Shown: piece by piece, positions 1 to 64,000 of the stretch | How positions within the stretch are numbered: position 1 is the stretch's first letter | How the letters are laid out: every line of letters starts with the position of its first letter | Assembly: GCA_014695195.1 (NCBI GenBank) | Contig: JACJNW010000028.1 | Location: 62,001-126,000, forward strand | From: Cyanobacteria bacterium FACHB-DQ100 | Lineage (GTDB): Bacteria; Cyanobacteriota; Cyanobacteriia; Leptolyngbyales; Leptolyngbyaceae | Length of the DNA: 64,000 bases | Reading direction: 5' to 3' | Notes under the pieces: model-generated | Told to the model about the DNA's origin: nothing | The model's database searches: none | The model's input: only the letters and a program-made list of their open reading frames with translations | Position numbers and translations under genes: made by a program

Positions 1-3000
1 ATTCGGCGACACATTGCGACCCTGATGCTAACGCTCACTGTGGTCGTGCTTGGCGTTTATTTTCTATCGAGTCTACAAGTTGATTTGCTGCCTTCGATTA
101 CCTATCCCCGAATTGGGGTGCGGGTGCGATCGCCCGGAATCTCGCCGGATGTGGCAGTCGATGAGGTGACTCGTCCACTTGAAGAAGCGCTGTCTGCAAC
201 AGAAGGTGTCGTTCAGGTTTATTCACAAACTCGCGAAGGACAAGTCAGCGTAGATCTGTTCTTTCAACCGGGAGGAAATATTGACCAGGCGCTGAATGAT
301 GCGACGGCAGCGTTTAACCGAGCGCGGGGGAACTTGCCGGATACGATCGAGGAACCCACGCTCTTTAAAGTTGATCCGTCTCAGCTTCCGGTTTACGAGT
401 TTGCGGTGACGGCTCCTTCCTCTAAGCTGGTTGATTTGCGCGTGTTTGCCGATGAAGAATTGGCACGGGAATTAGGAGTCGTTGAAGGAGTTGCCGCAGT
501 TGATGTCTCTGGAGGCGTAGAGGAAGAAGTTCGGGTAATCGTAGATCTCGATCGATTGCAGGCACTTGGCGTAGGTTTGAATAGCGTTTTACAAGAGCTA
601 GAAGAAACGAACCAGGATATTTCCGGGGGTCGAATTTTAGGCAAAAATTCTGAACCGCTGACGCGAACGATCGGACGATTCAAAAACGCGGCAGAGATTC
701 AGAATCTGTCCTTCCAATCTGAAAATCAATCGACCACCACAGAATCGACAACACCAACTACAACATCTTCTGCAACACAACCAACAGCACCACCACCGTC
801 CAATCGCGTCTATCTGCGTGATTTTGCCGAAGTTAACGATGGCACTCAGAAGCAGCGCGTATTCGTAAACTTGAATGGTCAGCCTGCGGTAAAAGTAAGT
901 ATTCAGAAACAACCCGATGCGAACACGATTCAAGTCGTTCAAGGTGTGAAGCGACGGATTGAAGAACTACGTCGATCAGGTGTGATTCCGCAAGAGATGC
1001 AGCTTCTTTCAACCTTAGACGAATCGACCTTTATTCAAGCATCGCTCAACAGCGTCACCGAAGCAGCGTTATCAGGAGCAGCACTCGCAGCGTTTTCGGT
1101 TTTATTATTTTTAGGCTCACTCAGACAGACTTTTATCATTTCACTAACGATTCCACTCTGTACATTAATTGCGATCGCGGTAATGAGACTCAGCGGTTTT
1201 TCGCTGAATATCTTTAGCATGGCAGGGTTAGCGATCAGTATCGGTCAAGCTGTGGATACTTCGGTTGTCATTCTGGAAAATATCGATAAAAAGGCTGACG
1301 GGCAGGGAGGCACAGCAGGGTTAGCGACGCAAGGAACTGGAGCAGCGATCGATTTAGTTGAAGAGAGTAGTCGTGAGGTCGAGTCCTCGCTCGTTGCGGC
1401 AACCGGCGCAAACTTAGTTTCAGTCTTGCCGTTTATCTTAGTTGGCGGCTTTATTTCCCTATTGTTTAACGAGTTGATCTTAACGATTTGCTTTGCGGTT
1501 GCGGCTTCGTTGCTGGTCGCAGTGACTGTCGTGCCGATGTTAGCATCGCGATTGTTAGCGATTCGCTGGTCGAGTCGGGTGAATCGCTTTTGGGTGTTTC
1601 GTCAGTTTGATCAGCGTTTAACAGGTGGAACCCGACGCTATGCAGGGTTGCTTGCTAAAGCGACCCGCAAACCGCTCCTTGTGATCGTGCTGGCATTTCT
1701 GCTTCTCGGCGGTAGCGGTTTGTGGATGGCGGGACGAATTCCACAAGAAATCTTGCCGCGAATTAGTACCGGACAAGCAAATCTATTCGCTCAATTTCCA
1801 CCGGGAACGCCGATCGCAACCAGCCAAAAAGTTATGCAGGAAGTTGATAAAATTCTGCAAGCTCAACCGGAAACTGAATATGTGTTTACGACGGTGGGTG
1901 GCTTTCTGTTTGGCAACAATACGTCTGAGAACCCTCTCCGTGCTTCGAGCAACATCACCCTGAAGTCCGGTACAGATGTCGAGAAGTTTGTTGAAAAGAT
2001 CAATGATGAATTTCGCAGGCTTAATTTAGTAGACATTCTTCTCCGGGTCAGTCCGGGACAGGTGCGGGGCTTGATTTTGAACAACTCCCCAGTTCGAGGT
2101 GCAGAAATTGATGTGATTTTGCAGGGACAGAATCTTGATCAATTAGAAGCAGCAGGGCGGCAAGTTTTAGGGGCATTATCTCAGTCAACACTCGCCCGAT
2201 ATCGCCCAGATGCGGATCAGCGTCAGCCAGAAATTCAGATTGAGCGCGATCGCGAACGTTCCGCAGAACTCGGACTCAACACACTAGCAGTCGGAGAAAC
2301 CATTCAGACTGCGATCGAAGGTTCCATCCCAACTCAGATCCAGCGCGGGAATCGCCTGGTGGATGTTCGGGTCGAACTGAATGAAGCAGCGATTCAAAAT
2401 GCGTCACAAGTTGAGCAGATTCCATTGTTTACTGACGACAATCAATTAGTTCGCCTCGGTGATGTGGCAACTATTCGCACCGGACGCGCACCGGGGCAAA
2501 TCCAGCGCATCAATCAACGGCAAGTGTTCCAAATTGCTGGCACCTTGAATGAGGGTGCAAATTTGGGAGATGCTTTGGCGGAAGTCGATCGCATTCTTCA
2601 AAAGGTTCAACTTCCGGACGGAATTTCTCGCTTACCCAGTAGTGCGGCTGCAAGCAATCAACAGCTTCAAAGTGCTTTACCGGTGTTGGGTGGTTTAGCG
2701 GCGTTTCTCGTGTTTGTGGTAATGGCAGTGCAATACAACTCACTGATTGATCCACTGGTGATTATGTTCACGATTCCGCTTGCATTATCCGGTGGCATTA
2801 TTGGGCTATTCGTAACCAATACTGCGATCGGTGCAACGGTGATTGTCGGTGCAGTCCTACTCGTGGGCATTGTGGTGAACAATGCGATCATCATGGTAGA
2901 AACTGCGAATGAAATTTACAACGATGAAGGACTCGATCGCCGATCGGCAATTCTTAGAGCCGCACCCGAACGGTTACGCCCAATTCTAATGACGACTGTC

Positions 3001-3261
3001 ACCACTGTTTTAGGGATCTTCCCGTTGGCGCTGGGATTGGGAGAAGGTAGCGAATTTCTTCAGCCTTTGGGTGTTGTGGTGTTCTCTGGACTATCTTTAT
3101 CGACATTGCTCACACTGTTCATCATTCCGTGCTTCTATGTGCTGCTGCATCGATGGACAGATGGCGGATTCCACTTCAAATCTCGACGGCAGCGATCGTT
3201 GCCCAGAGTTGAAGAGCCTATTTCGTCTATTTCCAAAGTCTCTCAGGATGGCGTGTCTTAG
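1..3261 (+). CDS. RND-family efflux transporter inner-membrane subunit (HAE1/AcrB-like), 5' partial
   Basis: Proton-driven inner-membrane pump of the RND superfamily that exports drugs or lipophilic compounds with a periplasmic adaptor. The frame is open to base 1 and the first visible residues (IRRHIAT then a membrane segment and VDLLPSITYPRIGV) match the usual start of HAE1 pumps, so only a short N-terminal piece, including the true start codon, lies outside. Two repeats of porter domain plus membrane bundle are visible. The segment SIGQAVDTSVVILENI carries the conserved TM4 acidic residue, and the second half has the typical GIVVNNAIIMVE segment. A Thr/Ser/Pro-rich low-complexity stretch encoded at about 733-798 interrupts the first porter region, which is unusual. 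No adaptor gene follows: the next gene is convergent. Substrate unknown. Confidence 0.93.
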   Translation: MRRHIATLMLTLTVVVLGVYFLSSLQVDLLPSITYPRIGVRVRSPGISPDVAVDEVTRPLEEALSATEGVVQVYSQTREGQVSVDLFFQPGGNIDQALNDATAAFNRARGNLPDTIEEPTLFKVDPSQLPVYEFAVTAPSSKLVDLRVFADEELARELGVVEGVAAVDVSGGVEEEVRVIVDLDRLQALGVGLNSVLQELEETNQDISGGRILGKNSEPLTRTIGRFKNAAEIQNLSFQSENQSTTTESTTPTTTSSATQPTAPPPSNRVYLRDFAEVNDGTQKQRVFVNLNGQPAVKVSIQKQPDANTIQVVQGVKRRIEELRRSGVIPQEMQLLSTLDESTFIQASLNSVTEAALSGAALAAFSVLLFLGSLRQTFIISLTIPLCTLIAIAVMRLSGFSLNIFSMAGLAISIGQAVDTSVVILENIDKKADGQGGTAGLATQGTGAAIDLVEESSREVESSLVAATGANLVSVLPFILVGGFISLLFNELILTICFAVAASLLVAVTVVPMLASRLLAIRWSSRVNRFWVFRQFDQRLTGGTRRYAGLLAKATRKPLLVIVLAFLLLGGSGLWMAGRIPQEILPRISTGQANLFAQFPPGTPIATSQKVMQEVDKILQAQPETEYVFTTVGGFLFGNNTSENPLRASSNITLKSGTDVEKFVEKINDEFRRLNLVDILLRVSPGQVRGLILNNSPVRGAEIDVILQGQNLDQLEAAGRQVLGALSQSTLARYRPDADQRQPEIQIERDRERSAELGLNTLAVGETIQTAIEGSIPTQIQRGNRLVDVRVELNEAAIQNASQVEQIPLFTDDNQLVRLGDVATIRTGRAPGQIQRINQRQVFQIAGTLNEGANLGDALAEVDRILQKVQLPDGISRLPSSAAASNQQLQSALPVLGGLAAFLVFVVMAVQYNSLIDPLVIMFTIPLALSGGIIGLFVTNTAIGATVIVGAVLLVGIVVNNAIIMVETANEIYNDEGLDRRSAILRAAPERLRPILMTTVTTVLGIFPLALGLGEGSEFLQPLGVVVFSGLSLSTLLTLFIIPCFYVLLHRWTDGGFHFKSRRQRSLPRVEEPISSISKVSQDGVS

Positions 3262-3366
3262 CTCACCGTTAAGATGTCCGATCGATGATGTGTCCCTATT
3301 CTACGGCTTGTCGTTCAGGACGATCGCCGGAGCTAGGGGCAAAACCAATCGGACAAAAGCGCCCCT

Positions 3367-4113
3367 CTAGCTGTACGTCATCACCTGAATCGCTGAGCCT
3401 TGCTTCGGCAGATTCGCTCTACTCAACGACAGTGAATTTCCACCTCTTCGCACAGGAGTTCCGCTCATTGCGCTCAAGAACGCATCCAGCCCGCCGATAT
3501 CACACTCACCCTTCGCCGCCGCCGTTCGATAATACATCGGCACAATTATTTTGGGATTGAGCATTTGAATGGCTTGCTTTGCCTCTTGCGGATCGTAAGC
3601 CTTCGCACCGCCGCCAACTGGGATAAATAGTACATCTGGCGAACCGATCAAAATCTTCTGCTCTAATGTGATCGGTGCGGCAGTTCCGCCTAAATGCACC
3701 AAATTTAAGCCGCTCTGCGACCAGCGCCATGCAATATTGCGTCCGAAGCGTCTGCCGCCGACGCGATCGTGCTCCGTCGCTACCCCCTGAATCTTCAACC
3801 CACCGACGTTATACGCGCCTGCTTCAAACAACAGCTTCGGATTACCAGGGACAACATCGATCGCGCCTTCGTCTAAAATCTGGCTGCTAATCATCACCAA
3901 ATCTGTAGCCACGTTCGGCAGACGATACCCGGCTGTACAGCCCTGAGCGCGAAATGGATTGACTAAAATTCGTTGTCCGCTTCCGGTGAACAGAAAGCAC
4001 ATATGACCGAGATAGCGCACTGACAGTCCGCCAGACTGCGCCCGTAGGGGCGTGGCGGTCAAACTTGCTGCCAATCCCGCGCCCGCAAATTGAATAAACT
4101 GCCTGCGTTTCAT
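3367..4113 (-). CDS. Metallo-beta-lactamase-fold protein, UPF0173/YtkL-like, exported, with degenerate metal site
   Basis: 248 residues. The start MKRRQFIQFAGAGLAAS followed by Ala-rich sequence and LRAQ looks like a twin-arginine-type signal peptide. The mature part follows the UPF0173 plan: a YLGHMCF strand, YNVGG near 101-105, His115 in an EHD motif, LVHLGGT at 138-144, FIPVGGG at 163-169 and VPMYY at 191-195. In active relatives the metal site is HxHxDH, GDT and PMHY. Here the HxHxDH region reads ISSQILDEG (75-83), the Asp of GDT is Gly and the last His is Tyr194. It is probably not a normal metallohydrolase. It lies 23 bp downstream of trpG on the same strand, so it is probably cotranscribed. 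Fold call is fairly sure; role unknown. Confidence 0.75.
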   Translation of the reverse strand: MKRRQFIQFAGAGLAASLTATPLRAQSGGLSVRYLGHMCFLFTGSGQRILVNPFRAQGCTAGYRLPNVATDLVMISSQILDEGAIDVVPGNPKLLFEAGAYNVGGLKIQGVATEHDRVGGRRFGRNIAWRWSQSGLNLVHLGGTAAPITLEQKILIGSPDVLFIPVGGGAKAYDPQEAKQAIQMLNPKIIVPMYYRTAAAKGECDIGGLDAFLSAMSGTPVRRGGNSLSLSRANLPKQGSAIQVMTYS

Positions 4114-4136
4114 ACTTCCTCACACCAGAATTTGCA

Positions 4137-4733
4137 TTATTGATCGCCAATCGATCGCAAAAAGTTCCGCAGCAGTTGTTTTCCAGAAGTCGTGAGAACG
4201 CTTTCGGGGTGGAACTGTACGCCCTGAATGTGCGGATACTCACGATGCCGAACGCCCATGATCGTTTGATCCTCGACCCAGGCGGTAATCTCTAGCACTG
4301 CTGGGCAACTTGCTCGATCGATCACCAGACTATGATACCGAGTCGCGGTCATCGGATTGTCGAGTCCCTCAAATACGCCCACATTTGTATGCTTTACGGC
4401 TGAGATTTTTCCGTGCATCAATTCTGGAGCCGAAACAATATCACCGCCAAAAACCTGCCCGATGCTTTGATGTCCGAGACATACGCCTAAAATTGGGGTG
4501 GTTGTGCCTAACTGCCGAATCAACTCCATCGAAATTCCGGCATCTTCGGGTCGTCCAGGGCCAGGGGAAATAACGATCGCATCCGGTTTTAATTCTCGAA
4601 CCTGGTCAAGCGTAATTTGATCGTTGCGGTACACCTGAATATCTGAGGCGATCGCGAATTCTGCACCCAATTCGCCCAAATATTGCACCAGATTGTAAGT
4701 AAAGCTGTCGTAGTTATCAATCACTAAAATCAT
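4137..4733 (-). CDS. trpG: Anthranilate / aminodeoxychorismate synthase component II (glutamine amidotransferase)
   Basis: Releases ammonia from glutamine for TrpE (tryptophan) and possibly PabB (folate) in the cytosol. 198 residues, full family length. Class-I amidotransferase signature is complete: [20 protein letters not shown] at the start, oxyanion region SPGPG at 56-60, nucleophile Cys85 in GVCLGHQ, and His175/Glu177 in QFHPES. It sits 33 bp downstream of dgkA on the same strand. The order ybeY-dgkA-trpG is, as I recall, also found in Synechocystis PCC 6803 (slr0053-slr0055). TrpG and PabA roles cannot be separated by sequence; many cyanobacteria use one protein for both. Confidence 0.93.
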
Positions 4734-4766
4734 GAGAAATGCCTTGAGGTGCGCTTTCTCAGTTTC

Positions 4767-5225
4767 TCAGAGAATCACTTGTAGCACCAGCCAAAGTTTG
4801 GGAAACAAAATGCAGCCCGCGACGAGAACGGCTGCGATCGCTGCCACAAGCACCGCCGCCGCCGCGCAATCCTTCGCGACTTTCGCTAATTCGTGATAGG
4901 TCTGCTTCACTGTAAGATCGACCACCGATTCGATCGCCGTATTGAGCAATTCCATCGCCAAGACGAGTCCGATCGTCAAGCCGATCACCGCAAGTTCGAC
5001 GACCGTTGCTTTGAGTAGAAGTCCTAATCCGATCGCGATCGACCCAAGACAAACGTGAATTCTAAAATTTCGCTGCGTTCTGAGCGCATAGCTAATGCCC
5101 ATCCAGGCATAGCGAAAACTGGTCAGCAGAGTTGGAGCCACCTGCCAAGCCAGATCCCGTTCTGGCTTGACGAGCGGGACAACTTTTGAACGCTTGGGGG
5201 ACTGAGTGGGAAATTCTTGGGACAT
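4767..5225 (-). CDS. dgkA: Diacylglycerol kinase / undecaprenol kinase family membrane protein
   Basis: Phosphorylates diacylglycerol or undecaprenol at the membrane, feeding phospholipid turnover or lipid-carrier recycling. 152 residues from the ATG at 5225 (MSQEFPTQ); an in-frame TTG two codons upstream is less likely. The N-terminal cytosolic part includes an RNFRIH segment, followed by three membrane helices. The catalytic signature MELLNTAIESVVDL is intact, and the AKDCAAAAV segment precedes the last helix. The Gram-positive-type DgkA/UndK family lacks a clear substrate signature, so lipid specificity is open. 161 nt separate it from ybeY upstream, so an internal promoter is possible. 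Confidence 0.9.
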   Translation of the reverse strand: MSQEFPTQSPKRSKVVPLVKPERDLAWQVAPTLLTSFRYAWMGISYALRTQRNFRIHVCLGSIAIGLGLLLKATVVELAVIGLTIGLVLAMELLNTAIESVVDLTVKQTYHELAKVAKDCAAAAVLVAAIAAVLVAGCILFPKLWLVLQVIL

Positions 5226-5392
5226 ACGCAAACCAGGTGAACCACCAGTAGAGATACGATATCAGTACCCTGATGGCGCGACGATCACATCAGATTACAC
5301 AACACAGTATTACAACTCTGTTAGCAAACGTAAAGCGTGAATTTGAAAAATAAACGTTCAAACGACAAACGTAAAGAGTTTCTCGATAACAG

Positions 5393-5887
5393 TCAACGCT
5401 TTGCTTCTAATCCCACTGCATTCAGTAGAATCTGTTGCTGATCCAACATTCGCAGCAAACTCGTCTCGTCGGGATGATCCCAGCCCAGCAGGTGAAGCAG
5501 TCCATGGGCAGCGAGCCAAGCGAGTTCCGTCTCCAAGGTGTGAGGCGAGGCTTGTCGATCGGCAGTTTCCACCGAAATGACAATATCTCCTAAATAGAGC
5601 GGTTCTGTGTCTAACTCATCGAACTGCGGATAGTCTACCTCCAATGACGCGAACGCCAATACATCCGTTGGCTGATCTTTGGATCGGTAATTCTGATTGA
5701 GCGACTGAATTTCACGATCGTCGGTCAATCGCAAGCTCAATTCATACTGCTCCTGTGGATGCAAAGGTTGTCCCTCTTGCGTCGGTTTGAGCAATTCCAG
5801 CCACTTGCGGAACCAAATTTCCCAGGTTTCTGCCTGAATGGGGAGTTCCTGATTAAAGCAATCCTGAACGCTAACTTCGATTTGCAT
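5393..5887 (-). CDS. ybeY: Endoribonuclease YbeY (16S rRNA 3' end maturation)
   Basis: Zinc-dependent single-strand RNase needed for 16S rRNA 3' processing and ribosome quality control. 164 residues. The metal-binding signature is complete: His128 in [16 protein letters not shown], His132 and His138. The [10 protein letters not shown] and LGDIVIS segments of the family are also present. The start ATG overlaps the stop of the upstream DUF3285 gene by one base (TAATG), which suggests translational coupling. It is the second gene of the minus-strand cluster running down to 3367. Confidence 0.95.
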
Positions 5888-6063
5888 TACCGCGTTAAGT
5901 ACGAAAGAACAACTAGCGTACCGAGTAGCCCGATCGTGGTCAGCGCAAAGTGAAAGATCGATTTGCCGCGCTTGCGCACCATGTTTCGCATTGCCAATTT
6001 CACGTAGCTTGGCTTTGGTTCTTGGGGCGCTTCTGTGGTGGGAGTTTGGGGGGAATCGCTCAT
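5887..6063 (-). CDS. DUF3285 small membrane protein
   Basis: 58 residues from the ATG at 6063 (MSDSPQTP). The frame stays open 12 codons further up, but that part has no family character. A Pro/Thr/Glu-rich start is followed by a basic stretch [19 protein letters not shown] and one membrane helix ([20 protein letters not shown]) reaching the C-terminus. This layout is that of the cyanobacterial family DUF3285, usually found next to ybeY. Function is not known. Its stop codon overlaps the ybeY start. It probably heads the transcript, with its promoter in the 97 bp shared divergently with scpB. Confidence 0.82.
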
Positions 6064-6160
6064 AATTTGAGGAAATTTAGGGTAATTCCACTTTAACAAG
6101 TGAAGCGCCTCGACTGAAGTTTGGTACTCTATTAGTCATTCTTGTGCGCTCTTTTTGCCC

Positions 6161-6691
6161 ATGTCTCGTTTGACGACTACTCTAGAAGCAATTCTCTATC
6201 TCAAAGCGCAACCGTTGACGATCGCGCAGTTGTGCGAGTTGGCGGGGTGCGATCGTCGAACCACCGAAGAAGCGCTGATGGAACTGATGTCGGAGTATGC
6301 CCATCGTGACGGTGCGTTAGAAATTGCCGAAACCGAGTCGGGCTACAGTTTGCAGCTAAGAGAGACTTATCAGAATTTGATTAATGCGCTGATCCCCGCC
6401 GATCTGGGAGTGGGAGCGCTGAGAACCTTGGCAGTTGTGGCGCTGAAAGGGCCGCTTAGTCAAACGGAACTGGTGGAGATTCGTGGCTCTGGGGTGTATC
6501 AGCACATTCCAGAGTTAGTGGAAATGGGATTTGTGCGGAAGCGGAAGAATTCAGACGGTCGATCGTCGCTGGTACAGGTGACGGATAAGTTTCATCAGTA
6601 TTTTCAAATCAATCAAAATATTGGGCAGTTGATTCAGAAGAAGCCAAAACCGGAAGAACTGCCAGAAGAGCCTGTTTTAGCGGAGTCTTAG
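6161..6691 (+). CDS. scpB: Segregation and condensation protein B (ScpB)
   Basis: Winged-helix subunit of the SMC-ScpA-ScpB complex that compacts and segregates chromosomes. 176 residues from the ATG at 6161 (MSRLTTTLEAILYLKAQPLT); a TTG two codons upstream is an unlikely start. Two winged-helix domains are visible: the first covers about residues 1-75 (IAQLCELAGCDRRTTEEAL) and the second about 80-155 (LRTLAVVALKGPLSQTELVEIRG, then GFVRKR). The C-terminal tail is acidic and Pro/Glu-rich. scpA and smc are not in the window. Transcribed divergently from the DUF3285-ybeY cluster. A possible terminator lies at 6840-6865. Confidence 0.92.
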   Translation: MSRLTTTLEAILYLKAQPLTIAQLCELAGCDRRTTEEALMELMSEYAHRDGALEIAETESGYSLQLRETYQNLINALIPADLGVGALRTLAVVALKGPLSQTELVEIRGSGVYQHIPELVEMGFVRKRKNSDGRSSLVQVTDKFHQYFQINQNIGQLIQKKPKPEELPEEPVLAES

Positions 6692-7039
6692 TCGTTAAGC
6701 TTCAAAGCGCTTGGCGTGAGCGCGGTCTAGAGTGCGATCGCGGTTTCCTGCTTCAAACCAGATTTTTGAACGTCAACGGCGTTTTCGTATCCAGTTCAAT
6801 ATTTAGATCTGTAAATTTAGACACTTTCTCCTGGAATGCAATACTTCGAGTGTGAAGTATTTTTTGTGAGCAACAAACACAACGCAGAGACAGTGATTGT
6901 TCTAGCTTGGTTTCTCGCTCACGTTTCGGAATCGGCGATCGTCCCACTGCAAAGGTTTCAACCATTGATTCTGCTTGACCTTTGAGCGATCGCATTCACT
7001 TGCAACATTCATTACACCCTTGATTAGGAGAAAGAAACA
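6692..7039. other. Intergenic region, 348 bp
   Basis: No convincing gene. An 80-codon minus-strand frame at 6753-6995 lacks any family character and was not accepted. The stretch holds a hairpin with a T run (listed separately), two HIP1-type sites (near 6736 and 6986), and just before 7040 the strong ribosome-binding site AGGAG ending 10 bases before the ATG. Confidence 0.6.
6840..6866 (+). terminator. Possible factor-independent terminator after scpB
   Basis: AATACTTC and GAAGTATT form a perfect 8-bp stem around a GAGTGT loop and run directly into a T tract on the plus strand. The stem is AT-rich, so it is weaker than a typical terminator, and it lies about 150 bp past the scpB stop. Confidence 0.45.
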
Positions 7040-7594
7040 ATGCCTAGAATTCGCGTGGTCTTACAAGATGTAACCTGCTACGACACCGAAGATGTAACGG
7101 GTGCAGACGAGTTTTATCTCACCGGAGCTGTTTCTGATGGAGGTAATTCTGCTGGAGTTCTCACTCGTCCGATTTCGGTCAACGATAAACAAACTAAAGC
7201 ATTCGGAATCGGCGGTGGAACAATCTTTGATGCGGATGTGCCCGAAAACCGAATTCTGAAAGTTGCCCTAATCGCCTTTGACGAGGATTCTAATAAAGAC
7301 TGGTCGAAGCATGGTGAAGTCGTCACTAAGATTGGTCAAGCAGTTTCCTCTGGTTTAGCAACAATCCCCAATCCCTACACAGCGGCGGCGGGTACAATCT
7401 TGCCCTTTGCTATCAGCGCGATCGGCGGAATCATGTCGCTCGACCAGGATGATGAACTCGGTCAACACTTGCGCGAGTTTCCGGTATGGGCTATCCCGAA
7501 TGGCGAATCTCTGCAAATTTGGGGCTTCAAAGGTGGCGGCGGTTGGTATTCAAGCTGGAGGTATGCGGTTCGCTATCGCGTAATTCGCGGCTAA
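7040..7594 (+). CDS. Uncharacterised 184-residue protein
   Basis: Family not recognised. The start is firm: ATG with AGGAG ten bases upstream. The N-terminal half is beta-rich and acidic (RIRVVLQDVTCYDTEDVTGA, then DEFYLTGAV), with spaced Asp residues that recall calcium- or lipid-binding C2-like folds, though this is only an impression. The middle (about residues 95-140) is a Gly/Ala-rich hydrophobic stretch (ISAIGGIM) that could be a hairpin inserting into a membrane. The end is aromatic (GGGGWYSSWRYAVRYRVI). No signal peptide is visible. It stands alone between hairpin structures (a possible terminator upstream, a repeat pair and the leuA terminator downstream), so it is probably monocistronic. 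Confidence 0.8.
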   Translation: MPRIRVVLQDVTCYDTEDVTGADEFYLTGAVSDGGNSAGVLTRPISVNDKQTKAFGIGGGTIFDADVPENRILKVALIAFDEDSNKDWSKHGEVVTKIGQAVSSGLATIPNPYTAAAGTILPFAISAIGGIMSLDQDDELGQHLREFPVWAIPNGESLQIWGFKGGGGWYSSWRYAVRYRVIRG

Positions 7595-7675
7595 GTCATT
7601 GCAATACACACCAAATTCAAACGATTAAGAAAACGTGAGGTCGACAAAATTTCTTGCTTCGTTTTAATCGGCTTC

Positions 7676-7784
7676 TTGCCCCCTAAATCCCCCAGAATGG
7701 GGGACTTAGAAAACAGCAATTCTCCAAATTGAAGCGGTTTCTTAACCTTCAAAGTCCCCCACTGGTGGGGGATTTAGGGGGCAA
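7676..7784. repeat. Inverted pair of palindromic extragenic repeats
   Basis: The left copy (7676-7708) begins TTGCCCCCTAAATCCCCCA and ends TGGGGGACTTA. The right copy (7751-7784) is its inverse and ends TGGGGGATTTAGGGGGCAA. Each copy can fold on itself through CCCCCA/TGGGGG, and the two can also pair with each other. The flanks also resemble each other as direct repeats: TCTCCAAATTGAAGCG near 7720 and TCTCCAATCGAAGCG near 7790. Repeats beginning CCCCCTAAATCCCCC are familiar between genes in cyanobacteria. No transposase is encoded here, so this could be a MITE-like remnant or a pair of extragenic palindromes. Confidence 0.75.
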
Positions 7785-7828
7785 CCCAACTCTCCAATCG
7801 AAGCGAATACGGTCTGTCGAACTGACGT

Positions 7829-7864
7829 TAAAAAAGGCGGTGCAGCCTGAGGAGCTGCACCGCC
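7829..7864 (-). terminator. Factor-independent terminator of leuA
   Basis: On the minus strand GGCGGTGCAGC and GCTGCACCGCC form a perfect 11-bp GC-rich stem with a 7-nt loop, followed at once by six T residues. It lies about 20 bp past the leuA stop codon. This is the cleanest terminator in the window. Confidence 0.9.
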
Positions 7865-7883
7865 AAACTCTAGCCTAAATGCA

Positions 7884-9494
7884 CTAATTTGCGGTTTGAG
7901 ATGCGACAGCTTGCTTGTTCTCTGTGATCTGCAACGACGCATACAGGCGATTAAGCGCATTCACGTATGCTTGTGCCGACGCGACGATGATATCGGTGTT
8001 GGCAGAGTGCCCGGAGAAAATCCGATCGCCATACTTCAACCGAATCGTGACTTCGCCGATCGCGTCAATTCCGGCTGTCACTGACTGCACCGAGAATTCG
8101 ATCAGTTGGTTTGGGACGTTGACGACGCGGTTAATCGCTTTGTAAACGGCATCAACTGGGCCTGTTCCGGTTGCGGCATCAGTCAACTCTTGACCGTCAG
8201 GATTGATCAAGCGAACGGTTGCAGTCGGGCAAGTGGTGTTCCCACAAGAGACTTGAACCAGTTCCAAGCGGAAGAGGTCGGGGACTTGTTGAACTTCGTC
8301 GTTGACGATCGACTCTAGATCGCGATCAGTGACTTCTTTTTTCTTATCGGCAAGTTCTTTGAACCGGACAAAGGCTTTGTTGATTTCCTGGTCGGTTAGC
8401 TCAAATCCGAGTTCGTTCAGACGAGAGCGGAAAGCGTTACGACCAGAGTGTTTACCCAAAACTAAAAGCGTATCGGTTAGACCGATCGTTTTCGCGTCCA
8501 TGATTTCGTAGGTTTGCCGATTCTTTAGCATTCCATCTTGGTGAATGCCAGATTCGTGGGCGAAAGCGTTGGCACCGACGATCGCTTTATTCGGCTGCAC
8601 CAACATCCCTGTCAGGTTGGACACCATGCGCGAGGTTTTGTAGATCTCTTGGGTGTTGATGTGGGTAAGCGGCGCTTCGGATTCTGCCGGACGACCGAGG
8701 TAAGGGTTAAAGTACGATCGCCGCACATGCAGCGCCATCACCAGTTCTTCAAGTGAAGCATTTCCAGCCCGTTCTCCGATGCCGTTGATCGTGCATTCAA
8801 GCTGACGCGCTCCGTTTTTCACAGCTTCGAGGAAGCAAGCGACGGCTAATCCTAAATCATTGTGACCGTGAACGGAAATGATAGCCTGATCGACGTTGGG
8901 AACGTTTTGTTTAATGCCGCGAATCATGTCACCGAATTCGCTCGGTGTCATGTAGCCGACCGTATCGGGAATGTTGATCGTTTTAGCACCAGCGGCGATC
9001 GCGGCTTCTAGCACTTGATACAGATATTCGGGATCAGACCGAGCCGCATCCATCGGCGAAAATTCTACATCATCGACGAAGGATTTCGCATAGGCGACCA
9101 TTTCTTGCGCGATCGTCAATACTTCCGCGCGGGATTTCTTCAGTTGATACTCCAGGTGAATATCAGAAGTGGAGATAAAGGTGTGAATTCTGGGTTTTGC
9201 CGCAGGTTTGAGCGCTTCAGCCGCCGCTTTGATGTCTGCGGGAATTGCACGGGCTAAGCTACAGATCGTAGGCCCGTCTGGAGTGCCAACCGCTTGAGCG
9301 ATTTTCTGTACCGCTTCAAAATCTCCAGGGCTGGCAAAAGCAAACCCCGCTTCGATAATGTCTACACCGAGTCGAGCAAGCTGACGCGCGATCGTAAGTT
9401 TTTCATCCACATGCAGGGTTGCGCCAGGGCACTGTTCGCCATCGCGCAGAGTGGTATCGAAAATCAGAATGCGATCGGAATGAGATGCGTTCAT
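7884..9494 (-). CDS. leuA: 2-isopropylmalate synthase
   Basis: Condenses acetyl-CoA with 2-oxoisovalerate, the first committed step of leucine synthesis, in the cytosol. 536 residues from the ATG at 9494 ([20 protein letters not shown]); thirteen further in-frame codons upstream lack family character. The DRE-TIM barrel (about residues 8-280) carries [10 protein letters not shown] with the metal-binding Asp, HGHNDLGLA and [18 protein letters not shown]. The C-terminal LeuA dimer/allosteric domain (about 390-515) follows and includes GNTTCPTA and TGTGPVDAV, so leucine feedback inhibition is expected. Other leucine genes are not adjacent. 148 bp separate it from the upstream NYN gene, and a strong terminator follows. 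Confidence 0.96.
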
Positions 9495-9642
9495 AGCTCG
9501 ACTAGGTGTAGTGTATGTGTCGTAAAGAAACAATCAATTCAATTGCGCTTTCCAAACCGTTGGAACACAGCGACAAAAGAATTTCTGTCGTGATTGTAAC
9601 CCTTATTGTAGTACGCTGCCTTGTCGAGTCAGAGAAGCTTGA

Positions 9643-10161
9643 CTAATAATCGGCTTTTTCAATATAGGAGCGAATATCGTTGAGATCGATATAGCGATCG
9701 GTGACATTCCGTAATTCCCGCGCAATCATCCCCTCGGTTGAGACGACTGTAATATGCGTGTTTTTCGAGCGCAATTGCTCGATCGCTCGCTCAAAATCAC
9801 CGTCGCCGCTAAACAGAATCACGCGATCGTACTGCTCCACGGTATTAAACATATCGACCACAATTTCAATATCAAGATTCGCTTTTTGCGAATATCGACC
9901 CGAAGAATCGTCGTAATATTCCTTGAGAATTTTAGTCCGCACCGTGTAGCCTAAACTGATCAAAGCATCTCGAAAGCCGCGCTGGTCTTGGGGATCTTTC
10001 AATCCGGTATACCAGTAGGCGTTAATCAATTCAACGTTTTTTTCTGCTGTGAAGTGTTCTAATACGCGCTTGGGATCAAAAAACCAGCCATTCTTTTGCT
10101 GTGCATAGAACATATTGTTTCCGTCTACAAAAATAGAAAGACGGTTCATCGAGTAATGCAT
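9643..10161 (-). CDS. LabA-like NYN-domain protein (PIN-like nuclease fold)
   Basis: 172 residues from the ATG at 10161 (MHYSMNRLSIF); the ATG four codons later is equally possible. It matches the NYN/DUF88 family, which includes LabA, a protein linked to feedback of circadian output in Synechococcus. Acidic residues of the PIN-like active site are visible in FVDGNNMFY, KANLDIEIVVDMF and FSGDGDFERAI, so metal-dependent RNA cleavage is plausible but not shown for this protein. Longer upstream frames (to 10281) have no family character. It lies 148 bp upstream of leuA on the same strand and has a long, empty 5' region. Confidence 0.85.
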   Translation of the reverse strand: MHYSMNRLSIFVDGNNMFYAQQKNGWFFDPKRVLEHFTAEKNVELINAYWYTGLKDPQDQRGFRDALISLGYTVRTKILKEYYDDSSGRYSQKANLDIEIVVDMFNTVEQYDRVILFSGDGDFERAIEQLRSKNTHITVVSTEGMIARELRNVTDRYIDLNDIRSYIEKADY

Positions 10162-10721
10162 AGAAGCTAAAGACCTAGAATTTGTAGAAGCAAAAATGAG
10201 AATAATTAATTTTAACAACGGAAAACTGAGAGCGGACTGAAAAATCGCAGGATCTCTTTCAGCCCTTTCATCACCTGCCATCGATCCGCTAGCAGGAACT
10301 AACTCTTTTCCGTTTAGAAATACAAGCTAGCCGTTCTTAGTCCGCTCTGCCATCGTGATGCCCCCACACAAATCCGCTCTGTTTTAAGGTGAGATAGAAC
10401 CAGAGCGCAGGTGTTGACCGACGCGATCGAGCGCAATTATCGCTAAACTGTAGGGGTTTTCCTAACATTTTGAACCAGCTTTATATCGTAGTAAGAAATA
10501 GTGCTTAACATTAGTTAATTAGAGCAGTTAGAACAGTTCCTCAGCTATTAGGCGGATTTTTTAGAGAATTTATAGTTGTACTGACTCTTTTTTATAGCCG
10601 ACCTGCGTGACTTGTAAGATTGCGGGATTAGAGGATTGCGATAAAACGATCGTAATGACAAAATCGTCCTGAATCGTGCTGAAGGCGCTTGATTAATCAA
10701 ACACGCCCGGATCTCTCAGTC
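10162..10721. other. Divergent intergenic region, 560 bp
   Basis: No gene recognised. It separates the LabA-like gene (minus) from the CHASE2 kinase (plus) and must hold both promoters. It is AT-rich in the middle and has scattered CGATCG sites, but I find no strong hairpin with a T run and no tRNA. The length is unusual for this otherwise compact window, so a small RNA is possible but cannot be supported. Confidence 0.5.
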
Positions 10722-13193
10722 ATGTCAAAAAAAGTAACTCCTTCTCTTCTTCGAGCCTTATCGCTGACACTACGTTCTGGACTATTTCGGCAAACGACTG
10801 TTAAACAACCTGAGAATCCGACCACTGAGACGATGCCGATCGAGGCGTATGACGAGTACAAACGCGATCGCGCCATTGCGGTGACGGAAACTGCTGGCAA
10901 CAAGCGCGACCCTCAATTTGGGCAATGGGGGCAATGGGGGCACGGGCTAATGCTGGGCTGTGCGATCGTCGCGGGATTAATCACCGCAACTCAGCCGAAA
11001 TTTGCCCAGTCTTGGGAGCGTCAGACCCAAAGCGCGATGTTTAAAGTTCGGGGAGCGGTGGCCACTCCGGATAATATTGTGATTTTGGCGATCGACGATG
11101 AGACACTGCTGCAATTGTCGGGATCGAGTCGGTTGTTGCGTCGGAGTGCGTATGCACGGGCGATCGATCGCGTGATGAAGGCAGGAGCGAAAACAGTCGG
11201 TGTCAATTTACTGCTGGATTTACCGAGTTTTAGTCAGACTGAAACTTCTACCGATTGCAGCGATCCCAAGCAGCAAATTGCCGAGGACGATCGCGCTTTA
11301 CAGCAAGTTTTACAGCGCTACGATGGGCGGGTTACGTTATCGGTAAACAGCGATCGGCTTGATAACCGTCAGGGTGAGCAAATGCGGCTGGCGTTGCCGT
11401 TCTGCCCGTTCCGAACGCCGAACGCTTCCTACGGATTTATTGAATATCGTACAGAGCCAAACGAGAAGATTCATCGGTTGGGCAGTGAAGCGGTCAAGTA
11501 TGAGCGATCGTCGCCTGAGATAGCAGCTTTGTTTGATGAGGAAAGGATTATTTCATTTGCAGACGCGACCTTGCGATCGGCAAAGCTTCAACCTGCGCCC
11601 CCAAAGGGCAACACGATCTTTTTTTACGGGGGAGATGGAACCTTTAGTAGAACAACAATTCCGTTTTGGACTGTGTTGTCTGAGGAGAATTGGAACAGCG
11701 ATTTTCTTAGACGAGGCGAGATCTTTAAAGACAAGATTGTTTTAATCGGTTCGACGGCTTCTAATGTTAGTGGTGAGGAAAATACGCCTGTGGGCAGGAT
11801 GCCCGCCGTTGAAATTCACGCCAACGCGATCGCCACGCTGCTCGAAAATAAATCGATTCGCGATGCGTTGCCGAATTCAGTCATTGCAGGAGCGGCGATC
11901 GCCGGATTGGTTCTGATTGCTGGATTGATTCAAACCCAAGCCAAACACCCTACAGCAAGATTGGGGTGGGCAGGTGCGATCGCGTTCTTTTGGGCAGGGG
12001 TGGGATATGCGGCGTTTACGCAGGGATTGATGATTCTACCGATCGCGGTTCCAGTCGGAGCTATTCTGTTGACGGGTGTTTCATACTTGGGAACAGGACT
12101 CGCGCATGACTATCGCAACAAGCGCCAACTTCGCAAGCGGCTAAAGCAGTTTGCAAGAACACCGATGGTGCAGGAGATTATTCGCGATCATGATGAGTAT
12201 AAAGGCTTGCTCCAAGAACACGAGCAGGAAATTATCGGTAAAAAACTGAGTGGACGCTACAGAATTACGCGAATCATTGGTTCAGGCGGTTTTGGTCAAA
12301 CTTATCTAGCCGAGGATACCCAGCGCCCCGGGAATCCGGCTTGTGTTGTGAAACATCTGCGACCGACAAGCAACAATCCGAGGCATTTACCCTTAGCCCG
12401 TCGCTTGTTCAAATCCGAAGCTGACAGCCTAGAACGTTTAGGAAAGCATGATCAGATTCCTCAACTGCTGGCAAATTTTGAAGAGGACGGAGAGTTTTAT
12501 CTGATTCAAGAGTTTATTGAGGGAACGCTCTTGAGCGAGGATCTGACGATCGGACGACATTTACCGGAAGCGCGGCTCGTCGCACTGCTGCGAGATCTGA
12601 TCGAGATCCTCAAGTTTGTGCATGATCACAAGGTGATTCACCGCGACATCAAGCCAAGCAATCTGATTGTGCGATCGAGCGATCAGCAATTAGTTTTAAT
12701 TGATTTCGGTGCGGTGAAAGAACTGCATCATCAACTCACCGAAAGCGCGATCGCCACTGCGACGATCGGCATTGGAACGCAGGGTTATATGCCGCCGGAA
12801 CAATGTGCAGGAAATCCACGCTTTAATAGCGATCTCTATGCAGTGGGAATGATTGGAATTCAAGCGCTGACAGGATTACCGCCGAGCCACCTCAAAGAAG
12901 ATCCAGAGACCGGTGAGATTATTTGGCGCGATCGGGCGATCGTCAGCGGTTCGCTGGCTGCCATTCTCACTAAGTTAGTCCATCGTGATTTTCGGCACCG
13001 CTATCAATCGGCAGAAGCGGTGCTTGAAGATTTGAGTCAGTTAACCAATCTAACAACCTTGTCGCTGCCGCCGGAATTTTTTGCCGCCATAGAGATTGAG
13101 GTTGAGGATGATATCACAACAACGCGCCCTTGGCCTCAGACCTTTGGAGAAGAGGAACTACCGCCAACAGAGCCACCCCCAGAGCATAAGTAG
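10722..13193 (+). CDS. CHASE2-domain serine/threonine protein kinase, membrane-bound
   Basis: 823 residues from the ATG at 10722 (MSKKVTPS); a TTG 11 codons upstream is less likely. A basic cytosolic start precedes one membrane helix (about 75-90, LMLGCAIVAGLITATQ). A CHASE2 extracytoplasmic sensor follows (about 95-380), then three membrane helices (about 385-460) typical of CHASE2 proteins. The C-terminal Hanks kinase (about 510-780) has the Gly loop GSGGFGQTYLAED, the lysine in CVVKHL, the catalytic HRDIKPSNL and an intact DFG, so it should be active. The tail is acidic and Pro-rich. Ligand and targets are unknown. The downstream gene is convergent, with its stop 21 bp away. Confidence 0.92.
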   Translation: MSKKVTPSLLRALSLTLRSGLFRQTTVKQPENPTTETMPIEAYDEYKRDRAIAVTETAGNKRDPQFGQWGQWGHGLMLGCAIVAGLITATQPKFAQSWERQTQSAMFKVRGAVATPDNIVILAIDDETLLQLSGSSRLLRRSAYARAIDRVMKAGAKTVGVNLLLDLPSFSQTETSTDCSDPKQQIAEDDRALQQVLQRYDGRVTLSVNSDRLDNRQGEQMRLALPFCPFRTPNASYGFIEYRTEPNEKIHRLGSEAVKYERSSPEIAALFDEERIISFADATLRSAKLQPAPPKGNTIFFYGGDGTFSRTTIPFWTVLSEENWNSDFLRRGEIFKDKIVLIGSTASNVSGEENTPVGRMPAVEIHANAIATLLENKSIRDALPNSVIAGAAIAGLVLIAGLIQTQAKHPTARLGWAGAIAFFWAGVGYAAFTQGLMILPIAVPVGAILLTGVSYLGTGLAHDYRNKRQLRKRLKQFARTPMVQEIIRDHDEYKGLLQEHEQEIIGKKLSGRYRITRIIGSGGFGQTYLAEDTQRPGNPACVVKHLRPTSNNPRHLPLARRLFKSEADSLERLGKHDQIPQLLANFEEDGEFYLIQEFIEGTLLSEDLTIGRHLPEARLVALLRDLIEILKFVHDHKVIHRDIKPSNLIVRSSDQQLVLIDFGAVKELHHQLTESAIATATIGIGTQGYMPPEQCAGNPRFNSDLYAVGMIGIQALTGLPPSHLKEDPETGEIIWRDRAIVSGSLAAILTKLVHRDFRHRYQSAEAVLEDLSQLTNLTTLSLPPEFFAAIEIEVEDDITTTRPWPQTFGEEELPPTEPPPEHK

Positions 13194-13216
13194 AAGGATC
13201 GGACTTCAGCCTTCTA
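13191..13216. other. Small hairpin spanning both convergent stop codons
   Basis: TAGAAGG (13191-13197) pairs perfectly with CCTTCTA (13210-13216). The left arm contains the TAG of the kinase gene and the right arm the TAG of the opposing gene. There is no T run, so a terminator role is uncertain. Confidence 0.35.
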
Positions 13217-13705
13217 GAGCGAGAAGTTAATCACATTTTGAGTCGTCTGCTCCAGAAACCCTTGATCCGTCTGAACCTGATACGTCTGGATCGACGATCG
13301 TACCGGAGCAAGAATCTCGCCACCCGCATTCTGAACACCCTGAGGAACGAACACCAACTGAGGTAAGGAATCAGTACCACCGCCCCCGATTCTTCGCGGC
13401 AATTGTGCAGTCAAAGCGTAGCCAATTTCCAGCGATCGCGGTAAGCCATGCGCGGCAGTTTGAGCGATCGTCACGCCAGCTCCCTGAGTAAAAGACGAAG
13501 TATATTGCGGCGGTCTTTGAATCACAAGCAATTGAGGCGGCGCTTGATAAGGAGCAATCACCTGAGTTGCAGTAGAGTTGCCAACCTGCGAGGATGTGAG
13601 AGACGACTGAGGAATTGCAAAACTGGGTAAACTGCTGACGGCAATTAAAGTTGAAGCGAGAACGGTCGATCGAACCCAATCAAAACCAAAGTGTAGAGAG
13701 TGCAT
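13214..13705 (-). CDS. Secreted protein of unknown function
   Basis: 163 residues from the ATG at 13705 (MHSLHFGFDW). A signal peptide is clear: a basic start, the hydrophobic core STVLASTLIAVSSL, and probable cleavage after SFA near residue 30. The mature part is rich in Gln, Ser, Thr and Pro, without cysteines, and contains a Gly-rich turn (RRIGGGGTD). No domain recognised. Oriented divergently from hpnA with 133 bp between starts, and convergent with the CHASE2 kinase. Confidence 0.7.
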   Translation of the reverse strand: MHSLHFGFDWVRSTVLASTLIAVSSLPSFAIPQSSLTSSQVGNSTATQVIAPYQAPPQLLVIQRPPQYTSSFTQGAGVTIAQTAAHGLPRSLEIGYALTAQLPRRIGGGGTDSLPQLVFVPQGVQNAGGEILAPVRSSIQTYQVQTDQGFLEQTTQNVINFSL

Positions 13706-13838
13706 GATAGAGCTTCCAATGTTGAAAGGACGGTTGCAGAGCAAAACCGAACAATTTTCCTCACTCCACAAGCAAGCTTTAGCCGAATTATAGATTTAGG
13801 ATTCTGGTATCAAATCAACCAACGGTTTTATTTAACGT

Positions 13839-14831
13839 ATGAAAGCATTCGTCACAGGCAGTACAGGCTTTGTCGGAGCAAACCTCGTTCGGCTGATGCT
13901 CGAAGAAGGGTTTGAAGTGCGATCGCTGGTACGCCCTAATAGCCGATTGGACAATCTTAAAGGCTTAGAAGTTGAGATTGTGCAGGGTGATCTCCTGGAT
14001 GAGAATCTGAGCGAATTGATGCGGGGCTGTCAGGTGCTGTTTCATGTTGCCGCGCACTACTCCTTGTGGCAACGCGATCGAGCGAGCCTTTACCAAAGCA
14101 ATGTTCTCGGAACGCGGAATGTGTTAGCGGCAGCGAGAACAGCAGGCATTGAGCGATCGGTCTATACCAGTTCAGTGGCAGCGATCGGTGTTGATCCCAG
14201 CGGCCAGCCGACAACCGAACAATATCAATCTCCGGTGGAAAAGCTAATTGGTCACTACAAACAATCCAAATACTGGGCAGAACAAGAAGCGATCAAAGCA
14301 GTACAGTCCGGTCAAGATGTGGTGATTGTTAATCCCAGTACGCCGATCGGTGCGTATGACATCAAGCCTACGCCAACCGGGGATATTGTGCTGCGGTTTT
14401 TACAGCGTCGAATGCCTTCTTATGTTGAAACAGGCTTGAACCTTGTGCATGTGCGCGATGTCGCTTGGGGACATTTGCTCGCACTCCAAAAAGGCAAAAC
14501 AGGCGATCGTTATATTTTAGGCAATCAGAATCTCAGCCTGAAGCAAATGTTAGAGGAACTCAGTCAAATCACAGGGTTAAGCGCTCCAGCGCGATCAGTG
14601 CCCCTATGGTTGCCGCTGACCGTTGCGTGGATTGATGAAGCGGTGTTGACAAAATTTGGCAAAGCGCCATCCATCCCGATCGACGGCGTGAGAATGTCCA
14701 AGCAACCGATGTATTACAACCCAGAAAAAGCCATCCGGGAATTGGGACTGCCCCAAACGCCAATTCGCGCCGCTTTAAAAGATGCCGTACACTGGTTTCA
14801 ATACATCCATCAGGACACAGTGAGGAGATAG
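13839..14831 (+). CDS. hpnA: Hopanoid-associated sugar epimerase (NAD-dependent, SDR family)
   Basis: 330 residues. An extended short-chain dehydrogenase with nucleotide-binding TGSTGFVG at 6-13, [10 protein letters not shown], the catalytic-type YTSSVAAIG strand and a Tyr-x-x-x-Lys motif in [10 protein letters not shown]. The sequence has the character of HpnA, the epimerase found in hopanoid gene clusters. The assignment is strengthened by hpnH starting two bases after its stop. Its exact sugar substrate in hopanoid side-chain building is not established. The squalene-hopene cyclase gene is not in the window. Confidence 0.88.
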
Positions 14832-14833
14832 CG

Positions 14834-15847
14834 ATGGGAGTTCCCCTACAGCAAGTCGTCGGAGTGGGTTCTTATTTAGTCAAGCAGCGCCTAATGGGTC
14901 GCAAGCGCTTTCCATTGGTGTTAATGCTTGAACCGCTTTTTCGCTGCAATCTCGCGTGTACGGGCTGCGGTAAAATCCAGCATCCCGTCGAAGTGCTGAA
15001 GCAAAATTTAACTCCTGAACAATGTTTTGCAGCCGCTGAAGAGTGTGGTGCTCCAGTGGTGTCGATTCCAGGCGGTGAACCATTGCTGCACCCGCAGATT
15101 GCAGAAATTGTTCAGGGATTGGTCGATCGCAAGAAATTTATCTATCTCTGCACCAATGGACTGTTGCTAGAGAAAAGCCTCGATAAGTTCAAGCCTTCGC
15201 CTTATTTCACGTTTATGGTGCATTTAGACGGAATGCGCGAGTTGCATGATCAGTGTGTCGATCGTAAAGGGGTGTTCGATACTGCTGTGAAAGCCATTAA
15301 AGCAGCAAAGGCGAGAGGTTTCCAAGTTAACACCAACACGACGATTTTCGACGGTGCTAATCCCAAAGAAATGCACGAATTCTTCGATTTTCTGACTGAG
15401 CTTGGTGTGGATGGAATGCAACTTTCTCCGGGATATTCTTACGAATGGGCACCGGATCAGGATCATTTCCTCAAGCGCGAACAAACGAAAGCATTGTTCC
15501 GCCAGATTCTGGCACCGCTGAAGTTGGGTAAGAAGTGGAACTTTAGCCATAATCCATTGTTTCTTGATTTTCTCATTGGTGAGAAAGACTATGAGTGTAC
15601 GCCTTGGGGCAGTCCGAGCTATAGCGTTTTGGGCTGGCAAAAGCCTTGTTATTTGTTGAACGAAGGACATTACAAGACTTTCCAAGAGCTACTGGATCAC
15701 ACCGATTGGAGCCAATACGGGCGTAAGAGTGGAAATCCAAAGTGTGCGGATTGCATGGTGCATTGTGGATATGAGCCGACTGCGGCGATGGATGCGATGC
15801 AGCCTCAAAATATTGGACGGGCAGTGACTTCGGTGTTGGGCGGATAG
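14834..15847 (+). CDS. hpnH: Adenosyl-hopene transferase (radical SAM)
   Basis: Joins a 5'-deoxyadenosyl group to diploptene, giving adenosylhopane, the first step towards C35 bacteriohopanepolyols. 337 residues, full length. The radical SAM cluster motif CxxxCxxC is Cys38, Cys42 and Cys45 ([12 protein letters not shown]), followed by the SAM-binding [11 protein letters not shown] second Cys group near the end ([13 protein letters not shown]) is also typical of HpnH. AGGAG lies within the last codons of hpnA, so the two genes are translationally linked. Confidence 0.95.
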
Positions 15848-15866
15848 TGAACTTCGTTCTACGATA

Positions 15867-15931
15867 ATCAGCTTTGAAGACGCGATTAGAAGCTTCGCTG
15901 CACCTACGGTGTTCGCGTCTTTAAAGCTGAT
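15867..15931. terminator. Long imperfect inverted repeat between convergent genes, probable bidirectional terminator
   Basis: ATCAGCTTTGAAGACGCGA (15867-15885) pairs with TCGCGTCTTTAAAGCTGAT (15913-15931). 18 of 19 positions match, and the exception can be a G-U pair. The 27-nt loop has a smaller AGAAGCTTC palindrome. There is no long T tract on either side. Confidence 0.6.
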
Positions 15932-15963
15932 CTGCTCGTGATTGAAACATCAGATAGATTCAG

Positions 15964-17859
15964 TTAAGCGATCGCCCCACACACTTGGCGCATCGTACTT
16001 AGAAGCTCTTCAGCCGTATAAGGCTTTTGCAAGAATCGATCCGCCTCTTTCGTTGCCGCCGTTTGCGATCGCGAAACAATGCCACTGATTGCAATCACTT
16101 TAACCTGTGAGTTAATTTCATACAGTCGATCGATTGTGGTTGCACCATCCATCACCGGCATCATCATATCCACCAGCACGACCTGGATATCCTTTTGATG
16201 CTGATGATAGAGAGCGATCGCTTCGCTACCGTTAGCTGCGGTTAACACTTGATAATGATACGCCTCTAACAAAGCCTTGCTGCTTTCTCGAATTGCCGCT
16301 TCATCATCCACAATCAGCACCAACTCTTCATGTCCGGACAAAATTTCTGCGGCTTGGGGTTCCTGAACATTCATTGCCATTACTGCGGGCAAAAATAGAT
16401 CGAACTGCGTTCCCTGCCCTACCTTACTGTTGACGCTCACAAACCCACCGTGACCTTGGATAATTCCTAGCACCGTCGAAAGACCAAGACCTGTTCCTTT
16501 ACCAATCTCTTTTGTCGTAAAAAACGGCTCAAAGATGCGATCGACGACCTCCGGAGGAATGCCTGTTCCGGTGTCGGCAACCGTGAGTTTTACAAACGAA
16601 CCCACTCGCGCATCCAGATTTGCTTGGGCATACGCTTGATCAACTAATTGATTTTCAGCCGAAATGGTTAGTGTTCCGCCGTCTGGCATCGCATCACGGG
16701 CATTCACACAGAGGTTCATAAGCACCTGATGAAGCTGGGTTGCGTTACCCCCGATCGACCATAAGCTCCCGGCGATTTTGGTTTCGATCGTGATCGACTT
16801 TGGAAAGGTTTCCTGGGCAATCTGCTGTGTTTCAAGAATCAAAGGTTCTAATTGCAGTACGGCTTGTTCGCCCTCAACTCCGCGGGCAAACAATAGAACC
16901 TGCTTCACTAAAGCAGCTCCACGCTTCGCGTTCGTCTCCAACATCTTTAACAATCGCTGATTCCGTTCGTCCAGATGCGGAAACTTAAACTGTAACAATT
17001 GTGCGGTTGCTAGAATCGGTGTGAGAATGTTGTTGAGGTCATGCGCTAGACCGCTCGCTAAAGTTCCAATGCTTTCCATGCGCTGAACTCGCAAAAACTG
17101 CGCCTCTAGCTTCTTCTTCTCGGTGACATCGGTACTCACGACTAAGATTGATTTTGGCTGATCATCATCGCCGCGCACCAGCGACCAACGGCTCTCGACG
17201 GTGACAGTTTTGCCGCTCTTAGTGGTACGTTGCAGCTCGCCTGACCATTCTCCCTGCTCAAAGAGGATGCTCTGAGCCGCTCTAGGGGCAAACTCGGAGT
17301 TGGGAGAAAGCGATTCATGAGTTCGACCGACAATTTCCGCCGCACACCAGCCGTAGAGCCGCTCTGCACCCTTATTCCAGAATAAGATCCGTCCGTCTAA
17401 ATCCTGAACTAAAATCGCATCGGTGGCAATATCCAGCAGTGCTGCTTGCTCTCGAATCTTTTGTTCGGCGCGTTTACGCTCGATCGCATATCGAATCGAT
17501 CGCACCAGCACATCGCCCGTGACTTGATCTTTTACTAGATAATCCTGTGCGCCACTTTGCACCGCATGGTTCGCCAGAGTCTCATCATTCAACCCCGTGA
17601 TCACTACAATCGGAGTGTTGCGATCGCGCTGATGCAATTGAATAAACGTCTCTAGTCCTTGGGCATCCGGTAAAGACAGATCGAGCAAAATGACATCAAA
17701 GCTCTGTGCCTGAAGCTGTTGTAAGCCCTGGCTTAATCGCTCAACCTGAATCAACTCAAATCGGGCTGAGCGCACCTCAACCAACAGCTCCTGCAATAAC
17801 CGAGCATCGCCAGGATTGTCTTCGATCAGCAACACTTTAATCAAAGGGATATCTATCAT
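15964..17859 (-). CDS. Hybrid sensor histidine kinase: REC-PAS-HisKA-HATPase-REC
   Basis: 631 residues from the ATG at 17859 ([18 protein letters not shown]). Order: receiver (about 5-120, phospho-Asp in VILLDLSLP), PAS (about 140-255, [16 protein letters not shown]), NtrB-like HisKA with the phospho-His in [11 protein letters not shown] (near 273), HATPase (about 375-490, N box [10 protein letters not shown] boxes DTGTGIP and GKGTGLGLS), and a C-terminal receiver (about 505-620, [13 protein letters not shown]). Both receivers look phosphorylatable. No membrane helix, so it is cytosolic. The start lies two bases after the stop of the Rcp1-type gene. It is the last gene of the six-gene signalling operon. 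Confidence 0.93.
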
Positions 17860-17861
17860 TT

Positions 17862-18305
17862 TTATTCTGGTGGAAGTTTCACAGTGGTTAGCCAGAATGC
17901 CTCTATCGATCGAACCACTTTTATAAATTGTTCGAGGTCGATTGGTTTTGTAATGTAACAATTGGCGTGAAAGTCATAAGCGCGGAGAATATCTTCCTCG
18001 GCTTGAGAAGTGGTCAAGACAACAACTGGAATCCGTCTAAAGTCAGAACTGAGCTTTATTTCTTCTAGCACTTCTCGCCCGGATTTGCGCGGCAAATTTA
18101 AATCCAGCAAAATCAAATCCGGGCGAGGCACACGGGCGAATCTTCCTTGGTGGTGCAAAAAGTCGATCGCTTGCACCCCATCTTCAACCACGCTTAAACG
18201 GCTGAAGATTTTTCCTTCTTTCAAAACTTCTTCGGTGAGCCTGACATCGCCAGGGTTGTCTTCAATGAGCAAAATCTCGACTTGTCGATCAAGAGAGCTG
18301 TTCAA
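17862..18305 (-). CDS. Rcp1-type single-domain response regulator
   Basis: 147 residues, one receiver domain and no output domain. Acidic pocket in IEDNPGD, phospho-Asp in LILLDLNLPRKSG, switch Thr in VLTTS, and conserved Lys in ITKPIDL. The sequence is of the Rcp1 type, the class paired with cyanobacterial phytochrome Cph1. The start is TTG at 18305, supported by GGAG nine bases upstream; no ATG is available before the domain. It follows the REC-PAS-GAF kinase by 15 bp, which makes that kinase its likely phosphodonor. Such regulators usually act through protein contacts or as phosphorelay shuttles. Confidence 0.92.
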   Translation of the reverse strand: MNSSLDRQVEILLIEDNPGDVRLTEEVLKEGKIFSRLSVVEDGVQAIDFLHHQGRFARVPRPDLILLDLNLPRKSGREVLEEIKLSSDFRRIPVVVLTTSQAEEDILRAYDFHANCYITKPIDLEQFIKVVRSIEAFWLTTVKLPPE

Positions 18306-18320
18306 GGCGGGTGACTCCGT

Positions 18321-20330
18321 TCAAGGGTGGGATGCAATAGTAAAACAGAACGTTGAACCTTTTCCAGTCTGAGACTCTACCCATATTGTTCCACCATGCC
18401 GCTCAATAATTTTTTTACAAACTGCAAGTCCGATGCCTGTCCCTGGATATTCAGTGCGGTTGTGCAATCGCTGGAAAATCACAAAAATTCGCTCGGCGTA
18501 CTGCGCTTCAATGCCGATGCCATTGTCCTGAACCCGAAACAGCCATTCTTCCGATCGCGGCTCGGCCGAAATCCGAATCATCGGAGCCTCAGCACAATGA
18601 AACTTCAACGCATTGCTGATCAAATTCTGAAAGAGCTGAATCATCTGAGTTCGATCCGCCCTCACTTCAGGCAGAGGATCGCAAGTCAGGGTTGCTCGAT
18701 TGTCTTCGATCGCAAGTTTTAGATTGGCGATCGCTTGCTCGACACTTTCGTTGCAGTCCACTAGCTCAAACGGCTTACCCCGAGTTTGCACTCGTGAATA
18801 CGCGAGCAAATCATTAATCAGCGTCTTCATCCGGGCTGCACCATCAACCGCATAGCTAATAAAGTCGTTAGCGCTTTCGTCTAATTGGTCTTTATAGCGC
18901 CGCTCCAACAATTGCAGATAGCTGGTGATCATTCTTAGCGGTTCTTGTAAGTCGTGAGAGGCAATGTAAGCGAATTGCTGCAAATCTGCGTTCGATCGCG
19001 CTAGTTCCTGCGAGTTGCGGGTTTCTTGCTCTAGAAGCTGTGCTTGATTCAACGCAATTCCGACTTGATCGGCAAGTTGCTGAAGCAATTCAGTTTCAAA
19101 CTCTGTCCAGGTTCGCGGCGATCGACAGTGATGAGCAATCAGCAATCCCCAGAGTTCTGACTTAATCAAAATGGGCACAACTAACTTGGCTCGAACCTGG
19201 AACTGTTGCACAAATTCGATCAGGCATCCTGCCACCTTCTCCTGCTGATTCTTCACGTCCGAGATTTTGGCAATTCTGCCCTGGCGATATCGCTCCCGGT
19301 GGGTGAGTGGAAACACTTCTTCAGGAAACTTTCGTCCCAGTACGGGTGTCCAACCGGGTAAAACAGCTTCAGCCACTCCGCTGCCCGTTCCATCTGCCCA
19401 CAAGCGATAGATTAAAACGCGATCGGTTTGCAAAAGTTCCTGCACCTCAGCGACTGCCGTTTGCATCACCTCATCGACATTGAGCGATTGGCGCACCTTT
19501 AGCGTGACATCCGCAAACAGCTGCGATCGTTGATACAGGCGATCGAGTTCTTGTTGTTTGCGATGGCGATCGCTGATGTCTTGAAAATACACTGAAATTC
19601 CATCTTTGGCTGGATAAGCATGAACCGCCATCCAGGCGTTCAAAGGAGCATAGAAGGCTTCAAACTTAACCGCAACTTGCTCAGTCCGAACCCGATGGTA
19701 TTGCTGATAAAACTCGGCCCCCACAGCTTCAGGAAATTCGTCCCAGATGTTCTTGCCGATTAAGTCTTCTCGTTTTCTTTGCAACGTCAATTCTGCTTGA
19801 CTATTGACATACGTGAAGTGCCAGTTTTGATCCAACGCAAAAAAGCTATCGGTAATGCTTTCGAGAATATTGTTGGCGCGGTTGCGTTGGGCTTCAGCTT
19901 CGGCTCTAGCGGCTTGTTCCTGTGCCATTCGCTCCCTGAGTTGCCGTGCCAGTTGCTGAAGCCGGAGGTGTGTTTGCACCCGGGCAAGAACTTCTTCTTG
20001 CTGAAAGGGTTTTGTAATGTAATCGACAGCCCCCAAGCTGAAGCCCTTCACTTTATCGATCGTTTCAGTCAGGGCTGACATAAAGATGACTGGAATTTCT
20101 GCGGTTGTATGATTTGCTTTTAGCTGGCGGCAGGTTTCAAAGCCATCCATCTCAGGCATGAGAATATCTAGCAAAATCAGATCGGGTCGCGCATAGTTTG
20201 CAATAGAGATTGCGCTTTCTCCATCTTCTGCAACTAAAATCCGGAGATTTGCATTGTTCAAAGACTCAAACAAAACTTCCAAATTGGTCAAAGTATCATC
20301 GACCACTAAAATTACGCCTGGCTCAGACAT
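18321..20330 (-). CDS. REC-PAS-GAF sensor histidine kinase (phytochrome-type kinase core)
   Basis: 669 residues from the ATG at 20330 (MSEPGVILVVDD), chosen for its GAGG upstream; an ATG seven codons earlier is possible. Receiver (about 8-125, LILLDILMPEMDG), short coiled coil, PAS (about 160-265, ITDSFFALDQNWHFTYVN), GAF (about 285-430), and a HisKA of the Cph1 kind (SHDLQEPLRMITSYLQLLERR), then HATPase (about 550-665, LISNALKF, GTGIGLAV). The GAF resembles bilin-binding domains and keeps a cysteine, Cys369, at the usual chromophore position, but followed by Leu instead of His; the DXCF motif of some cyanobacteriochromes is absent. Soluble. The Rcp1-type gene follows directly. Confidence 0.93.
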   Translation of the reverse strand: MSEPGVILVVDDTLTNLEVLFESLNNANLRILVAEDGESAISIANYARPDLILLDILMPEMDGFETCRQLKANHTTAEIPVIFMSALTETIDKVKGFSLGAVDYITKPFQQEEVLARVQTHLRLQQLARQLRERMAQEQAARAEAEAQRNRANNILESITDSFFALDQNWHFTYVNSQAELTLQRKREDLIGKNIWDEFPEAVGAEFYQQYHRVRTEQVAVKFEAFYAPLNAWMAVHAYPAKDGISVYFQDISDRHRKQQELDRLYQRSQLFADVTLKVRQSLNVDEVMQTAVAEVQELLQTDRVLIYRLWADGTGSGVAEAVLPGWTPVLGRKFPEEVFPLTHRERYRQGRIAKISDVKNQQEKVAGCLIEFVQQFQVRAKLVVPILIKSELWGLLIAHHCRSPRTWTEFETELLQQLADQVGIALNQAQLLEQETRNSQELARSNADLQQFAYIASHDLQEPLRMITSYLQLLERRYKDQLDESANDFISYAVDGAARMKTLINDLLAYSRVQTRGKPFELVDCNESVEQAIANLKLAIEDNRATLTCDPLPEVRADRTQMIQLFQNLISNALKFHCAEAPMIRISAEPRSEEWLFRVQDNGIGIEAQYAERIFVIFQRLHNRTEYPGTGIGLAVCKKIIERHGGTIWVESQTGKGSTFCFTIASHP

Positions 20331-20354
20331 ACTGCCTCGCTGATCAATCATTTA

Positions 20355-23300
20355 TCAGAATGAGTTGATGAACTCTAAAATTTGTTTTCTCTTAAAGGAT
20401 TTTGCCAGTTGGCGGAGATGAGTCGTAAACGCTGTAAACTCCGGACTTTGCTGCTCTAATTGCTCAGAGCGCTGTACGATCGCTTTTAAGTCGCCCATCA
20501 TCGCGAGATTTTGTAGCATTGACAGTTCTGCGGCAGGTGGCGCAACCAATTCGGATTGCAAGCTCGGTTGAGGAGATGCTTCTTGAATCCAGTCTAGCTT
20601 GAGATGAGCTGATAGCTGCTCTAATAGCTCTATCTCACGAATCGGTTTCGATAAAAAGCCGTCACAGCCTACCTCTCGGCTTCTTTGTTGATCCATTGCA
20701 AACACACTAGCTGAAGTCGCAATAATCACGGTTTCATGCAGATTTTCAGACAGGCGAAGTTGGCGAGTCGTCTCAAACCCATCCATCCTAGGCATGACTA
20801 AATCAAGCAAGATCGCATCAGGGTGAAACTGTTGTGCTTTTTCTAGGGCATCTTGTCCGTCGATCGCTTCAATCACTTCAAATCCCAAGGGCTTCAGTAG
20901 ATTGACTAAAACCTCGCGATTTTCTGCTTTGTCGTCTACCACAAGAATGGTTCGATCGCCCTTAAATCCACGAATCCGAGATTGTTCGATCGTGCCAGGT
21001 AAGTAACACACCTCCACTAAATCCAAGTCAAACCAAAAAACGCTGCCTTCTCCGGGTGTGCTGCGGACCTGAATCTCACTGCCCATCAACCGGATTAAAT
21101 CCCGACTGATTGCAAGTCCAAGCCCCGTCCCTTCGGTTTGATGACGACGTTCACCCACCTGTTTAAACGGTTGAAAAATCTCCTGTAGCTGGGCTGGAGA
21201 CATTCCGACTCCCGTATCTTCAACTTGAAATCGCACCTTTGTTGCCGCTTCAGCAGTCGGTTCAAATGCAGAAACATAGCCGACCTTAAAGGTGACGTGA
21301 CCGCGATCGGTAAACTTCACCGCGTTGCCTAATAGGTTGATCAGAACTTGTCTGAGTCGTTTTTCATCAGCTCGAATCAACCTCGGTAACGGAGACTGAG
21401 TTTCATCGCGAAACGTAATTCCTTTTTGAGTGGCTCGGATGCCACAGATGGCAACAACTCCCTCTAACAGTTCAGATAAATAGAAATCGTTGCAGTGAAG
21501 CTCCATTTTTCGAGCTTCGATCCGCGACAAATCCAACACATCATTGATCAGCGTCAATAGATGTTCACCACAGCGATGAATAATGCGAATTCCATTCTTT
21601 TGGGACTCTGTGAAGCTTGTATCTTTGTTGAGAATCTGAGCAAAGCCGAGAATGCCATTTAATGGAGTGCGGAGTTCGTGGCTCATGTTGGCAAGAAATT
21701 CGCTCTTTGCCTGGTTTGCTGCTGCTGCCGCTCTTTCTGCTCGTTGGCGCTCACTCATTTCTTGCTGTAGATGAATGTTTTTGAACTGAAGTTCTCTAGT
21801 TCGCCGAATGACTTTGCCTTCGAGGGTGCGCTTTGCTTCTTCTAAATCCGCATAGAGTCGAGCATTTTCGATCGCAATCGCTGCTTGCGCCGCCAGCAAT
21901 TGCAGCACTTCCAGCCGCTCTGGGGTAAATGCCGCGATCGTGAGATTGTTCTCTAGATATAGAACGCCTGTGAGCTTTCCTTGATGCAGAATTGGCGCAC
22001 ATAGAACGGATTTGGGCTGATGCTCCACAATGTAGGCATCTCTTGTAAATGCGCCCTGCACGGCAGCTTGATCGAGGACGATCGATTCACCAGTTCTCGC
22101 AACATAATTCACGATTGCGGCTGAATAAAGCTGCATTCCTTGCGATGCTGCGACTTGGAGCGATCCCGTCTTTTCGAGCAAGAGCAATCCAGATTCTGCC
22201 CCTGCATTCTCGATTACAAGCTGCATCAACTTCGTGAGCAAGCGATCGAGCACAATTTCACTCGAAAGCACCTGCGCTGCTTTCATCACGGTTGCCAAGT
22301 CTAACGTTTGATTCGGTTCAGAAGAGCGGGTGAAAAGCGTCGGGTACTGTTGTTCGAGTTGTCTGACTTTGGCGATCGCCCCCCAGCGCTGATATCCCTC
22401 ATAAGCATCCCTTAGATAGGCTTGAGCAATTTTGTCTTTGTGAAGTGAGAAGTAGAATTCTGCGGCGCGTTCGTTGGCGATCGCGGCTTCGTGTAGATAG
22501 CCGTGTGTAATTGCACCAGAAATCGCTTGATCGTATCGCTCGATCGCTTCACTGCGATTTCCCAGGCATCTCGATCGCTCTGCTTCAACCAAATCGTACT
22601 TATGCTGAAAGTTCATCGGTGCGGCAGTTGCCCAAATCTTTAGCTTGGCTTGATTGCGGTTGACTTTCTCTAAATCAGGCTGAGCGATCGTCATCTGCAC
22701 CAGAGAATCATAGAAATAAAACACAGGCACAACCAAAAATGCTTGCACTCCGTCTAGATAAGCTTCAGCCTGAGTTGCATATTCTAGAGCTTGCTGATGG
22801 CAGTTCAACAAGTAACAGAGCAGCAGCTTATTGAAATATAAATAATGCAGTCCGGTGCGATCGTTTGCCGCTTGTAGGAGCGGTAAAAACTCTTCTTCGT
22901 TGTACGCTTCACCGAGCAATCGACAAGAATGCGGTGTCGATTGCAGCAGATTCAGTACACTCTGTTCAAAGATACGATTCCAGCTTGAGGCGTTTTCCTG
23001 CTTGAGTTGCGTGAGTGCAGCGCTCACGGTTGCCAGTTCGGGGGCGAGCTGAGGCAGTTCTTCTCCGCTCAAATAAGCATATTGTCCTCGTTGCATCGCA
23101 GCATAACCACTATATTCTAAGTGTCCTTGTTCGACTCCACTGTGGTAGGTGTAAAGCAATAGCGGCAAGATGTCTCTGACATGGACTTTTCCGTGCATTG
23201 TACAGGCTCCAGCCACGAACCGAGTTTGAGCTTGCGGAGCTAAAGTGCCAAAGCGATCGAGCAATCTGAGCGCCAACTGTCCAAACTGGTAAGCCGACTC

Positions 23301-26192
23301 TGGATCATGAACAATTCCACTCAGAATGACCCCGTAACACACATAGCTATAAGCTGAAGACGAAGAATTTCCATATTGCAGCGATAAATTGACTTGCTCA
23401 CAAATCACCACTGGAAACAGCATCGGTGCGGATTGATAAGTCGGAGAACCTAAACTGGCGAGCATTTGGATGGTCATTAACTGCTCTGGATCGCTCATTA
23501 ACGGCAGATCGATGAGAGCTTCGATGTTTTTTCCAGCTAAGTTCGCGGCTGTGTTAGCGATCGTCTGCTGCACCTGTGCCGCAGTCGGTGAAATCGGGAA
23601 TTCCACGCCTAATTGCGCCAAAGCTTGTAAGCCAATTTCCACGGCTTCAAGCTGCTTCATCTGCGCCATCCGCGCTTGAATTTTGATCTCATAAACTTTC
23701 ATTTTGTCGGTCGCGCTGTTTGCCTGCTGCAAAACGATCGCCGCCCATTGCTCCATCTGTTCAAAGTCGCCTTGTAGATAAGCAACTTCGATCGAAGTTT
23801 CATACAGCTTCAGCGTGAAGTCATAGCGCTGAAGCCAACAATCACTGCTCAGTAAACTAATTCCAATCTTGAGATAACGCAGCGCAGATTCGTAGGCGAT
23901 CGCAACTTTTGCTTTTTCACCTGCAATTAAATTTAGTTCTGCTAACTCATCCCGTTCTGCTTCTGAAGTCAGCAAGGCTCGACCCACATTGAGATGATTC
24001 ACCAGTGAGAAAATCATTTCTTGGCGATCATCGGGAGATGTGTTTTGCAGTAGCAATCGACCGATTTTCAGATGCGTTGCTTCGCGTTCTGGTTCTGGAA
24101 TCAGAGAATAAGCAGCTTGCTGCACCCGATCGTGCAAAAACTTATAGCCAATCTCTTTCTGAGCCGTATCGAGTCGATCGAAGACCAGTGGAGTTTTGTA
24201 AGACTCAGACAGGGGCAACACGAATCCCGCTTGCAGGGCTTCCCACAGATCTTGGGCGGTTTCCGGGATCGATCGCTGATAGATAATGGATAAAACATTG
24301 AGATTGAAAGTACTTCCAATACAAGCCGCTAACTTCAAAACCGATTGAGTGGTCTGTGAGAGTTTTTGCACTCGGCTGACCATCAACTCCACCACGTTCT
24401 CAGTCATATCGATGTCTTGAAGCTGATCGGGGTTCCATTCCCAGCAGCGCTGCTGAAAGTCAAATCTCAGGCGATCGTCTTGATGCAGCGATTTTAGCAA
24501 TTGCGTCACAAAGAATGGATTCCCCTGCGTTTTACGCCATACCAGATCCGCTAACGGCTCAGCTAGATTTAATCCAGTGTGCAAAGTTTCAGCGATAAGT
24601 TGAGTAACCTGTGTTGGATTCAAGGGTTGCAGCACAATCTGATTGATCGTCGCTCCCGCTTGTCGAATCTGCTCTAAGGTCTGAATCAGAGGATGAGACA
24701 GACTGACTTCATTGTCTCGATAAGCCCCAATCAGCAGTAGTCCTTGATGCTCTGACGTATTAATGATGCGTTCAATCAGCTTCAGTGAGGATAAATCCGC
24801 CCACTGCAAATCATCCAGGAACACCACTAAAGGATGCTGTGGCTGACTAAAGACCTGAATAAACTGCTGAAAAACGCGATGAAATCGATTTTGGGATTGA
24901 ACGGCATCGAGTGGAGGCGCAGGAGGCTGTTTTCCAATAATTCGCTCTACATCAGGAAACACATCAATGATGACTTGACCATTCACCCCGATCGCACTCA
25001 ACAATCGCGATCTCCAGTCCGTTATCTCTCGATCGCTCTCAGTCAGAAGCTGCCGAATTAATTCCTGAAACGCCTGAATTAATGCAGCATAAGGAATACT
25101 ACGCTTGAACTGATCAAACTTACCCGAAATAAAGTATCCCCTGCCGCGCGATGCGATCGACCGATGCACTTCGTTGACTAATGAAGATTTACCAACCCCA
25201 GAATAACCACCGACTAACAGCAGTTCGGTGTGACCCTTTGAAGCACCAACGCGATCGAATGCCGCCAACAATGCCTGAACTTCTAATTCCCGTCCATAAA
25301 GCTTTTGTGGAATTGAAAATTGACTGAATAAATCCAGTTCTCCAATTTTGAATTCAGCAATTTTGCCGACGGTTGAGAGCGATCGCCAACAGGTTTCTAA
25401 ATCCGCTTGTAGCCCAAGCGCGCTCTGATATCGCTCTTCTGCGGTTTTCGCTAAAAGCTTCATCACAATGTCTGATACCACTGAAGGAATATCAGCATTG
25501 AGGATCGATGGAGAAACCGGATTTTTGGCGATGTGGCAATGAATGAGTTCTAGAGGATCAGTCGTTTCATAGGGCAACTGTCCGGTGAGCATTTGATAAA
25601 AGGTGACACCTAAGCTGTAGAAATCCGATCGATAGTCAATCGATCGATTCATTCTTCCGGTTTGCTCTGGTGCAATGTAGCTTAAATTGCCTTCAATGAG
25701 GGAAATTGTACGATCGGTTTTCTCCTCTTTTGAAAGACAAGAAGCAACACTAAAGTCAAAAATCTGAACTTCAAGCGAGTCAGGCTTGACCAGAATATTG
25801 TGGGGATTGAGATCTTTGTGAATAATTTTGTTCTGATGAAGCTGCACCAAGATAGCTGCAAGTTGAATCGCAAGCCGCAAAAAATGCTCTAAAGCTAAAG
25901 GCTGTTGTGCCAGAAAGGTATCAAGGGGCTGTCCTTGAAGGTCGGGTAAAACGATCGCGCATCCGCCGCGGTAATTTTCTAAAGCAAGGGGTTGAATCAC
26001 TCCGGGAATGTTCAAGCCCTGAAGAATCTTATATTCGTGTTTTAAGCGGGTCAGCTCTTCAACTTTCGGATGGTCTGTCTTTGAAACTTTAAGTGCCACT
26101 CGATCAGAGGTTTGCGCGATAGCAGCACGATAGAGAATGGTGTAGGTGCCTTGATGCAGGACTTCTAGTAGCTTACAGTCCTCAATGTCCAT
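20355..26192 (-). CDS. HstK-type fusion: Ser/Thr kinase - AAA ATPase - GAF - histidine kinase - receiver
   Basis: 1945 residues. Protein-kinase domain (about 1-270) with an odd glycine loop [11 protein letters not shown], Lys in VALKVSK, catalytic [10 protein letters not shown], and DFS in place of DFG. AAA/STAND-like ATPase (about 295-560): Walker [11 protein letters not shown] near 330, Walker [14 protein letters not shown] near 458. A long helical TPR-like stretch follows (about 600-1280), then GAF (about 1310-1445), HisKA with phospho-His in [11 protein letters not shown] near 1500, HATPase (about 1590-1710), receiver (phospho-Asp in [13 protein letters not shown] near 1797) and a 70-residue tail. 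It is the architecture of cyanobacterial HstK-family signal integrators. Input signal unknown. 104 bp separate it from the upstream kinase and 24 bp from the downstream one. Confidence 0.95.
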
Positions 26193-26296
26193 AATGTTCT
26201 TTCAGTGCTGTTTTAACACTCTAAAACAGATGAAAGATAAATATTCTTAAATTGTACTTAAATTAATTTTGTGACATCTAGAAAATTTGTAATGTG

Positions 26297-27553
26297 TCAA
26301 AGCGGTAATGTCAGCACAAATTCTGTCCCTTTGTTTTTCTCGGTCTTCATCTGAATCGTTCCACGATGGTTGTCTACGATGATTTTTTGCACGATCGCTA
26401 AGCCTAATCCTGTGCCTTTACCGACTGCTTTTGTGGTGAATCGCTGGTGAAATATTTTCTCTTTAATCGTCTCTGGAATTCCAACGCCATTATCCGCGAT
26501 CGAAACTTTTACCTGATCTTGCTCGATTGCCGTGCGAATAATAATCTGATTCGGATTAGCTTGGATCTGACTGTAGCTGCGTTCTCGATTCGATTCTTCG
26601 AGTGCGTCGATTGCATTCGCCAGCAGATTCATAAACACCTGATTCAGTTGTCCCGGAAAACATTGAATCATCGGCAGTTGACCGTACTCTGTAACCACCT
26701 GAATCTCTGGTCGCTGCGCATTTGCCTTGAGCCGATGCCGCAAAATTAAAAGGGTACTATCAATGCCTTCGTGCAGGTTAAACTGCTGCTTTTGATCGGT
26801 ATCCGCGCGAGAAAACGTGCGAAGACTTCTACTAATTGCGGTAATGCGATCGCCGCTGTCTTGTAGCGTTCTAATCAGCTTTGGTAAATCCTCGCGCAGA
26901 TAGTCTAGATCTTCCAGTGCCGCTTCGATTTCTGCTCCAGGCTCAGGAAATGTTTTGCAGTAGAGATCAATAACCTCAAACAATTCTGTGACTGAATTGT
27001 GAATCGCATTCACATTGCCAACAATACACGCGATCGGATTATTGATTTCGTGCGCCACTCCTGCAACCAGATTACCCAGGGCTGACATTTTTTCGTTTTG
27101 AATCAGTTGTAGCTGTGAGGCTTCGAGTGCTTCGGCTTTTTGGGCGACTTGCTCGGCTAAGTTCTGAGTCAGGCAATGCAACTGTAAATGGGTTCTAACT
27201 CGTGCTAAGACTTCTCTTTCGTGAAATGGTTTAGTGATGAAGTCTACGGCTCCAAGATCAAAAGATTTAACTTTGCTATCTGTATCAGCAAGCGCAGTCA
27301 TGAAAATGATCGGAATGTCGTGAGTCCGAGAATTTGCCTTAATCCGACGGCAGGTTTCAAAGCCATCAATTCCTGGCATCATCACATCGAGCAAGATTAA
27401 GTCAGGTAAGCGACGTTCTAGCTGCTGAAGGGCACGATCACCGCTAGTGGCGATCGCAATATCAAATCCGGCATCGCTCAGTGCCTCTGAAATCACTTCT
27501 AAATTCGTCGGCGTATCATCAACAATCAAAATTAAACCTGTGAGGTCAGACAT
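26297..27553 (-). CDS. Receiver-histidine kinase (REC-HisKA-HATPase)
   Basis: 418 residues from the ATG at 27553 (MSDLTGLILIVDD); upstream codons to 27631 overlap the preceding gene and lack homology. Receiver (about 6-125, LILLDVMMPGIDG), coiled-coil linker, HisKA with phospho-His in LVAGVAHEINNP, and HATPase ([27 protein letters not shown]). Soluble. The receiver-first layout means it probably takes phosphate from another kinase in the operon before signalling on. It starts seven bases after the stop of the membrane kinase. Confidence 0.93.
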   Translation of the reverse strand: MSDLTGLILIVDDTPTNLEVISEALSDAGFDIAIATSGDRALQQLERRLPDLILLDVMMPGIDGFETCRRIKANSRTHDIPIIFMTALADTDSKVKSFDLGAVDFITKPFHEREVLARVRTHLQLHCLTQNLAEQVAQKAEALEASQLQLIQNEKMSALGNLVAGVAHEINNPIACIVGNVNAIHNSVTELFEVIDLYCKTFPEPGAEIEAALEDLDYLREDLPKLIRTLQDSGDRITAISRSLRTFSRADTDQKQQFNLHEGIDSTLLILRHRLKANAQRPEIQVVTEYGQLPMIQCFPGQLNQVFMNLLANAIDALEESNRERSYSQIQANPNQIIIRTAIEQDQVKVSIADNGVGIPETIKEKIFHQRFTTKAVGKGTGLGLAIVQKIIVDNHRGTIQMKTEKNKGTEFVLTLPL

Positions 27554-27560
27554 AGGATGA

Positions 27561-30284
27561 TTATGGGAGAGATGATGGGAGATATTGCTGTATAAATGCT
27601 TCAATTTGCTCGCTCTGGAACTGTTTTGCAAGCTGGATCACCTGTTGCACAAAGGGCTGATAACGATCGTCTTGCTGCTGCAATTGTTCTGCGAGCCGAA
27701 TGAGTTTTTTCAATCGTCCTTCTTGCGCGAGTTCTAGCCAGACTTGTAAATCAGCCGTAGGTGGGGCAAGTCGTTCGGTTAGTGAGGTTAGCGATTTTGG
27801 CTGAGATGCTTCGGATGTCCAGGTGAGATTGAGATGCTTTTTGAGCAAGCTTAATAATTCCTGAACTTGCACAGGCTTTGCGAGAAAGTCATCGCCGCCT
27901 GCCTCAAAGCTGCTTTGCTGCTCTGAGGGGGCAACGGAAGCAGAGGAAACAATCACCGTCAGCGATTTGAGTCGATCGTTCTGCCGAATCTGTTGCAACA
28001 GCGTAAAGCCATCCATCACGGGCATAGCTAAATCCGTGATGATCAAATCAGGAACGGCTTGAGAAAGTTGCACTAAGCCTGCTTGCCCATGTTCCGCTTC
28101 TGTCACCACAAATCCCAGAGGCTCTAATAAATGCAGCAGAACCGCACGATTTTCCCAGCGATCGTCGATCACCAGAATGTGTCGTCTTGCGCCCTCATAG
28201 CCAATAATATTGCCTGCTGTAGCGGTTTGCTGTTGGCTCCAGTCCAGAGCGATCGGAACTTTCACCTCGAAATAAAAATCGCTCCCCACGCCTAGCTGAC
28301 TTTTGACGCGAATCTGTCCCCCCATAAGTTGCACAATCTGCTGACTGAGCGCGAGTCCAAGACCCGTTCCTTCGGTTTTGCGCTGTTGTTCCCCGACTTG
28401 CTCAAAGGCTTGAAAGAGCCGATTGATATGCTCTGGTGCAATCCCCACTCCGGTATCTGCAACAACGAATCGGAGTTGAACCGTTTGATCAGGTGCGGCT
28501 GCAATCTGACAGACGCTGAGAGTAACGCGACCTCGATCGGTGAACTTGATCGCATTTCCCACAAGATTGAGCAAAACTTGACGCAAGCGCTTTTCATCGA
28601 CAGCAATTCCTACAGGCAGGTCAGGATCTGGCTCAAAATGAAACTGAATCGCTTTTTGCTCGGCTCGAACGCGACAAATTTCAACAATGCCCTGCAAAAA
28701 AGCGGGAAAGTGAATCGCTTGGGGGGACAGCTCTAGTTTGCGGGCTTCAATTTTAGATAGATCGAGGATGTCGTTGATTAACATCAGAAGATGAGAGCCG
28801 CACTGGTGAATGACGTTAATTCCATGGCGTTCTTTTTCAGGCAGTGCTCTCGATCGTCCTAAAATTTGCGCGTAACCGAGAATTCCGTTTAACGGCGTTC
28901 GCAGTTCGTGGCTCATATTGGCAAGAAATTCGCTTTTGGCTTGGTTTGCCTCGTCTGCCAGTTCTTTCGCCTGCTGAAGTTCGATCGTCCGTTCTGCCAC
29001 GCGATCTTCGAGTTGGGTAAACGACATTTTAAGTTGTGCCGCCATTTGATTGAACGATCGCCCCAGAGCTTGAAGTTCGCTAATGCTTTTGATTTTGACG
29101 GTGCGATCGAGGTTTCCAGCCGCAATGGCTTCACTCGCGGCTTGCAGTTCTAGAATCGGGCGCGTAATCCAACGAGCCGTAAGAATACCGAGAACTGTGG
29201 TAATTGCCAAAGCGCCCAAACATAGTAGAACGGTGCTGCGAGTATTGGCGTTGATCTGCCCCATGAAATGGGATTCCGGCAGAGTCACCACGACAATCCA
29301 GTCCAAACCCCACTCATCGCGCCAGGGAGACACCTGCACAAACTGCCGTTCTCCTTGAAAGTCAAATTCTAGCTGCTGACTGGTTTGTAAGTTGCGAAGG
29401 CGATCGCCTAGATGTTGAGCGGTCGATCGGATTAACAGATCTGAACTTTCTGAGCCGCGTAATCGTCGGGGCTTGCCGTCTGTCACTGAGAAAACAGGCG
29501 ATTGACCAGAGTTTGCTACCAGTAATCCATTACGCTCTAGGACAAAGATTTGACTGGCCTGACTGACGCGAATCTGATTGAGAAAGTCACCAATTTGCGA
29601 GAGGCGCTGTTCTACACCCAGGCTCCCCACAAACTTTCCTTGCTGGTCGTAAATTGGGCGACTTGTGGCGATCGCTAACGGATAGTTATTGGTTTCCCAT
29701 TGATAGATTTCGCTCCAGCCCAGTTTTCCTGTAGTTGCACTCTTGGCGTACCATCCTTCTTTTTGAAATTGGTAATCCTTGACCGTCTCAAATCGTGCGA
29801 TCGGCTTGCTTTGAGCGTCAGTTGAATAGTTATGTAAGTCAAGACTCCCGTACTTCTTTGGCAATACAACGCTGATATCTGGATTCCCGTTCTTGGGAAT
29901 TGTGGCTTCGCGATAGTACCCGGACGCAACAAAATCACCCGAAGGAGCACCGTACAGAATGTAGCCGACGTTGTAGGTTTTGACTTGTTTGGCAAAGAAG
30001 CGGGCGAGACGATCGGGATCTTGCAGATTCAGCAGTTCGAGATCAATTTGTTCACCGTTAATTTGGGTGAGATAGCGTGTCTTCGAGGCATAACCATCAA
30101 GGTGCTGATTCGTCTGAACGCTCACTTTTTCCAGCATTTGCAGAGCTAATTCATGAACTGCTTTTTGTCCATTCGCTAACGAGACGTGTCCGGTCAGCCC
30201 TACTGCCGCAAAAATTTGTAGAACAAATGGCAGGATTAGCACTGTTCGTAGAGGAATGCGATGGTGGTTAGCTCGGAGAGACAT
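27561..30284 (-). CDS. Membrane sensor hybrid histidine kinase: Cache-HAMP-HisKA-HATPase-REC
   Basis: 907 residues from the ATG at 30284 ([12 protein letters not shown]). First membrane helix about 14-35, periplasmic Cache-type sensor (about 40-340, with [18 protein letters not shown] and [11 protein letters not shown]), second helix about 350-370 ([15 protein letters not shown]), HAMP, coiled coil, HisKA ([19 protein letters not shown]), HATPase ([29 protein letters not shown]), receiver ([13 protein letters not shown]) and a C-terminal tail homologous to that of the large fusion kinase. It is the only member of the operon with a periplasmic input domain and is first in order, so it may be the main sensor. 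Cache domains usually bind small metabolites. Confidence 0.94.
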
Positions 30285-30413
30285 GACAAGAAGTGGCTGG
30301 CAATGACGAAGATCACTCTTATCATTCCCCACTAGAAGAATTAGACGACAGCAAAGCACGATCGCTGAAGACTCAGAGGATTGTTTCTACGAACTATCTG
30401 ATAGCTAAAGAAG

Positions 30414-31880
30414 CTACGACCAATTTTTCGTGCGATCAACTGCTTTTTGCCATTGCCTGAAGTCTACGTGAATGGCGGATGATTGGGGTTCAAACACGCG
30501 ATCGATCACTCGTTGCTGAACTAATTGATCATAACTTTGCCAAAATCCTGCTGCCAGTCCTGCCGCAAATGCAACACCTAGAACGGTTGTATCTCGGATT
30601 GCAGGACGCTCGATCGCAATGCCCAATAAGTCCGCTTGAAGCTGCATCAGAAAGTTATTCTCACAAGCGCCGCCGTCCACCGATAACTTTTGCAGGAGGA
30701 GCGGGCTATGGGTTGTAATTTCGTCTACGACTTCTTTGACTTGAAATGCGATCGCTTCGAGTACCGCCCGAACTAAATGTTCTCGCCGCACTCCACCTGT
30801 AATCCCCAAAAATGCTCCCCGCGCACTCATATCCCAGTGCGGTGTCCCAAGTCCACTCAAGGCAGGCACAAAGTACACTCCGCCACTATCTGAAACCTGC
30901 TCGGCGATCGCTTCTGTTTCCTGAGCGGTCGCAATCAATCCCAAGCCATCTCGCAGCCACTGAATGCAAGCGCCACTGGTGAACATACTACCTTCAAGCG
31001 CATAGCCAATTTGATGGTTTTGTGTCCAAGCGATCGTCGAAATCAATTGCTGATCCGATCGCACAATTTCAGATCCCGTATGAGCCACCAGAAAGCTTCC
31101 GGTTCCGTAGGTGCATTTCATCAAACCGGGTCGATCGCAGCCTTGCCCAAACAATGCCGCTTGTTGATCTCCCAAAATTGCTGTAATCGGAATCTCAACA
31201 CCGAGCAGATTTGTAATCCCAAATGTTCCTAAGCTGGGCTGAATTGAGGGAAGAATCTGTGCGGGAATGCCAAACAACTCCAGCAATCGATCATCCCATT
31301 CCAGCGTTTTTAAGTTCATTAATAAAGTGCGACTGGCGTTACTGTGATCAGTCGCGTGAACTTTACCGCCTGTGAGCTTCCACAAAATCCAAGTATCGAT
31401 CGTTCCCGCCAGCACAGTGCTTAAATCAATTCGTTGCACCCGATCGAGTAACCATCTCAGCTTGGTTGCGGAAAAGTAAGCATCAATTACTAAGCCAGTA
31501 CGATCGTAGATTTCCGCCGCCAATCCTTGATCGCGCAGTTGATTACAAAATTCAGCCGTCCGCCGATCTTGCCAAACGATCGCCCGATGTAGCGGTTTTC
31601 CAGTGTTCTTATCCCAAAGTAAACAGGTTTCGCGCTGAACCGTTAGCCCGATCGCGGCAATCTCAGACGGTTCGATTTGTGCCGTTTGAATTGCCGATCG
31701 AATAACTGACTGAGTTGCATTCCAAATCTCTTCGGCATCATGTTCTAGCCATCCTGGGTGCGGATAGTATTGCGTCAGTTCTAAATAAGCCTGTCCAGCA
31801 ATGTTGCCAGAATGGTCAAATAAAAAGGCGCGATTGCCCGTCGTGCCCAGATCAAGTGCCAGAATGTATCGTGTGGTCAT
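30414..31880 (-). CDS. glpK: Glycerol kinase
   Basis: Phosphorylates glycerol with ATP to sn-glycerol 3-phosphate in the cytosol. 488 residues, close to the usual 495-500. FGGY-family features: phosphate-binding ALDLGTTGNRAFLFD at the start, QYYPHPGWLEHD, the IVWQDRRT segment, GDQQAALFGQ, the CTYGTGSFL loop and VDGGACENNFLMQ near 400. The start ATG at 31880 is the first in frame with the family N-terminus. No glpF or glpD is adjacent. Same strand as the signalling operon's first gene downstream, but 129 bp apart. Confidence 0.95.
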   Translation of the reverse strand: MTTRYILALDLGTTGNRAFLFDHSGNIAGQAYLELTQYYPHPGWLEHDAEEIWNATQSVIRSAIQTAQIEPSEIAAIGLTVQRETCLLWDKNTGKPLHRAIVWQDRRTAEFCNQLRDQGLAAEIYDRTGLVIDAYFSATKLRWLLDRVQRIDLSTVLAGTIDTWILWKLTGGKVHATDHSNASRTLLMNLKTLEWDDRLLELFGIPAQILPSIQPSLGTFGITNLLGVEIPITAILGDQQAALFGQGCDRPGLMKCTYGTGSFLVAHTGSEIVRSDQQLISTIAWTQNHQIGYALEGSMFTSGACIQWLRDGLGLIATAQETEAIAEQVSDSGGVYFVPALSGLGTPHWDMSARGAFLGITGGVRREHLVRAVLEAIAFQVKEVVDEITTHSPLLLQKLSVDGGACENNFLMQLQADLLGIAIERPAIRDTTVLGVAFAAGLAAGFWQSYDQLVQQRVIDRVFEPQSSAIHVDFRQWQKAVDRTKNWS

Positions 31881-31982
31881 ACATCGCGGTGAGGTCGTCT
31901 AACTCAGACAATAGCGCCCCTTGAAGCGGGTCGATCGTGACATTTTGTAGATATTGACTGAGAGCGATCGACCCACCCAACC

Positions 31983-32432
31983 CTAAATGATGCCGCGAAT
32001 TTCCTCAACTATGCCATCGCGCAGCAGCACTTCAACATTCATCTTCTCAATCAAATTATCACCCGGCTCAATCCGAAACACGCTGCCGATTTGTCCCTGC
32101 TGCACTTCTTGATCAAGTTCCAACATTTGGATTTGCTGAAGCTGCTGTAGACTTTGATTTTTTTGCTCTAGCAACTCGCTTTTGCGCTGATTAAACTGCA
32201 TCCGAATGTTTTCGCTCTGCTGCAACGCCTCCGGACTACCGGGCTGGAGCGTCTGCCGTTGAACTTCAGTCAGTACCTGCTGCATCTGCAAATCAAGCTG
32301 CTGCAACTGGCTATCAATCTGGTTCAATTGCGCCTGTAGAGTTTGCTGCGCTTCGTCTTTCCAGCGAGGAGTAACCACCGCTTTTATATTGACATTACGC
32401 TGCAACAACAGATGAGACTTAGAGATTTCCAT
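31983..32432 (-). CDS. YlqD-family protein
   Basis: 149 residues. Almost entirely a Gln-rich coiled coil (about 25-115, LNQIDSQLQQLDLQMQQV), with an N-terminal strand (NVNIKAVVTPRWK) and a C-terminal beta segment (FRIEPGDNLIEKMNVEVLLR). This arrangement matches the YlqD family, which is widespread in cyanobacteria and Firmicutes and of unknown function. It sits between aas (99 bp upstream) and glpK (102 bp downstream), all on the minus strand. Confidence 0.85.
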   Translation of the reverse strand: MEISKSHLLLQRNVNIKAVVTPRWKDEAQQTLQAQLNQIDSQLQQLDLQMQQVLTEVQRQTLQPGSPEALQQSENIRMQFNQRKSELLEQKNQSLQQLQQIQMLELDQEVQQGQIGSVFRIEPGDNLIEKMNVEVLLRDGIVEEIRGII

Positions 32433-32472
32433 ACGGTGACTCAGAAATTGATCAAAAATTGAACGATGGGAA

Positions 32473-32523
32473 TCGGGAGCTAGGTTGACTATATTAAACG
32501 CTATTAAACGCTTTAGCTCCCGA
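32473..32523. other. Stem-loop downstream of aas
   Basis: TCGGGAGCTA (32473-32482) pairs perfectly with TAGCTCCCGA (32514-32523). The 31-nt loop holds two direct copies of ATTAAACGCT. It begins just past the aas stop codon. There is no T run, so it is a possible mRNA 3' end or attenuating structure rather than a classic terminator. Confidence 0.45.
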
Positions 32524-32531
32524 CGATCGCG

Positions 32532-34433
32532 CTATAGCGAAAACATCTCGTTAATCATACCGTGGTAGCGCTCCATCACAACGTTGCGCCGAATTTTCAG
32601 CGTTTGCGTTAGAAAGCCGTTTTCGATCGAAAACGCTTCGCTCAACAAGCGGAAAACGCCAATGCGATCGTCCGGACGATATCCCGGACGCGCTTTTACC
32701 AGTCGCACTAATTCTTGCCGGAACAATTCTTGAACGGCTGGATCATTCAAATCCACGCTGCCGCCTTTCCACTGTTCTAGGGCTTCGAGGTTGGGCACAA
32801 TCAGCGCACCCAGCATTTTCTGATCTTGTCCAACTAGCATGATCTGATCAATGTAAGCGCTCCGGAGGCAGGCATCTTCGATCGGCTGTGGTTCGATGTT
32901 CTCACCGTTGGTTAAGACGATCGTATCCTTCGCTCGTCCGGTGATGATCAAATCATTGTGCTGCGTCACCATGCCCAAATCTCCAGTATCAAACCAGCCT
33001 TGGGGGTCGATCGCTTTGGCGGTGGCTTCTGGGTTCTTGTAGTAGCCCTGCATAATTTGTGCGCCCCGCAGCAGAATTAAGCCGCGCTGCCCAACGGGTA
33101 AATCTTTGTGGGTTTCCGGGTCAACAATCCGGGTTTCGGTGCCGGGAAGCGGTTCGCCATCGGCTCCACGCACATTCCGCCACGGACGACGCGCATGGGT
33201 AATCGGAGCCGTTTCTGTCAGCCCGTAACCCCCTAAAATGGTGATGCCCACAATCTCGAAAAAGTCTTCTAAATGCTCTGCGATCGAGCCACCACCACTG
33301 ACCACAAACTTCAAACAGCCGCCCGTACCTTGTCGAACTTTCTCGTAAACCAAGCGATCGCCTAATTTGTGAAACGGATAGCGGAGTGCGGCTTGCATTT
33401 TTGCGCTCAATTGTTCCGCACTCGACGGATTGAGGTTATCTAAGTTCAAATTCTCAACGGTGCGTTTCGCCAAAATATACTTTTGGCTCTGTCCTAAAAA
33501 GAACTTCACAAGCTTCTGTTTCTTGGCAGGCTGATCGCGGAACTGCTTCTGAATGCCTTCGTAAATCGATTCCCACAAACGCGGAACCCCAACCATATAG
33601 TGCGGCTGGTATTCTTTGATATCTTTCTTCACAAAGCGGATGTTGGTATAAATCTGAGTACAGCCGTTGGAGAACACAAAGTATTCAAAGGTGCGCTCAT
33701 AACAATGCCAAATCGGAAGAATGCTTAACACACGCTCTCCGGGCTGCAACAGCGCCACATCATACGCACCGTTCACTTCATACAGCAAGTTGCCGTGGCT
33801 GAGCATCACGCCTTTTGGCATTCCTGATGTGCCCGACGTGTACATCAAGGTCGCTAAAGTGTTTCGGTCTTGCTGCACAGGCTGAATCGGATGAGTTTTA
33901 CCAAGCTCAATCACTTCTGAAAACTTCAGCACTTTATAAGTGTCCGAACTTGCCGTTTCATCGGTCAGCAAAATCACAAATTGGATCGGAACTTCTGCCA
34001 GAATCGATCGCAGCTTTTTCAATAGTTCCGCATCTTGCAGCACTACTCCCACTGAGCCGCTATGCTCCAGAATGTAGCGTAACTCCAGCGGATCAGCCTG
34101 TGAACCCCGCACCACATCCACCGCACCCGATCGCATAATGCCTTGGTCGGCAATCAGCCAGCGCGGACAGTTATCCGAAAACAGCGCAATTCGGGCTGGA
34201 AGCTCATCGCTTGCATCGGTGTGAATGTCTAGCGCCTGAATCCCCGCCGCAAAAAGCTGCATCTGCTCATACAGTTGAGCATAGGTCAGCTTAACCTCTG
34301 GCTGACTATGCGGATCATGAACTGCCAAAACATCAGCAAATCGTTTGGCAGCGATCGACCAAAGTTCGGGGAGCGACTGCACATTACGATAAGGGGCTTG
34401 TTCAAACGGCACAGAGGGGTAGGCGCGGCTCAT
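32532..34433 (-). CDS. aas: Long-chain fatty acid - acyl carrier protein ligase (AMP-binding)
   Basis: Activates free fatty acids with ATP and, in cyanobacteria, loads them on ACP for recycling into lipids. 633 residues from the ATG at 34433 (MSRAYPS), with AGGAG well placed upstream. ANL-family motifs: P-loop MYTSGTSGMPKGV, GGYGLTETAP, the adenylate-binding YKNPEATAKA/GWFDTGD region, and GRAKDTIVLTNGENIEP. The length and overall sequence fit cyanobacterial Aas; an acyl-CoA ligase activity cannot be excluded from motifs alone. Divergent from the DUF427 gene with 196 bp between starts. Confidence 0.9.
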   Translation of the reverse strand: MSRAYPSVPFEQAPYRNVQSLPELWSIAAKRFADVLAVHDPHSQPEVKLTYAQLYEQMQLFAAGIQALDIHTDASDELPARIALFSDNCPRWLIADQGIMRSGAVDVVRGSQADPLELRYILEHSGSVGVVLQDAELLKKLRSILAEVPIQFVILLTDETASSDTYKVLKFSEVIELGKTHPIQPVQQDRNTLATLMYTSGTSGMPKGVMLSHGNLLYEVNGAYDVALLQPGERVLSILPIWHCYERTFEYFVFSNGCTQIYTNIRFVKKDIKEYQPHYMVGVPRLWESIYEGIQKQFRDQPAKKQKLVKFFLGQSQKYILAKRTVENLNLDNLNPSSAEQLSAKMQAALRYPFHKLGDRLVYEKVRQGTGGCLKFVVSGGGSIAEHLEDFFEIVGITILGGYGLTETAPITHARRPWRNVRGADGEPLPGTETRIVDPETHKDLPVGQRGLILLRGAQIMQGYYKNPEATAKAIDPQGWFDTGDLGMVTQHNDLIITGRAKDTIVLTNGENIEPQPIEDACLRSAYIDQIMLVGQDQKMLGALIVPNLEALEQWKGGSVDLNDPAVQELFRQELVRLVKARPGYRPDDRIGVFRLLSEAFSIENGFLTQTLKIRRNVVMERYHGMINEMFSL

Positions 34434-34629
34434 GAGCAAAACTCCTGTGGGATGAGTGTCTAATACTAACGATATTGCTTAAATCGCAGGTTAAACCATT
34501 GAGGGCAGACAGAATTCATTGTGGCTGATGAGCGCCCCTCTTGCTGAAAAAATTTGCCGAGTGCGATCGGGGTCTTCTTCGTTCCGGATCAGTGCTAGGC
34601 TGTGAGTCGAAGCGTTTGGAGATTGAACC

Positions 34630-34914
34630 ATGCCAAGAGCAGTTTGGAACGGCGTTGTTTTAGCCGAGAGCGATCGCACCGAAACAGTCGAGGGGAACCA
34701 ATACTTTCCACCCGACTCAATTCATTCTGAATATTTTCAAGACAGCAGCACCCATACCACTTGCGGTTGGAAGGGCGTTGCCAGCTATTACAGCATCGTC
34801 GTCAACGGGCAAACAAACAAAGATGCGGCGTGGTACTATCCCACCCCCAAAGATGCCGCGAAGAACATCGCAGGCTACATTGCTTTCTGGAAAGGAGTCA
34901 AAGTCGAAGCCTAG
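34630..34914 (+). CDS. DUF427 domain protein
   Basis: 94 residues covering one DUF427 domain: VWNGVVLAES, an EGNQYFPPDSI segment, THTTCGWKGVASYYSI, and DAAWYYPTPKDAAKNIAGYI. It is a small beta-rich cytosolic protein of unknown function, common in cyanobacteria and actinobacteria. Its stop is directly followed by the stop of the opposing Uma2 gene, with no base between. Confidence 0.92.
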   Translation: MPRAVWNGVVLAESDRTETVEGNQYFPPDSIHSEYFQDSSTHTTCGWKGVASYYSIVVNGQTNKDAAWYYPTPKDAAKNIAGYIAFWKGVKVEA

Positions 34915-35517
34915 CTACCAAATCTTCGCCATCTGAAGCACAAAGCCCGGTAATTCTGGTTCAGCACTGACCGAATCCGGGCTTTGTACGATCTGATGCA
35001 TCGTATTCGGACGATAGACATGAACAGTGCGCGGAGTGCGATCGATCAAAAATCCCAATCTCGCACCATTGTCGATGTACTCCTGCATCTTGAGTTGAAG
35101 GTCGCTCAAACTATCACTAGCTGAGCGCAACCCAATCACAAAATCCGGGCAAATCGGGGCAAACGAAGCTTTTTGCTGATCGCTCAGCGCATTCCAACGA
35201 TCGAGCCGAATCCAGGAGGCATCAGGAGAGCGTGTTGCACCGTTGGGCAGAGTAAAGCCTGAACTAGAATCAAACCCGATTCCAGTACCCTCTTGCTCTG
35301 CCCAGACTCCCAGCTGTACCGCAAGGTTAAAGTTGCGGTTTCCAGTATCAGAAAAAGTTGGGGGCATAATGATCACTTCTCCGGCTGCAGTCCGTTCAAT
35401 CCGTAGCTCAGAATTCGCCATGCAGAACTCGTAGAACTGTTCAGTCGTCATCTGAGCTAGGGCGGGAAAGTGAACGGCTAAAGGAGTGTGTTCTGAGTGA
35501 ACCAGCAGTGTTGTCAT
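34915..35517 (-). CDS. Uma2-family (DUF820) restriction-endonuclease-fold protein
   Basis: 200 residues from the ATG at 35517 (MTTLLVHSEH); the 23 codons above it lack family character. Family features: the Met-Thr-Thr-Glu-Gln-Phe-Tyr start of the domain, RIERTAAGEVIIMPPT, GFTLPNGATRSPDASW with the catalytic Asp, and CPDFVIGLRSASDSL. The family has a PD-(D/E)XK nuclease fold and occurs in many copies in cyanobacteria, often beside mobile or variable DNA; the biological role is unclear. It follows the lysine-rich gene by 31 bp on the same strand. Confidence 0.9.
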   Translation of the reverse strand: MTTLLVHSEHTPLAVHFPALAQMTTEQFYEFCMANSELRIERTAAGEVIIMPPTFSDTGNRNFNLAVQLGVWAEQEGTGIGFDSSSGFTLPNGATRSPDASWIRLDRWNALSDQQKASFAPICPDFVIGLRSASDSLSDLQLKMQEYIDNGARLGFLIDRTPRTVHVYRPNTMHQIVQSPDSVSAEPELPGFVLQMAKIW

Positions 35518-35548
35518 TGTGAGCCTTGCAGTAGAACAGGGAATGCAA

Positions 35549-36160
35549 TTAGCCTGCGATTTTGAAGCGGCTGGGGTTTTCTCCAACTTTCTCGTAGGTT
35601 CCTTTTCTCATGCCATGCGCCATCATCAATGCAATCCGCTTCCGCGCTTCGGGCATGTTCACGCTGGGCAATGAACCGTAGAGAACTTCGATCATCTCAT
35701 CAGTCGTGTAGGTATCGCTGGGTGAACCGCTCATCACTTTGTAAACCGCTTCTGCTGGAGTCATTCCTTTGAAGTCGCGCTTCATGGTGGCATCAAACGG
35801 AACAGGCGGTTTAACATTGCGCTTCTGCTTGGGTGCATCTTCGCTCTTTTTGCCGCGTGTTTTCTTTTCAGGTGCAACGGTCGTTTCTTCCGTTGCTTTT
35901 GCTTTGCCGCGTCCTTTGCGCTTCGGTTTTGCCTCTGCTACTTCTGCGATCGCGGGCACTTCGATTTCGATTTTCTTACCATTGGTCGAAGGGGCAATTT
36001 CTCCACCCAACAAACCATTGAGGTACTCCAAGGTTTTATCAATCTCAGAGGTTGCTGATGCAACTGCTTCTTTGATGATCGCTTCGCGGTCATTGGTGAG
36101 ACGATCGCGTTCTTGTTCTAAGTTCTGTCTGACTGATTGATCTAAAATTGCGTAGGGCAT
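35549..36160 (-). CDS. Lysine-rich protein with coiled-coil start and winged-helix-like end
   Basis: 203 residues from the ATG at 36160 (MPYAILDQSV). Residues 1-50 are a charged coiled coil (RQNLEQERDRLTNDREAII). About 75-125 is a low-complexity Lys/Arg/Glu linker (KPKRKGRGKAKATEE). The last 75 residues (MTPAEAVYKVMSG to GENPSRFKIAG) look like a small winged-helix domain resembling HARE-HTH modules: a helix with an AEAVYKV motif, then a basic hairpin ending SRFKI. DNA binding is therefore plausible. No named family recognised with certainty. Upstream 284 bp have no gene. Confidence 0.8.
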   Translation of the reverse strand: MPYAILDQSVRQNLEQERDRLTNDREAIIKEAVASATSEIDKTLEYLNGLLGGEIAPSTNGKKIEIEVPAIAEVAEAKPKRKGRGKAKATEETTVAPEKKTRGKKSEDAPKQKRNVKPPVPFDATMKRDFKGMTPAEAVYKVMSGSPSDTYTTDEMIEVLYGSLPSVNMPEARKRIALMMAHGMRKGTYEKVGENPSRFKIAG

Positions 36161-36444
36161 TGTTGTGAACCTCACTGTAAATGTTTCTGATTGTAGTGCT
36201 TCTTTGATCAATCAGAACAATAAATTTGCAATTTTCTGTGTTTATTTTGCCTTTTTTTAGTTCAAGCGACGATTGTTGATCAACTATCAGATCCTACAAT
36301 GCTTACTATCTCAGTCTTTCAGCCATTTTGATAGTTGATCGTAGTATTGAAAAATTTGCCTGTAAGTCCAGCGGCAAGGGTTTCAGGGAAATCGGGTACT
36401 GCGGTTTGACTGTCCGAAATTTTACGAGTACCCGGATGAGTTGA

Positions 36445-37809
36445 CTACTTAGATTCCCAATCGAAGTTGATCAGCTTTAGATGTTCCGGATGGGCTAACA
36501 GTTCTTTTGCCAGTAGATATCCTGCGATCGTCCAGGTTTGATACCTCCGCGCTTCTTTGCCGATCAATCGAGCATCGGGGCCGTCATAGTATTCGGGGAA
36601 GTGATCTTCTAATAAGCGACGTTCTGCAACGGCGATCGCATGATGTGCGAGTTCTCCGCGATCCATCTTTTTCGCGGCTGCGGTTAACATCCAGAGCAAT
36701 ACGGGCCAGCTTCCGCCATTGTGATAAGACCAAGGACGATTCTTCGGGTCGGCTCCGGTAACAATCCGCCATTCCACATCTTCGAGTGCAGGATAACAAA
36801 GCTTCATCGGCATCTGTCCGACCAAATCACTCCAGCGAAGTTCGATCAGATTGAGAATTTTGTGGGATTGTCGTTCGGTGGCGAGTGCAGAGACGATCGA
36901 CATTAAGTTCCCTAGCGCGAAGAAGCGGACATCAAGCTGAGAAGGCCCTAAGTTGCCTGCCATGTATCCGCCTGCTTCAGGGAGCCATTTGGCAAGGCGA
37001 TAGAACGGAATTGAATCTGAATAGATATTGAACTGATTCAGCGCCTCTTCGCCGTATTCTTCGACCCGATAGCGGTAAATTACGTTTAAGCGGTCTGGAT
37101 CGAGCCAATAATGCTCTCTGAGTTGTCGTCTGAGGGGAATGAGGCGGCTGTGAATGCCCTGAATCATTTTCTGATTGTCCTCATTTTCAACGAGCAGTTC
37201 CAGACTAGAGCGCAGGGCAGCATAAAACAGCGATTGAATGTCGAGCGGATGCCCATACATTCCCATGCGACGATCGATCATGCTGGCCCCATCCGGCACA
37301 AGCACCATTGGATACATATCAAACCGAGTCACCAAACAAAGTTCGAGAATAAAGCGGATGCCTTCTTGAACATCGGGTCGATGAGCAAAATCGGTTTCTC
37401 CGGTGGCAATCACATAAGCACGCAGCAGAATGATCCACCACAGTCCTGAATCGGCGGGAGCCACGCGACCGATCGCATGATCACCAAAATCAGCTTTGAG
37501 ATACTCCCCGCCTTCGTAGGGAATGACTTTGAAGCTTGCAGGCATCAAGCCGCGGCTGGGTTTAGAAGAGTCGAATTGCGTGGTTTTGGGTTGGAGCCTT
37601 AAGGTTTCTTCAAGAAAGTGTTGAACAATCTCAGTTCTGCCACGCATCAGAAACAGGAGTGCAGAGGAGATAAAGTCTCTGACAAAACATTGATCGTAGT
37701 TTAAGGCGATCAGATCTGTGTCACAGGCTGCGATCGTGCCAATCTCTCGACCTTGATAATACAGAACGGATTTTTCTAACAGTTCCCAGGCTTTCTCTTC
37801 GATGCTCAA
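36445..37809 (-). CDS. Neutral/alkaline invertase (GH100)
   Basis: Hydrolyses sucrose to glucose and fructose in the cytosol; cyanobacterial and plant enzymes of this family are close relatives. 454 residues. Family segments: NYDQCFVRDFISSALLFL near 37-54, GDHAIGRVAPADSGLWWIIL, the MYGHPLDIQSLFYAAL stretch and SYHNGGSWPVLLW. The start is TTG at 37809, supported by GAGGT seven bases upstream; no suitable ATG lies near. A single gene with no sucrose synthase or phosphatase genes beside it. Confidence 0.93.
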   Translation of the reverse strand: MSIEEKAWELLEKSVLYYQGREIGTIAACDTDLIALNYDQCFVRDFISSALLFLMRGRTEIVQHFLEETLRLQPKTTQFDSSKPSRGLMPASFKVIPYEGGEYLKADFGDHAIGRVAPADSGLWWIILLRAYVIATGETDFAHRPDVQEGIRFILELCLVTRFDMYPMVLVPDGASMIDRRMGMYGHPLDIQSLFYAALRSSLELLVENEDNQKMIQGIHSRLIPLRRQLREHYWLDPDRLNVIYRYRVEEYGEEALNQFNIYSDSIPFYRLAKWLPEAGGYMAGNLGPSQLDVRFFALGNLMSIVSALATERQSHKILNLIELRWSDLVGQMPMKLCYPALEDVEWRIVTGADPKNRPWSYHNGGSWPVLLWMLTAAAKKMDRGELAHHAIAVAERRLLEDHFPEYYDGPDARLIGKEARRYQTWTIAGYLLAKELLAHPEHLKLINFDWESK

Positions 37810-37998
37810 CGTTCTGACCTCGAAATCAACAAAGGTCTATCCTAGAGCAATTCTTCTAGCATGGTATGGGAGTTTACGATCGATTTATCTGTGTGAACTG
37901 GTGCTATTGGCTCAATGTTTTGATTTTCTCGATCGCTAAGTCAACGTCTGGTAAAGCCTGCCCTCGTCGCTGGACGGTTTCAATTCAATATTGTTGCC

Positions 37999-38448
37999 CT
38001 AGCTCTTTTCGACTCGGCAACGTCCTTCGTTTGCGCAATCTAATCGTTTCTGCCGCTCAGCCACGATCGCCCTTAAGTCCGGTCTTCCCGTCAGCATCAG
38101 TCGCCAATCTGCCCAAATCTCATACAGCTTATCCGCAATCCAACCGAAGATTGGGATTCTTGTAATCGCATAGACCCATCCCATGCCGAGAACTTCGTAA
38201 ACGCGCCGAAACACCTCGACATTTTTGATCGTGCTGCCATCGGGCAATACGGCATGAATCCGACCCATTGCCGTTTCATAATCAATCTCGCCGTTCTCGT
38301 CTGGTGAATAGTTCTCGTCGGCAATGTCAACAAACGCGACTAAACCACGATCATTGTCCCGCTTTTTCAAAAAATTCACTTCGCGCATACAAAGCGGACA
38401 TTCACTATCGTAGAGCAGCTTAATTTTCCAGGCTGGGGTAGCAGACAT
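37999..38448 (-). CDS. DCC-family thiol-disulfide oxidoreductase-like protein (DUF393)
   Basis: 149 residues with the family hallmark DSECPLCMREVNFL at about 14-27, containing the DxxC and CxxC cysteines, followed by a thioredoxin-like layout: VAFVDIADENY, GRIHAVLPDGS and VFRRVYEVLGMGW. The C-terminal half has amphipathic helices. The family is predicted to act in disulfide exchange; direct evidence is scant. Divergent from the DMT transporter gene, 172 bp between starts. Confidence 0.88.
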   Translation of the reverse strand: MSATPAWKIKLLYDSECPLCMREVNFLKKRDNDRGLVAFVDIADENYSPDENGEIDYETAMGRIHAVLPDGSTIKNVEVFRRVYEVLGMGWVYAITRIPIFGWIADKLYEIWADWRLMLTGRPDLRAIVAERQKRLDCANEGRCRVEKS

Positions 38449-38530
38449 TGCAGGTTCAATCCAATTTTCTTTAATTTAACAGTTTGTAACGCTTGCGGTG
38501 GACTATAGGTGATTCACTTTGGTTTTAAGC

Positions 38531-38580
38531 TGTTTGAGATTTACTGTTTGAGATTATTTATTGTTTGAGATTATTTATAT
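38531..38580. repeat. Three short imperfect tandem repeats
   Basis: TGTTTGAGATT occurs three times in a row, starting at 38531, 38545 and 38562, with spacings of 14 and 17 bp. The last two copies extend to TGTTTGAGATTATTTAT. They lie in the divergent promoter region, 40-90 bp before the ATG of the DMT transporter, and could be a cluster of regulator sites or simple slippage. Confidence 0.65.
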
Positions 38581-38620
38581 TGGGGCGCGAACTTGCGATG
38601 CGAGTATCAGAGGTAACGAC

Positions 38621-39493
38621 ATGACTGAATCTCGTTTTCCAAAAACGGCGGTGCTGGCATTGCTAGCGATCGCAATTCTCTGGGGCTACAGTTGGACGCA
38701 GATGAAGCTAGGAGTGCAATATTCCTCGGCGTTTACATTTGCAGCACTGCGAAATGTGGGGGGCGGCTTAGCACTTCTGATTGCCCTGATCGCAACCAAG
38801 CAACCGATCCTGCCGAAAGCTGTCCCAATGACTTTCTTGTTAGGGTTGCTACAAACCGCAGGATTTAGTGGCTTTGCAGCTTGGGCATTGGTCAGTGGGG
38901 GAGCCGGGAAAACCTCGATTCTGGTTTACACAATGCCGTTTTGGACATTGTTGTTGGCATGGTACTTCTTGGGTGAGCGGATTCGAGGAGTGCAATGGAT
39001 CGCGATCGCAGTTGCCTTCTCTGGATTGTTGTTGATTCTTGATCCGTTTCGGCTGCAAGGTTCGTTGATCAGTGGATTGTTTGCCGTGTTAGCGGGATTA
39101 AGTTGGGCGGGCGGCTCGATCGTGGCAAAGAAAATCGATGCAAAGTCAGTCAATCTATTGTCGCTGACAACTTGGCAAACGCTGTTTGGAACTATACCCC
39201 TGATTGCGATCGCGCTCTTTTCGTCGGCTCCGCCAATTCAGTGGAATTCGACCTTTATGAGTGCTTTGGCTTATAGTGTCTTGCCCGGAAACGCGATTCC
39301 GATGCTGTTATGGATGTATGTACTGAGACAGCTTCCCGCCGGACTATCGGGGTTAGGAATGCTGATGACTCCGGTGTTAGGAGTGACGTTTGCAGCATTG
39401 CAGCTTAGAGAAATTCCGCAATTTCATGAATTGATTGGAATGGGCTGTGTGGTGAGTGCATTGATTCTGACTTCGATCGTAAACCGCAAGTAG
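38621..39493 (+). CDS. EamA/DMT-superfamily transporter
   Basis: 290 residues from the ATG at 38621 (MTESRFPKT), with AGAGGT just upstream; the frame is open 20 codons earlier without family character. About ten membrane helices form two EamA repeats: the first from LALLAIAILWGYSWTQMKLG, the second from LFAVLAGLSWAGGSIVAKK. Such proteins export amino acids, nucleobases or other metabolites; the substrate cannot be told. Its TAG is directly followed by the stop of the opposing gene. Confidence 0.9.
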   Translation: MTESRFPKTAVLALLAIAILWGYSWTQMKLGVQYSSAFTFAALRNVGGGLALLIALIATKQPILPKAVPMTFLLGLLQTAGFSGFAAWALVSGGAGKTSILVYTMPFWTLLLAWYFLGERIRGVQWIAIAVAFSGLLLILDPFRLQGSLISGLFAVLAGLSWAGGSIVAKKIDAKSVNLLSLTTWQTLFGTIPLIAIALFSSAPPIQWNSTFMSALAYSVLPGNAIPMLLWMYVLRQLPAGLSGLGMLMTPVLGVTFAALQLREIPQFHELIGMGCVVSALILTSIVNRK

Positions 39494-40030
39494 CTATCGC
39501 CAGTTCGATCGATTCCAGTCGTACACGCCTTGAATTTCATATTCCTGCCCGTTGTCAAAGCGAATTGTGCAGCGCGTTTGTTGTGAGCTGTCTGATTCAC
39601 TCAGTCCGATGACTATGCAGGTGTACCATTCTTGATCATCGGCTTGCACCCATTCCCATAGAGCATTGGAAACTTCAATGCGATCGCCAATGTTCAGTCG
39701 GGTTTCTTGATCGCGGTAGGCTGCTAAATCTTCAGCCGTCACAGAATTGAGCCAGGATAATCCATATTGATCTCGAATAAACTGCATGGCTCCAGAATTA
39801 CGATTTTGCAGCCAATCGTTTAGAAGCGATGTTTTCCAATCGGACTGTTGGGCAAACTGTAGAACGGCTTGTCGTTGTTCCTCAGTCAGTTGTGTGAGCG
39901 GATTCGATCGCGTTTCTTGCTGCAAAGTCGATCGCAAGATTTCTTTTTGGTCTGCATCTAGCGGATGTCCGAGGCGTTCACACTGCTCGAACGCTTTTTG
40001 CAGTAAGCTATCGAAGTCGAATTCGCTCAT
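39494..40030 (-). CDS. Uncharacterised protein translationally coupled to rsmI
   Basis: 178 residues, no signal peptide, no recognised family. The N-terminal half is helical and Gln/Glu-rich (LLQKAFEQCERLGHPL, LTEEQRQAVLQFAQQ). The C-terminal half is beta-rich and ends with a Tudor/SH3-like stretch (IGDRIEVSNALWEWVQADDQ, then CTIRFDNGQEYEIQGVYDW). Its ATG overlaps the rsmI stop by four bases (ATGA), so it is translated after RsmI. A link to ribosome or RNA function is only suggested by this coupling. Confidence 0.8.
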   Translation of the reverse strand: MSEFDFDSLLQKAFEQCERLGHPLDADQKEILRSTLQQETRSNPLTQLTEEQRQAVLQFAQQSDWKTSLLNDWLQNRNSGAMQFIRDQYGLSWLNSVTAEDLAAYRDQETRLNIGDRIEVSNALWEWVQADDQEWYTCIVIGLSESDSSQQTRCTIRFDNGQEYEIQGVYDWNRSNWR

Positions 40031-40860
40031 AGTTCAATCTGTAAGGCGAGTTGATACAGTTGACGACGAGGTAAAGCGGTTTGCTGAGACAACTGGCGAC
40101 TCGCTTGCGATCGAGAAACTCCTTGCTTCAATAATGACAACAACTCTGCTTTTAAGACTTCTTCTGTGAGGGGAACTTCGGTTGGCTCTGCTCCAGAAAC
40201 AATCAGCGTAAATTCGCCCTTTGGCTCATGCTTGGTGTAATGGTCGATCGCGGCTTTCACTGTCCCGCGCCAGAACTCTTCGTGTAGTTTGGTGAGTTCA
40301 CGCGCCAAGACAATCAAGCGATCGTCTCCTAAAACTGTTGCAATGTCAGCGAGTGTTTTTTGCACTCGATGAGGCGCTTCGTAGAAAATTAAGGTGCGAT
40401 CGTCGGTGATTAACCGTTCGAGATGTTCACGCCGCTCTGTTTCTTTAGCAGGGAGAAAGCCCTCAAACACAAACCGATCGCACTTTAACCCTGAAGCACT
40501 CAAAGCTGTCATCGCTGCCGTTGCGCCGGGGATTGGAACAACTGAAATTCCTACTTCTGCACATGCTTTCACCAGTTCATACCCTGGGTCAGAAATTCCG
40601 GGCATTCCTGCATCTGTCACAAGCGCGATCGATGTCCCTTGCTGAAGACGATCGACCAGTTCGATAGTTCTAGAATGGCGATTGTGATCGTGATAGCTAA
40701 CTTGCGGGGTTTTGATTTGAAAGTGCTGCAAGAGTTTTCCGGTGTGGCGCGTGTCTTCTGCGGCGATTAGGTCTACCGTTTGCAGAATTCGCACTGCCCG
40801 AAACGTCATGTCTTCTAAGTTGCCCAGTGGTGTGCCCACAATATATAGAGTTGCTGTCAT
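40027..40860 (-). CDS. rsmI: 16S rRNA (cytidine-1402-2'-O)-methyltransferase
   Basis: Ribose-methylates C1402 of 16S rRNA at the ribosomal P site using SAM. 277 residues. Tetrapyrrole-methylase fold with LYIVGTPLGNLEDMTFRAV, AAEDTRHTGKLL, SYHDHN, the loop VTDAGMPGISDPGY, IPGATAAMTALSASGL and FYEAPHR. All family blocks are present. The start lies ten bases from the start of the divergent PfkB gene. Confidence 0.97.
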   Translation of the reverse strand: MTATLYIVGTPLGNLEDMTFRAVRILQTVDLIAAEDTRHTGKLLQHFQIKTPQVSYHDHNRHSRTIELVDRLQQGTSIALVTDAGMPGISDPGYELVKACAEVGISVVPIPGATAAMTALSASGLKCDRFVFEGFLPAKETERREHLERLITDDRTLIFYEAPHRVQKTLADIATVLGDDRLIVLARELTKLHEEFWRGTVKAAIDHYTKHEPKGEFTLIVSGAEPTEVPLTEEVLKAELLSLLKQGVSRSQASRQLSQQTALPRRQLYQLALQIEL

Positions 40861-40870
40861 GAAGTGAATT

Positions 40871-41731
40871 ATGGCAAAACATGGACTGTTTGTGGGCTTA
40901 GTGACGCTGGATTTAATTTATCTTGCAGATGCACCCCCGATCGCAAATCAAAAAATCGTGGCACAAGACACGACGATCGCGGCTGGAGGCCCTGCCACCA
41001 ATGCTGCGATCGCTTTTCAACAGTTGGGCAATTCCGCCACATTAATGGGTGCGATCGGCTCACATCCCATCTGTCATTTGATTCAATCTGATTTACAATC
41101 CTGCGGTGTTCAGATTGTGGATCTCGCTCCAGCTAGAACTGAATCGCCGCCTGTCTCTTCGGTCGTCGTAACAAAGTCCACGGGAGATCGTTCAGTCGTT
41201 TCGATCAACGCGGTACGATCACAGATTGATCCAGACCGCATTTCACCAGATATTCTCGACAATATTGATGTTGTATTGATTGATGGACATCAAATGGCGA
41301 TCGGGGCAAAGCTTGCGAAAATGGCAGACGATCGCAGCATTCCAGTTGTAATTGATGCAGGCAGTTGGAAGCCTGGATTTGAAACCGTTTTACCTTGGGT
41401 GGATTATGCAATTTGTTCTGCGAACTTTCACCCCCCGACCGATCAAACAGTATTTGAATATCTGCGATCGTTTGGAATCCCACACATGGCAATCACACAC
41501 GGAAAGAATGCCATTGAACTACCAAATCATAAAATCAATGTCCCCCAAGTTCCTGTGGTTGACACGCTGGGTGCAGGAGATATCTTTCACGGTGCGTTTT
41601 GCCACTATATATTAATGTGTGATTTTCACACTGCACTGTCTAAAGCCGCCCAAATTGCTGCTTATGCCTGTCAATTCTTCGGTACTCGCGAATGGAGAAA
41701 ATACCAGACCTATAATAATGAAGCCGATTGA
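40871..41731 (+). CDS. PfkB-family carbohydrate kinase
   Basis: 286 residues, ribokinase fold. The substrate-side signature AAGGPATNAAIAFQQLG (37-53) and the ATP/anion-hole signature DTLGAGDIFHGAF with catalytic Asp237 are complete. It phosphorylates a sugar or nucleoside; a specific substrate cannot be assigned from these motifs. The gene overlaps or abuts the IMPase-type phosphatase gene downstream, an interesting kinase-phosphatase pairing. The start is only ten bases from the rsmI start, so its promoter must lie within rsmI. Confidence 0.9.
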   Translation: MAKHGLFVGLVTLDLIYLADAPPIANQKIVAQDTTIAAGGPATNAAIAFQQLGNSATLMGAIGSHPICHLIQSDLQSCGVQIVDLAPARTESPPVSSVVVTKSTGDRSVVSINAVRSQIDPDRISPDILDNIDVVLIDGHQMAIGAKLAKMADDRSIPVVIDAGSWKPGFETVLPWVDYAICSANFHPPTDQTVFEYLRSFGIPHMAITHGKNAIELPNHKINVPQVPVVDTLGAGDIFHGAFCHYILMCDFHTALSKAAQIAAYACQFFGTREWRKYQTYNNEAD

Positions 41732-41744
41732 GCGGGTAAGAGCG

Positions 41745-42587
41745 ATGAATTTTGAAGAAATTTGTACCATTGCACGAAGAGTTGGCTGGGGAGCCGCGAA
41801 CATTCTGATAGAACAATCGCGTAGCTTTGAGGTAGAAAAATCTGGCGATAGTCCTGTCACTTCGGCGGACATTGCTGCCAACACCTACATCCTAGAGAAA
41901 CTACAATCGGTTTTCGACCCACAAACCTTCGCCTACCTCAGCGAAGAAACTTATCAGTCTCAGCCTGCCGAAGTGCGCTTAAATCGTCCTTGGGTATGGA
42001 TTATTGATCCACTTGATGGCACAAAAGACTTTATCAATCGCACCGGCGAATATGCAATGCACATTGCTCTCGCCTATCAAGGTCGTCCCGTTGTTGCGAT
42101 CGTTGCTTGTCCTGCATTCGGCAAGCTCTATTCTGCCACCTTAGAGGGCGGAACCTGGGTCGAAACTGCAAACGGCGATCGCACTCGCATCCAAGTTTCA
42201 AATAAATCAGACTTTACCGATTTAACCGTCGTTGCCAGTCGCAGCCATCGCGACGTGCGGTTCAATCAATTAATGGAACAATTCCCCGTCAAACAACAGC
42301 GTCAAATTGGTAGCGTCGGCTGTAAGATTGCGGCGATCGTCGAACAGCAGGCGGATCTTTATCTTTCCTTGTCGGGTAAGTCTGCCGCGAAGGATTGGGA
42401 TTTCGCGGCCCCCGAACTCATTCTCACCGAGGCAGGCGGACAATTTACCTATTTTGATCAATCTCCCGTGCAGTACAATCGCGCCGATGTGAATCAATGG
42501 GGCGGAATTCTTGCGAGTAACGGAAAAATACACGCTCAGCTTTGTGACACCGCGATCGCACTACTTGGAGAGATTGATAAGCGATAA
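41745..42587 (+). CDS. Inositol monophosphatase-family phosphatase, CysQ-like
   Basis: 280 residues from the ATG at 41745 (MNFEEICTIARRVGWG); an ATG at 41718 would overlap the preceding kinase gene by 14 bases and is possible. Metal-binding motifs of the family: YLSEET, WIIDPLDGTKDF and KDWDFAAPELILTEAGG. The sequence best fits the CysQ branch, which hydrolyses 3'-phosphoadenosine 5'-phosphate from sulfate assimilation, but inositol- or sugar-phosphate substrates remain possible. Lithium sensitivity is typical of the family. Confidence 0.88.
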   Translation: MNFEEICTIARRVGWGAANILIEQSRSFEVEKSGDSPVTSADIAANTYILEKLQSVFDPQTFAYLSEETYQSQPAEVRLNRPWVWIIDPLDGTKDFINRTGEYAMHIALAYQGRPVVAIVACPAFGKLYSATLEGGTWVETANGDRTRIQVSNKSDFTDLTVVASRSHRDVRFNQLMEQFPVKQQRQIGSVGCKIAAIVEQQADLYLSLSGKSAAKDWDFAAPELILTEAGGQFTYFDQSPVQYNRADVNQWGGILASNGKIHAQLCDTAIALLGEIDKR

Positions 42588-42800
42588 CTATCTATTAAGT
42601 TTCATCACTTTTCCTGATTTAAGCTTGAATGCAGAGGTGTGAGTGAAAGTCAGGTTCGATCAGGTTGTATAGTATTAACGTACTAACCACTCAAAAATAA
42701 TCCGGCTCATAGAGCAAAGAAGGAACTCTCACCCTTCAGTTTGCCTCTACGAAAGGAGCTTGTTTTCGCTTGCATTTCCTCAACCCTACAACGTATCCCG

Positions 42801-43742
42801 ATGAAACTAAATCGTACAGGGCGGCTATCTCGTAGCCTAGTTTTGTTTGTGTTCAGCCTTGGTGTGTTCGTCATGCTAGGGTGGTCTCGTCCCTCGATCG
42901 CCGTTCAAACGGGCGAACTATTCGCAAGCAACCCCTCGACCCAGATTAACGTCCGCACCAGTCCGTCTACTACTGCTCCACTAGCAGGCATTGCTTTTCC
43001 GGGCGATCAGGTTCAAATTCTCAGCACAACCCAAAGCCGAGACGGGTTTACCTGGTATCAGATGCAGTCTAACCGTTCTGGAATCGTCGGCTGGGTACGG
43101 GGCGATTTAGTGAGGCCCTTTGGTGCAGTAGCCCGACGAACGGTAGCCCCCTCGATCGCAGCCGCTCAACCCGTTGTAGCTCCTCAACCTCAAGTCTTCA
43201 CGCCCGCAAAAACAGCAGCCGTAGAAAAGAATCCGTTCATTCCCGTTCCGCAAGTCTCCAACTGTGCTCCCGTCTATCCAGTCCGGCCTCCTGTCGTGAA
43301 TCAAGGCTTTGGACGAGTCAGCGATCCCTTCAACGCTAGACAGAGCCATTTTCATACAGGCATAGACTTCGATGGCAAGATTGGCACTCCAATTAACAGT
43401 CCAGTCTGTGGAACCGTGTCTTACGTCGGACGGGAACAAGACGGAAATAGTTACGAATGGGGCTATGGTTGGCACGTCAAAATCCGCGACAGCGAAGGGA
43501 AGATTCATCTCTTCGCTCACATCAGTAAAGCCTATGTCAAGGTAGGACAGACTGTTACATCGGGTCAGTTAATCGCAGCGATCGGCAACAATGGAAATTC
43601 CACAGGGCCGCATCTGCATTACGAAATTCGCCAAGGGGCAGATACTTATCAAAGCGCGATTAACCCCATGCCATTTCTCGCGCTTGTCCGGCAGGCGGAC
43701 GGTTCACAAGCTGGACTCATCCTGCCGACTGAATACCGGTAG
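42801..43742 (+). CDS. Secreted SH3b - M23 (LytM) murein endopeptidase
   Basis: 313 residues from the ATG at 42801 (MKLNRTGRLSR). Signal peptide or N-terminal anchor at about 10-33, bacterial SH3 domain (about 40-105, INVRTSPSTTAPLAG), Ala/Pro-rich linker, and a C-terminal M23 domain (about 175-300). The zinc site is present: HTGIDFDG with His and Asp, a HISK segment and HLHYEIRQG. It is expected to cut peptidoglycan cross-bridges, with SH3b binding the wall. A 17-bp hairpin terminator follows. Convergent with the tandem-SH3b gene. Confidence 0.92.
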   Translation: MKLNRTGRLSRSLVLFVFSLGVFVMLGWSRPSIAVQTGELFASNPSTQINVRTSPSTTAPLAGIAFPGDQVQILSTTQSRDGFTWYQMQSNRSGIVGWVRGDLVRPFGAVARRTVAPSIAAAQPVVAPQPQVFTPAKTAAVEKNPFIPVPQVSNCAPVYPVRPPVVNQGFGRVSDPFNARQSHFHTGIDFDGKIGTPINSPVCGTVSYVGREQDGNSYEWGYGWHVKIRDSEGKIHLFAHISKAYVKVGQTVTSGQLIAAIGNNGNSTGPHLHYEIRQGADTYQSAINPMPFLALVRQADGSQAGLILPTEYR

Positions 43743-43774
43743 CCGCTTCAGTTCTAGCTCTATTTGCGCGATTT

Positions 43775-43819
43775 AAAGAGAAAGGTTCAGGCAGCATTCT
43801 CTCCTGAACCTTTCTCTTT
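43775..43819. terminator. Strong bidirectional hairpin terminator
   Basis: AAAGAGAAAGGTTCAGG (43775-43791) and CCTGAACCTTTCTCTTT (43803-43819) form a perfect 17-bp stem with an 11-nt loop. It gives a T-rich end on both strands and lies between the convergent M23 and SH3b genes, so it probably serves both. Confidence 0.88.
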
Positions 43820-43837
43820 TAAGCGATCGGATTTGAA

Positions 43838-44821
43838 TTATCGAAGCCAGCTTGAAGACACCCAACCACCGCTCGAAAGTTGAGAATACCCACCACTGAC
43901 TCGACCCGATAGCCGTACAACCGAACCATTTGGGAGGCTGCCAATTACGCTGCCCGAAGGACTCGATCGAATCAACAAGCTACCGCCATTCGTCGAAACG
44001 GTTGCTGAGGAGACACCAGGACCACCCGTGTTCGGACTGGTGGTATAAGCAGAAGAGAACCAGCCACCATCGGGTAACTGATACCAGCCGCCGGACTGCC
44101 GGATGACACGCACGGTTTCACCAGGATACAAAGGTCTGCCGTTCAAGCCGTATCCCACTCCAGGGCCGTTACGAACATTCACCGTAGTCGTTGCTCTCAC
44201 CGTTTGGTTGATTGGAGTTCCAATTGGGCCAGGACCACCCGTGTTCGGACTGGTGGTATAAGCAGAAGAGAACCAGCCACCATCGGGTAACTGATACCAA
44301 CCGCCAGACTGCCGGATGACGCGCACGGTTTCACCGGGATACAACGGTCTGCCATTCAAGCCGTATCCCACTCCAGGGCCGTTACGAACATTCACCGTAG
44401 TCGTTGCTCTCACCGTTTGGTTGGTCGGAGTTCCAATTGGGCCAGGGCCCCCTATGTTGGAGCTGGTGGTGTAAGCGGAAGAGAACCAGCCCCCATCGGG
44501 TAGCTGATACCAACCATTCGATGAAGCAACCACGCGCACGGTTTCGCCTGGATACAACGGTCTGCCGTTTAAACCGTATTGCGATCCAGGGCCGTTACGA
44601 ACGTTGAGTGCAGAAATGCTATTGCTCACTCTGACGTATTGTGCCGCTTGAGCCGATGGGACGTGAGTAACAAGCACCGAAGTTGCTAACATAAACCCAG
44701 CAAAGCCGACCCAGGCAGAACTAGGGATGTTTAAGCACCACTTTTTGAGTGATCGTCCTAAGCGCACTAGCTTTGAGGTTTTGCCAGTCGTTATAGTTCC
44801 AGCGTAAATAGATTCTTCCAT
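43838..44821 (-). CDS. Secreted tandem SH3b-repeat protein
   Basis: 327 residues from the ATG at 44821 (MEESIYAGT), chosen for AGGAG directly upstream. A basic start and a membrane/signal segment (about 37-60, WVGFAGFMLATSVLV) end in SAQAA. Three canonical SH3b repeats of 71 residues follow (each with VNVRNGPG or LNVRNGPG, then NGRPLYPGETVRV and GGWFSSAYTTS), then a fourth, divergent one (LLIRSSPSGSVIGSLPNG). No enzyme domain is present. It is probably a cell-wall-binding protein. The neighbouring M23 hydrolase also carries SH3b, so both may act on the same wall structure. Confidence 0.88.
   Translation of the reverse strand: MEESIYAGTITTGKTSKLVRLGRSLKKWCLNIPSSAWVGFAGFMLATSVLVTHVPSAQAAQYVRVSNSISALNVRNGPGSQYGLNGRPLYPGETVRVVASSNGWYQLPDGGWFSSAYTTSSNIGGPGPIGTPTNQTVRATTTVNVRNGPGVGYGLNGRPLYPGETVRVIRQSGGWYQLPDGGWFSSAYTTSPNTGGPGPIGTPINQTVRATTTVNVRNGPGVGYGLNGRPLYPGETVRVIRQSGGWYQLPDGGWFSSAYTTSPNTGGPGVSSATVSTNGGSLLIRSSPSGSVIGSLPNGSVVRLSGRVSGGYSQLSSGGWVSSSWLR
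44019..44444 (-). repeat. Two near-identical 213-bp tandem coding repeats (SH3b units)
   Basis: Unit 44019-44231 and unit 44232-44444 differ at 8 of 213 positions by my count; a third, more diverged copy begins at 44445 with the same period. The unit is 71 codons, so copy number can change without a frameshift. The closeness points to recent duplication or gene conversion. Confidence 0.9.
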
Positions 44822-45159
44822 GGTTCTCCTGATGATCTGAAACAAAGTAGTTTTATTTTTGACCCGGAGCCAAGTTTAAGCAGTTATATTGCTGGGTCGT
44901 TTAGGTCTTACCCAGTTACAGGCAGACCCACTACCAAACCGAATAATTCGACTCTGTGCCATTGCAATCTTACTAGCGGTTTTTAGTCGAATTGGTGGTT
45001 TGTTACATTTTTCTACGTTTGTGAATAAATGTACATCAAGTTCAGAATAAACTTAAATTTTCACCCAGAGAAATCGAACAAATCGCTTGTTTACCAGGGC
45101 GAAAAACGGCGATTGCGATCGTCCTGAACTGTTAAGAAAATAGGAGTAATCACCGCGTC
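44822..45159. other. Intergenic region, 338 bp
   Basis: No gene seen. It forms the 5' region of the tandem-SH3b gene (minus strand) and lies beyond the 3' end of the methyltransferase gene. The part nearest the SH3b start contains GGGTC...GACC pairings (about 44890-44935), and TACATTT/AAATGTA form an inverted repeat near 45005-45032. I compared it with riboswitch classes found before wall genes (c-di-AMP) and saw no clear match. Confidence 0.45.
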
Positions 45160-45807
45160 CTAATCGATCCGAGCCGCAACCACAGCATAGAATGGATCGC
45201 CGCCTGACAGCCCAAACATTTGAAATATTGCCGGGGTTTGTGACTGTTTTATAATCACTTCGGGTTGCGAAAATCCGGGGACAGCTTTGAAGTATTGTTT
45301 CACCAAGTTAACGCGATCGCTCTCACTCGCGTCGCGCCAGGCTGCGATCGCTTTTTGGTAGAACATGCGATTCGAGAAGCTAATAATTGCGATTCCGCCC
45401 GGTTTTAGAATTCGATGAATCTCGGTGAAGATCGCTTCGGGATACTGGATGTATTGCACCGAAACTGTATTCAAAACTGCATCAAACGACTGATCCGGCA
45501 AAGGTAACTTCGGGTCTAAGTTCAAGTTCCGCACAAAGTAATGATTGAGTCGCGGATTGCGGGCGAGTTCTTCTGCATTGAGTCCATGGCCTTCGACATG
45601 CTCAAACTGCACATCGTCCGGAAGATGCGACACCCAGCTACTCATCATGTCAAAGATGCGGGCGTTTGGCTTTAAGCGATCGCGATACAGATCCGTCAAC
45701 TGCTGAATAAACCCTTCATCAACGTGCGTAACGAAGCGAGGAGACTCATAAAACAGAGCATCGTTAGAAGGATCTAATTTTTCGCGCTGATTCGGATTAA
45801 GCAACAT
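45160..45807 (-). CDS. SAM-dependent methyltransferase, class I (Methyltransf_11 type)
   Basis: 215 residues. The usual glycine-rich motif I is replaced by IFDMMSSWVSHLP, a variant I associate with a plant/cyanobacterial subgroup. Later motifs are clear: NTVSVQYIQYPEAIF, then RILKPGGIAIISFSNRMF. The segment FYESPRFVTHVDEGFI near the start is also typical of that subgroup. Substrate unknown. Monocistronic by appearance, with 167 bp to the next gene upstream. Confidence 0.85.
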   Translation of the reverse strand: MLLNPNQREKLDPSNDALFYESPRFVTHVDEGFIQQLTDLYRDRLKPNARIFDMMSSWVSHLPDDVQFEHVEGHGLNAEELARNPRLNHYFVRNLNLDPKLPLPDQSFDAVLNTVSVQYIQYPEAIFTEIHRILKPGGIAIISFSNRMFYQKAIAAWRDASESDRVNLVKQYFKAVPGFSQPEVIIKQSQTPAIFQMFGLSGGDPFYAVVAARID

Positions 45808-45974
45808 GATCGCAGCACTATGACATCAATGAAGTTATGTTAACAAATAATTTTGCTTCATTCTCTGCCTTAAGAACTACAGCAGCTCGCACTAAGCAGG
45901 AACCTTAATGATACAAGCGATTAATTTTAGAGAAATACTATGCCCGATCGCTCAAAAAGCGCCTCAGAGATTTT

Positions 45975-46217
45975 TCACATTTCTTCAGGCTGTGTATTTC
46001 TTAGCAAAGCCGTAAACGCTCCTGCCCCCAAACGATCTTGGGGAAAGATACGATAACAGAATTGATCAGATAAGTGCGATCGGTACTCCCTTAACTGCGG
46101 AACTTCGGTAGATTCAAACTGCGGAAGCTTGTCTAAAAGCCAATCAATCATCTGCTCATTTGCATCCGAGAACAATTGACGACTGAGCTTAATCAGTAAA
46201 TTAGAAGGCTTTCCCAT
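45975..46217 (-). CDS. Small uncharacterised protein
   Basis: 80 residues, no signal peptide, no recognised family. Mostly helical by appearance (LIKLSRQLFSDANEQMIDWL), with a CYRIFPQDRLGAG stretch. The ATG lies 17 bases inside the end of the upstream PH-like gene in another frame, which supports it as a real, coupled gene rather than a chance frame. Confidence 0.6.
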   Translation of the reverse strand: MGKPSNLLIKLSRQLFSDANEQMIDWLLDKLPQFESTEVPQLREYRSHLSDQFCYRIFPQDRLGAGAFTALLRNTQPEEM

Positions 46218-46560
46218 TGTGCTGTTGAATTCGCTCTGCCCAGACCTGGCTCTGCTCCAGGGTCAACACAATTTTCTTATAAAACTCGTTCTCTAGCTCC
46301 AAAACTAAATACTGACCAGAACGAGTCGTATACCAGAACTCCTTACCGCGATCAGTGTAATAAGTTCCTGCTTTGATAATCCCCGGAAAGAACGTACCCG
46401 GAAGCCTCACATCTGTCCAACTACTCGGTGGCTCCTCAGTCGTCACTTTTGTAATATGGCTCAATGGAATGTACAAATCGGCATTGTAGTAAAACGCCCA
46501 GAATCGCTCTGCCCAATCTAAGTCAATCTTTAACTGATCATTGGAGATAGATAGCTGCAT
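46201..46560 (-). CDS. Uncharacterised protein, possibly PH-like fold
   Basis: 119 residues. Alternating strands and a C-terminal helix: LKIDLDWAERFWAFYY, IPLSHITKVTTEEP, LPGTFFPGIIKAGTYY, FWYTTRSGQYLVLELENEFY, KKIVLTLEQSQVWAERI. This is the pattern of bacterial PH domains, with a tryptophan in the final helix; the assignment is an inference. It starts four bases after the stop of the FAD oxidoreductase gene and overlaps the next small gene by 17 bases, so the three are probably one operon. Confidence 0.7.
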   Translation of the reverse strand: MQLSISNDQLKIDLDWAERFWAFYYNADLYIPLSHITKVTTEEPPSSWTDVRLPGTFFPGIIKAGTYYTDRGKEFWYTTRSGQYLVLELENEFYKKIVLTLEQSQVWAERIQQHNGKAF

Positions 46561-46564
46561 AGTT

Positions 46565-47602
46565 CTAACCCAGGTTATGAAACTGATTCATGAAAGTTTG
46601 ATCGATCGCATCTTTCATCCGCCACAACAATCGCGATCGCACTCCAAATTTGCCATACGATGCAATTGCCGATCGATCCCCTGTTCCAATTAGGCTAAGA
46701 TAATTGCTCTGCGGATGATAGGCTCTCAGAGGTTGATGGTTCAGCGCAGCAGATAGATTCTGAAACAATGGCTTTCCTTGCCTCACTGCAAACACCCCTG
46801 CTTTTGGACGCTCATAATGAATCATGGTGGCAATATCACCCGCCGCAAACACTTGAGGATGCGACACCGACTGCAAAGCATCATTCACTAAAATAAATCC
46901 TTGTTCATCTACCTTGAGTCCAGATTGCCGAAGCCAATCCGGTGCAGAGGCTTGCGTCACCCAAACGATCGCATCTGCATCAAATCCCTCAACTGCTTCA
47001 ATCACTGCGCCTAAATGCAACTGACTGCCTCGCTGAATCAGCAACTGTTTTAACTGGCGACGCACCCAAGCGTTATGTTTTGGCATAATCTCACGATCGC
47101 GCTGAAATAGATGAATCGTGGTGTTTGGCAAACGATGCTGCATATTTAACGCAAGCTCAACACCGCCTGTTCCGCCCCCGACGATCGCTAACTGTTTAGG
47201 ATTCTTCTGGGCAAACTCATCCCACCACTTGAGAAACTTCGAGATCGGTTTCGCCCCAATTCCTTGCGCTCCTGAAGGAATGTTTGGGGTACTGCCAATA
47301 TCAATCGACACCCAATCAAACTCAATCCGATGGTGCTGACACATAACTTGATTGCGCTCTAAACCAACTGCTCGATCGACAATCAATCGAGCACTAGCAA
47401 ACTCACAGAGCGATCTGAGATTAATATGACATTCTTGATATGAATAAAACCCTGCCACATGACCCGGCAGCATTCCCGAATACGGCGTATCTTCTGCTTC
47501 AGAAATTAAGGTAATTTGCACCCCAACGATCGGATTCAGCCCAAACTGACGCAATGCGATCGCGTGACTGTGTCCTCCTCCGACTAAGACTAACTTTTTC
47601 AT
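46565..47602 (-). CDS. FAD/NAD(P)-dependent oxidoreductase, standalone form of the SelD-fused type
   Basis: 345 residues. FAD-binding LVLVGGGHSHAIALRQFG at the start, NAD(P)-binding LAIVGGGTGGVELAL near 138-152, and the second FAD motif VFAAGDIATM. The start GGGHSH...GMLPGHVAGFYS is that of the N-terminal half of cyanobacterial proteins fused to selenide-water dikinase (SelD). Here the protein ends after WRMKDAIDQTFMNQF, where the SelD half would begin, and no SelD follows. It could act as a type II NADH dehydrogenase-like enzyme. First gene of a three-gene unit. Confidence 0.82.
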   Translation of the reverse strand: MKKLVLVGGGHSHAIALRQFGLNPIVGVQITLISEAEDTPYSGMLPGHVAGFYSYQECHINLRSLCEFASARLIVDRAVGLERNQVMCQHHRIEFDWVSIDIGSTPNIPSGAQGIGAKPISKFLKWWDEFAQKNPKQLAIVGGGTGGVELALNMQHRLPNTTIHLFQRDREIMPKHNAWVRRQLKQLLIQRGSQLHLGAVIEAVEGFDADAIVWVTQASAPDWLRQSGLKVDEQGFILVNDALQSVSHPQVFAAGDIATMIHYERPKAGVFAVRQGKPLFQNLSAALNHQPLRAYHPQSNYLSLIGTGDRSAIASYGKFGVRSRLLWRMKDAIDQTFMNQFHNLG

Positions 47603-47797
47603 GTTAATTCGTGCACTTTCTTCAGTTTAACAGTGGCTTCGCCTAGCCGCAGGCACCGACAACTGTAAGAACACCGACGTAGAGATACGATCAATGCAAA
47701 AAATCCGTCAAAACCCGCAGCTAGAACTGCCCAGAAAAGCGTGCGTTCCGAAAAACTCTGTCTATTCTGAAACCATGTCGCTACCTGGAAAGTCTGT

Positions 47798-48487
47798 ATG
47801 AGAAACCGTCACTGGATCACCGCTGGAATTGGACTCTTGCTGTTATCAAGCTGCCAGCCAAACCGCTCTAAACAAGCAACCATACAACCTTCTCCGCAGA
47901 CATTTGCCGAACCGATCGTGCCGCCGCAGCCCAAAGCTTTACCCACACTCAAAGTCCCCGGCATGATCCCAACTTCAGAAACCAAAACTCCGTTGATGCC
48001 AGTCGCAGTTTCTAGCACTCGCGATCCGTTCGCCGCAGCTACTATCCCGACGAATCTCAAAGCCACACTTCAACCCGCCGCTCCCCAATCTGCAACCCCC
48101 TCAAATCGCAATCAACCTGTTGCTCCGATCCCGCAACCGTCGATCGCCTATCGTCCGATCCCCCAACCCGCCCCTCTAAGTGCTCAGCCGCTCCCCGCTC
48201 TGCCGATCGCGGGGACTTCAAACATCGCGCCACCCGCACCCCCGGTATCGCGAACAAACCTAGCAGACGCGATCTCACTCACAGGTGTCATTCAAACTGG
48301 GAGCCAGTTAAGCGCGATCGTGCAAGACACAGACGGCAATTCCCGCTATGTTCAAGTCGGTGAAAGCCTGGCAAATGGGCAAGTCACGGTTAAACGAATC
48401 AATCTCAACTCAGCCGGAAATCCATCGATCGTGCTGGTGCAAAACGGCGTAGAACTCACAAAACTGGTCGGTCAAGCTGAAAGCTGA
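47798..48487 (+). CDS. Proline-rich lipoprotein
   Basis: 229 residues. Lipoprotein signal with lipobox LLSSC, modified Cys19. The middle (about 25-150) is low-complexity Pro/Ala/Gln/Thr. The last 75 residues form a small beta domain (ISLTGVIQTGSQLSAIVQDT, then YVQVGESLANGQVTVKRI) resembling PilP-type or GspC-type modules that dock in pilus/secretion envelopes; this is a suggestion only. A long disordered spacer with a terminal domain suits a role across the periplasm. No pilus genes adjacent. Confidence 0.75.
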   Translation: MRNRHWITAGIGLLLLSSCQPNRSKQATIQPSPQTFAEPIVPPQPKALPTLKVPGMIPTSETKTPLMPVAVSSTRDPFAAATIPTNLKATLQPAAPQSATPSNRNQPVAPIPQPSIAYRPIPQPAPLSAQPLPALPIAGTSNIAPPAPPVSRTNLADAISLTGVIQTGSQLSAIVQDTDGNSRYVQVGESLANGQVTVKRINLNSAGNPSIVLVQNGVELTKLVGQAES

Positions 48488-48603
48488 TCGAACCAAAAAC
48501 CTGGTAGTGCGGATGTCTTGCCCGACATCGAACAACCCCTAAACCTCGCAATGGGGGTCTCCGACCCTCGCCTTATTCGCAGAATTGCTACATTGAAAGC
48601 ATC

Positions 48604-48624
48604 TAGAGTTAGGTGCTAACTCTA
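48604..48624. promoter_or_regulatory. Perfect 9-bp inverted repeat upstream of the DDOR-like gene
   Basis: TAGAGTTAG and CTAACTCTA flank a 3-nt centre, ending 31 bases before the ATG at 48656. It could be an operator for a dimeric regulator or a hairpin in the 5' leader. Further upstream (near 48512-48525) a weaker GATGTC/GACATC repeat lies in a sequence type often repeated between cyanobacterial genes. Confidence 0.5.
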
Positions 48625-48655
48625 CACTGAGAATGCCACATTCAAGAGATCAGAT

Positions 48656-49672
48656 ATGAAGCTTTCCAGAAAGACGCTCGAACAAAAGCTCGATCACGTT
48701 TACGATGTCATCATTGTCGGTGGAGGTGCAGGTGGACTCTCCGCAGCCATCTATCTCCAACGCTATCGGCTCTCTTGCCTCGTCATCGAAAAAGGTCGCG
48801 GTCGATCGTTCTGGATGCAAGAGCTGCAAAACTATCTTGGTCTTCCTGCGGGAACTCCCGGACGAATGCTGCTGCAACAGGGTCAAAATCACTTTCTCTC
48901 GCTCGGTGGCGACTACCTCATGGGCTATGTCGAAGCAGTCCAAGACGAGGGAGACACCTTCGCGGTTAAAGCCAAAGTCGGCAAACAAGATAGTAGCTAT
49001 CCCGTGTTCCGATCGAAATACGTCATCGCTGCCAGCGGCATCATTGATCATCTGCCCAAACTCGAAGATATGCAGAACGTTTTTGACTATGCAGGGCATA
49101 ATCTGCACGTTTGCATGATCTGCGACGGTTGGGAAATGGCAGATACGAAATGCGGCTTATTTGCAGGGACAGAAGGCGCAATCAATACCGCTTTCGTGCT
49201 CAACTGGTTCACGCCCTACATTACCGTATTCACTCAGGGCTTATTTGAGGTCAGCGATGAGATGCGCGAGAAGCTCAGATCGCACGGTTATCCATTAATC
49301 GAAACACCCCTGAAGCGATTTATCGGACACGACCACGAAATGACCGGAGTTGAACTGGTAGATGGCAGCACGATCGAGCTTCAGACCGGACTCGTGGCAA
49401 TGGGTTCGCATTATTACAATGCCTACTTACAGGGCTTGGATCTTAAGTGGAAAGGCGGCAATTTGGTCACAGACGAGATGTGCCGTACCTCACATCCTAG
49501 AATTTTTGCGATCGGAGACTTAAAAGAGGGGTTAAATCAAGTATCAATTGCGGTTGCAGATGGTACATTGGCGGCAACTGCAATCTGGCGAGACATTCGC
49601 CGCTCGTCTCCTCCGCGATTATGGGAGGAAAACCTCAACTTGATTACCCCAAAGGGAGTACCTGTCTCGTGA
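48656..49672 (+). CDS. Thioredoxin-reductase-like flavoprotein, DDOR-type (diflavin-linked disulfide oxidoreductase)
   Basis: 338 residues. FAD motif VIIVGGGAGGLSAAIYL at 18-34, redox disulfide Cys153/Cys156 in HVCMICDGWE (thioredoxin reductases have CATC), and the second FAD motif IFAIGDLKEGLNQV. The NADPH site is missing: where reductases have GxGxxA and HRR, this protein has FAGTEGAINTA and VFTQGLF. Loss of NADPH binding with a kept disulfide is the hallmark of the DDOR enzymes described from Gloeobacter and Synechocystis, which hold two FADs and run in the oxidising direction. The next gene overlaps its stop (GTGA). Confidence 0.85.
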   Translation: MKLSRKTLEQKLDHVYDVIIVGGGAGGLSAAIYLQRYRLSCLVIEKGRGRSFWMQELQNYLGLPAGTPGRMLLQQGQNHFLSLGGDYLMGYVEAVQDEGDTFAVKAKVGKQDSSYPVFRSKYVIAASGIIDHLPKLEDMQNVFDYAGHNLHVCMICDGWEMADTKCGLFAGTEGAINTAFVLNWFTPYITVFTQGLFEVSDEMREKLRSHGYPLIETPLKRFIGHDHEMTGVELVDGSTIELQTGLVAMGSHYYNAYLQGLDLKWKGGNLVTDEMCRTSHPRIFAIGDLKEGLNQVSIAVADGTLAATAIWRDIRRSSPPRLWEENLNLITPKGVPVS

Positions 49673-50226
49673 TTCAAATCGATGCTTCTCACGCCCAACA
49701 GATCCACGCAGAAAATCTTCGCCTCCAAGAAGAGCTGCAAATGCGCGATCAGCTCGTGCAGCAGTTGTCTCAAGAACTGTTTCGCTTAGTCAAAGGCAAC
49801 GCGACCGCACCTGCTCCGGAAGATGACGACAAGAGCGATCGCCATCTTGCAGAAGTCCAATCGCTGCGGGATGAGCTTCAAACCGTAGAACAGCAAGTAA
49901 CGTTTTACCAAGAGCAGATTACAGAGCGCGATCGCGAGATTTACGAACTGCGGCAGACTACCCAGGAATTAACGGAGCGCTCTAAAATGCTGGAGCAAGT
50001 CGTACAAGAGCTACCCAAAGTTTACCGCCAGAAGTTTGCCGAGCGAATGCAGCCTGTGCGGGAAAAAGTGGCAATGATTCAGCGCGAAAATCGCCAACTT
50101 CACGCCGAATTGCAGAGCGTCAACTACCGTCTTGCCGTGAAAAATCGCCGCAACGGACACCTAGATTTGCCTTCTTTTCCACGGGAAGAGGGTGAGATTT
50201 CGCTGCCCAGTTTTGGGAATGCTTAG
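49669..50226 (+). CDS. Coiled-coil protein coupled to the DDOR-like gene
   Basis: 185 residues from GTG at 49669, which overlaps the preceding stop by four bases (GTGA) and has GGGAG ten bases upstream. Nearly all of it is coiled coil (about 5-45 and 60-160, LRDELQTVEQQVTFYQEQI, MIQRENRQLHAELQSV), with an acidic break (EDDDKSDRH) and a short tail ending PSFPREEGEISLPSFG. No enzyme domain or signal peptide. Tight coupling suggests a partner or scaffold for the flavoprotein; this is not shown. Confidence 0.82.
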   Translation: MIQIDASHAQQIHAENLRLQEELQMRDQLVQQLSQELFRLVKGNATAPAPEDDDKSDRHLAEVQSLRDELQTVEQQVTFYQEQITERDREIYELRQTTQELTERSKMLEQVVQELPKVYRQKFAERMQPVREKVAMIQRENRQLHAELQSVNYRLAVKNRRNGHLDLPSFPREEGEISLPSFGNA

Positions 50227-50253
50227 AGTAGATTTCTAACGCAATTCATTCAT

Positions 50254-50300
50254 AAAGCCCCCACAGATTCAAGGCTGTGAGGGCTTTTTGCTTTTTTAGC
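50254..50300 (+). terminator. Factor-independent terminator after the coiled-coil gene
   Basis: AGCCCCCACAG and CTGTGAGGGCT form an 11-bp stem with one mismatch and an 8-nt loop, directly followed by TTTTT and a second T run (GCTTTTTT). It lies 30 bp past the stop at 50226 and before the convergent STAS gene. Confidence 0.85.
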
Positions 50301-50309
50301 AATCGCGGC

Positions 50310-50666
50310 TCAAGCAGCTTGCAGCACTGCTTGAGGTTGAACGATCGATCTCAAAATTGCCTCATCATTCTCGTAGATCGCAAACACGCGATCGAGCTGC
50401 GTGATCTCAAAAATCAATCGAGTTGCGGGACGTAATCCACAAAACACCAATGTTGCGTCCGATTGTGCGGCTGTTTTCCACCCGGCTACTAAGGTCACTA
50501 ATCCCGCACTGTCGATAAATTCAATACTCGATAGATCAACGACCCATAGTTTGTAGCGGCGACACACTAGCGTTGTCCATTGTTGCTGCAACGCTTCACC
50601 GCCTGCCGTATCTAGCTGACCTTGAGGTCGTAGCACAATCACTTCATGCTGCTCAATTAACGTCAT
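50310..50666 (-). CDS. STAS-domain anti-sigma factor antagonist-like protein
   Basis: 118 residues from the ATG at 50666 (MTLIEQHEVIV), chosen for GAGGAG upstream; eleven codons above it are open. One STAS domain: VIVLRPQGQLDTAGG, LWVVDLSSIEFIDSAGLVTL with the phosphorylatable Ser of the DSAG loop, and the C-terminal helix. Such proteins switch anti-sigma kinases or phosphatases by partner exchange. No kinase or phosphatase partner is adjacent. Confidence 0.9.
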   Translation of the reverse strand: MTLIEQHEVIVLRPQGQLDTAGGEALQQQWTTLVCRRYKLWVVDLSSIEFIDSAGLVTLVAGWKTAAQSDATLVFCGLRPATRLIFEITQLDRVFAIYENDEAILRSIVQPQAVLQAA

Positions 50667-51057
50667 CCCACTCTCCTCACACACTTCGTCCGATCGCATC
50701 TCAAATCACCTATCTCAGACTTTGACACTTAAAGCTCAGATAAAGTACCGTTGATTCGACGATGATCGCAATCAGGGTTCCTCATTGGCTCAGTAGTTGT
50801 ACTTACTCTAAGCAATTCAACTATAGAAATTTTATTTCCGGATACCATCAGCGATTGCGCGACTTTCACTGAAACTTTATGTTGGCAGACACTGACCCTT
50901 CAGTTTGGTAAAGATTATCTGATCCGTATGGGAAATTACGGATGCTCCTTCGGTTCAGTCCAAGCATTCTAGTAATCTCATGCGGTTTCTCGTTGACACT
51001 TGGAGCGAAACCACGTCAAGATCAAGGCAGGGATTAAGCTTTGTAAAGGTTATTAAA
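50667..51057. other. Divergent intergenic region, 391 bp
   Basis: No gene accepted. It separates the STAS gene (minus) and the DedA gene (plus). The DedA frame is open from 50980, but codons before 51058 show no family character. The region is AT-rich near 50800-50900. No strong hairpin with a T run seen. Confidence 0.5.
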
Positions 51058-51762
51058 ATGTCACTAGAGCTGATTTCGCCGGAAGCGATCGAGCAACTTG
51101 CTCAACAGTATGGATATTGGGCGATTTTTCTTGGGATTTTGCTAGAGAATTTGGGGCTGCCCATTCCCGGGGAAACGGTGACGCTTGCAGGCGGTTTTCT
51201 GGCAGGTAGCGACCAGTTGAATTACTGGTGGGTGGTTGGCGATGCGGCGCTAGGGGCGACGATCGGTGGCAATCTCGGTTACTGGATTGGTCGGTATGGC
51301 GGCTGGGCACTGCTGCTGAATCTTGGCAAGCTGTTTCGGATTAAAGAAGCGCAAATCGAAGAACTGCGGCGGCAGTTTGGCGAGAATGCGGGTAAGGCAG
51401 TGTTTTTCGGTCGGTTTATTGCACTGCTGCGAATCTTTGCCAGTCCGTTGGCAGGAATCGCCGGAATGCCGTATTGGAGGTTTACGCTGTATAACACTGT
51501 GGGCGCGTTAACTTGGGCAACGGTGATGGTATCGTTGGCATACTTTGCGGGTCAGATTGTGCCATTGGAGAAGTTGTTTACGCTGGCTTCTCAGTTTGGT
51601 GTCGTTGCGTTTCTACTGGTGGCAGCTTGGATTGTAGTGCCGTTCTGGTTGGAGTCGCGTAAGTCGAAGCAGTTAGTTGCAGAGAGCGCGAAGGGAAATG
51701 CGATCGTGATCAATGAGGCGATGGGTCAGCAGGACAAGGAACCTAATCTGAATAAAGATTAA
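51058..51762 (+). CDS. DedA-family membrane protein
   Basis: 234 residues from the ATG at 51058 (MSLELISPE). SNARE-associated/DedA domain with the hallmark sequences LENLGLPIPGETVTLAGGFL and FFGRFIALLRIFASPLAGIA with the conserved Arg residues. Four to five membrane segments and a basic/acidic cytosolic tail. Family members act as lipid flippases or scramblases (undecaprenyl phosphate or phospholipid) and support membrane potential; the substrate of this one is unknown. Confidence 0.93.
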   Translation: MSLELISPEAIEQLAQQYGYWAIFLGILLENLGLPIPGETVTLAGGFLAGSDQLNYWWVVGDAALGATIGGNLGYWIGRYGGWALLLNLGKLFRIKEAQIEELRRQFGENAGKAVFFGRFIALLRIFASPLAGIAGMPYWRFTLYNTVGALTWATVMVSLAYFAGQIVPLEKLFTLASQFGVVAFLLVAAWIVVPFWLESRKSKQLVAESAKGNAIVINEAMGQQDKEPNLNKD

Positions 51763-51785
51763 TCAAGAAGTGAACGATCCACTTC

Positions 51786-51826
51786 GCGCGGTCGTCTGTT
51801 TGTGAATCATAAGCCGACGATCGCGC
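51786..51826. other. Stem-loop downstream of the DedA gene
   Basis: GCGCGGTCGTC (51786-51796) pairs with GACGATCGCGC (51816-51826) with one possible G-U pair and a 19-nt loop. An AT-rich stretch follows but there is no clean T run. Possible transcript end for the DedA gene. Confidence 0.45.
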
Positions 51827-52058
51827 AATTCTATTTGCTCTCTTTTGTACTTGCTTCACTTTCTCCCGGTCTGCCCGTTCTTCTCATTCTCATATCGTTG
51901 GGTGAAACATCCCAACAGTAAGAGTTCGGAAATTCGCATCAAATTTTTCTGAGTGGGAGAAGCAAGTTTGTTAGCCTAGAGATACATGAAATCGGGCATT
52001 CTGCATTGAGTAGGATGTCCATAAACCTAGACGCTATTTTTTACGAGGGGATGAGCGA

Positions 52059-53057
52059 GTGGCTGCAACCAACTTCAAAGATTACTACCAAATTTTAGGG
52101 GTGAGCAAAACCGCAAGCGCTGATGACATTAAGAAAGCGTTTCGCAAACTCGCACGTCAATATCACCCCGACGTGAATCCGGGCGATAAAGCCGCAGAAG
52201 CCAAATTCAAAGAAGTCAACGAGGCGAACGAGGTTCTCTCTGATCTCGACAAGCGTAAGAAATATGACCAGTTCGGACAATACTGGCGACAAGCGGATCA
52301 AGCGGGTGCGCCTCGATCGTCCTCCGGTTCTCGATCGCCCTTTAATAATACGGCTGGATTTGATGATGTCGAGTTTGGGCGCTACGACAACTTTGAGGAA
52401 TTTATCAACGATTTATTGGGTCGATCTCCTTACGGTGGACGCGATCCCTTTCGCAATGCCACTTACCGCGCTCCGGGTGGATTCACGACCGACGATCGCG
52501 CCACCGCTGGGGAAAATCTCGACATTGAAGCCGCAATCAAGCTCACTTTTTCAGAGGCGTTCAACGGCACAGAGAAGCGACTGAGCGTGAATAATGAGGA
52601 GATCAATGTCCGCATTCCCGCAGGCGCAAAGGCTGGGAGTCGCGTGAGAGTGCGCGGTAAAGGACGCTATAGTCGGTTCTATACAAGCCAGCGCGGGGAT
52701 TTGTATCTGACGGTTGAGTTGTTGCCGCATTCGTTCTTCCAGTTTGATGGGGATGGCAACTTAATTTGTGAAGTGCCGATCGCGCCAGATGAGGCGGTTT
52801 TAGGGACACAAATTGATGTGCCCACGCCGGACGGAATGGTGAAAGTGAATGTGCCAGCCGGAGTGCGATCGGGGCAGTCGCTGCGCTTACGCGGCAAAGG
52901 CTGGAAGAATCAGAGGGGCGAACGTAGCGATCAAATGGTGAAGATCACGATCGCACCGCCGAAGGAACTGAGCGCGATCGAGCGGGAGGCATACGAGAAG
53001 ATCCGCGACAATCGCAGCTATGATCCGCGCAGTGCGATCAAGTCTGTGGCGCTTTAG
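52059..53057 (+). CDS. J-domain co-chaperone, CbpA/class B type
   Basis: 332 residues. J domain (about 7-72, [19 protein letters not shown] intact in [18 protein letters not shown]), a Gly/Ser/Arg-rich linker, and two C-terminal substrate-binding domains (about 155-320, [37 protein letters not shown]). There is no zinc-finger region, which places it with CbpA/class B rather than DnaJ proper. It stimulates DnaK ATPase. The start is GTG at 52059 with GAGGGG eight bases upstream; the ATG at 52051 is out of frame. The end overlaps the convergent peroxiredoxin gene by four bases. Confidence 0.93.
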
Positions 53058-53596
53058 AGCGAATCGATCGCGTTTAACAGCGTTGTAATGCTGGCGTTGT
53101 GATCGAGGAACGAAAAGAGATGCTTGTATCTCAGGATGCCTTGGCGATCGAGCAAAAATTGGGCGGGTAGGGGTGCGCCGAGGGCTTGACCTGTGCGATA
53201 GTCGCGAAAGGTTTTACAGCTTGAATCGCTCAGTAACGGGAATTTTAGCCCTAAATCTTCAACGACTTTTTTGCTTTGCTGTTCGTCGGTGCTGGTAATC
53301 ATTAAGAGTTCAACTTGTCGATCGACAAACTCCTGATACTGCTCGTTCAAAGCCTTGATATGCGGATAGCAAAACGGGCAATACTGCTTTTCGGTAAAAA
53401 TTCGTGTGAACGCTAAAATCACAGGACGATCGTTGCGGTAATCGGAGAGTTTAACGCGGCGATCGTTTTTGACATCTCGCAAATTAAACTCTGGTGTGGC
53501 TTGTCCCAGCGTTAAGGAATTCGTCGCTGGAATCGGCATGAAATTTTGAAAAAATCGCTGATTAATTAAGCCGCTAAAGTCGGTAGAGGTCAACAT
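53054..53596 (-). CDS. Peroxiredoxin (AhpC/TSA-type)
   Basis: 180 residues. Thioredoxin-fold peroxidase: [40 protein letters not shown] with Cys73 and Cys76, [20 protein letters not shown], and [19 protein letters not shown]. The CPFC arrangement differs from the PxxxTxxC motif of standard 2-Cys enzymes and resembles the AhpC/TSA-like group often found in cyanobacteria, so peroxide reduction is probable but the resolving partner is unclear. 57 bp separate its start from the end of the DOMON-like gene. Confidence 0.85.
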
Positions 53597-53653
53597 AAAG
53601 TGAATTTAAGTGAATTTCAGCAAAACGCACTTCTTATTATGAAGCGATCTCGC

Positions 53654-54187
53654 CTAGAGTTTCAGCGCAAAACTGTCTCGAATATGAAAATCGGCTTCGG
53701 TACCGCAGTGCTCGATCGCCCAATACGTAACCTTGTGATTCAGTTGCTCGATCACAGCCGTTACGCTGATTTCAAGGGGCTGGGTCAGTTTGATGACCTC
53801 TAGATCAAGCTCGATCGTAAGTGTTGTATGGTGCGATCGGGTTTCGACTTCAAAGGGCAGCGATGAAAATGCCGTGTCTTCCTGCATCCCGGAACGATAA
53901 TCATCAAAGCGGTACACATTCCAATCACCGCTGGGAGAAAGATTGAATTCCCAATAGGTGCGATCGTTTTGCGCTCCGATAAAGAACTCAAAACAAGTCG
54001 CTTCCCATAGATTATGTTTGCGATTAGGAAGCGTTTTAGCAGGGATGAGAACCTGAGATTGATAATCGATTAGGTCATATTGAAGAATCAAGCGATTATC
54101 ACTTCGATCAACGCTACCTGAAAGACTCAGAATCGCTGGATCAAATGCTGCATCAAATGGATAGAGGATGAAGTTTTGAACGCTCAT
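53654..54187 (-). CDS. DOMON-like domain protein
   Basis: 177 residues, a single beta-sandwich DOMON-like domain without a signal peptide: FILYPFDAAFDPAILSLSGS, LILQYDLIDYQSQV, LWEATCFEFFIGAQNDRTYW, EFNLSPSGDWNVYRFDDYR, and the closing YWAIEHCGTEADFHIRDSF. DOMON-like domains bind sugars or heme; here the residues suggest carbohydrate binding. Its ATG overlaps the stop of the NahK-like kinase gene by four bases (ATGA). Confidence 0.85.
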   Translation of the reverse strand: MSVQNFILYPFDAAFDPAILSLSGSVDRSDNRLILQYDLIDYQSQVLIPAKTLPNRKHNLWEATCFEFFIGAQNDRTYWEFNLSPSGDWNVYRFDDYRSGMQEDTAFSSLPFEVETRSHHTTLTIELDLEVIKLTQPLEISVTAVIEQLNHKVTYWAIEHCGTEADFHIRDSFALKL

Positions 54188-55287
54188 CGGAAGTCTGAGA
54201 TAATACTGCGGATCAAGGATTCTTGAGATTCAATACTGTGAGTAAGCTGGAATTGCACCAATGCTCGGATCAGATTGTGTTCTGGATAAGTTGTTTTGAA
54301 GTAAACATCTCCAGCCAAGTAATCGGTAAAAAATCTCAAACCTAACTCGAACGCAATGAGACGAATTGCATCAAACAAGTAGGAGTAATCGGCATCTGTT
54401 AGAAATGCCTTTGCTACCGTGAGATAGCCGCGTAAAATTCCTTGGCATAACTCTGGCTCAAATCGAACTGATTCCCACTGCCGGGTTTCTTCTCCGATCG
54501 CGTTACATCCTGATCTCAAACAGTCCCCAATATCGTAATGAATTAATCCGGGTTTCACCGTATCTAGATCGATCACACTCACTGCTTTTCCGGTTGTAGT
54601 ATCCATCAAAATATTATTGATTTTCGCATCACCATGCATTAACCGGAGTGCTAACTTTCCTGAGTGTTTTGCATTCTCCAAAATGTGCGCCCAATTCTGC
54701 CGATCGCGAATAAATTCTAAGCAGTAATTCACTTCTGACGATCGCTGTATTGTTGTTTCCGCAAGAATTCGATCGAACTGCTGCAAATAAAGTGGTGTGA
54801 TGTGAAAGCCCTCAAGCGTATCGGTTAGATCTGTGGCGGATAAATCACTAATTAAGCTGTGAAACATTCCCAAAGCGTAGCCGACTTCTTCAGCGTGAGC
54901 GAGATTTTGAATCGTGTCGTACGATCGAGAGTTTTCAATAAAGCTGATCGCTCTCCAAAATGCTCCACTTTCATCAACATAGTGATCTCGACGATCGCAA
55001 GTAAAAATTACCTGTGGCGTTTCCCATCTACGATCGAGTTCTAGTTCTGATAGACGTTTCTGAATATGTTGTGTGCAAAGACACATATTTCGCATTACAG
55101 ATTCAGGTTGATGAAAAACCTGAGTATTAATTCGCTGTAATACAAACTTTGATTTATCTAGTGTTACTAAAAATGTGTCATTGATATTGCCACTACCGAA
55201 TGACTGAATATTTTTAATCGTATCTTTTATAAACTGAGCTGCAATTTTGCCTAAGTTATTTTTTGATTCCGCTTGCTGCTGATTCAT
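54184..55287 (-). CDS. APH-fold kinase, N-acetylhexosamine 1-kinase (NahK)-like
   Basis: 367 residues. Phosphotransferase fold with nucleotide-side segment FGSGNINDTFLV, Lys in KFVLQRIN, the catalytic loop LRLMHGDAKINNILMD and metal-binding VIDLDTVKPGLIHYDIGD. The overall sequence has the character of NahK-type kinases, which phosphorylate N-acetylhexosamines at C1, though other sugar or small-molecule substrates are possible. No sugar nucleotidyltransferase gene is adjacent. Translationally coupled to the DOMON-like gene. Confidence 0.82.
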   Translation of the reverse strand: MNQQQAESKNNLGKIAAQFIKDTIKNIQSFGSGNINDTFLVTLDKSKFVLQRINTQVFHQPESVMRNMCLCTQHIQKRLSELELDRRWETPQVIFTCDRRDHYVDESGAFWRAISFIENSRSYDTIQNLAHAEEVGYALGMFHSLISDLSATDLTDTLEGFHITPLYLQQFDRILAETTIQRSSEVNYCLEFIRDRQNWAHILENAKHSGKLALRLMHGDAKINNILMDTTTGKAVSVIDLDTVKPGLIHYDIGDCLRSGCNAIGEETRQWESVRFEPELCQGILRGYLTVAKAFLTDADYSYLFDAIRLIAFELGLRFFTDYLAGDVYFKTTYPEHNLIRALVQFQLTHSIESQESLIRSIISDFR

Positions 55288-55482
55288 GGTGCGATCGAAT
55301 CTGGTGCAAGTTATTATGCAATATTTTGTCGGCTCAGCGTGAATATGACGATTTAGTGAGTTCCTTGCTAATGAGAAATCCGCGATATCACTGATTTGTA
55401 CTCCCTGATGCGTGTTCTATCAGCCTGCTTGGGAAACCTACGCATTGAGCAAACTAGAACCCCTGTCCTCCTGGAGAACTTT

Positions 55483-58400
55483 ATGGAATTCGCGGGATTA
55501 CCCAACTGGAATCGCCCACTCTCACTCGAAAACGGTACACCTTCCTCGATCGCGGTTCCGCAGAATTACTTAAATCAATTCTCACAGCTTCACAATCGAG
55601 CTTCATCGTTGGTTGTGATTGATCCAACCGTGCCGAATTATCAGCAGTTAGCCGCTGGAATTCAGCCGGGTACCCATGTGCTAATTCTCGATCCCGCACA
55701 AGACACGATCGCACAAATTACACAGGCACTTCTGGGACAGACCGGAATTTCTAGTTTGCATCTCGTCTCACACGGAAGATCAGGCGCGATTCAGCTCGGT
55801 GAAACCTGGCTTGATCGTACCGCCCTCGATCGCTACCAGTCCGACTTTCAACAATGGGCGAAGTCCCTCACCGAAGACGCAGATATTCTGATTTACGGCT
55901 GTGATGTCGCTCAAGGAGACGCAGGACGCGCTTTGATCACACAATTTAGCCGTCTTACGGGTGCAGACATCTCTGCTTCGGACGATCTCACTGGAAACGC
56001 AGCCCTCAACGGCGATTGGACGCTCGAAGTGAATACGGGCGACATCGGAGCGCAGCTTGCCTTCACCGCCGAAACACGCTCCAACTATGCAGCAATTCTG
56101 CCTGTAGATTTGATTTCTGTTGGCAACCCAACTCTCGCAAAAGGCAGCGTCGGACTCGAAAGCATCGGGCGGAACTCGGTCAGCGGAGACGGGCGATATA
56201 TCGTCTTCACCAGTCGCGCCACGCTCTCAGCCAATGACGCAAACGGGGTCACAGATGTCTTTTTATACGATCGTCAAGCTGATACCGTTACGCTCGTCAG
56301 CCGCAACGCAACGAATACTGGTAGTGCCACCGGAGCCTCGTTGAATCCGGCGATTAGCTACGACGGTAACTATGTAGCGTTTGTCAGTAATGCCAATGAT
56401 CTGGTTAGCTCGATGACGAGCAACACAACTCAGGCAAGCAACATCTTTGTCTGGGAGCGATCGACGGGCAATATTACCCTCGTGAGTCGTGGTGCCGACG
56501 GAAAAAGCGGATTGTTCGACTCCTCCGCCCCCAGCATCAGCGACGATGGCAGCCGAATTGCCTTTCAAACCCAAGCCCAACTGCTCGGCTCAGATCCAAG
56601 CTCCGTTCCAGATGTGTATGTCTGGGATCGATCGACCAGCGCTCTGACGCACATCAGCAACAATCGCACGGATTTATTCAGCCCCACTGAGGGTGCTGAA
56701 TCTCCAGTGATCAGCGGCGATGGAAATTATGTCGCATTTACCAGCCTTTATTCAAACCTGAGCTTTGGGGATTCAAACACCTCTCAAGATGTCTTCTTGT
56801 GGCAGCAGTCCGATAACACCCTTTACAACTTGACGATGAATCCCCAGATTGCGGGCAATGCTGACTCCCGTAATCCGGTGATTAGCCGGGATGGCAGGCG
56901 CGTTGCGTTTACCAGTGATGCCAACAATTTCGCACCCGACACTAACAACGTTTCAGATGTCTTTGTGTGGACGCGCTCTGGATTTAATGAATTCGGTGCG
57001 CCACAAGGCAGCCTCCAATTGGTGAGCATTAACAGTGCAGGGAATAATTCGGGCAACGGCGCTGAGGGCTTTGGTAACAATCCGGGTTCGCAAAATCCCG
57101 TTATCAGTCGCAATGGAGACGCGATCGCCTTTACCAGTTCTTCTACCAATCTGGTCGCGGGAGATACCAATGACAAGATTGATGTGTTTGTGCGAAATCT
57201 AGTCAGCAATCAAACGGTCTTGGTCAGTCGCGGCGCAAACGGCATTGGAAATGGGGATTCAGGGAATCAGAGTTTGAGCGAAGATGGAACTCGGATTGCA
57301 TTTACCAGTGATGCCACAAACTTAGTTGCTGGCGATACCAATGCCCAGCAGGATGTGTTTGTGCGCGATATTTCAACCGGAAAACCGGATTCTGAGAAAA
57401 CCTTTTTGATTAGCCGCACTCCCGCAGGTGCGGTCGGCAATAATGCGTCGGGTACGACTTCGAGTGAGGCTTTCTCGTCGATTTCGGTTCCGGTGATTAG
57501 TGGGGATGGCAATATTGTTGCTTTTGTCAGTCTTGCCAACAATCTCAATACGGAAGATAACAACGCTTTGTCCGATGGCTTTGTGATTCCGGTGACGAGT
57601 GGCAATGCAACCTTGATCAGTCGGCGCGATGATAATCCTGATCTCGCCTCTCGCACCGGCAGCGGCAGTTCGACGATCGCGCCCCATTCCCTCAGTGCAG
57701 ATGGGCGCTACATTGTCTTCACCAGCGCGGCTCCAGAGATTGTCGATGGAGATACGAATGGAGTTTCAGACGTGTTCCTGCGCGATCGACAAACGGGAAC
57801 AACGACCTTGATTAGCAAAGCGGCAACGATCGCCAACGGAGCTTCTGGCAATGCCATGATCAGTTCTGATGGGCGATATGTGGTGTTCACCAGTGCAGCC
57901 AGTAACTTGGTGGGTAGCGATAATAATAATGCGGTTGATATTTTCTGGGTCGATCGGCAAACGTCGCAGCTCCGTCTGGTCAGCCGTGCAGCCGGTGGAG
58001 CAAACAGCGCCAATGCAGAGTCAGTGAATCCGGTCTTGAGTGCCAATGGCTTGTTTGTCGCCTTTACCAGCACCGCATCCAACTTGGTGAGCAGCGATAC
58101 GAACAATCAGCAGGATGTGTTCTTGTGGAATAGCCAGGATGATTCGATCGCGATCGTCAGCCGCGGTAGCGCTCAGAGCGATGGTGCTTCCGAACAGCCT
58201 GTAATTAGCGCGGATGGTCGATATGTGGCGTTTGTCAGTGCAGCAACGAATCTAGTAAGCGGTGACACAAATGCTCAGCGCGATGTATTCGTGTGGGATC
58301 GGCAAACAAACGAGGTGACGTTAGTGAGTCGAGCGAGCGGTGTAAACGGTGCGGTTTCGGATGGAGATTCGTACCAAGTCAGCATCAGTCAGGATGGACG

Positions 58401-61400
58401 CACGATCGCGTTTACCAGTACCGCGAGAAATCTCACAGGGACACCCGATGCTGATGGGGACGAAGATGTATTTGTTCGCAATCTAGACACCAATGCAACG
58501 GTTCATGCTAGCGCGAATCGATCGGGAGGATATAGCGTCAGTCTTGAGTTCTCGCTGCTCAAAGCCTCAAACCCGATGATTAGCGGCGATGGCCAGTTTG
58601 TGGTGTTTGCCAGTGACTTTGAGGATCTCGTGGTCAGCGATGCGAATGGCGTTAGCGATGTTTTCCGGCGCAATCTGGCAACAGGCGTAACAGAACTGGT
58701 CAGCGTCAACAAAGAGGGAACGAGCAGCGGCAATAATGCTGCGGGTGCAGATGGGGGAAGGGGCAGCGGTTCTGGTCGAGGTTCGCTTGATCCGATGATC
58801 AGCACCGATGGTCGGCTTGTGATTTTCAATAGTTTCTCTAGTGACCTTGCAGACGGAGATGCGAACAATGCGTTAGATGCGTTTGTGCGAGATATGAATG
58901 CTGGGTTTACAACCTTGGTGAGCCAGATTCCATCTGAAACCAATAGCGGACGCGGTGCTTCATTTAATCCTGTTCTCAGCGGCAACGGGAATTACATCGC
59001 GTTTAACAGCCTTGCAACCGATTTAACGCCCCGTGATCTCAATAGCAGCGTTGATGTTTTTGGATTGAATCTAGAAACGACGGTTAGTTTAACGCTAGAC
59101 AAACCGACGATCGCAGAAAACACTCCCGCAAACACCGTGCAGTACAAGATTCGTCGGAACCGCACCAATGGCGATTTGACCGTGAAGCTGGCGATCGATC
59201 CCTCTAGCACGGCGGCAGGCGGAGATTATACGCTCACGGCTGATCCAAGTCTGAACCTAACGCGCAATGAATCAGAGATCACGATCAAACTCGCGAACGG
59301 AGTTGCTGAGGGAGTCATTACCTTAAACGCGATCGATGACATTGAGATTGAGCCTGAAGAAACATTAAATCTCAGTCTGATTGCCGCACCGGAGTATGCG
59401 ATCTCAGATAGCTTCGGAACCACTTCGCTGAAAATTACGGATAACGATATTCCAATCCTGGTTTCGATTTCAAACACCACAACCGATAGTACCGAAGGAA
59501 ATACAGGCGAGAAAGAATTTACCTTCCAAGTGAAACTCTCGGCTCCGGCAACCACCGCTCCGGTAACAGTACGGTATGCGACTCAAACAGGCACTGCGGA
59601 TGCAACCGACTTTACCACCGTATCCGACACCCTTACGTTTAATGTCGGCGATCCAGATACAAGGACGGTAACGGTGCGGGTCAAAGGCGATACGCAGTTT
59701 GAACCGGATGAAACATTTAGCCTTGTGTTAAGCGATCCGAGTGCGAATGCAAGACTGGCGACGAATTCTTCAGCAACCGCCACGATCGCAAACGACGATA
59801 CGATCCCGACGATTACGATCGCAGGTGCAGATTCAATTACAGAAGGGGATACCGGAACGCAGGCTTACACCTTTACCGTATCGCTGAGTGAGGCAAGCAG
59901 TACCGAAGTCAAAGTAGATTATGCGCTTCGCGATCTAACGACAGTGAGCGGGACTGATTATGTGGCTGTTCCGGCTGGCACATTGACTTTTGCGCCGGGT
60001 GTGAGAACTCAAACCATTACGGTTTTGATCAATGGCGATCGCCTGTACGAAGACAATGAGCAGTTCCAAATCGAGCTTTCTAATCCCGTTGGGGCAAGTC
60101 TTCCAGACGAGCAGAAGCTAAAAACTGGAGCAATTACCGATAACGATACTGCGCCTAGCATCACGATCGAAACCGCTTCACAACAGTCAGAAGCGACAAG
60201 TCCCTACAATTTCGTGGTCAAGCTCTCAGAGGCATCAGGTCGCCCTGTCACCGTGAAATATGACACGATCGATGGCACTGCAACCGCAGGAGAAGACTTT
60301 ACTGCTGCGTCTAACACGCTGACCTTTGCCGCAGGTGAAACGGAAAAAACAATTGAAATCCCCGTCACCAACGATACCAAGCGTGAACAAAATGAGACCT
60401 TCTCAGTTAAATTAACCGATGCAGCTAACGCAACAATTACGACCGATACTGCAACGGCAACGCTCGCAGATGATGATCCAGTTCCCACCGTTGCGATTAC
60501 TAATGTGTCGCAAGTAGAAGGCAACAGCGGTGATACTCCGCTGCAATTTACGGTCACGCTCTCGAATGCAAGTGATCAAGAAATTGTATTGAATTACGAA
60601 ACGAAAGATGGCACGGCGATCGCTTCAGACAGCGATTATCAATCCAGTTCTGGAACAATTAAGTTTGCACCTGGAACAACAAGTCAAACGATTACGGTGA
60701 ATGCAAAAGGAGATACAAAACGCGAAAGAGATGAGACTTTTGCGCTAGAGTTAACCACCGCAACACCGAATTTAGTCACGATTCCCACAACAGCGATCGG
60801 GGTCGGTACGATTCAGAACGATGACACCACGCTCCCGACGATCAGCGTTTCACCTGCCACCGTTTCAGAAGGAGGTGTCCTAACGTTCACCGTCTCGCTT
60901 TCGGATATCAGCAGCGATGAAATTCGCGTCAACGTTGCAACCAGTGATGGAACCGCAACTCTAAGCGATTCGGATTACACAGAACGAACAAGCGAAACGC
61001 TGGTTTTTGCACCGAACGAACAAACAAAAACCATCACTGTACAAACAACTAGCGACAATAAACTAGAAGAAGATGAAACGATCGCGCTGACATTAACGAG
61101 TCCGGTCAATGCAACACTTGCAGGATCAGGAAGCGCGATCGGAACGATCAGAAACGACGACCAGCGCCCGGCGATCGGCATTGCCAGCACTCCCTTGAGC
61201 GAAGATGATCCGCAAGCTGCCGCTTATCCGTTCACCATTCGGTTGTCCAATCCCACTACTCAAACCGTAACGGTAAAATATCGCACGATCGACGATACCG
61301 CAACCGTTGTCGATGGCGATTACGTCACAGTTCAAGGAACTGTAACCTTTAACCCTGGCGAAGTCGAAAAAACGATCACCGTCAAAGCGAATTCCGATCG

Positions 61401-64000
61401 CAAGTTTGAACCCACAGAACGCTTTATCGTGCGGCTCGAAGATCCCGTCAACGCCGATCTTGCAACTTCTGCAACCGATGGATTCGGCGTTCTAAACAAC
61501 GACGATGCGGCACCTCAATTGTCGATCGTGTCGCGCACTGGAACGCAAGCCGAAGGCAACAGCGGCAGGACTTCATTTGAATTCGTCGTGTCGCTCAACA
61601 ATCCCAGCAGCGAAGAGATTCGCGTCAACTATGCGACGATCGATGGCACGGCTTCAGGTTCAGACTACGAAGCAGCAAATGGGACGCTGATTTTCGCACC
61701 TGGAGAAGAACAAGAAACGATCACGGTGAATGTGTTGGGAGACACAGTGCTGGAGCCAGAAGAAAGCTTCCTCCTGCGCTTAAGCAATCCAACCAATGCC
61801 ACCATTTCCGGCAGTAACGAAGCGCGAGGCACAATTCTCAACGACGATCAAGCGATTCGTCCAACCATTCAGATTGAGGATGTAATTGCCAGCGAAGGCA
61901 GCGTAGATACGACCTACACCTTCAAAGTCAAGCTCTCACAGGCAACCACCAATCCAGTCAGCGTTCAATACCGCACCCTCGATGACACAGCCGCGATCGC
62001 GGATAACGATTACATTGGCATAGCCACACCGGAAACTCTCACTTTTGCGCCCGGTGAAGTTGAGAAACAATTCTCAGTTGTCGTTCGCGGCGACACGAAA
62101 TTCGAGCCGAATGAAACCTTCTTTGCCGAGTTAATCAACCCTACAAATGCAGACTTGTCCTCAGTCAATCGAGCGCGAGGCGTGATTAACAACGATGATG
62201 CTCGACCGACGATCAGTATCGGTAACGTTGTGGTTTCAGAAGGCAATGTCGAGGGTACTTTCACAAACGCAACGTTTACCGTCTCGCTATCAAACTCCAG
62301 CAGTGAAGCGATCAGCGTCAATTACACAACCGTTGACGAAACTGCACAAGCAGCAGACAACGATTATGAAACCGCAGCAGGAAGGCTGACGTTTGCACCC
62401 GGAGTCACCAGTCAGCAAATTACGGTTCGAGTTCGAGGCGATCGTAAATTTGAACCTGATGAATCCTTCTCAATCCAACTTTCATCGCCGACAAACGCTG
62501 ATTTGTTCACTGCTATCAATCAAGGGATCGGAACCATTCTTGGCGATGACTTCCGACCAACCATGTCGATCGACGATGCCACCCCAGTTTTAGAAGGCAA
62601 CGTGGGCGCAACTCCCGTCCGTTTCACCGTCCGCCTATCCAACGCCAGCAGCGAAGTTGTCACCACAAAATACGCCACTAAAAATGGAACTGCAAACAGT
62701 ACCGATTACGCTGGCGTTACCACACCGACCACACTCACGTTTGCACCGGGACAAACAGAACAGACGATTACTGTGCAAGCGATCAGCGATGTATTTTATG
62801 AACTCGATGAAGCCTTCACCGTTGAACTCAGCGATTCATCAAACGCTCAAATCACAGACGGTAGTGCCACTGCAACCATTCAGAACGATGATCCACTGCC
62901 GAAACTGTCGATCGCGGCCGTAGCAACCAGCAACCCCGAAGGTAACAGCGGGATTACTCCGTTTACGTTTGAAGTGAGTCTGAGCGAAGCAAGCCCCACT
63001 CCGATTACCGTAAATTACACCACGGTAGACGGAAGCGCGACCCTCGCAAACAACGATTACGTAAAAGCTGCAGACACACTTACCTTTGCACCCGGCGAAA
63101 CGAAAAAAACCGTTATCGTCAATATCTTAGGAGATGCACTATTTGAAGGAAATGAAACGTTCCAGGTTTCACTCAGTAATCCAACAAATGCCACACTTCA
63201 AACCAATGTCGCCACCGCCACGATCGTAGAGGACGACACACCGCCGACCATGAATAACAATAGCCCTTACGACATCTTCTGGCGGAATCAATTCACAGGG
63301 CAGAATCTGCTGTGGCAACCTGCGGGATCGCTGCTCGATCGAGAACTTTCCCTGGCAACGATTCCTGATCCCCGCTGGAAAGTGGTCGGAACAGCAGACT
63401 TTAATGGCGATGGGGCAGGTGATTTGCTCTGGCGGAACAGCACCACCGGAGATAATGCCATCTGGTGTATGAATGCCGATCTGGTCATTCAGGGTAGCTT
63501 CTTGCCAACGATCGCCGGAGCTTGGCAAATCACAGGCATCGGAGACTTTAACCGCGATCGTAAAGCCGATATCCTTTGGCGCAATCCTCAAACGGGTGAG
63601 AACGCGATCTGGTTTATGCGCGATACCGTTGTCAACACCGGAACGTTCATCTTCAAAGTCAGTGACCCAAGCTGGAAAGTTTCGCAGGTGGCTGATTTTA
63701 ATAACGATGGCAGTTCCGATATTGTCTGGACAAACTCCAGCACAGGAGAAGTTGCACTCTGGCTGATGGATGGCGCGACGATTAAGGAGGATCGTTTAGA
63801 GAAGGTTAGCAACTTGGCGTGGCGGATTGTGGCAGCAGGTGATATTAACCGTGATGGTTTTGTCGATCTGCTCTGGCGCAACGATCGCACTGGTGAAAAT
63901 GCAATGTGGCTCATGCGAAATGGTCAGGTTGAGCGCGGAGCATTCCTCCCATCCGTTCCTCCAACCAATTGGCAGATTGAAAGCCTGTTCGATTTCAACG
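55483..64000 (+). CDS. Giant secreted/surface protein: DUF4347 - propeller repeats - 12 Calx-beta - FG-GAP/VCBS-type repeats, 3' partial
   Basis: At least 2839 codons, open to the window end; I translated it through and found no stop. Start ATG at 55483 with GGAG upstream. No classical signal peptide; DUF4347 proteins often lack one and have C-terminal sorting signals. DUF4347 covers about residues 40-200, with His97-Gly98 (LVSHG) and Cys140 (YGCDV). About 16 repeats follow (about 210-1190), each like ISADGRYVAFVSAATNLV then DVFVWDRQT, probably forming one or two beta-propellers. Twelve calcium-binding Calx-beta domains span about 1199-2586, most ending in NDD or DNDT. From 2590 come four FG-GAP/VCBS-like units (ADFNGDGAGDLLWRN) and the start of a fifth. 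Probably an adhesin or matrix protein. No secretion genes in the window. Confidence 0.93.
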   Translation, partial: MEFAGLPNWNRPLSLENGTPSSIAVPQNYLNQFSQLHNRASSLVVIDPTVPNYQQLAAGIQPGTHVLILDPAQDTIAQITQALLGQTGISSLHLVSHGRSGAIQLGETWLDRTALDRYQSDFQQWAKSLTEDADILIYGCDVAQGDAGRALITQFSRLTGADISASDDLTGNAALNGDWTLEVNTGDIGAQLAFTAETRSNYAAILPVDLISVGNPTLAKGSVGLESIGRNSVSGDGRYIVFTSRATLSANDANGVTDVFLYDRQADTVTLVSRNATNTGSATGASLNPAISYDGNYVAFVSNANDLVSSMTSNTTQASNIFVWERSTGNITLVSRGADGKSGLFDSSAPSISDDGSRIAFQTQAQLLGSDPSSVPDVYVWDRSTSALTHISNNRTDLFSPTEGAESPVISGDGNYVAFTSLYSNLSFGDSNTSQDVFLWQQSDNTLYNLTMNPQIAGNADSRNPVISRDGRRVAFTSDANNFAPDTNNVSDVFVWTRSGFNEFGAPQGSLQLVSINSAGNNSGNGAEGFGNNPGSQNPVISRNGDAIAFTSSSTNLVAGDTNDKIDVFVRNLVSNQTVLVSRGANGIGNGDSGNQSLSEDGTRIAFTSDATNLVAGDTNAQQDVFVRDISTGKPDSEKTFLISRTPAGAVGNNASGTTSSEAFSSISVPVISGDGNIVAFVSLANNLNTEDNNALSDGFVIPVTSGNATLISRRDDNPDLASRTGSGSSTIAPHSLSADGRYIVFTSAAPEIVDGDTNGVSDVFLRDRQTGTTTLISKAATIANGASGNAMISSDGRYVVFTSAASNLVGSDNNNAVDIFWVDRQTSQLRLVSRAAGGANSANAESVNPVLSANGLFVAFTSTASNLVSSDTNNQQDVFLWNSQDDSIAIVSRGSAQSDGASEQPVISADGRYVAFVSAATNLVSGDTNAQRDVFVWDRQTNEVTLVSRASGVNGAVSDGDSYQVSISQDGRTIAFTSTARNLTGTPDADGDEDVFVRNLDTNATVHASANRSGGYSVSLEFSLLKASNPMISGDGQFVVFASDFEDLVVSDANGVSDVFRRNLATGVTELVSVNKEGTSSGNNAAGADGGRGSGSGRGSLDPMISTDGRLVIFNSFSSDLADGDANNALDAFVRDMNAGFTTLVSQIPSETNSGRGASFNPVLSGNGNYIAFNSLATDLTPRDLNSSVDVFGLNLETTVSLTLDKPTIAENTPANTVQYKIRRNRTNGDLTVKLAIDPSSTAAGGDYTLTADPSLNLTRNESEITIKLANGVAEGVITLNAIDDIEIEPEETLNLSLIAAPEYAISDSFGTTSLKITDNDIPILVSISNTTTDSTEGNTGEKEFTFQVKLSAPATTAPVTVRYATQTGTADATDFTTVSDTLTFNVGDPDTRTVTVRVKGDTQFEPDETFSLVLSDPSANARLATNSSATATIANDDTIPTITIAGADSITEGDTGTQAYTFTVSLSEASSTEVKVDYALRDLTTVSGTDYVAVPAGTLTFAPGVRTQTITVLINGDRLYEDNEQFQIELSNPVGASLPDEQKLKTGAITDNDTAPSITIETASQQSEATSPYNFVVKLSEASGRPVTVKYDTIDGTATAGEDFTAASNTLTFAAGETEKTIEIPVTNDTKREQNETFSVKLTDAANATITTDTATATLADDDPVPTVAITNVSQVEGNSGDTPLQFTVTLSNASDQEIVLNYETKDGTAIASDSDYQSSSGTIKFAPGTTSQTITVNAKGDTKRERDETFALELTTATPNLVTIPTTAIGVGTIQNDDTTLPTISVSPATVSEGGVLTFTVSLSDISSDEIRVNVATSDGTATLSDSDYTERTSETLVFAPNEQTKTITVQTTSDNKLEEDETIALTLTSPVNATLAGSGSAIGTIRNDDQRPAIGIASTPLSEDDPQAAAYPFTIRLSNPTTQTVTVKYRTIDDTATVVDGDYVTVQGTVTFNPGEVEKTITVKANSDRKFEPTERFIVRLEDPVNADLATSATDGFGVLNNDDAAPQLSIVSRTGTQAEGNSGRTSFEFVVSLNNPSSEEIRVNYATIDGTASGSDYEAANGTLIFAPGEEQETITVNVLGDTVLEPEESFLLRLSNPTNATISGSNEARGTILNDDQAIRPTIQIEDVIASEGSVDTTYTFKVKLSQATTNPVSVQYRTLDDTAAIADNDYIGIATPETLTFAPGEVEKQFSVVVRGDTKFEPNETFFAELINPTNADLSSVNRARGVINNDDARPTISIGNVVVSEGNVEGTFTNATFTVSLSNSSSEAISVNYTTVDETAQAADNDYETAAGRLTFAPGVTSQQITVRVRGDRKFEPDESFSIQLSSPTNADLFTAINQGIGTILGDDFRPTMSIDDATPVLEGNVGATPVRFTVRLSNASSEVVTTKYATKNGTANSTDYAGVTTPTTLTFAPGQTEQTITVQAISDVFYELDEAFTVELSDSSNAQITDGSATATIQNDDPLPKLSIAAVATSNPEGNSGITPFTFEVSLSEASPTPITVNYTTVDGSATLANNDYVKAADTLTFAPGETKKTVIVNILGDALFEGNETFQVSLSNPTNATLQTNVATATIVEDDTPPTMNNNSPYDIFWRNQFTGQNLLWQPAGSLLDRELSLATIPDPRWKVVGTADFNGDGAGDLLWRNSTTGDNAIWCMNADLVIQGSFLPTIAGAWQITGIGDFNRDRKADILWRNPQTGENAIWFMRDTVVNTGTFIFKVSDPSWKVSQVADFNNDGSSDIVWTNSSTGEVALWLMDGATIKEDRLEKVSNLAWRIVAAGDINRDGFVDLLWRNDRTGENAMWLMRNGQVERGAFLPSVPPTNWQIESLFDFN

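Follow-up and report, generated by a model that had tools for sequence, protein, structure and literature searches.

The window analysed here is a stretch of 64,000 nucleotides from Cyanobacteria bacterium FACHB-DQ100. Two co-oriented genes overlap on its forward strand (Table 1). The first encodes a flavoprotein of 338 amino acids of the diflavin-linked disulfide oxidoreductase (DDOR) type, and the second a helical protein, hereafter called CC. Their junction, already pointed out in a preliminary description of this DNA, is indeed a GTGA in which the start codon of CC runs over the stop codon of DDOR. The product of the upstream neighbour on the same strand (47798-48487) is rich in proline and lipoprotein-like, and its match to T2SSC stays under the Pfam cut-off. 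A second flavoprotein, of the pyridine-nucleotide-disulfide-oxidoreductase type, is encoded close by on the opposite strand (46565-47602).

Table 1. Features of the DDOR-CC locus, with positions in the window.
Feature	Position	Strand	Basis
DDOR (diflavin-linked disulfide oxidoreductase), clade A	48656..49672	+	phmmer vs PDB; tree of 104 rows
Codons of the CMIC redox disulfide (C153, C156)	49112..49123	+	sequence; conservation in 103 DDOR rows
GGGAG, Shine-Dalgarno-like, within the 3' end of DDOR	49654..49658	+	10 nt before the CC start
GTGA overlap (GTG start of CC over TGA stop of DDOR)	49669..49672	+	sequence
CC, cysteine-free helical protein, 185 aa, NF045622	49669..50226	+	233 bits vs cut-off 125; AlphaFold
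Likely intrinsic terminator hairpin behind CC	50254..50287	+	-17.9 kcal/mol, z -3.83, then T runs

The preliminary description considered the flavoprotein to be DDOR-like, and both database matches and phylogeny agree with this view. In a phmmer search of the PDB, the window protein best matched Slr0600 (5jri/5k0a, 9.8e-148) and Gll2934 (5n0j/5ode, 2.9e-134), the next match after these two DDORs being found only at 4.7e-30. In a tree of 104 rows, which omitted L147, L163, L165, L168, any row shorter than 290 aa and further loci of the already represented genus and family, DDOR rows grouped with 100/100 support against two distant outgroup rows, the solved DDORs themselves not being among the rows. 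The motifs also read as first described, with the CMIC disulfide kept and the NADPH motifs lost. CMIC occupies residues 153-156, with conservation of 98% or more for each cysteine in 103 DDOR rows, and the FAD motif GxGxxG is present (G22, G24 and G27). The NADPH motif GxGxxA/G is replaced by AGTEGA at residues 170-175, as placed by eye against thioredoxin reductase alignments, and a by-eye reading found no HRR motif downstream of it. The thioredoxin-binding motifs GR/KG and FF stand before and after CxxC, and both are absent near the CxxC of the window DDOR, where the sequence reads AGHNLHVCMICDGWE. These NADPH and thioredoxin-binding motifs are those given in PMC9025218. Judged from its sequence, the first gene encodes a true DDOR. 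By analogy with its relatives, the enzyme most likely exchanges electrons with thiols through CxxC and relays them via two FADs, without NADPH. In the literature consulted, DDOR is presented as probably an oxidase that may relate to TrxC in function (PMC6262485), glutathione as a possible donor with a Synechocystis mutant being sensitive to oxidative stress (PMC9025218), and the mechanism and partners of the enzyme are called open.

The second protein belongs to the NCBIfam family NF045622 (Npun_F5560 family), scoring 233.4 bits against the curated cut-off of 125 over positions 2-156 of the 156-position profile. A literature search for the name Npun_F5560 found nothing. According to the AlphaFold model (mean pLDDT 86, pTM 0.47), CC would be made of helices spanning residues 3-43 and 53-163. 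Such long helices fit part of the earlier view that the protein is almost entirely coiled coil, but a 3.5-residue repeat is evident solely in residues 53-115 of the window CC. Since the best conserved part, LPxxYRxKFxER at about residues 115-126, lies where this repeat is not seen, CC probably amounts to more than a simple coil. Within the genus, purifying selection acts on both genes, as judged from 28 pairs from its 8 genomes, in which synonymous sites are near saturation (mean dN/dS of 0.055 for DDOR and 0.044 for CC, mean dS of 0.96 and 1.46, respectively). From its adjacency, CC could be thought to serve DDOR as a redox substrate or as a thiol acceptor of electrons. However, the window CC has no cysteine, and neither have 45 of the 48 CCs of the named pairs considered below nor 101 of the 108 distinct CC proteins of full length. 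With no conserved thiol to oxidise, CC was ruled out as a thiol substrate of DDOR, and a role as thiol electron acceptor is close to refuted.

The stop codon of DDOR and the start codon of CC overlap by 4 or 1 nt in all 8 loci of the genus (G000-G007), in which GGAG is kept before the CC start (GGAAG in one of 8). In the named pairs, an overlap of 4 or 1 nt was observed in 24 of 48, while the other 24 have gaps of 8 to 298 nt. GTG is the start codon of CC in 67 of 84 paired rows and in 54 of 69 unpaired rows, these rows being partly redundant, and as CC uses GTG also in unpaired loci, the overlap required no new start codon. Behind CC lies a terminator-like hairpin (Table 1), and in a simple pattern scan that performs at chance level (2 terminators found in the region for 2.2 expected), none was listed on the forward strand between DDOR and CC. 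The region 48480-50400 gave no match to a sigma-70-like promoter, for 1.4 expected by chance. We infer that the two genes may be co-transcribed in the window organism. A junction of this kind could also be kept by pure hitchhiking, in which DDOR landed upstream of CC and the two have become hard to part, since translation or transcription of CC would now depend on DDOR, with no shared function. The Shine-Dalgarno-like site of the window CC, located within DDOR, and the GTG start kept in unpaired loci are in line with this explanation. Against it, the half of the named pairs devoid of overlap are still linked.

The conservation of the pair was surveyed in 74 named loci returned by a search with the DDOR protein, 50 of which form clade A, i.e., have a DDOR at least 74% identical to that of the window (L147 and L163, with a broken DDOR, being assigned by their 76% identity and not by the tree). 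In 48 of these 50 loci, CC is the next gene 3' of DDOR and shares its strand. CC is missing from L104, whose contig stops 62 bp past the end of the DDOR gene, and from L137, where none lies within 6 kb. Phormidesmis priestleyi is one isolate with the pair. Outside clade A, the pair was found in none of 24 named loci, among which L165 ends 3 bp past its DDOR match, too early for a judgement, and L157 has 1280 bp downstream. In a sample of 20 genomes of relatives, the pair is present in all 13 members of the window's family and in G017. DDOR and CC are both present but apart in G014 and G018, DDOR is accompanied by a separate CC match below the cut-off in G016, CC occurs on its own in G019, and neither gene occurs in G013 and G015, whose DDOR-search matches are distant homologues (26-28%). 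On the scale of the phylum (386 genomes), DDOR was detected at 1e-60 in 41 genomes, CC over the cut-off in 94 and both in 27. The two genes are adjacent in 8 of the 41 DDOR genomes, i.e., in 8 of the 27 with both, and apart in the remaining 19. CC over the cut-off is absent from 14 of the 41 DDOR genomes, 4 of which have a weaker match of 67-99 bits. Conversely, 67 of the 94 CC genomes are without DDOR at 1e-60. None of the 14 control genomes has CC over the cut-off; below it, the family search matches the Thermus and Sulfolobus controls and gives many weak matches in other families, e.g., f35. Because weak matches come with generic helices, only those over the cut-off were counted, with the exception of short forms in family f2.

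The pairing that the preliminary description had proposed for a neighbour survey is thus conserved within clade A, where a lack of conservation is no argument against it, but neither in the other named loci nor in most DDOR genomes of the phylum. The proposal that CC is a scaffold for DDOR in general fails on the genomes that hold the genes apart and on those with DDOR and no CC over the cut-off. CC was likewise rejected as a universal DDOR partner, the two genes being mostly apart in the phylum sample. As the pairing is restricted to one clade, it points to a clade-specific two-gene unit and not to a general DDOR scaffold.

CC is older than its pairing with DDOR, being a neighbour of rpsF in many cyanobacteria without an adjacent DDOR. 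One gene order seen repeatedly starts with Tic20, FAH (on the opposite strand), rpsF and CC, and continues with U1 or STAS (on the opposite strand) and DedA; unpaired CC genes often lie directly behind rpsF. In family f2, which has small genomes and which we take to be picocyanobacteria, a weak CC match was found in 32 genomes, with rpsF upstream in all 13 loci fetched; rpsF also precedes CC in L214, of family f17. The CC relatives behind rpsF in family f2 (L215-L225, L227, L228) are short, with about 100-180 aa. In Nostoc sp. PCC 7120, PMC10287535 tabulates rpsF-all4801 as one transcription unit, and from gene order all4801 would be CC. A literature search for an rps6 operon with a coiled-coil protein in cyanobacteria found nothing. 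In clade A, DDOR lies directly behind rpsF wherever rpsF is present, namely in 35 of the 50 named loci; these include L104, where the contig ends ahead of CC. The window's genome carries rpsF on another contig, with Tic20 and FAH. A trace of the rpsF-DDOR-CC order is seen in G018, in which rpsF and CC flank what remains of a broken DDOR (about residues 271-318; L187, G018:C7; also L004), while another DDOR is kept elsewhere in the genome. This order was hence once present in G018, which retained CC after the decay of DDOR. A search of 90 unpaired CC rows, which are partly redundant and two of which are from G018, revealed such a remnant in this genome only.

On the other side of CC, a protein of about 237 aa, U1, is encoded 3' of CC in many cyanobacteria (L001:2020-2730 and 45 aligned relatives), and overlaps the end of CC in several loci, e.g., L099 and L207. 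No match in Pfam or NCBIfam was obtained at 0.001 with the L170 member. The AlphaFold model of U1 (pLDDT 93) has a small ATP-grasp-like fold, with PurT and PurK as top Foldseek matches. RimK is an ATP-grasp ligase that modifies S6. As Foldseek ranks PurT and PurK first, the likeness of the rpsF-near U1 to RimK is not pressed. A search that detects U1 in 4 of 5 genomes from elsewhere in the family gave no U1 in the 8 genomes of the genus.

In the DDOR tree, the 53 rows with the pair all group in a single clade (98/98), together with L104, L137 and B2, an unpaired clade of 13 rows that is nested in or sister to the paired clade, the forks around A and B2 being open with unsettled bootstrap. Within clade A (55 tree rows), the link to CC held in 53 of 54 scored rows, with 1 change at the fewest. 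The rpsF link held in 34 of 52 scored rows (at the fewest 11 changes) and the U1 link in 26 of 48 (at the fewest 12 changes). These numbers of changes come from a single gene tree and from a sample found by DDOR, so that losses of DDOR itself are not included, and the number for U1 would be too high if divergent U1 genes had been missed. By this measure, the DDOR-CC junction is more stable than the links on either side of it. This is the best evidence for selection on joint production of the two proteins, which we infer without implying contact between them. Chance adjacency was rejected on this stability and on the conservation in clade A.

Paired and unpaired sequences were also compared. 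In an alignment made of P0002 and 69 members of a chosen set of 91, from which 13 short or divergent rows were dropped to leave 57 of 70, a sole CC column was pair-specific, with R in 23 of 26 rows from pairs and in 8 of 31 rows without DDOR next to CC; the window has Q. In DDOR, 13 positions mark clade A against B1, of which 11 are common to the unpaired B2. This single weak column, together with the separation of the two genes in most sampled genomes having both, speaks for pure hitchhiking, whereas the neighbouring junctions, which broke many more times than DDOR-CC, speak against it. Pure hitchhiking is a serious rival, although we would rather bet against it.

We find it somewhat probable that DDOR and CC form a clade-specific two-gene unit, in which DDOR is co-produced with a non-redox helical partner or with a co-regulated neighbour. 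The DDOR gene would have arrived just upstream of CC within the older rpsF-CC arrangement, and would then have stayed joined to it, half of the named pairs overlapping, so that both proteins may be made together. CC would most likely be a helical non-redox partner or a co-regulated neighbour whose own job predates the pairing. The small share of DDOR genomes in the phylum sample with an adjacent CC (8 of 41, with 14 of 41 devoid of CC over the cut-off), the sole pair-specific CC column and the lack of a sigma-70-like promoter count against this reading. This estimate does not require contact, and includes the case in which CC of clade A physically binds and places the DDOR dimer, e.g., near ribosomes or the membrane. 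The far steadier DDOR-CC junction is consistent with such an adaptor, coupled stop and start codons would favour assembly during translation, and the predicted long helices of CC resemble those of many adaptors. However, the only pair-specific CC column is absent from the window, most of the DDOR positions marking clade A are shared with an unpaired clade, and DDOR is present without CC in other clades. Physical binding is hence regarded as an unlikely form of the two-gene unit.

DDOR genes of other clades were found in different settings, as counted within about 6 kb. In clade A (50 loci), rpsF occurs in 35 loci, CC in 48 and U1 in 23, with no PrxII, PerR, SQR-like, ArsR or rhodanese gene. 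In B1 (24 loci), PrxII was found in 15 loci, PerR in 11 and ArsR in 1, SQR-like and rhodanese genes in none. These counts agree with the PrxII/PerR setting of DDOR reported in PMC9025218. PrxII occurs in 1 of four additional loci that group on the tree with two Gloeobacterales records, and rpsF, CC, U1, PrxII, PerR, SQR-like, ArsR and rhodanese genes are all absent from two loci of family f5. In B2 (13 loci), an SQR-like flavoprotein was found in 8 loci, ArsR in 7 and rhodanese in 8, with neither PrxII nor PerR, the models of the first three being seeded from B2 neighbours, which favours finding them there. Moreover, 4 of the 8 SQR-like loci are from one genus and 2 from another, and some flanks are short. 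Loci L231-L240 illustrate this frequent proximity. The SQR-like protein reaches 109 bits for a cut-off of 525 in its best model. A relative of it (L230:5588-6805) is encoded in the window's genome, two predicted genes from rpsF, and the seed was built without one SQR-like relative in L230. The B2 context suggests a sulfide or persulfide role of DDOR, and such a sulfide-like setting would fit a glutathione or persulfide role of the enzyme. One literature search that combined DDOR, sulfide and cyanobacteria gave no result, and the words sulfide, rpsF and coiled-coil do not occur in the main text of PMC9025218. Clade-specific contexts provide separate, testable settings for DDOR. In a bolder reading, which we hold to be improbable, CC would be a dedicated non-redox adaptor that catches DDOR during translation and links its disulfide chemistry to an earlier role of CC beside rpsF, while sister clades would use DDOR in PrxII/PerR peroxide defence and in sulfide or persulfide metabolism. 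If true, one NADPH-free thiol oxidoreductase would be a module in three different thiol and sulfur stress circuits.

Compared with known systems, the window DDOR shares its flavoprotein superfamily and CxxC with the FFTR/DTR and NTR thioredoxin reductases, but, unlike them, is devoid of thioredoxin-binding motifs; thioredoxin reductases of solved structure match it at 4.7e-30 or worse, whereas DDORs do so at 1e-134 or better. CC, for its part, has the same rpsF neighbourhood as unpaired NF045622 members, and differs from them by the DDOR gene directly upstream. Slr0600 (5JRI, 5K0A) and Gll2934/GvDDOR (5N0J, 5ODE) are of the same family as the window DDOR, which is 67% identical to the Synechocystis salina form, with CxxC and the FAD motif kept and the NADPH and thioredoxin-binding motifs likewise lost. 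Unlike these two enzymes, the window DDOR belongs to clade A and to an rpsF-CC setting instead of the reported PrxII/PerR setting. The DDOR-CC pair offers one concrete partner candidate for one clade of the family, a partner that is very unlikely to act as a thiol acceptor.
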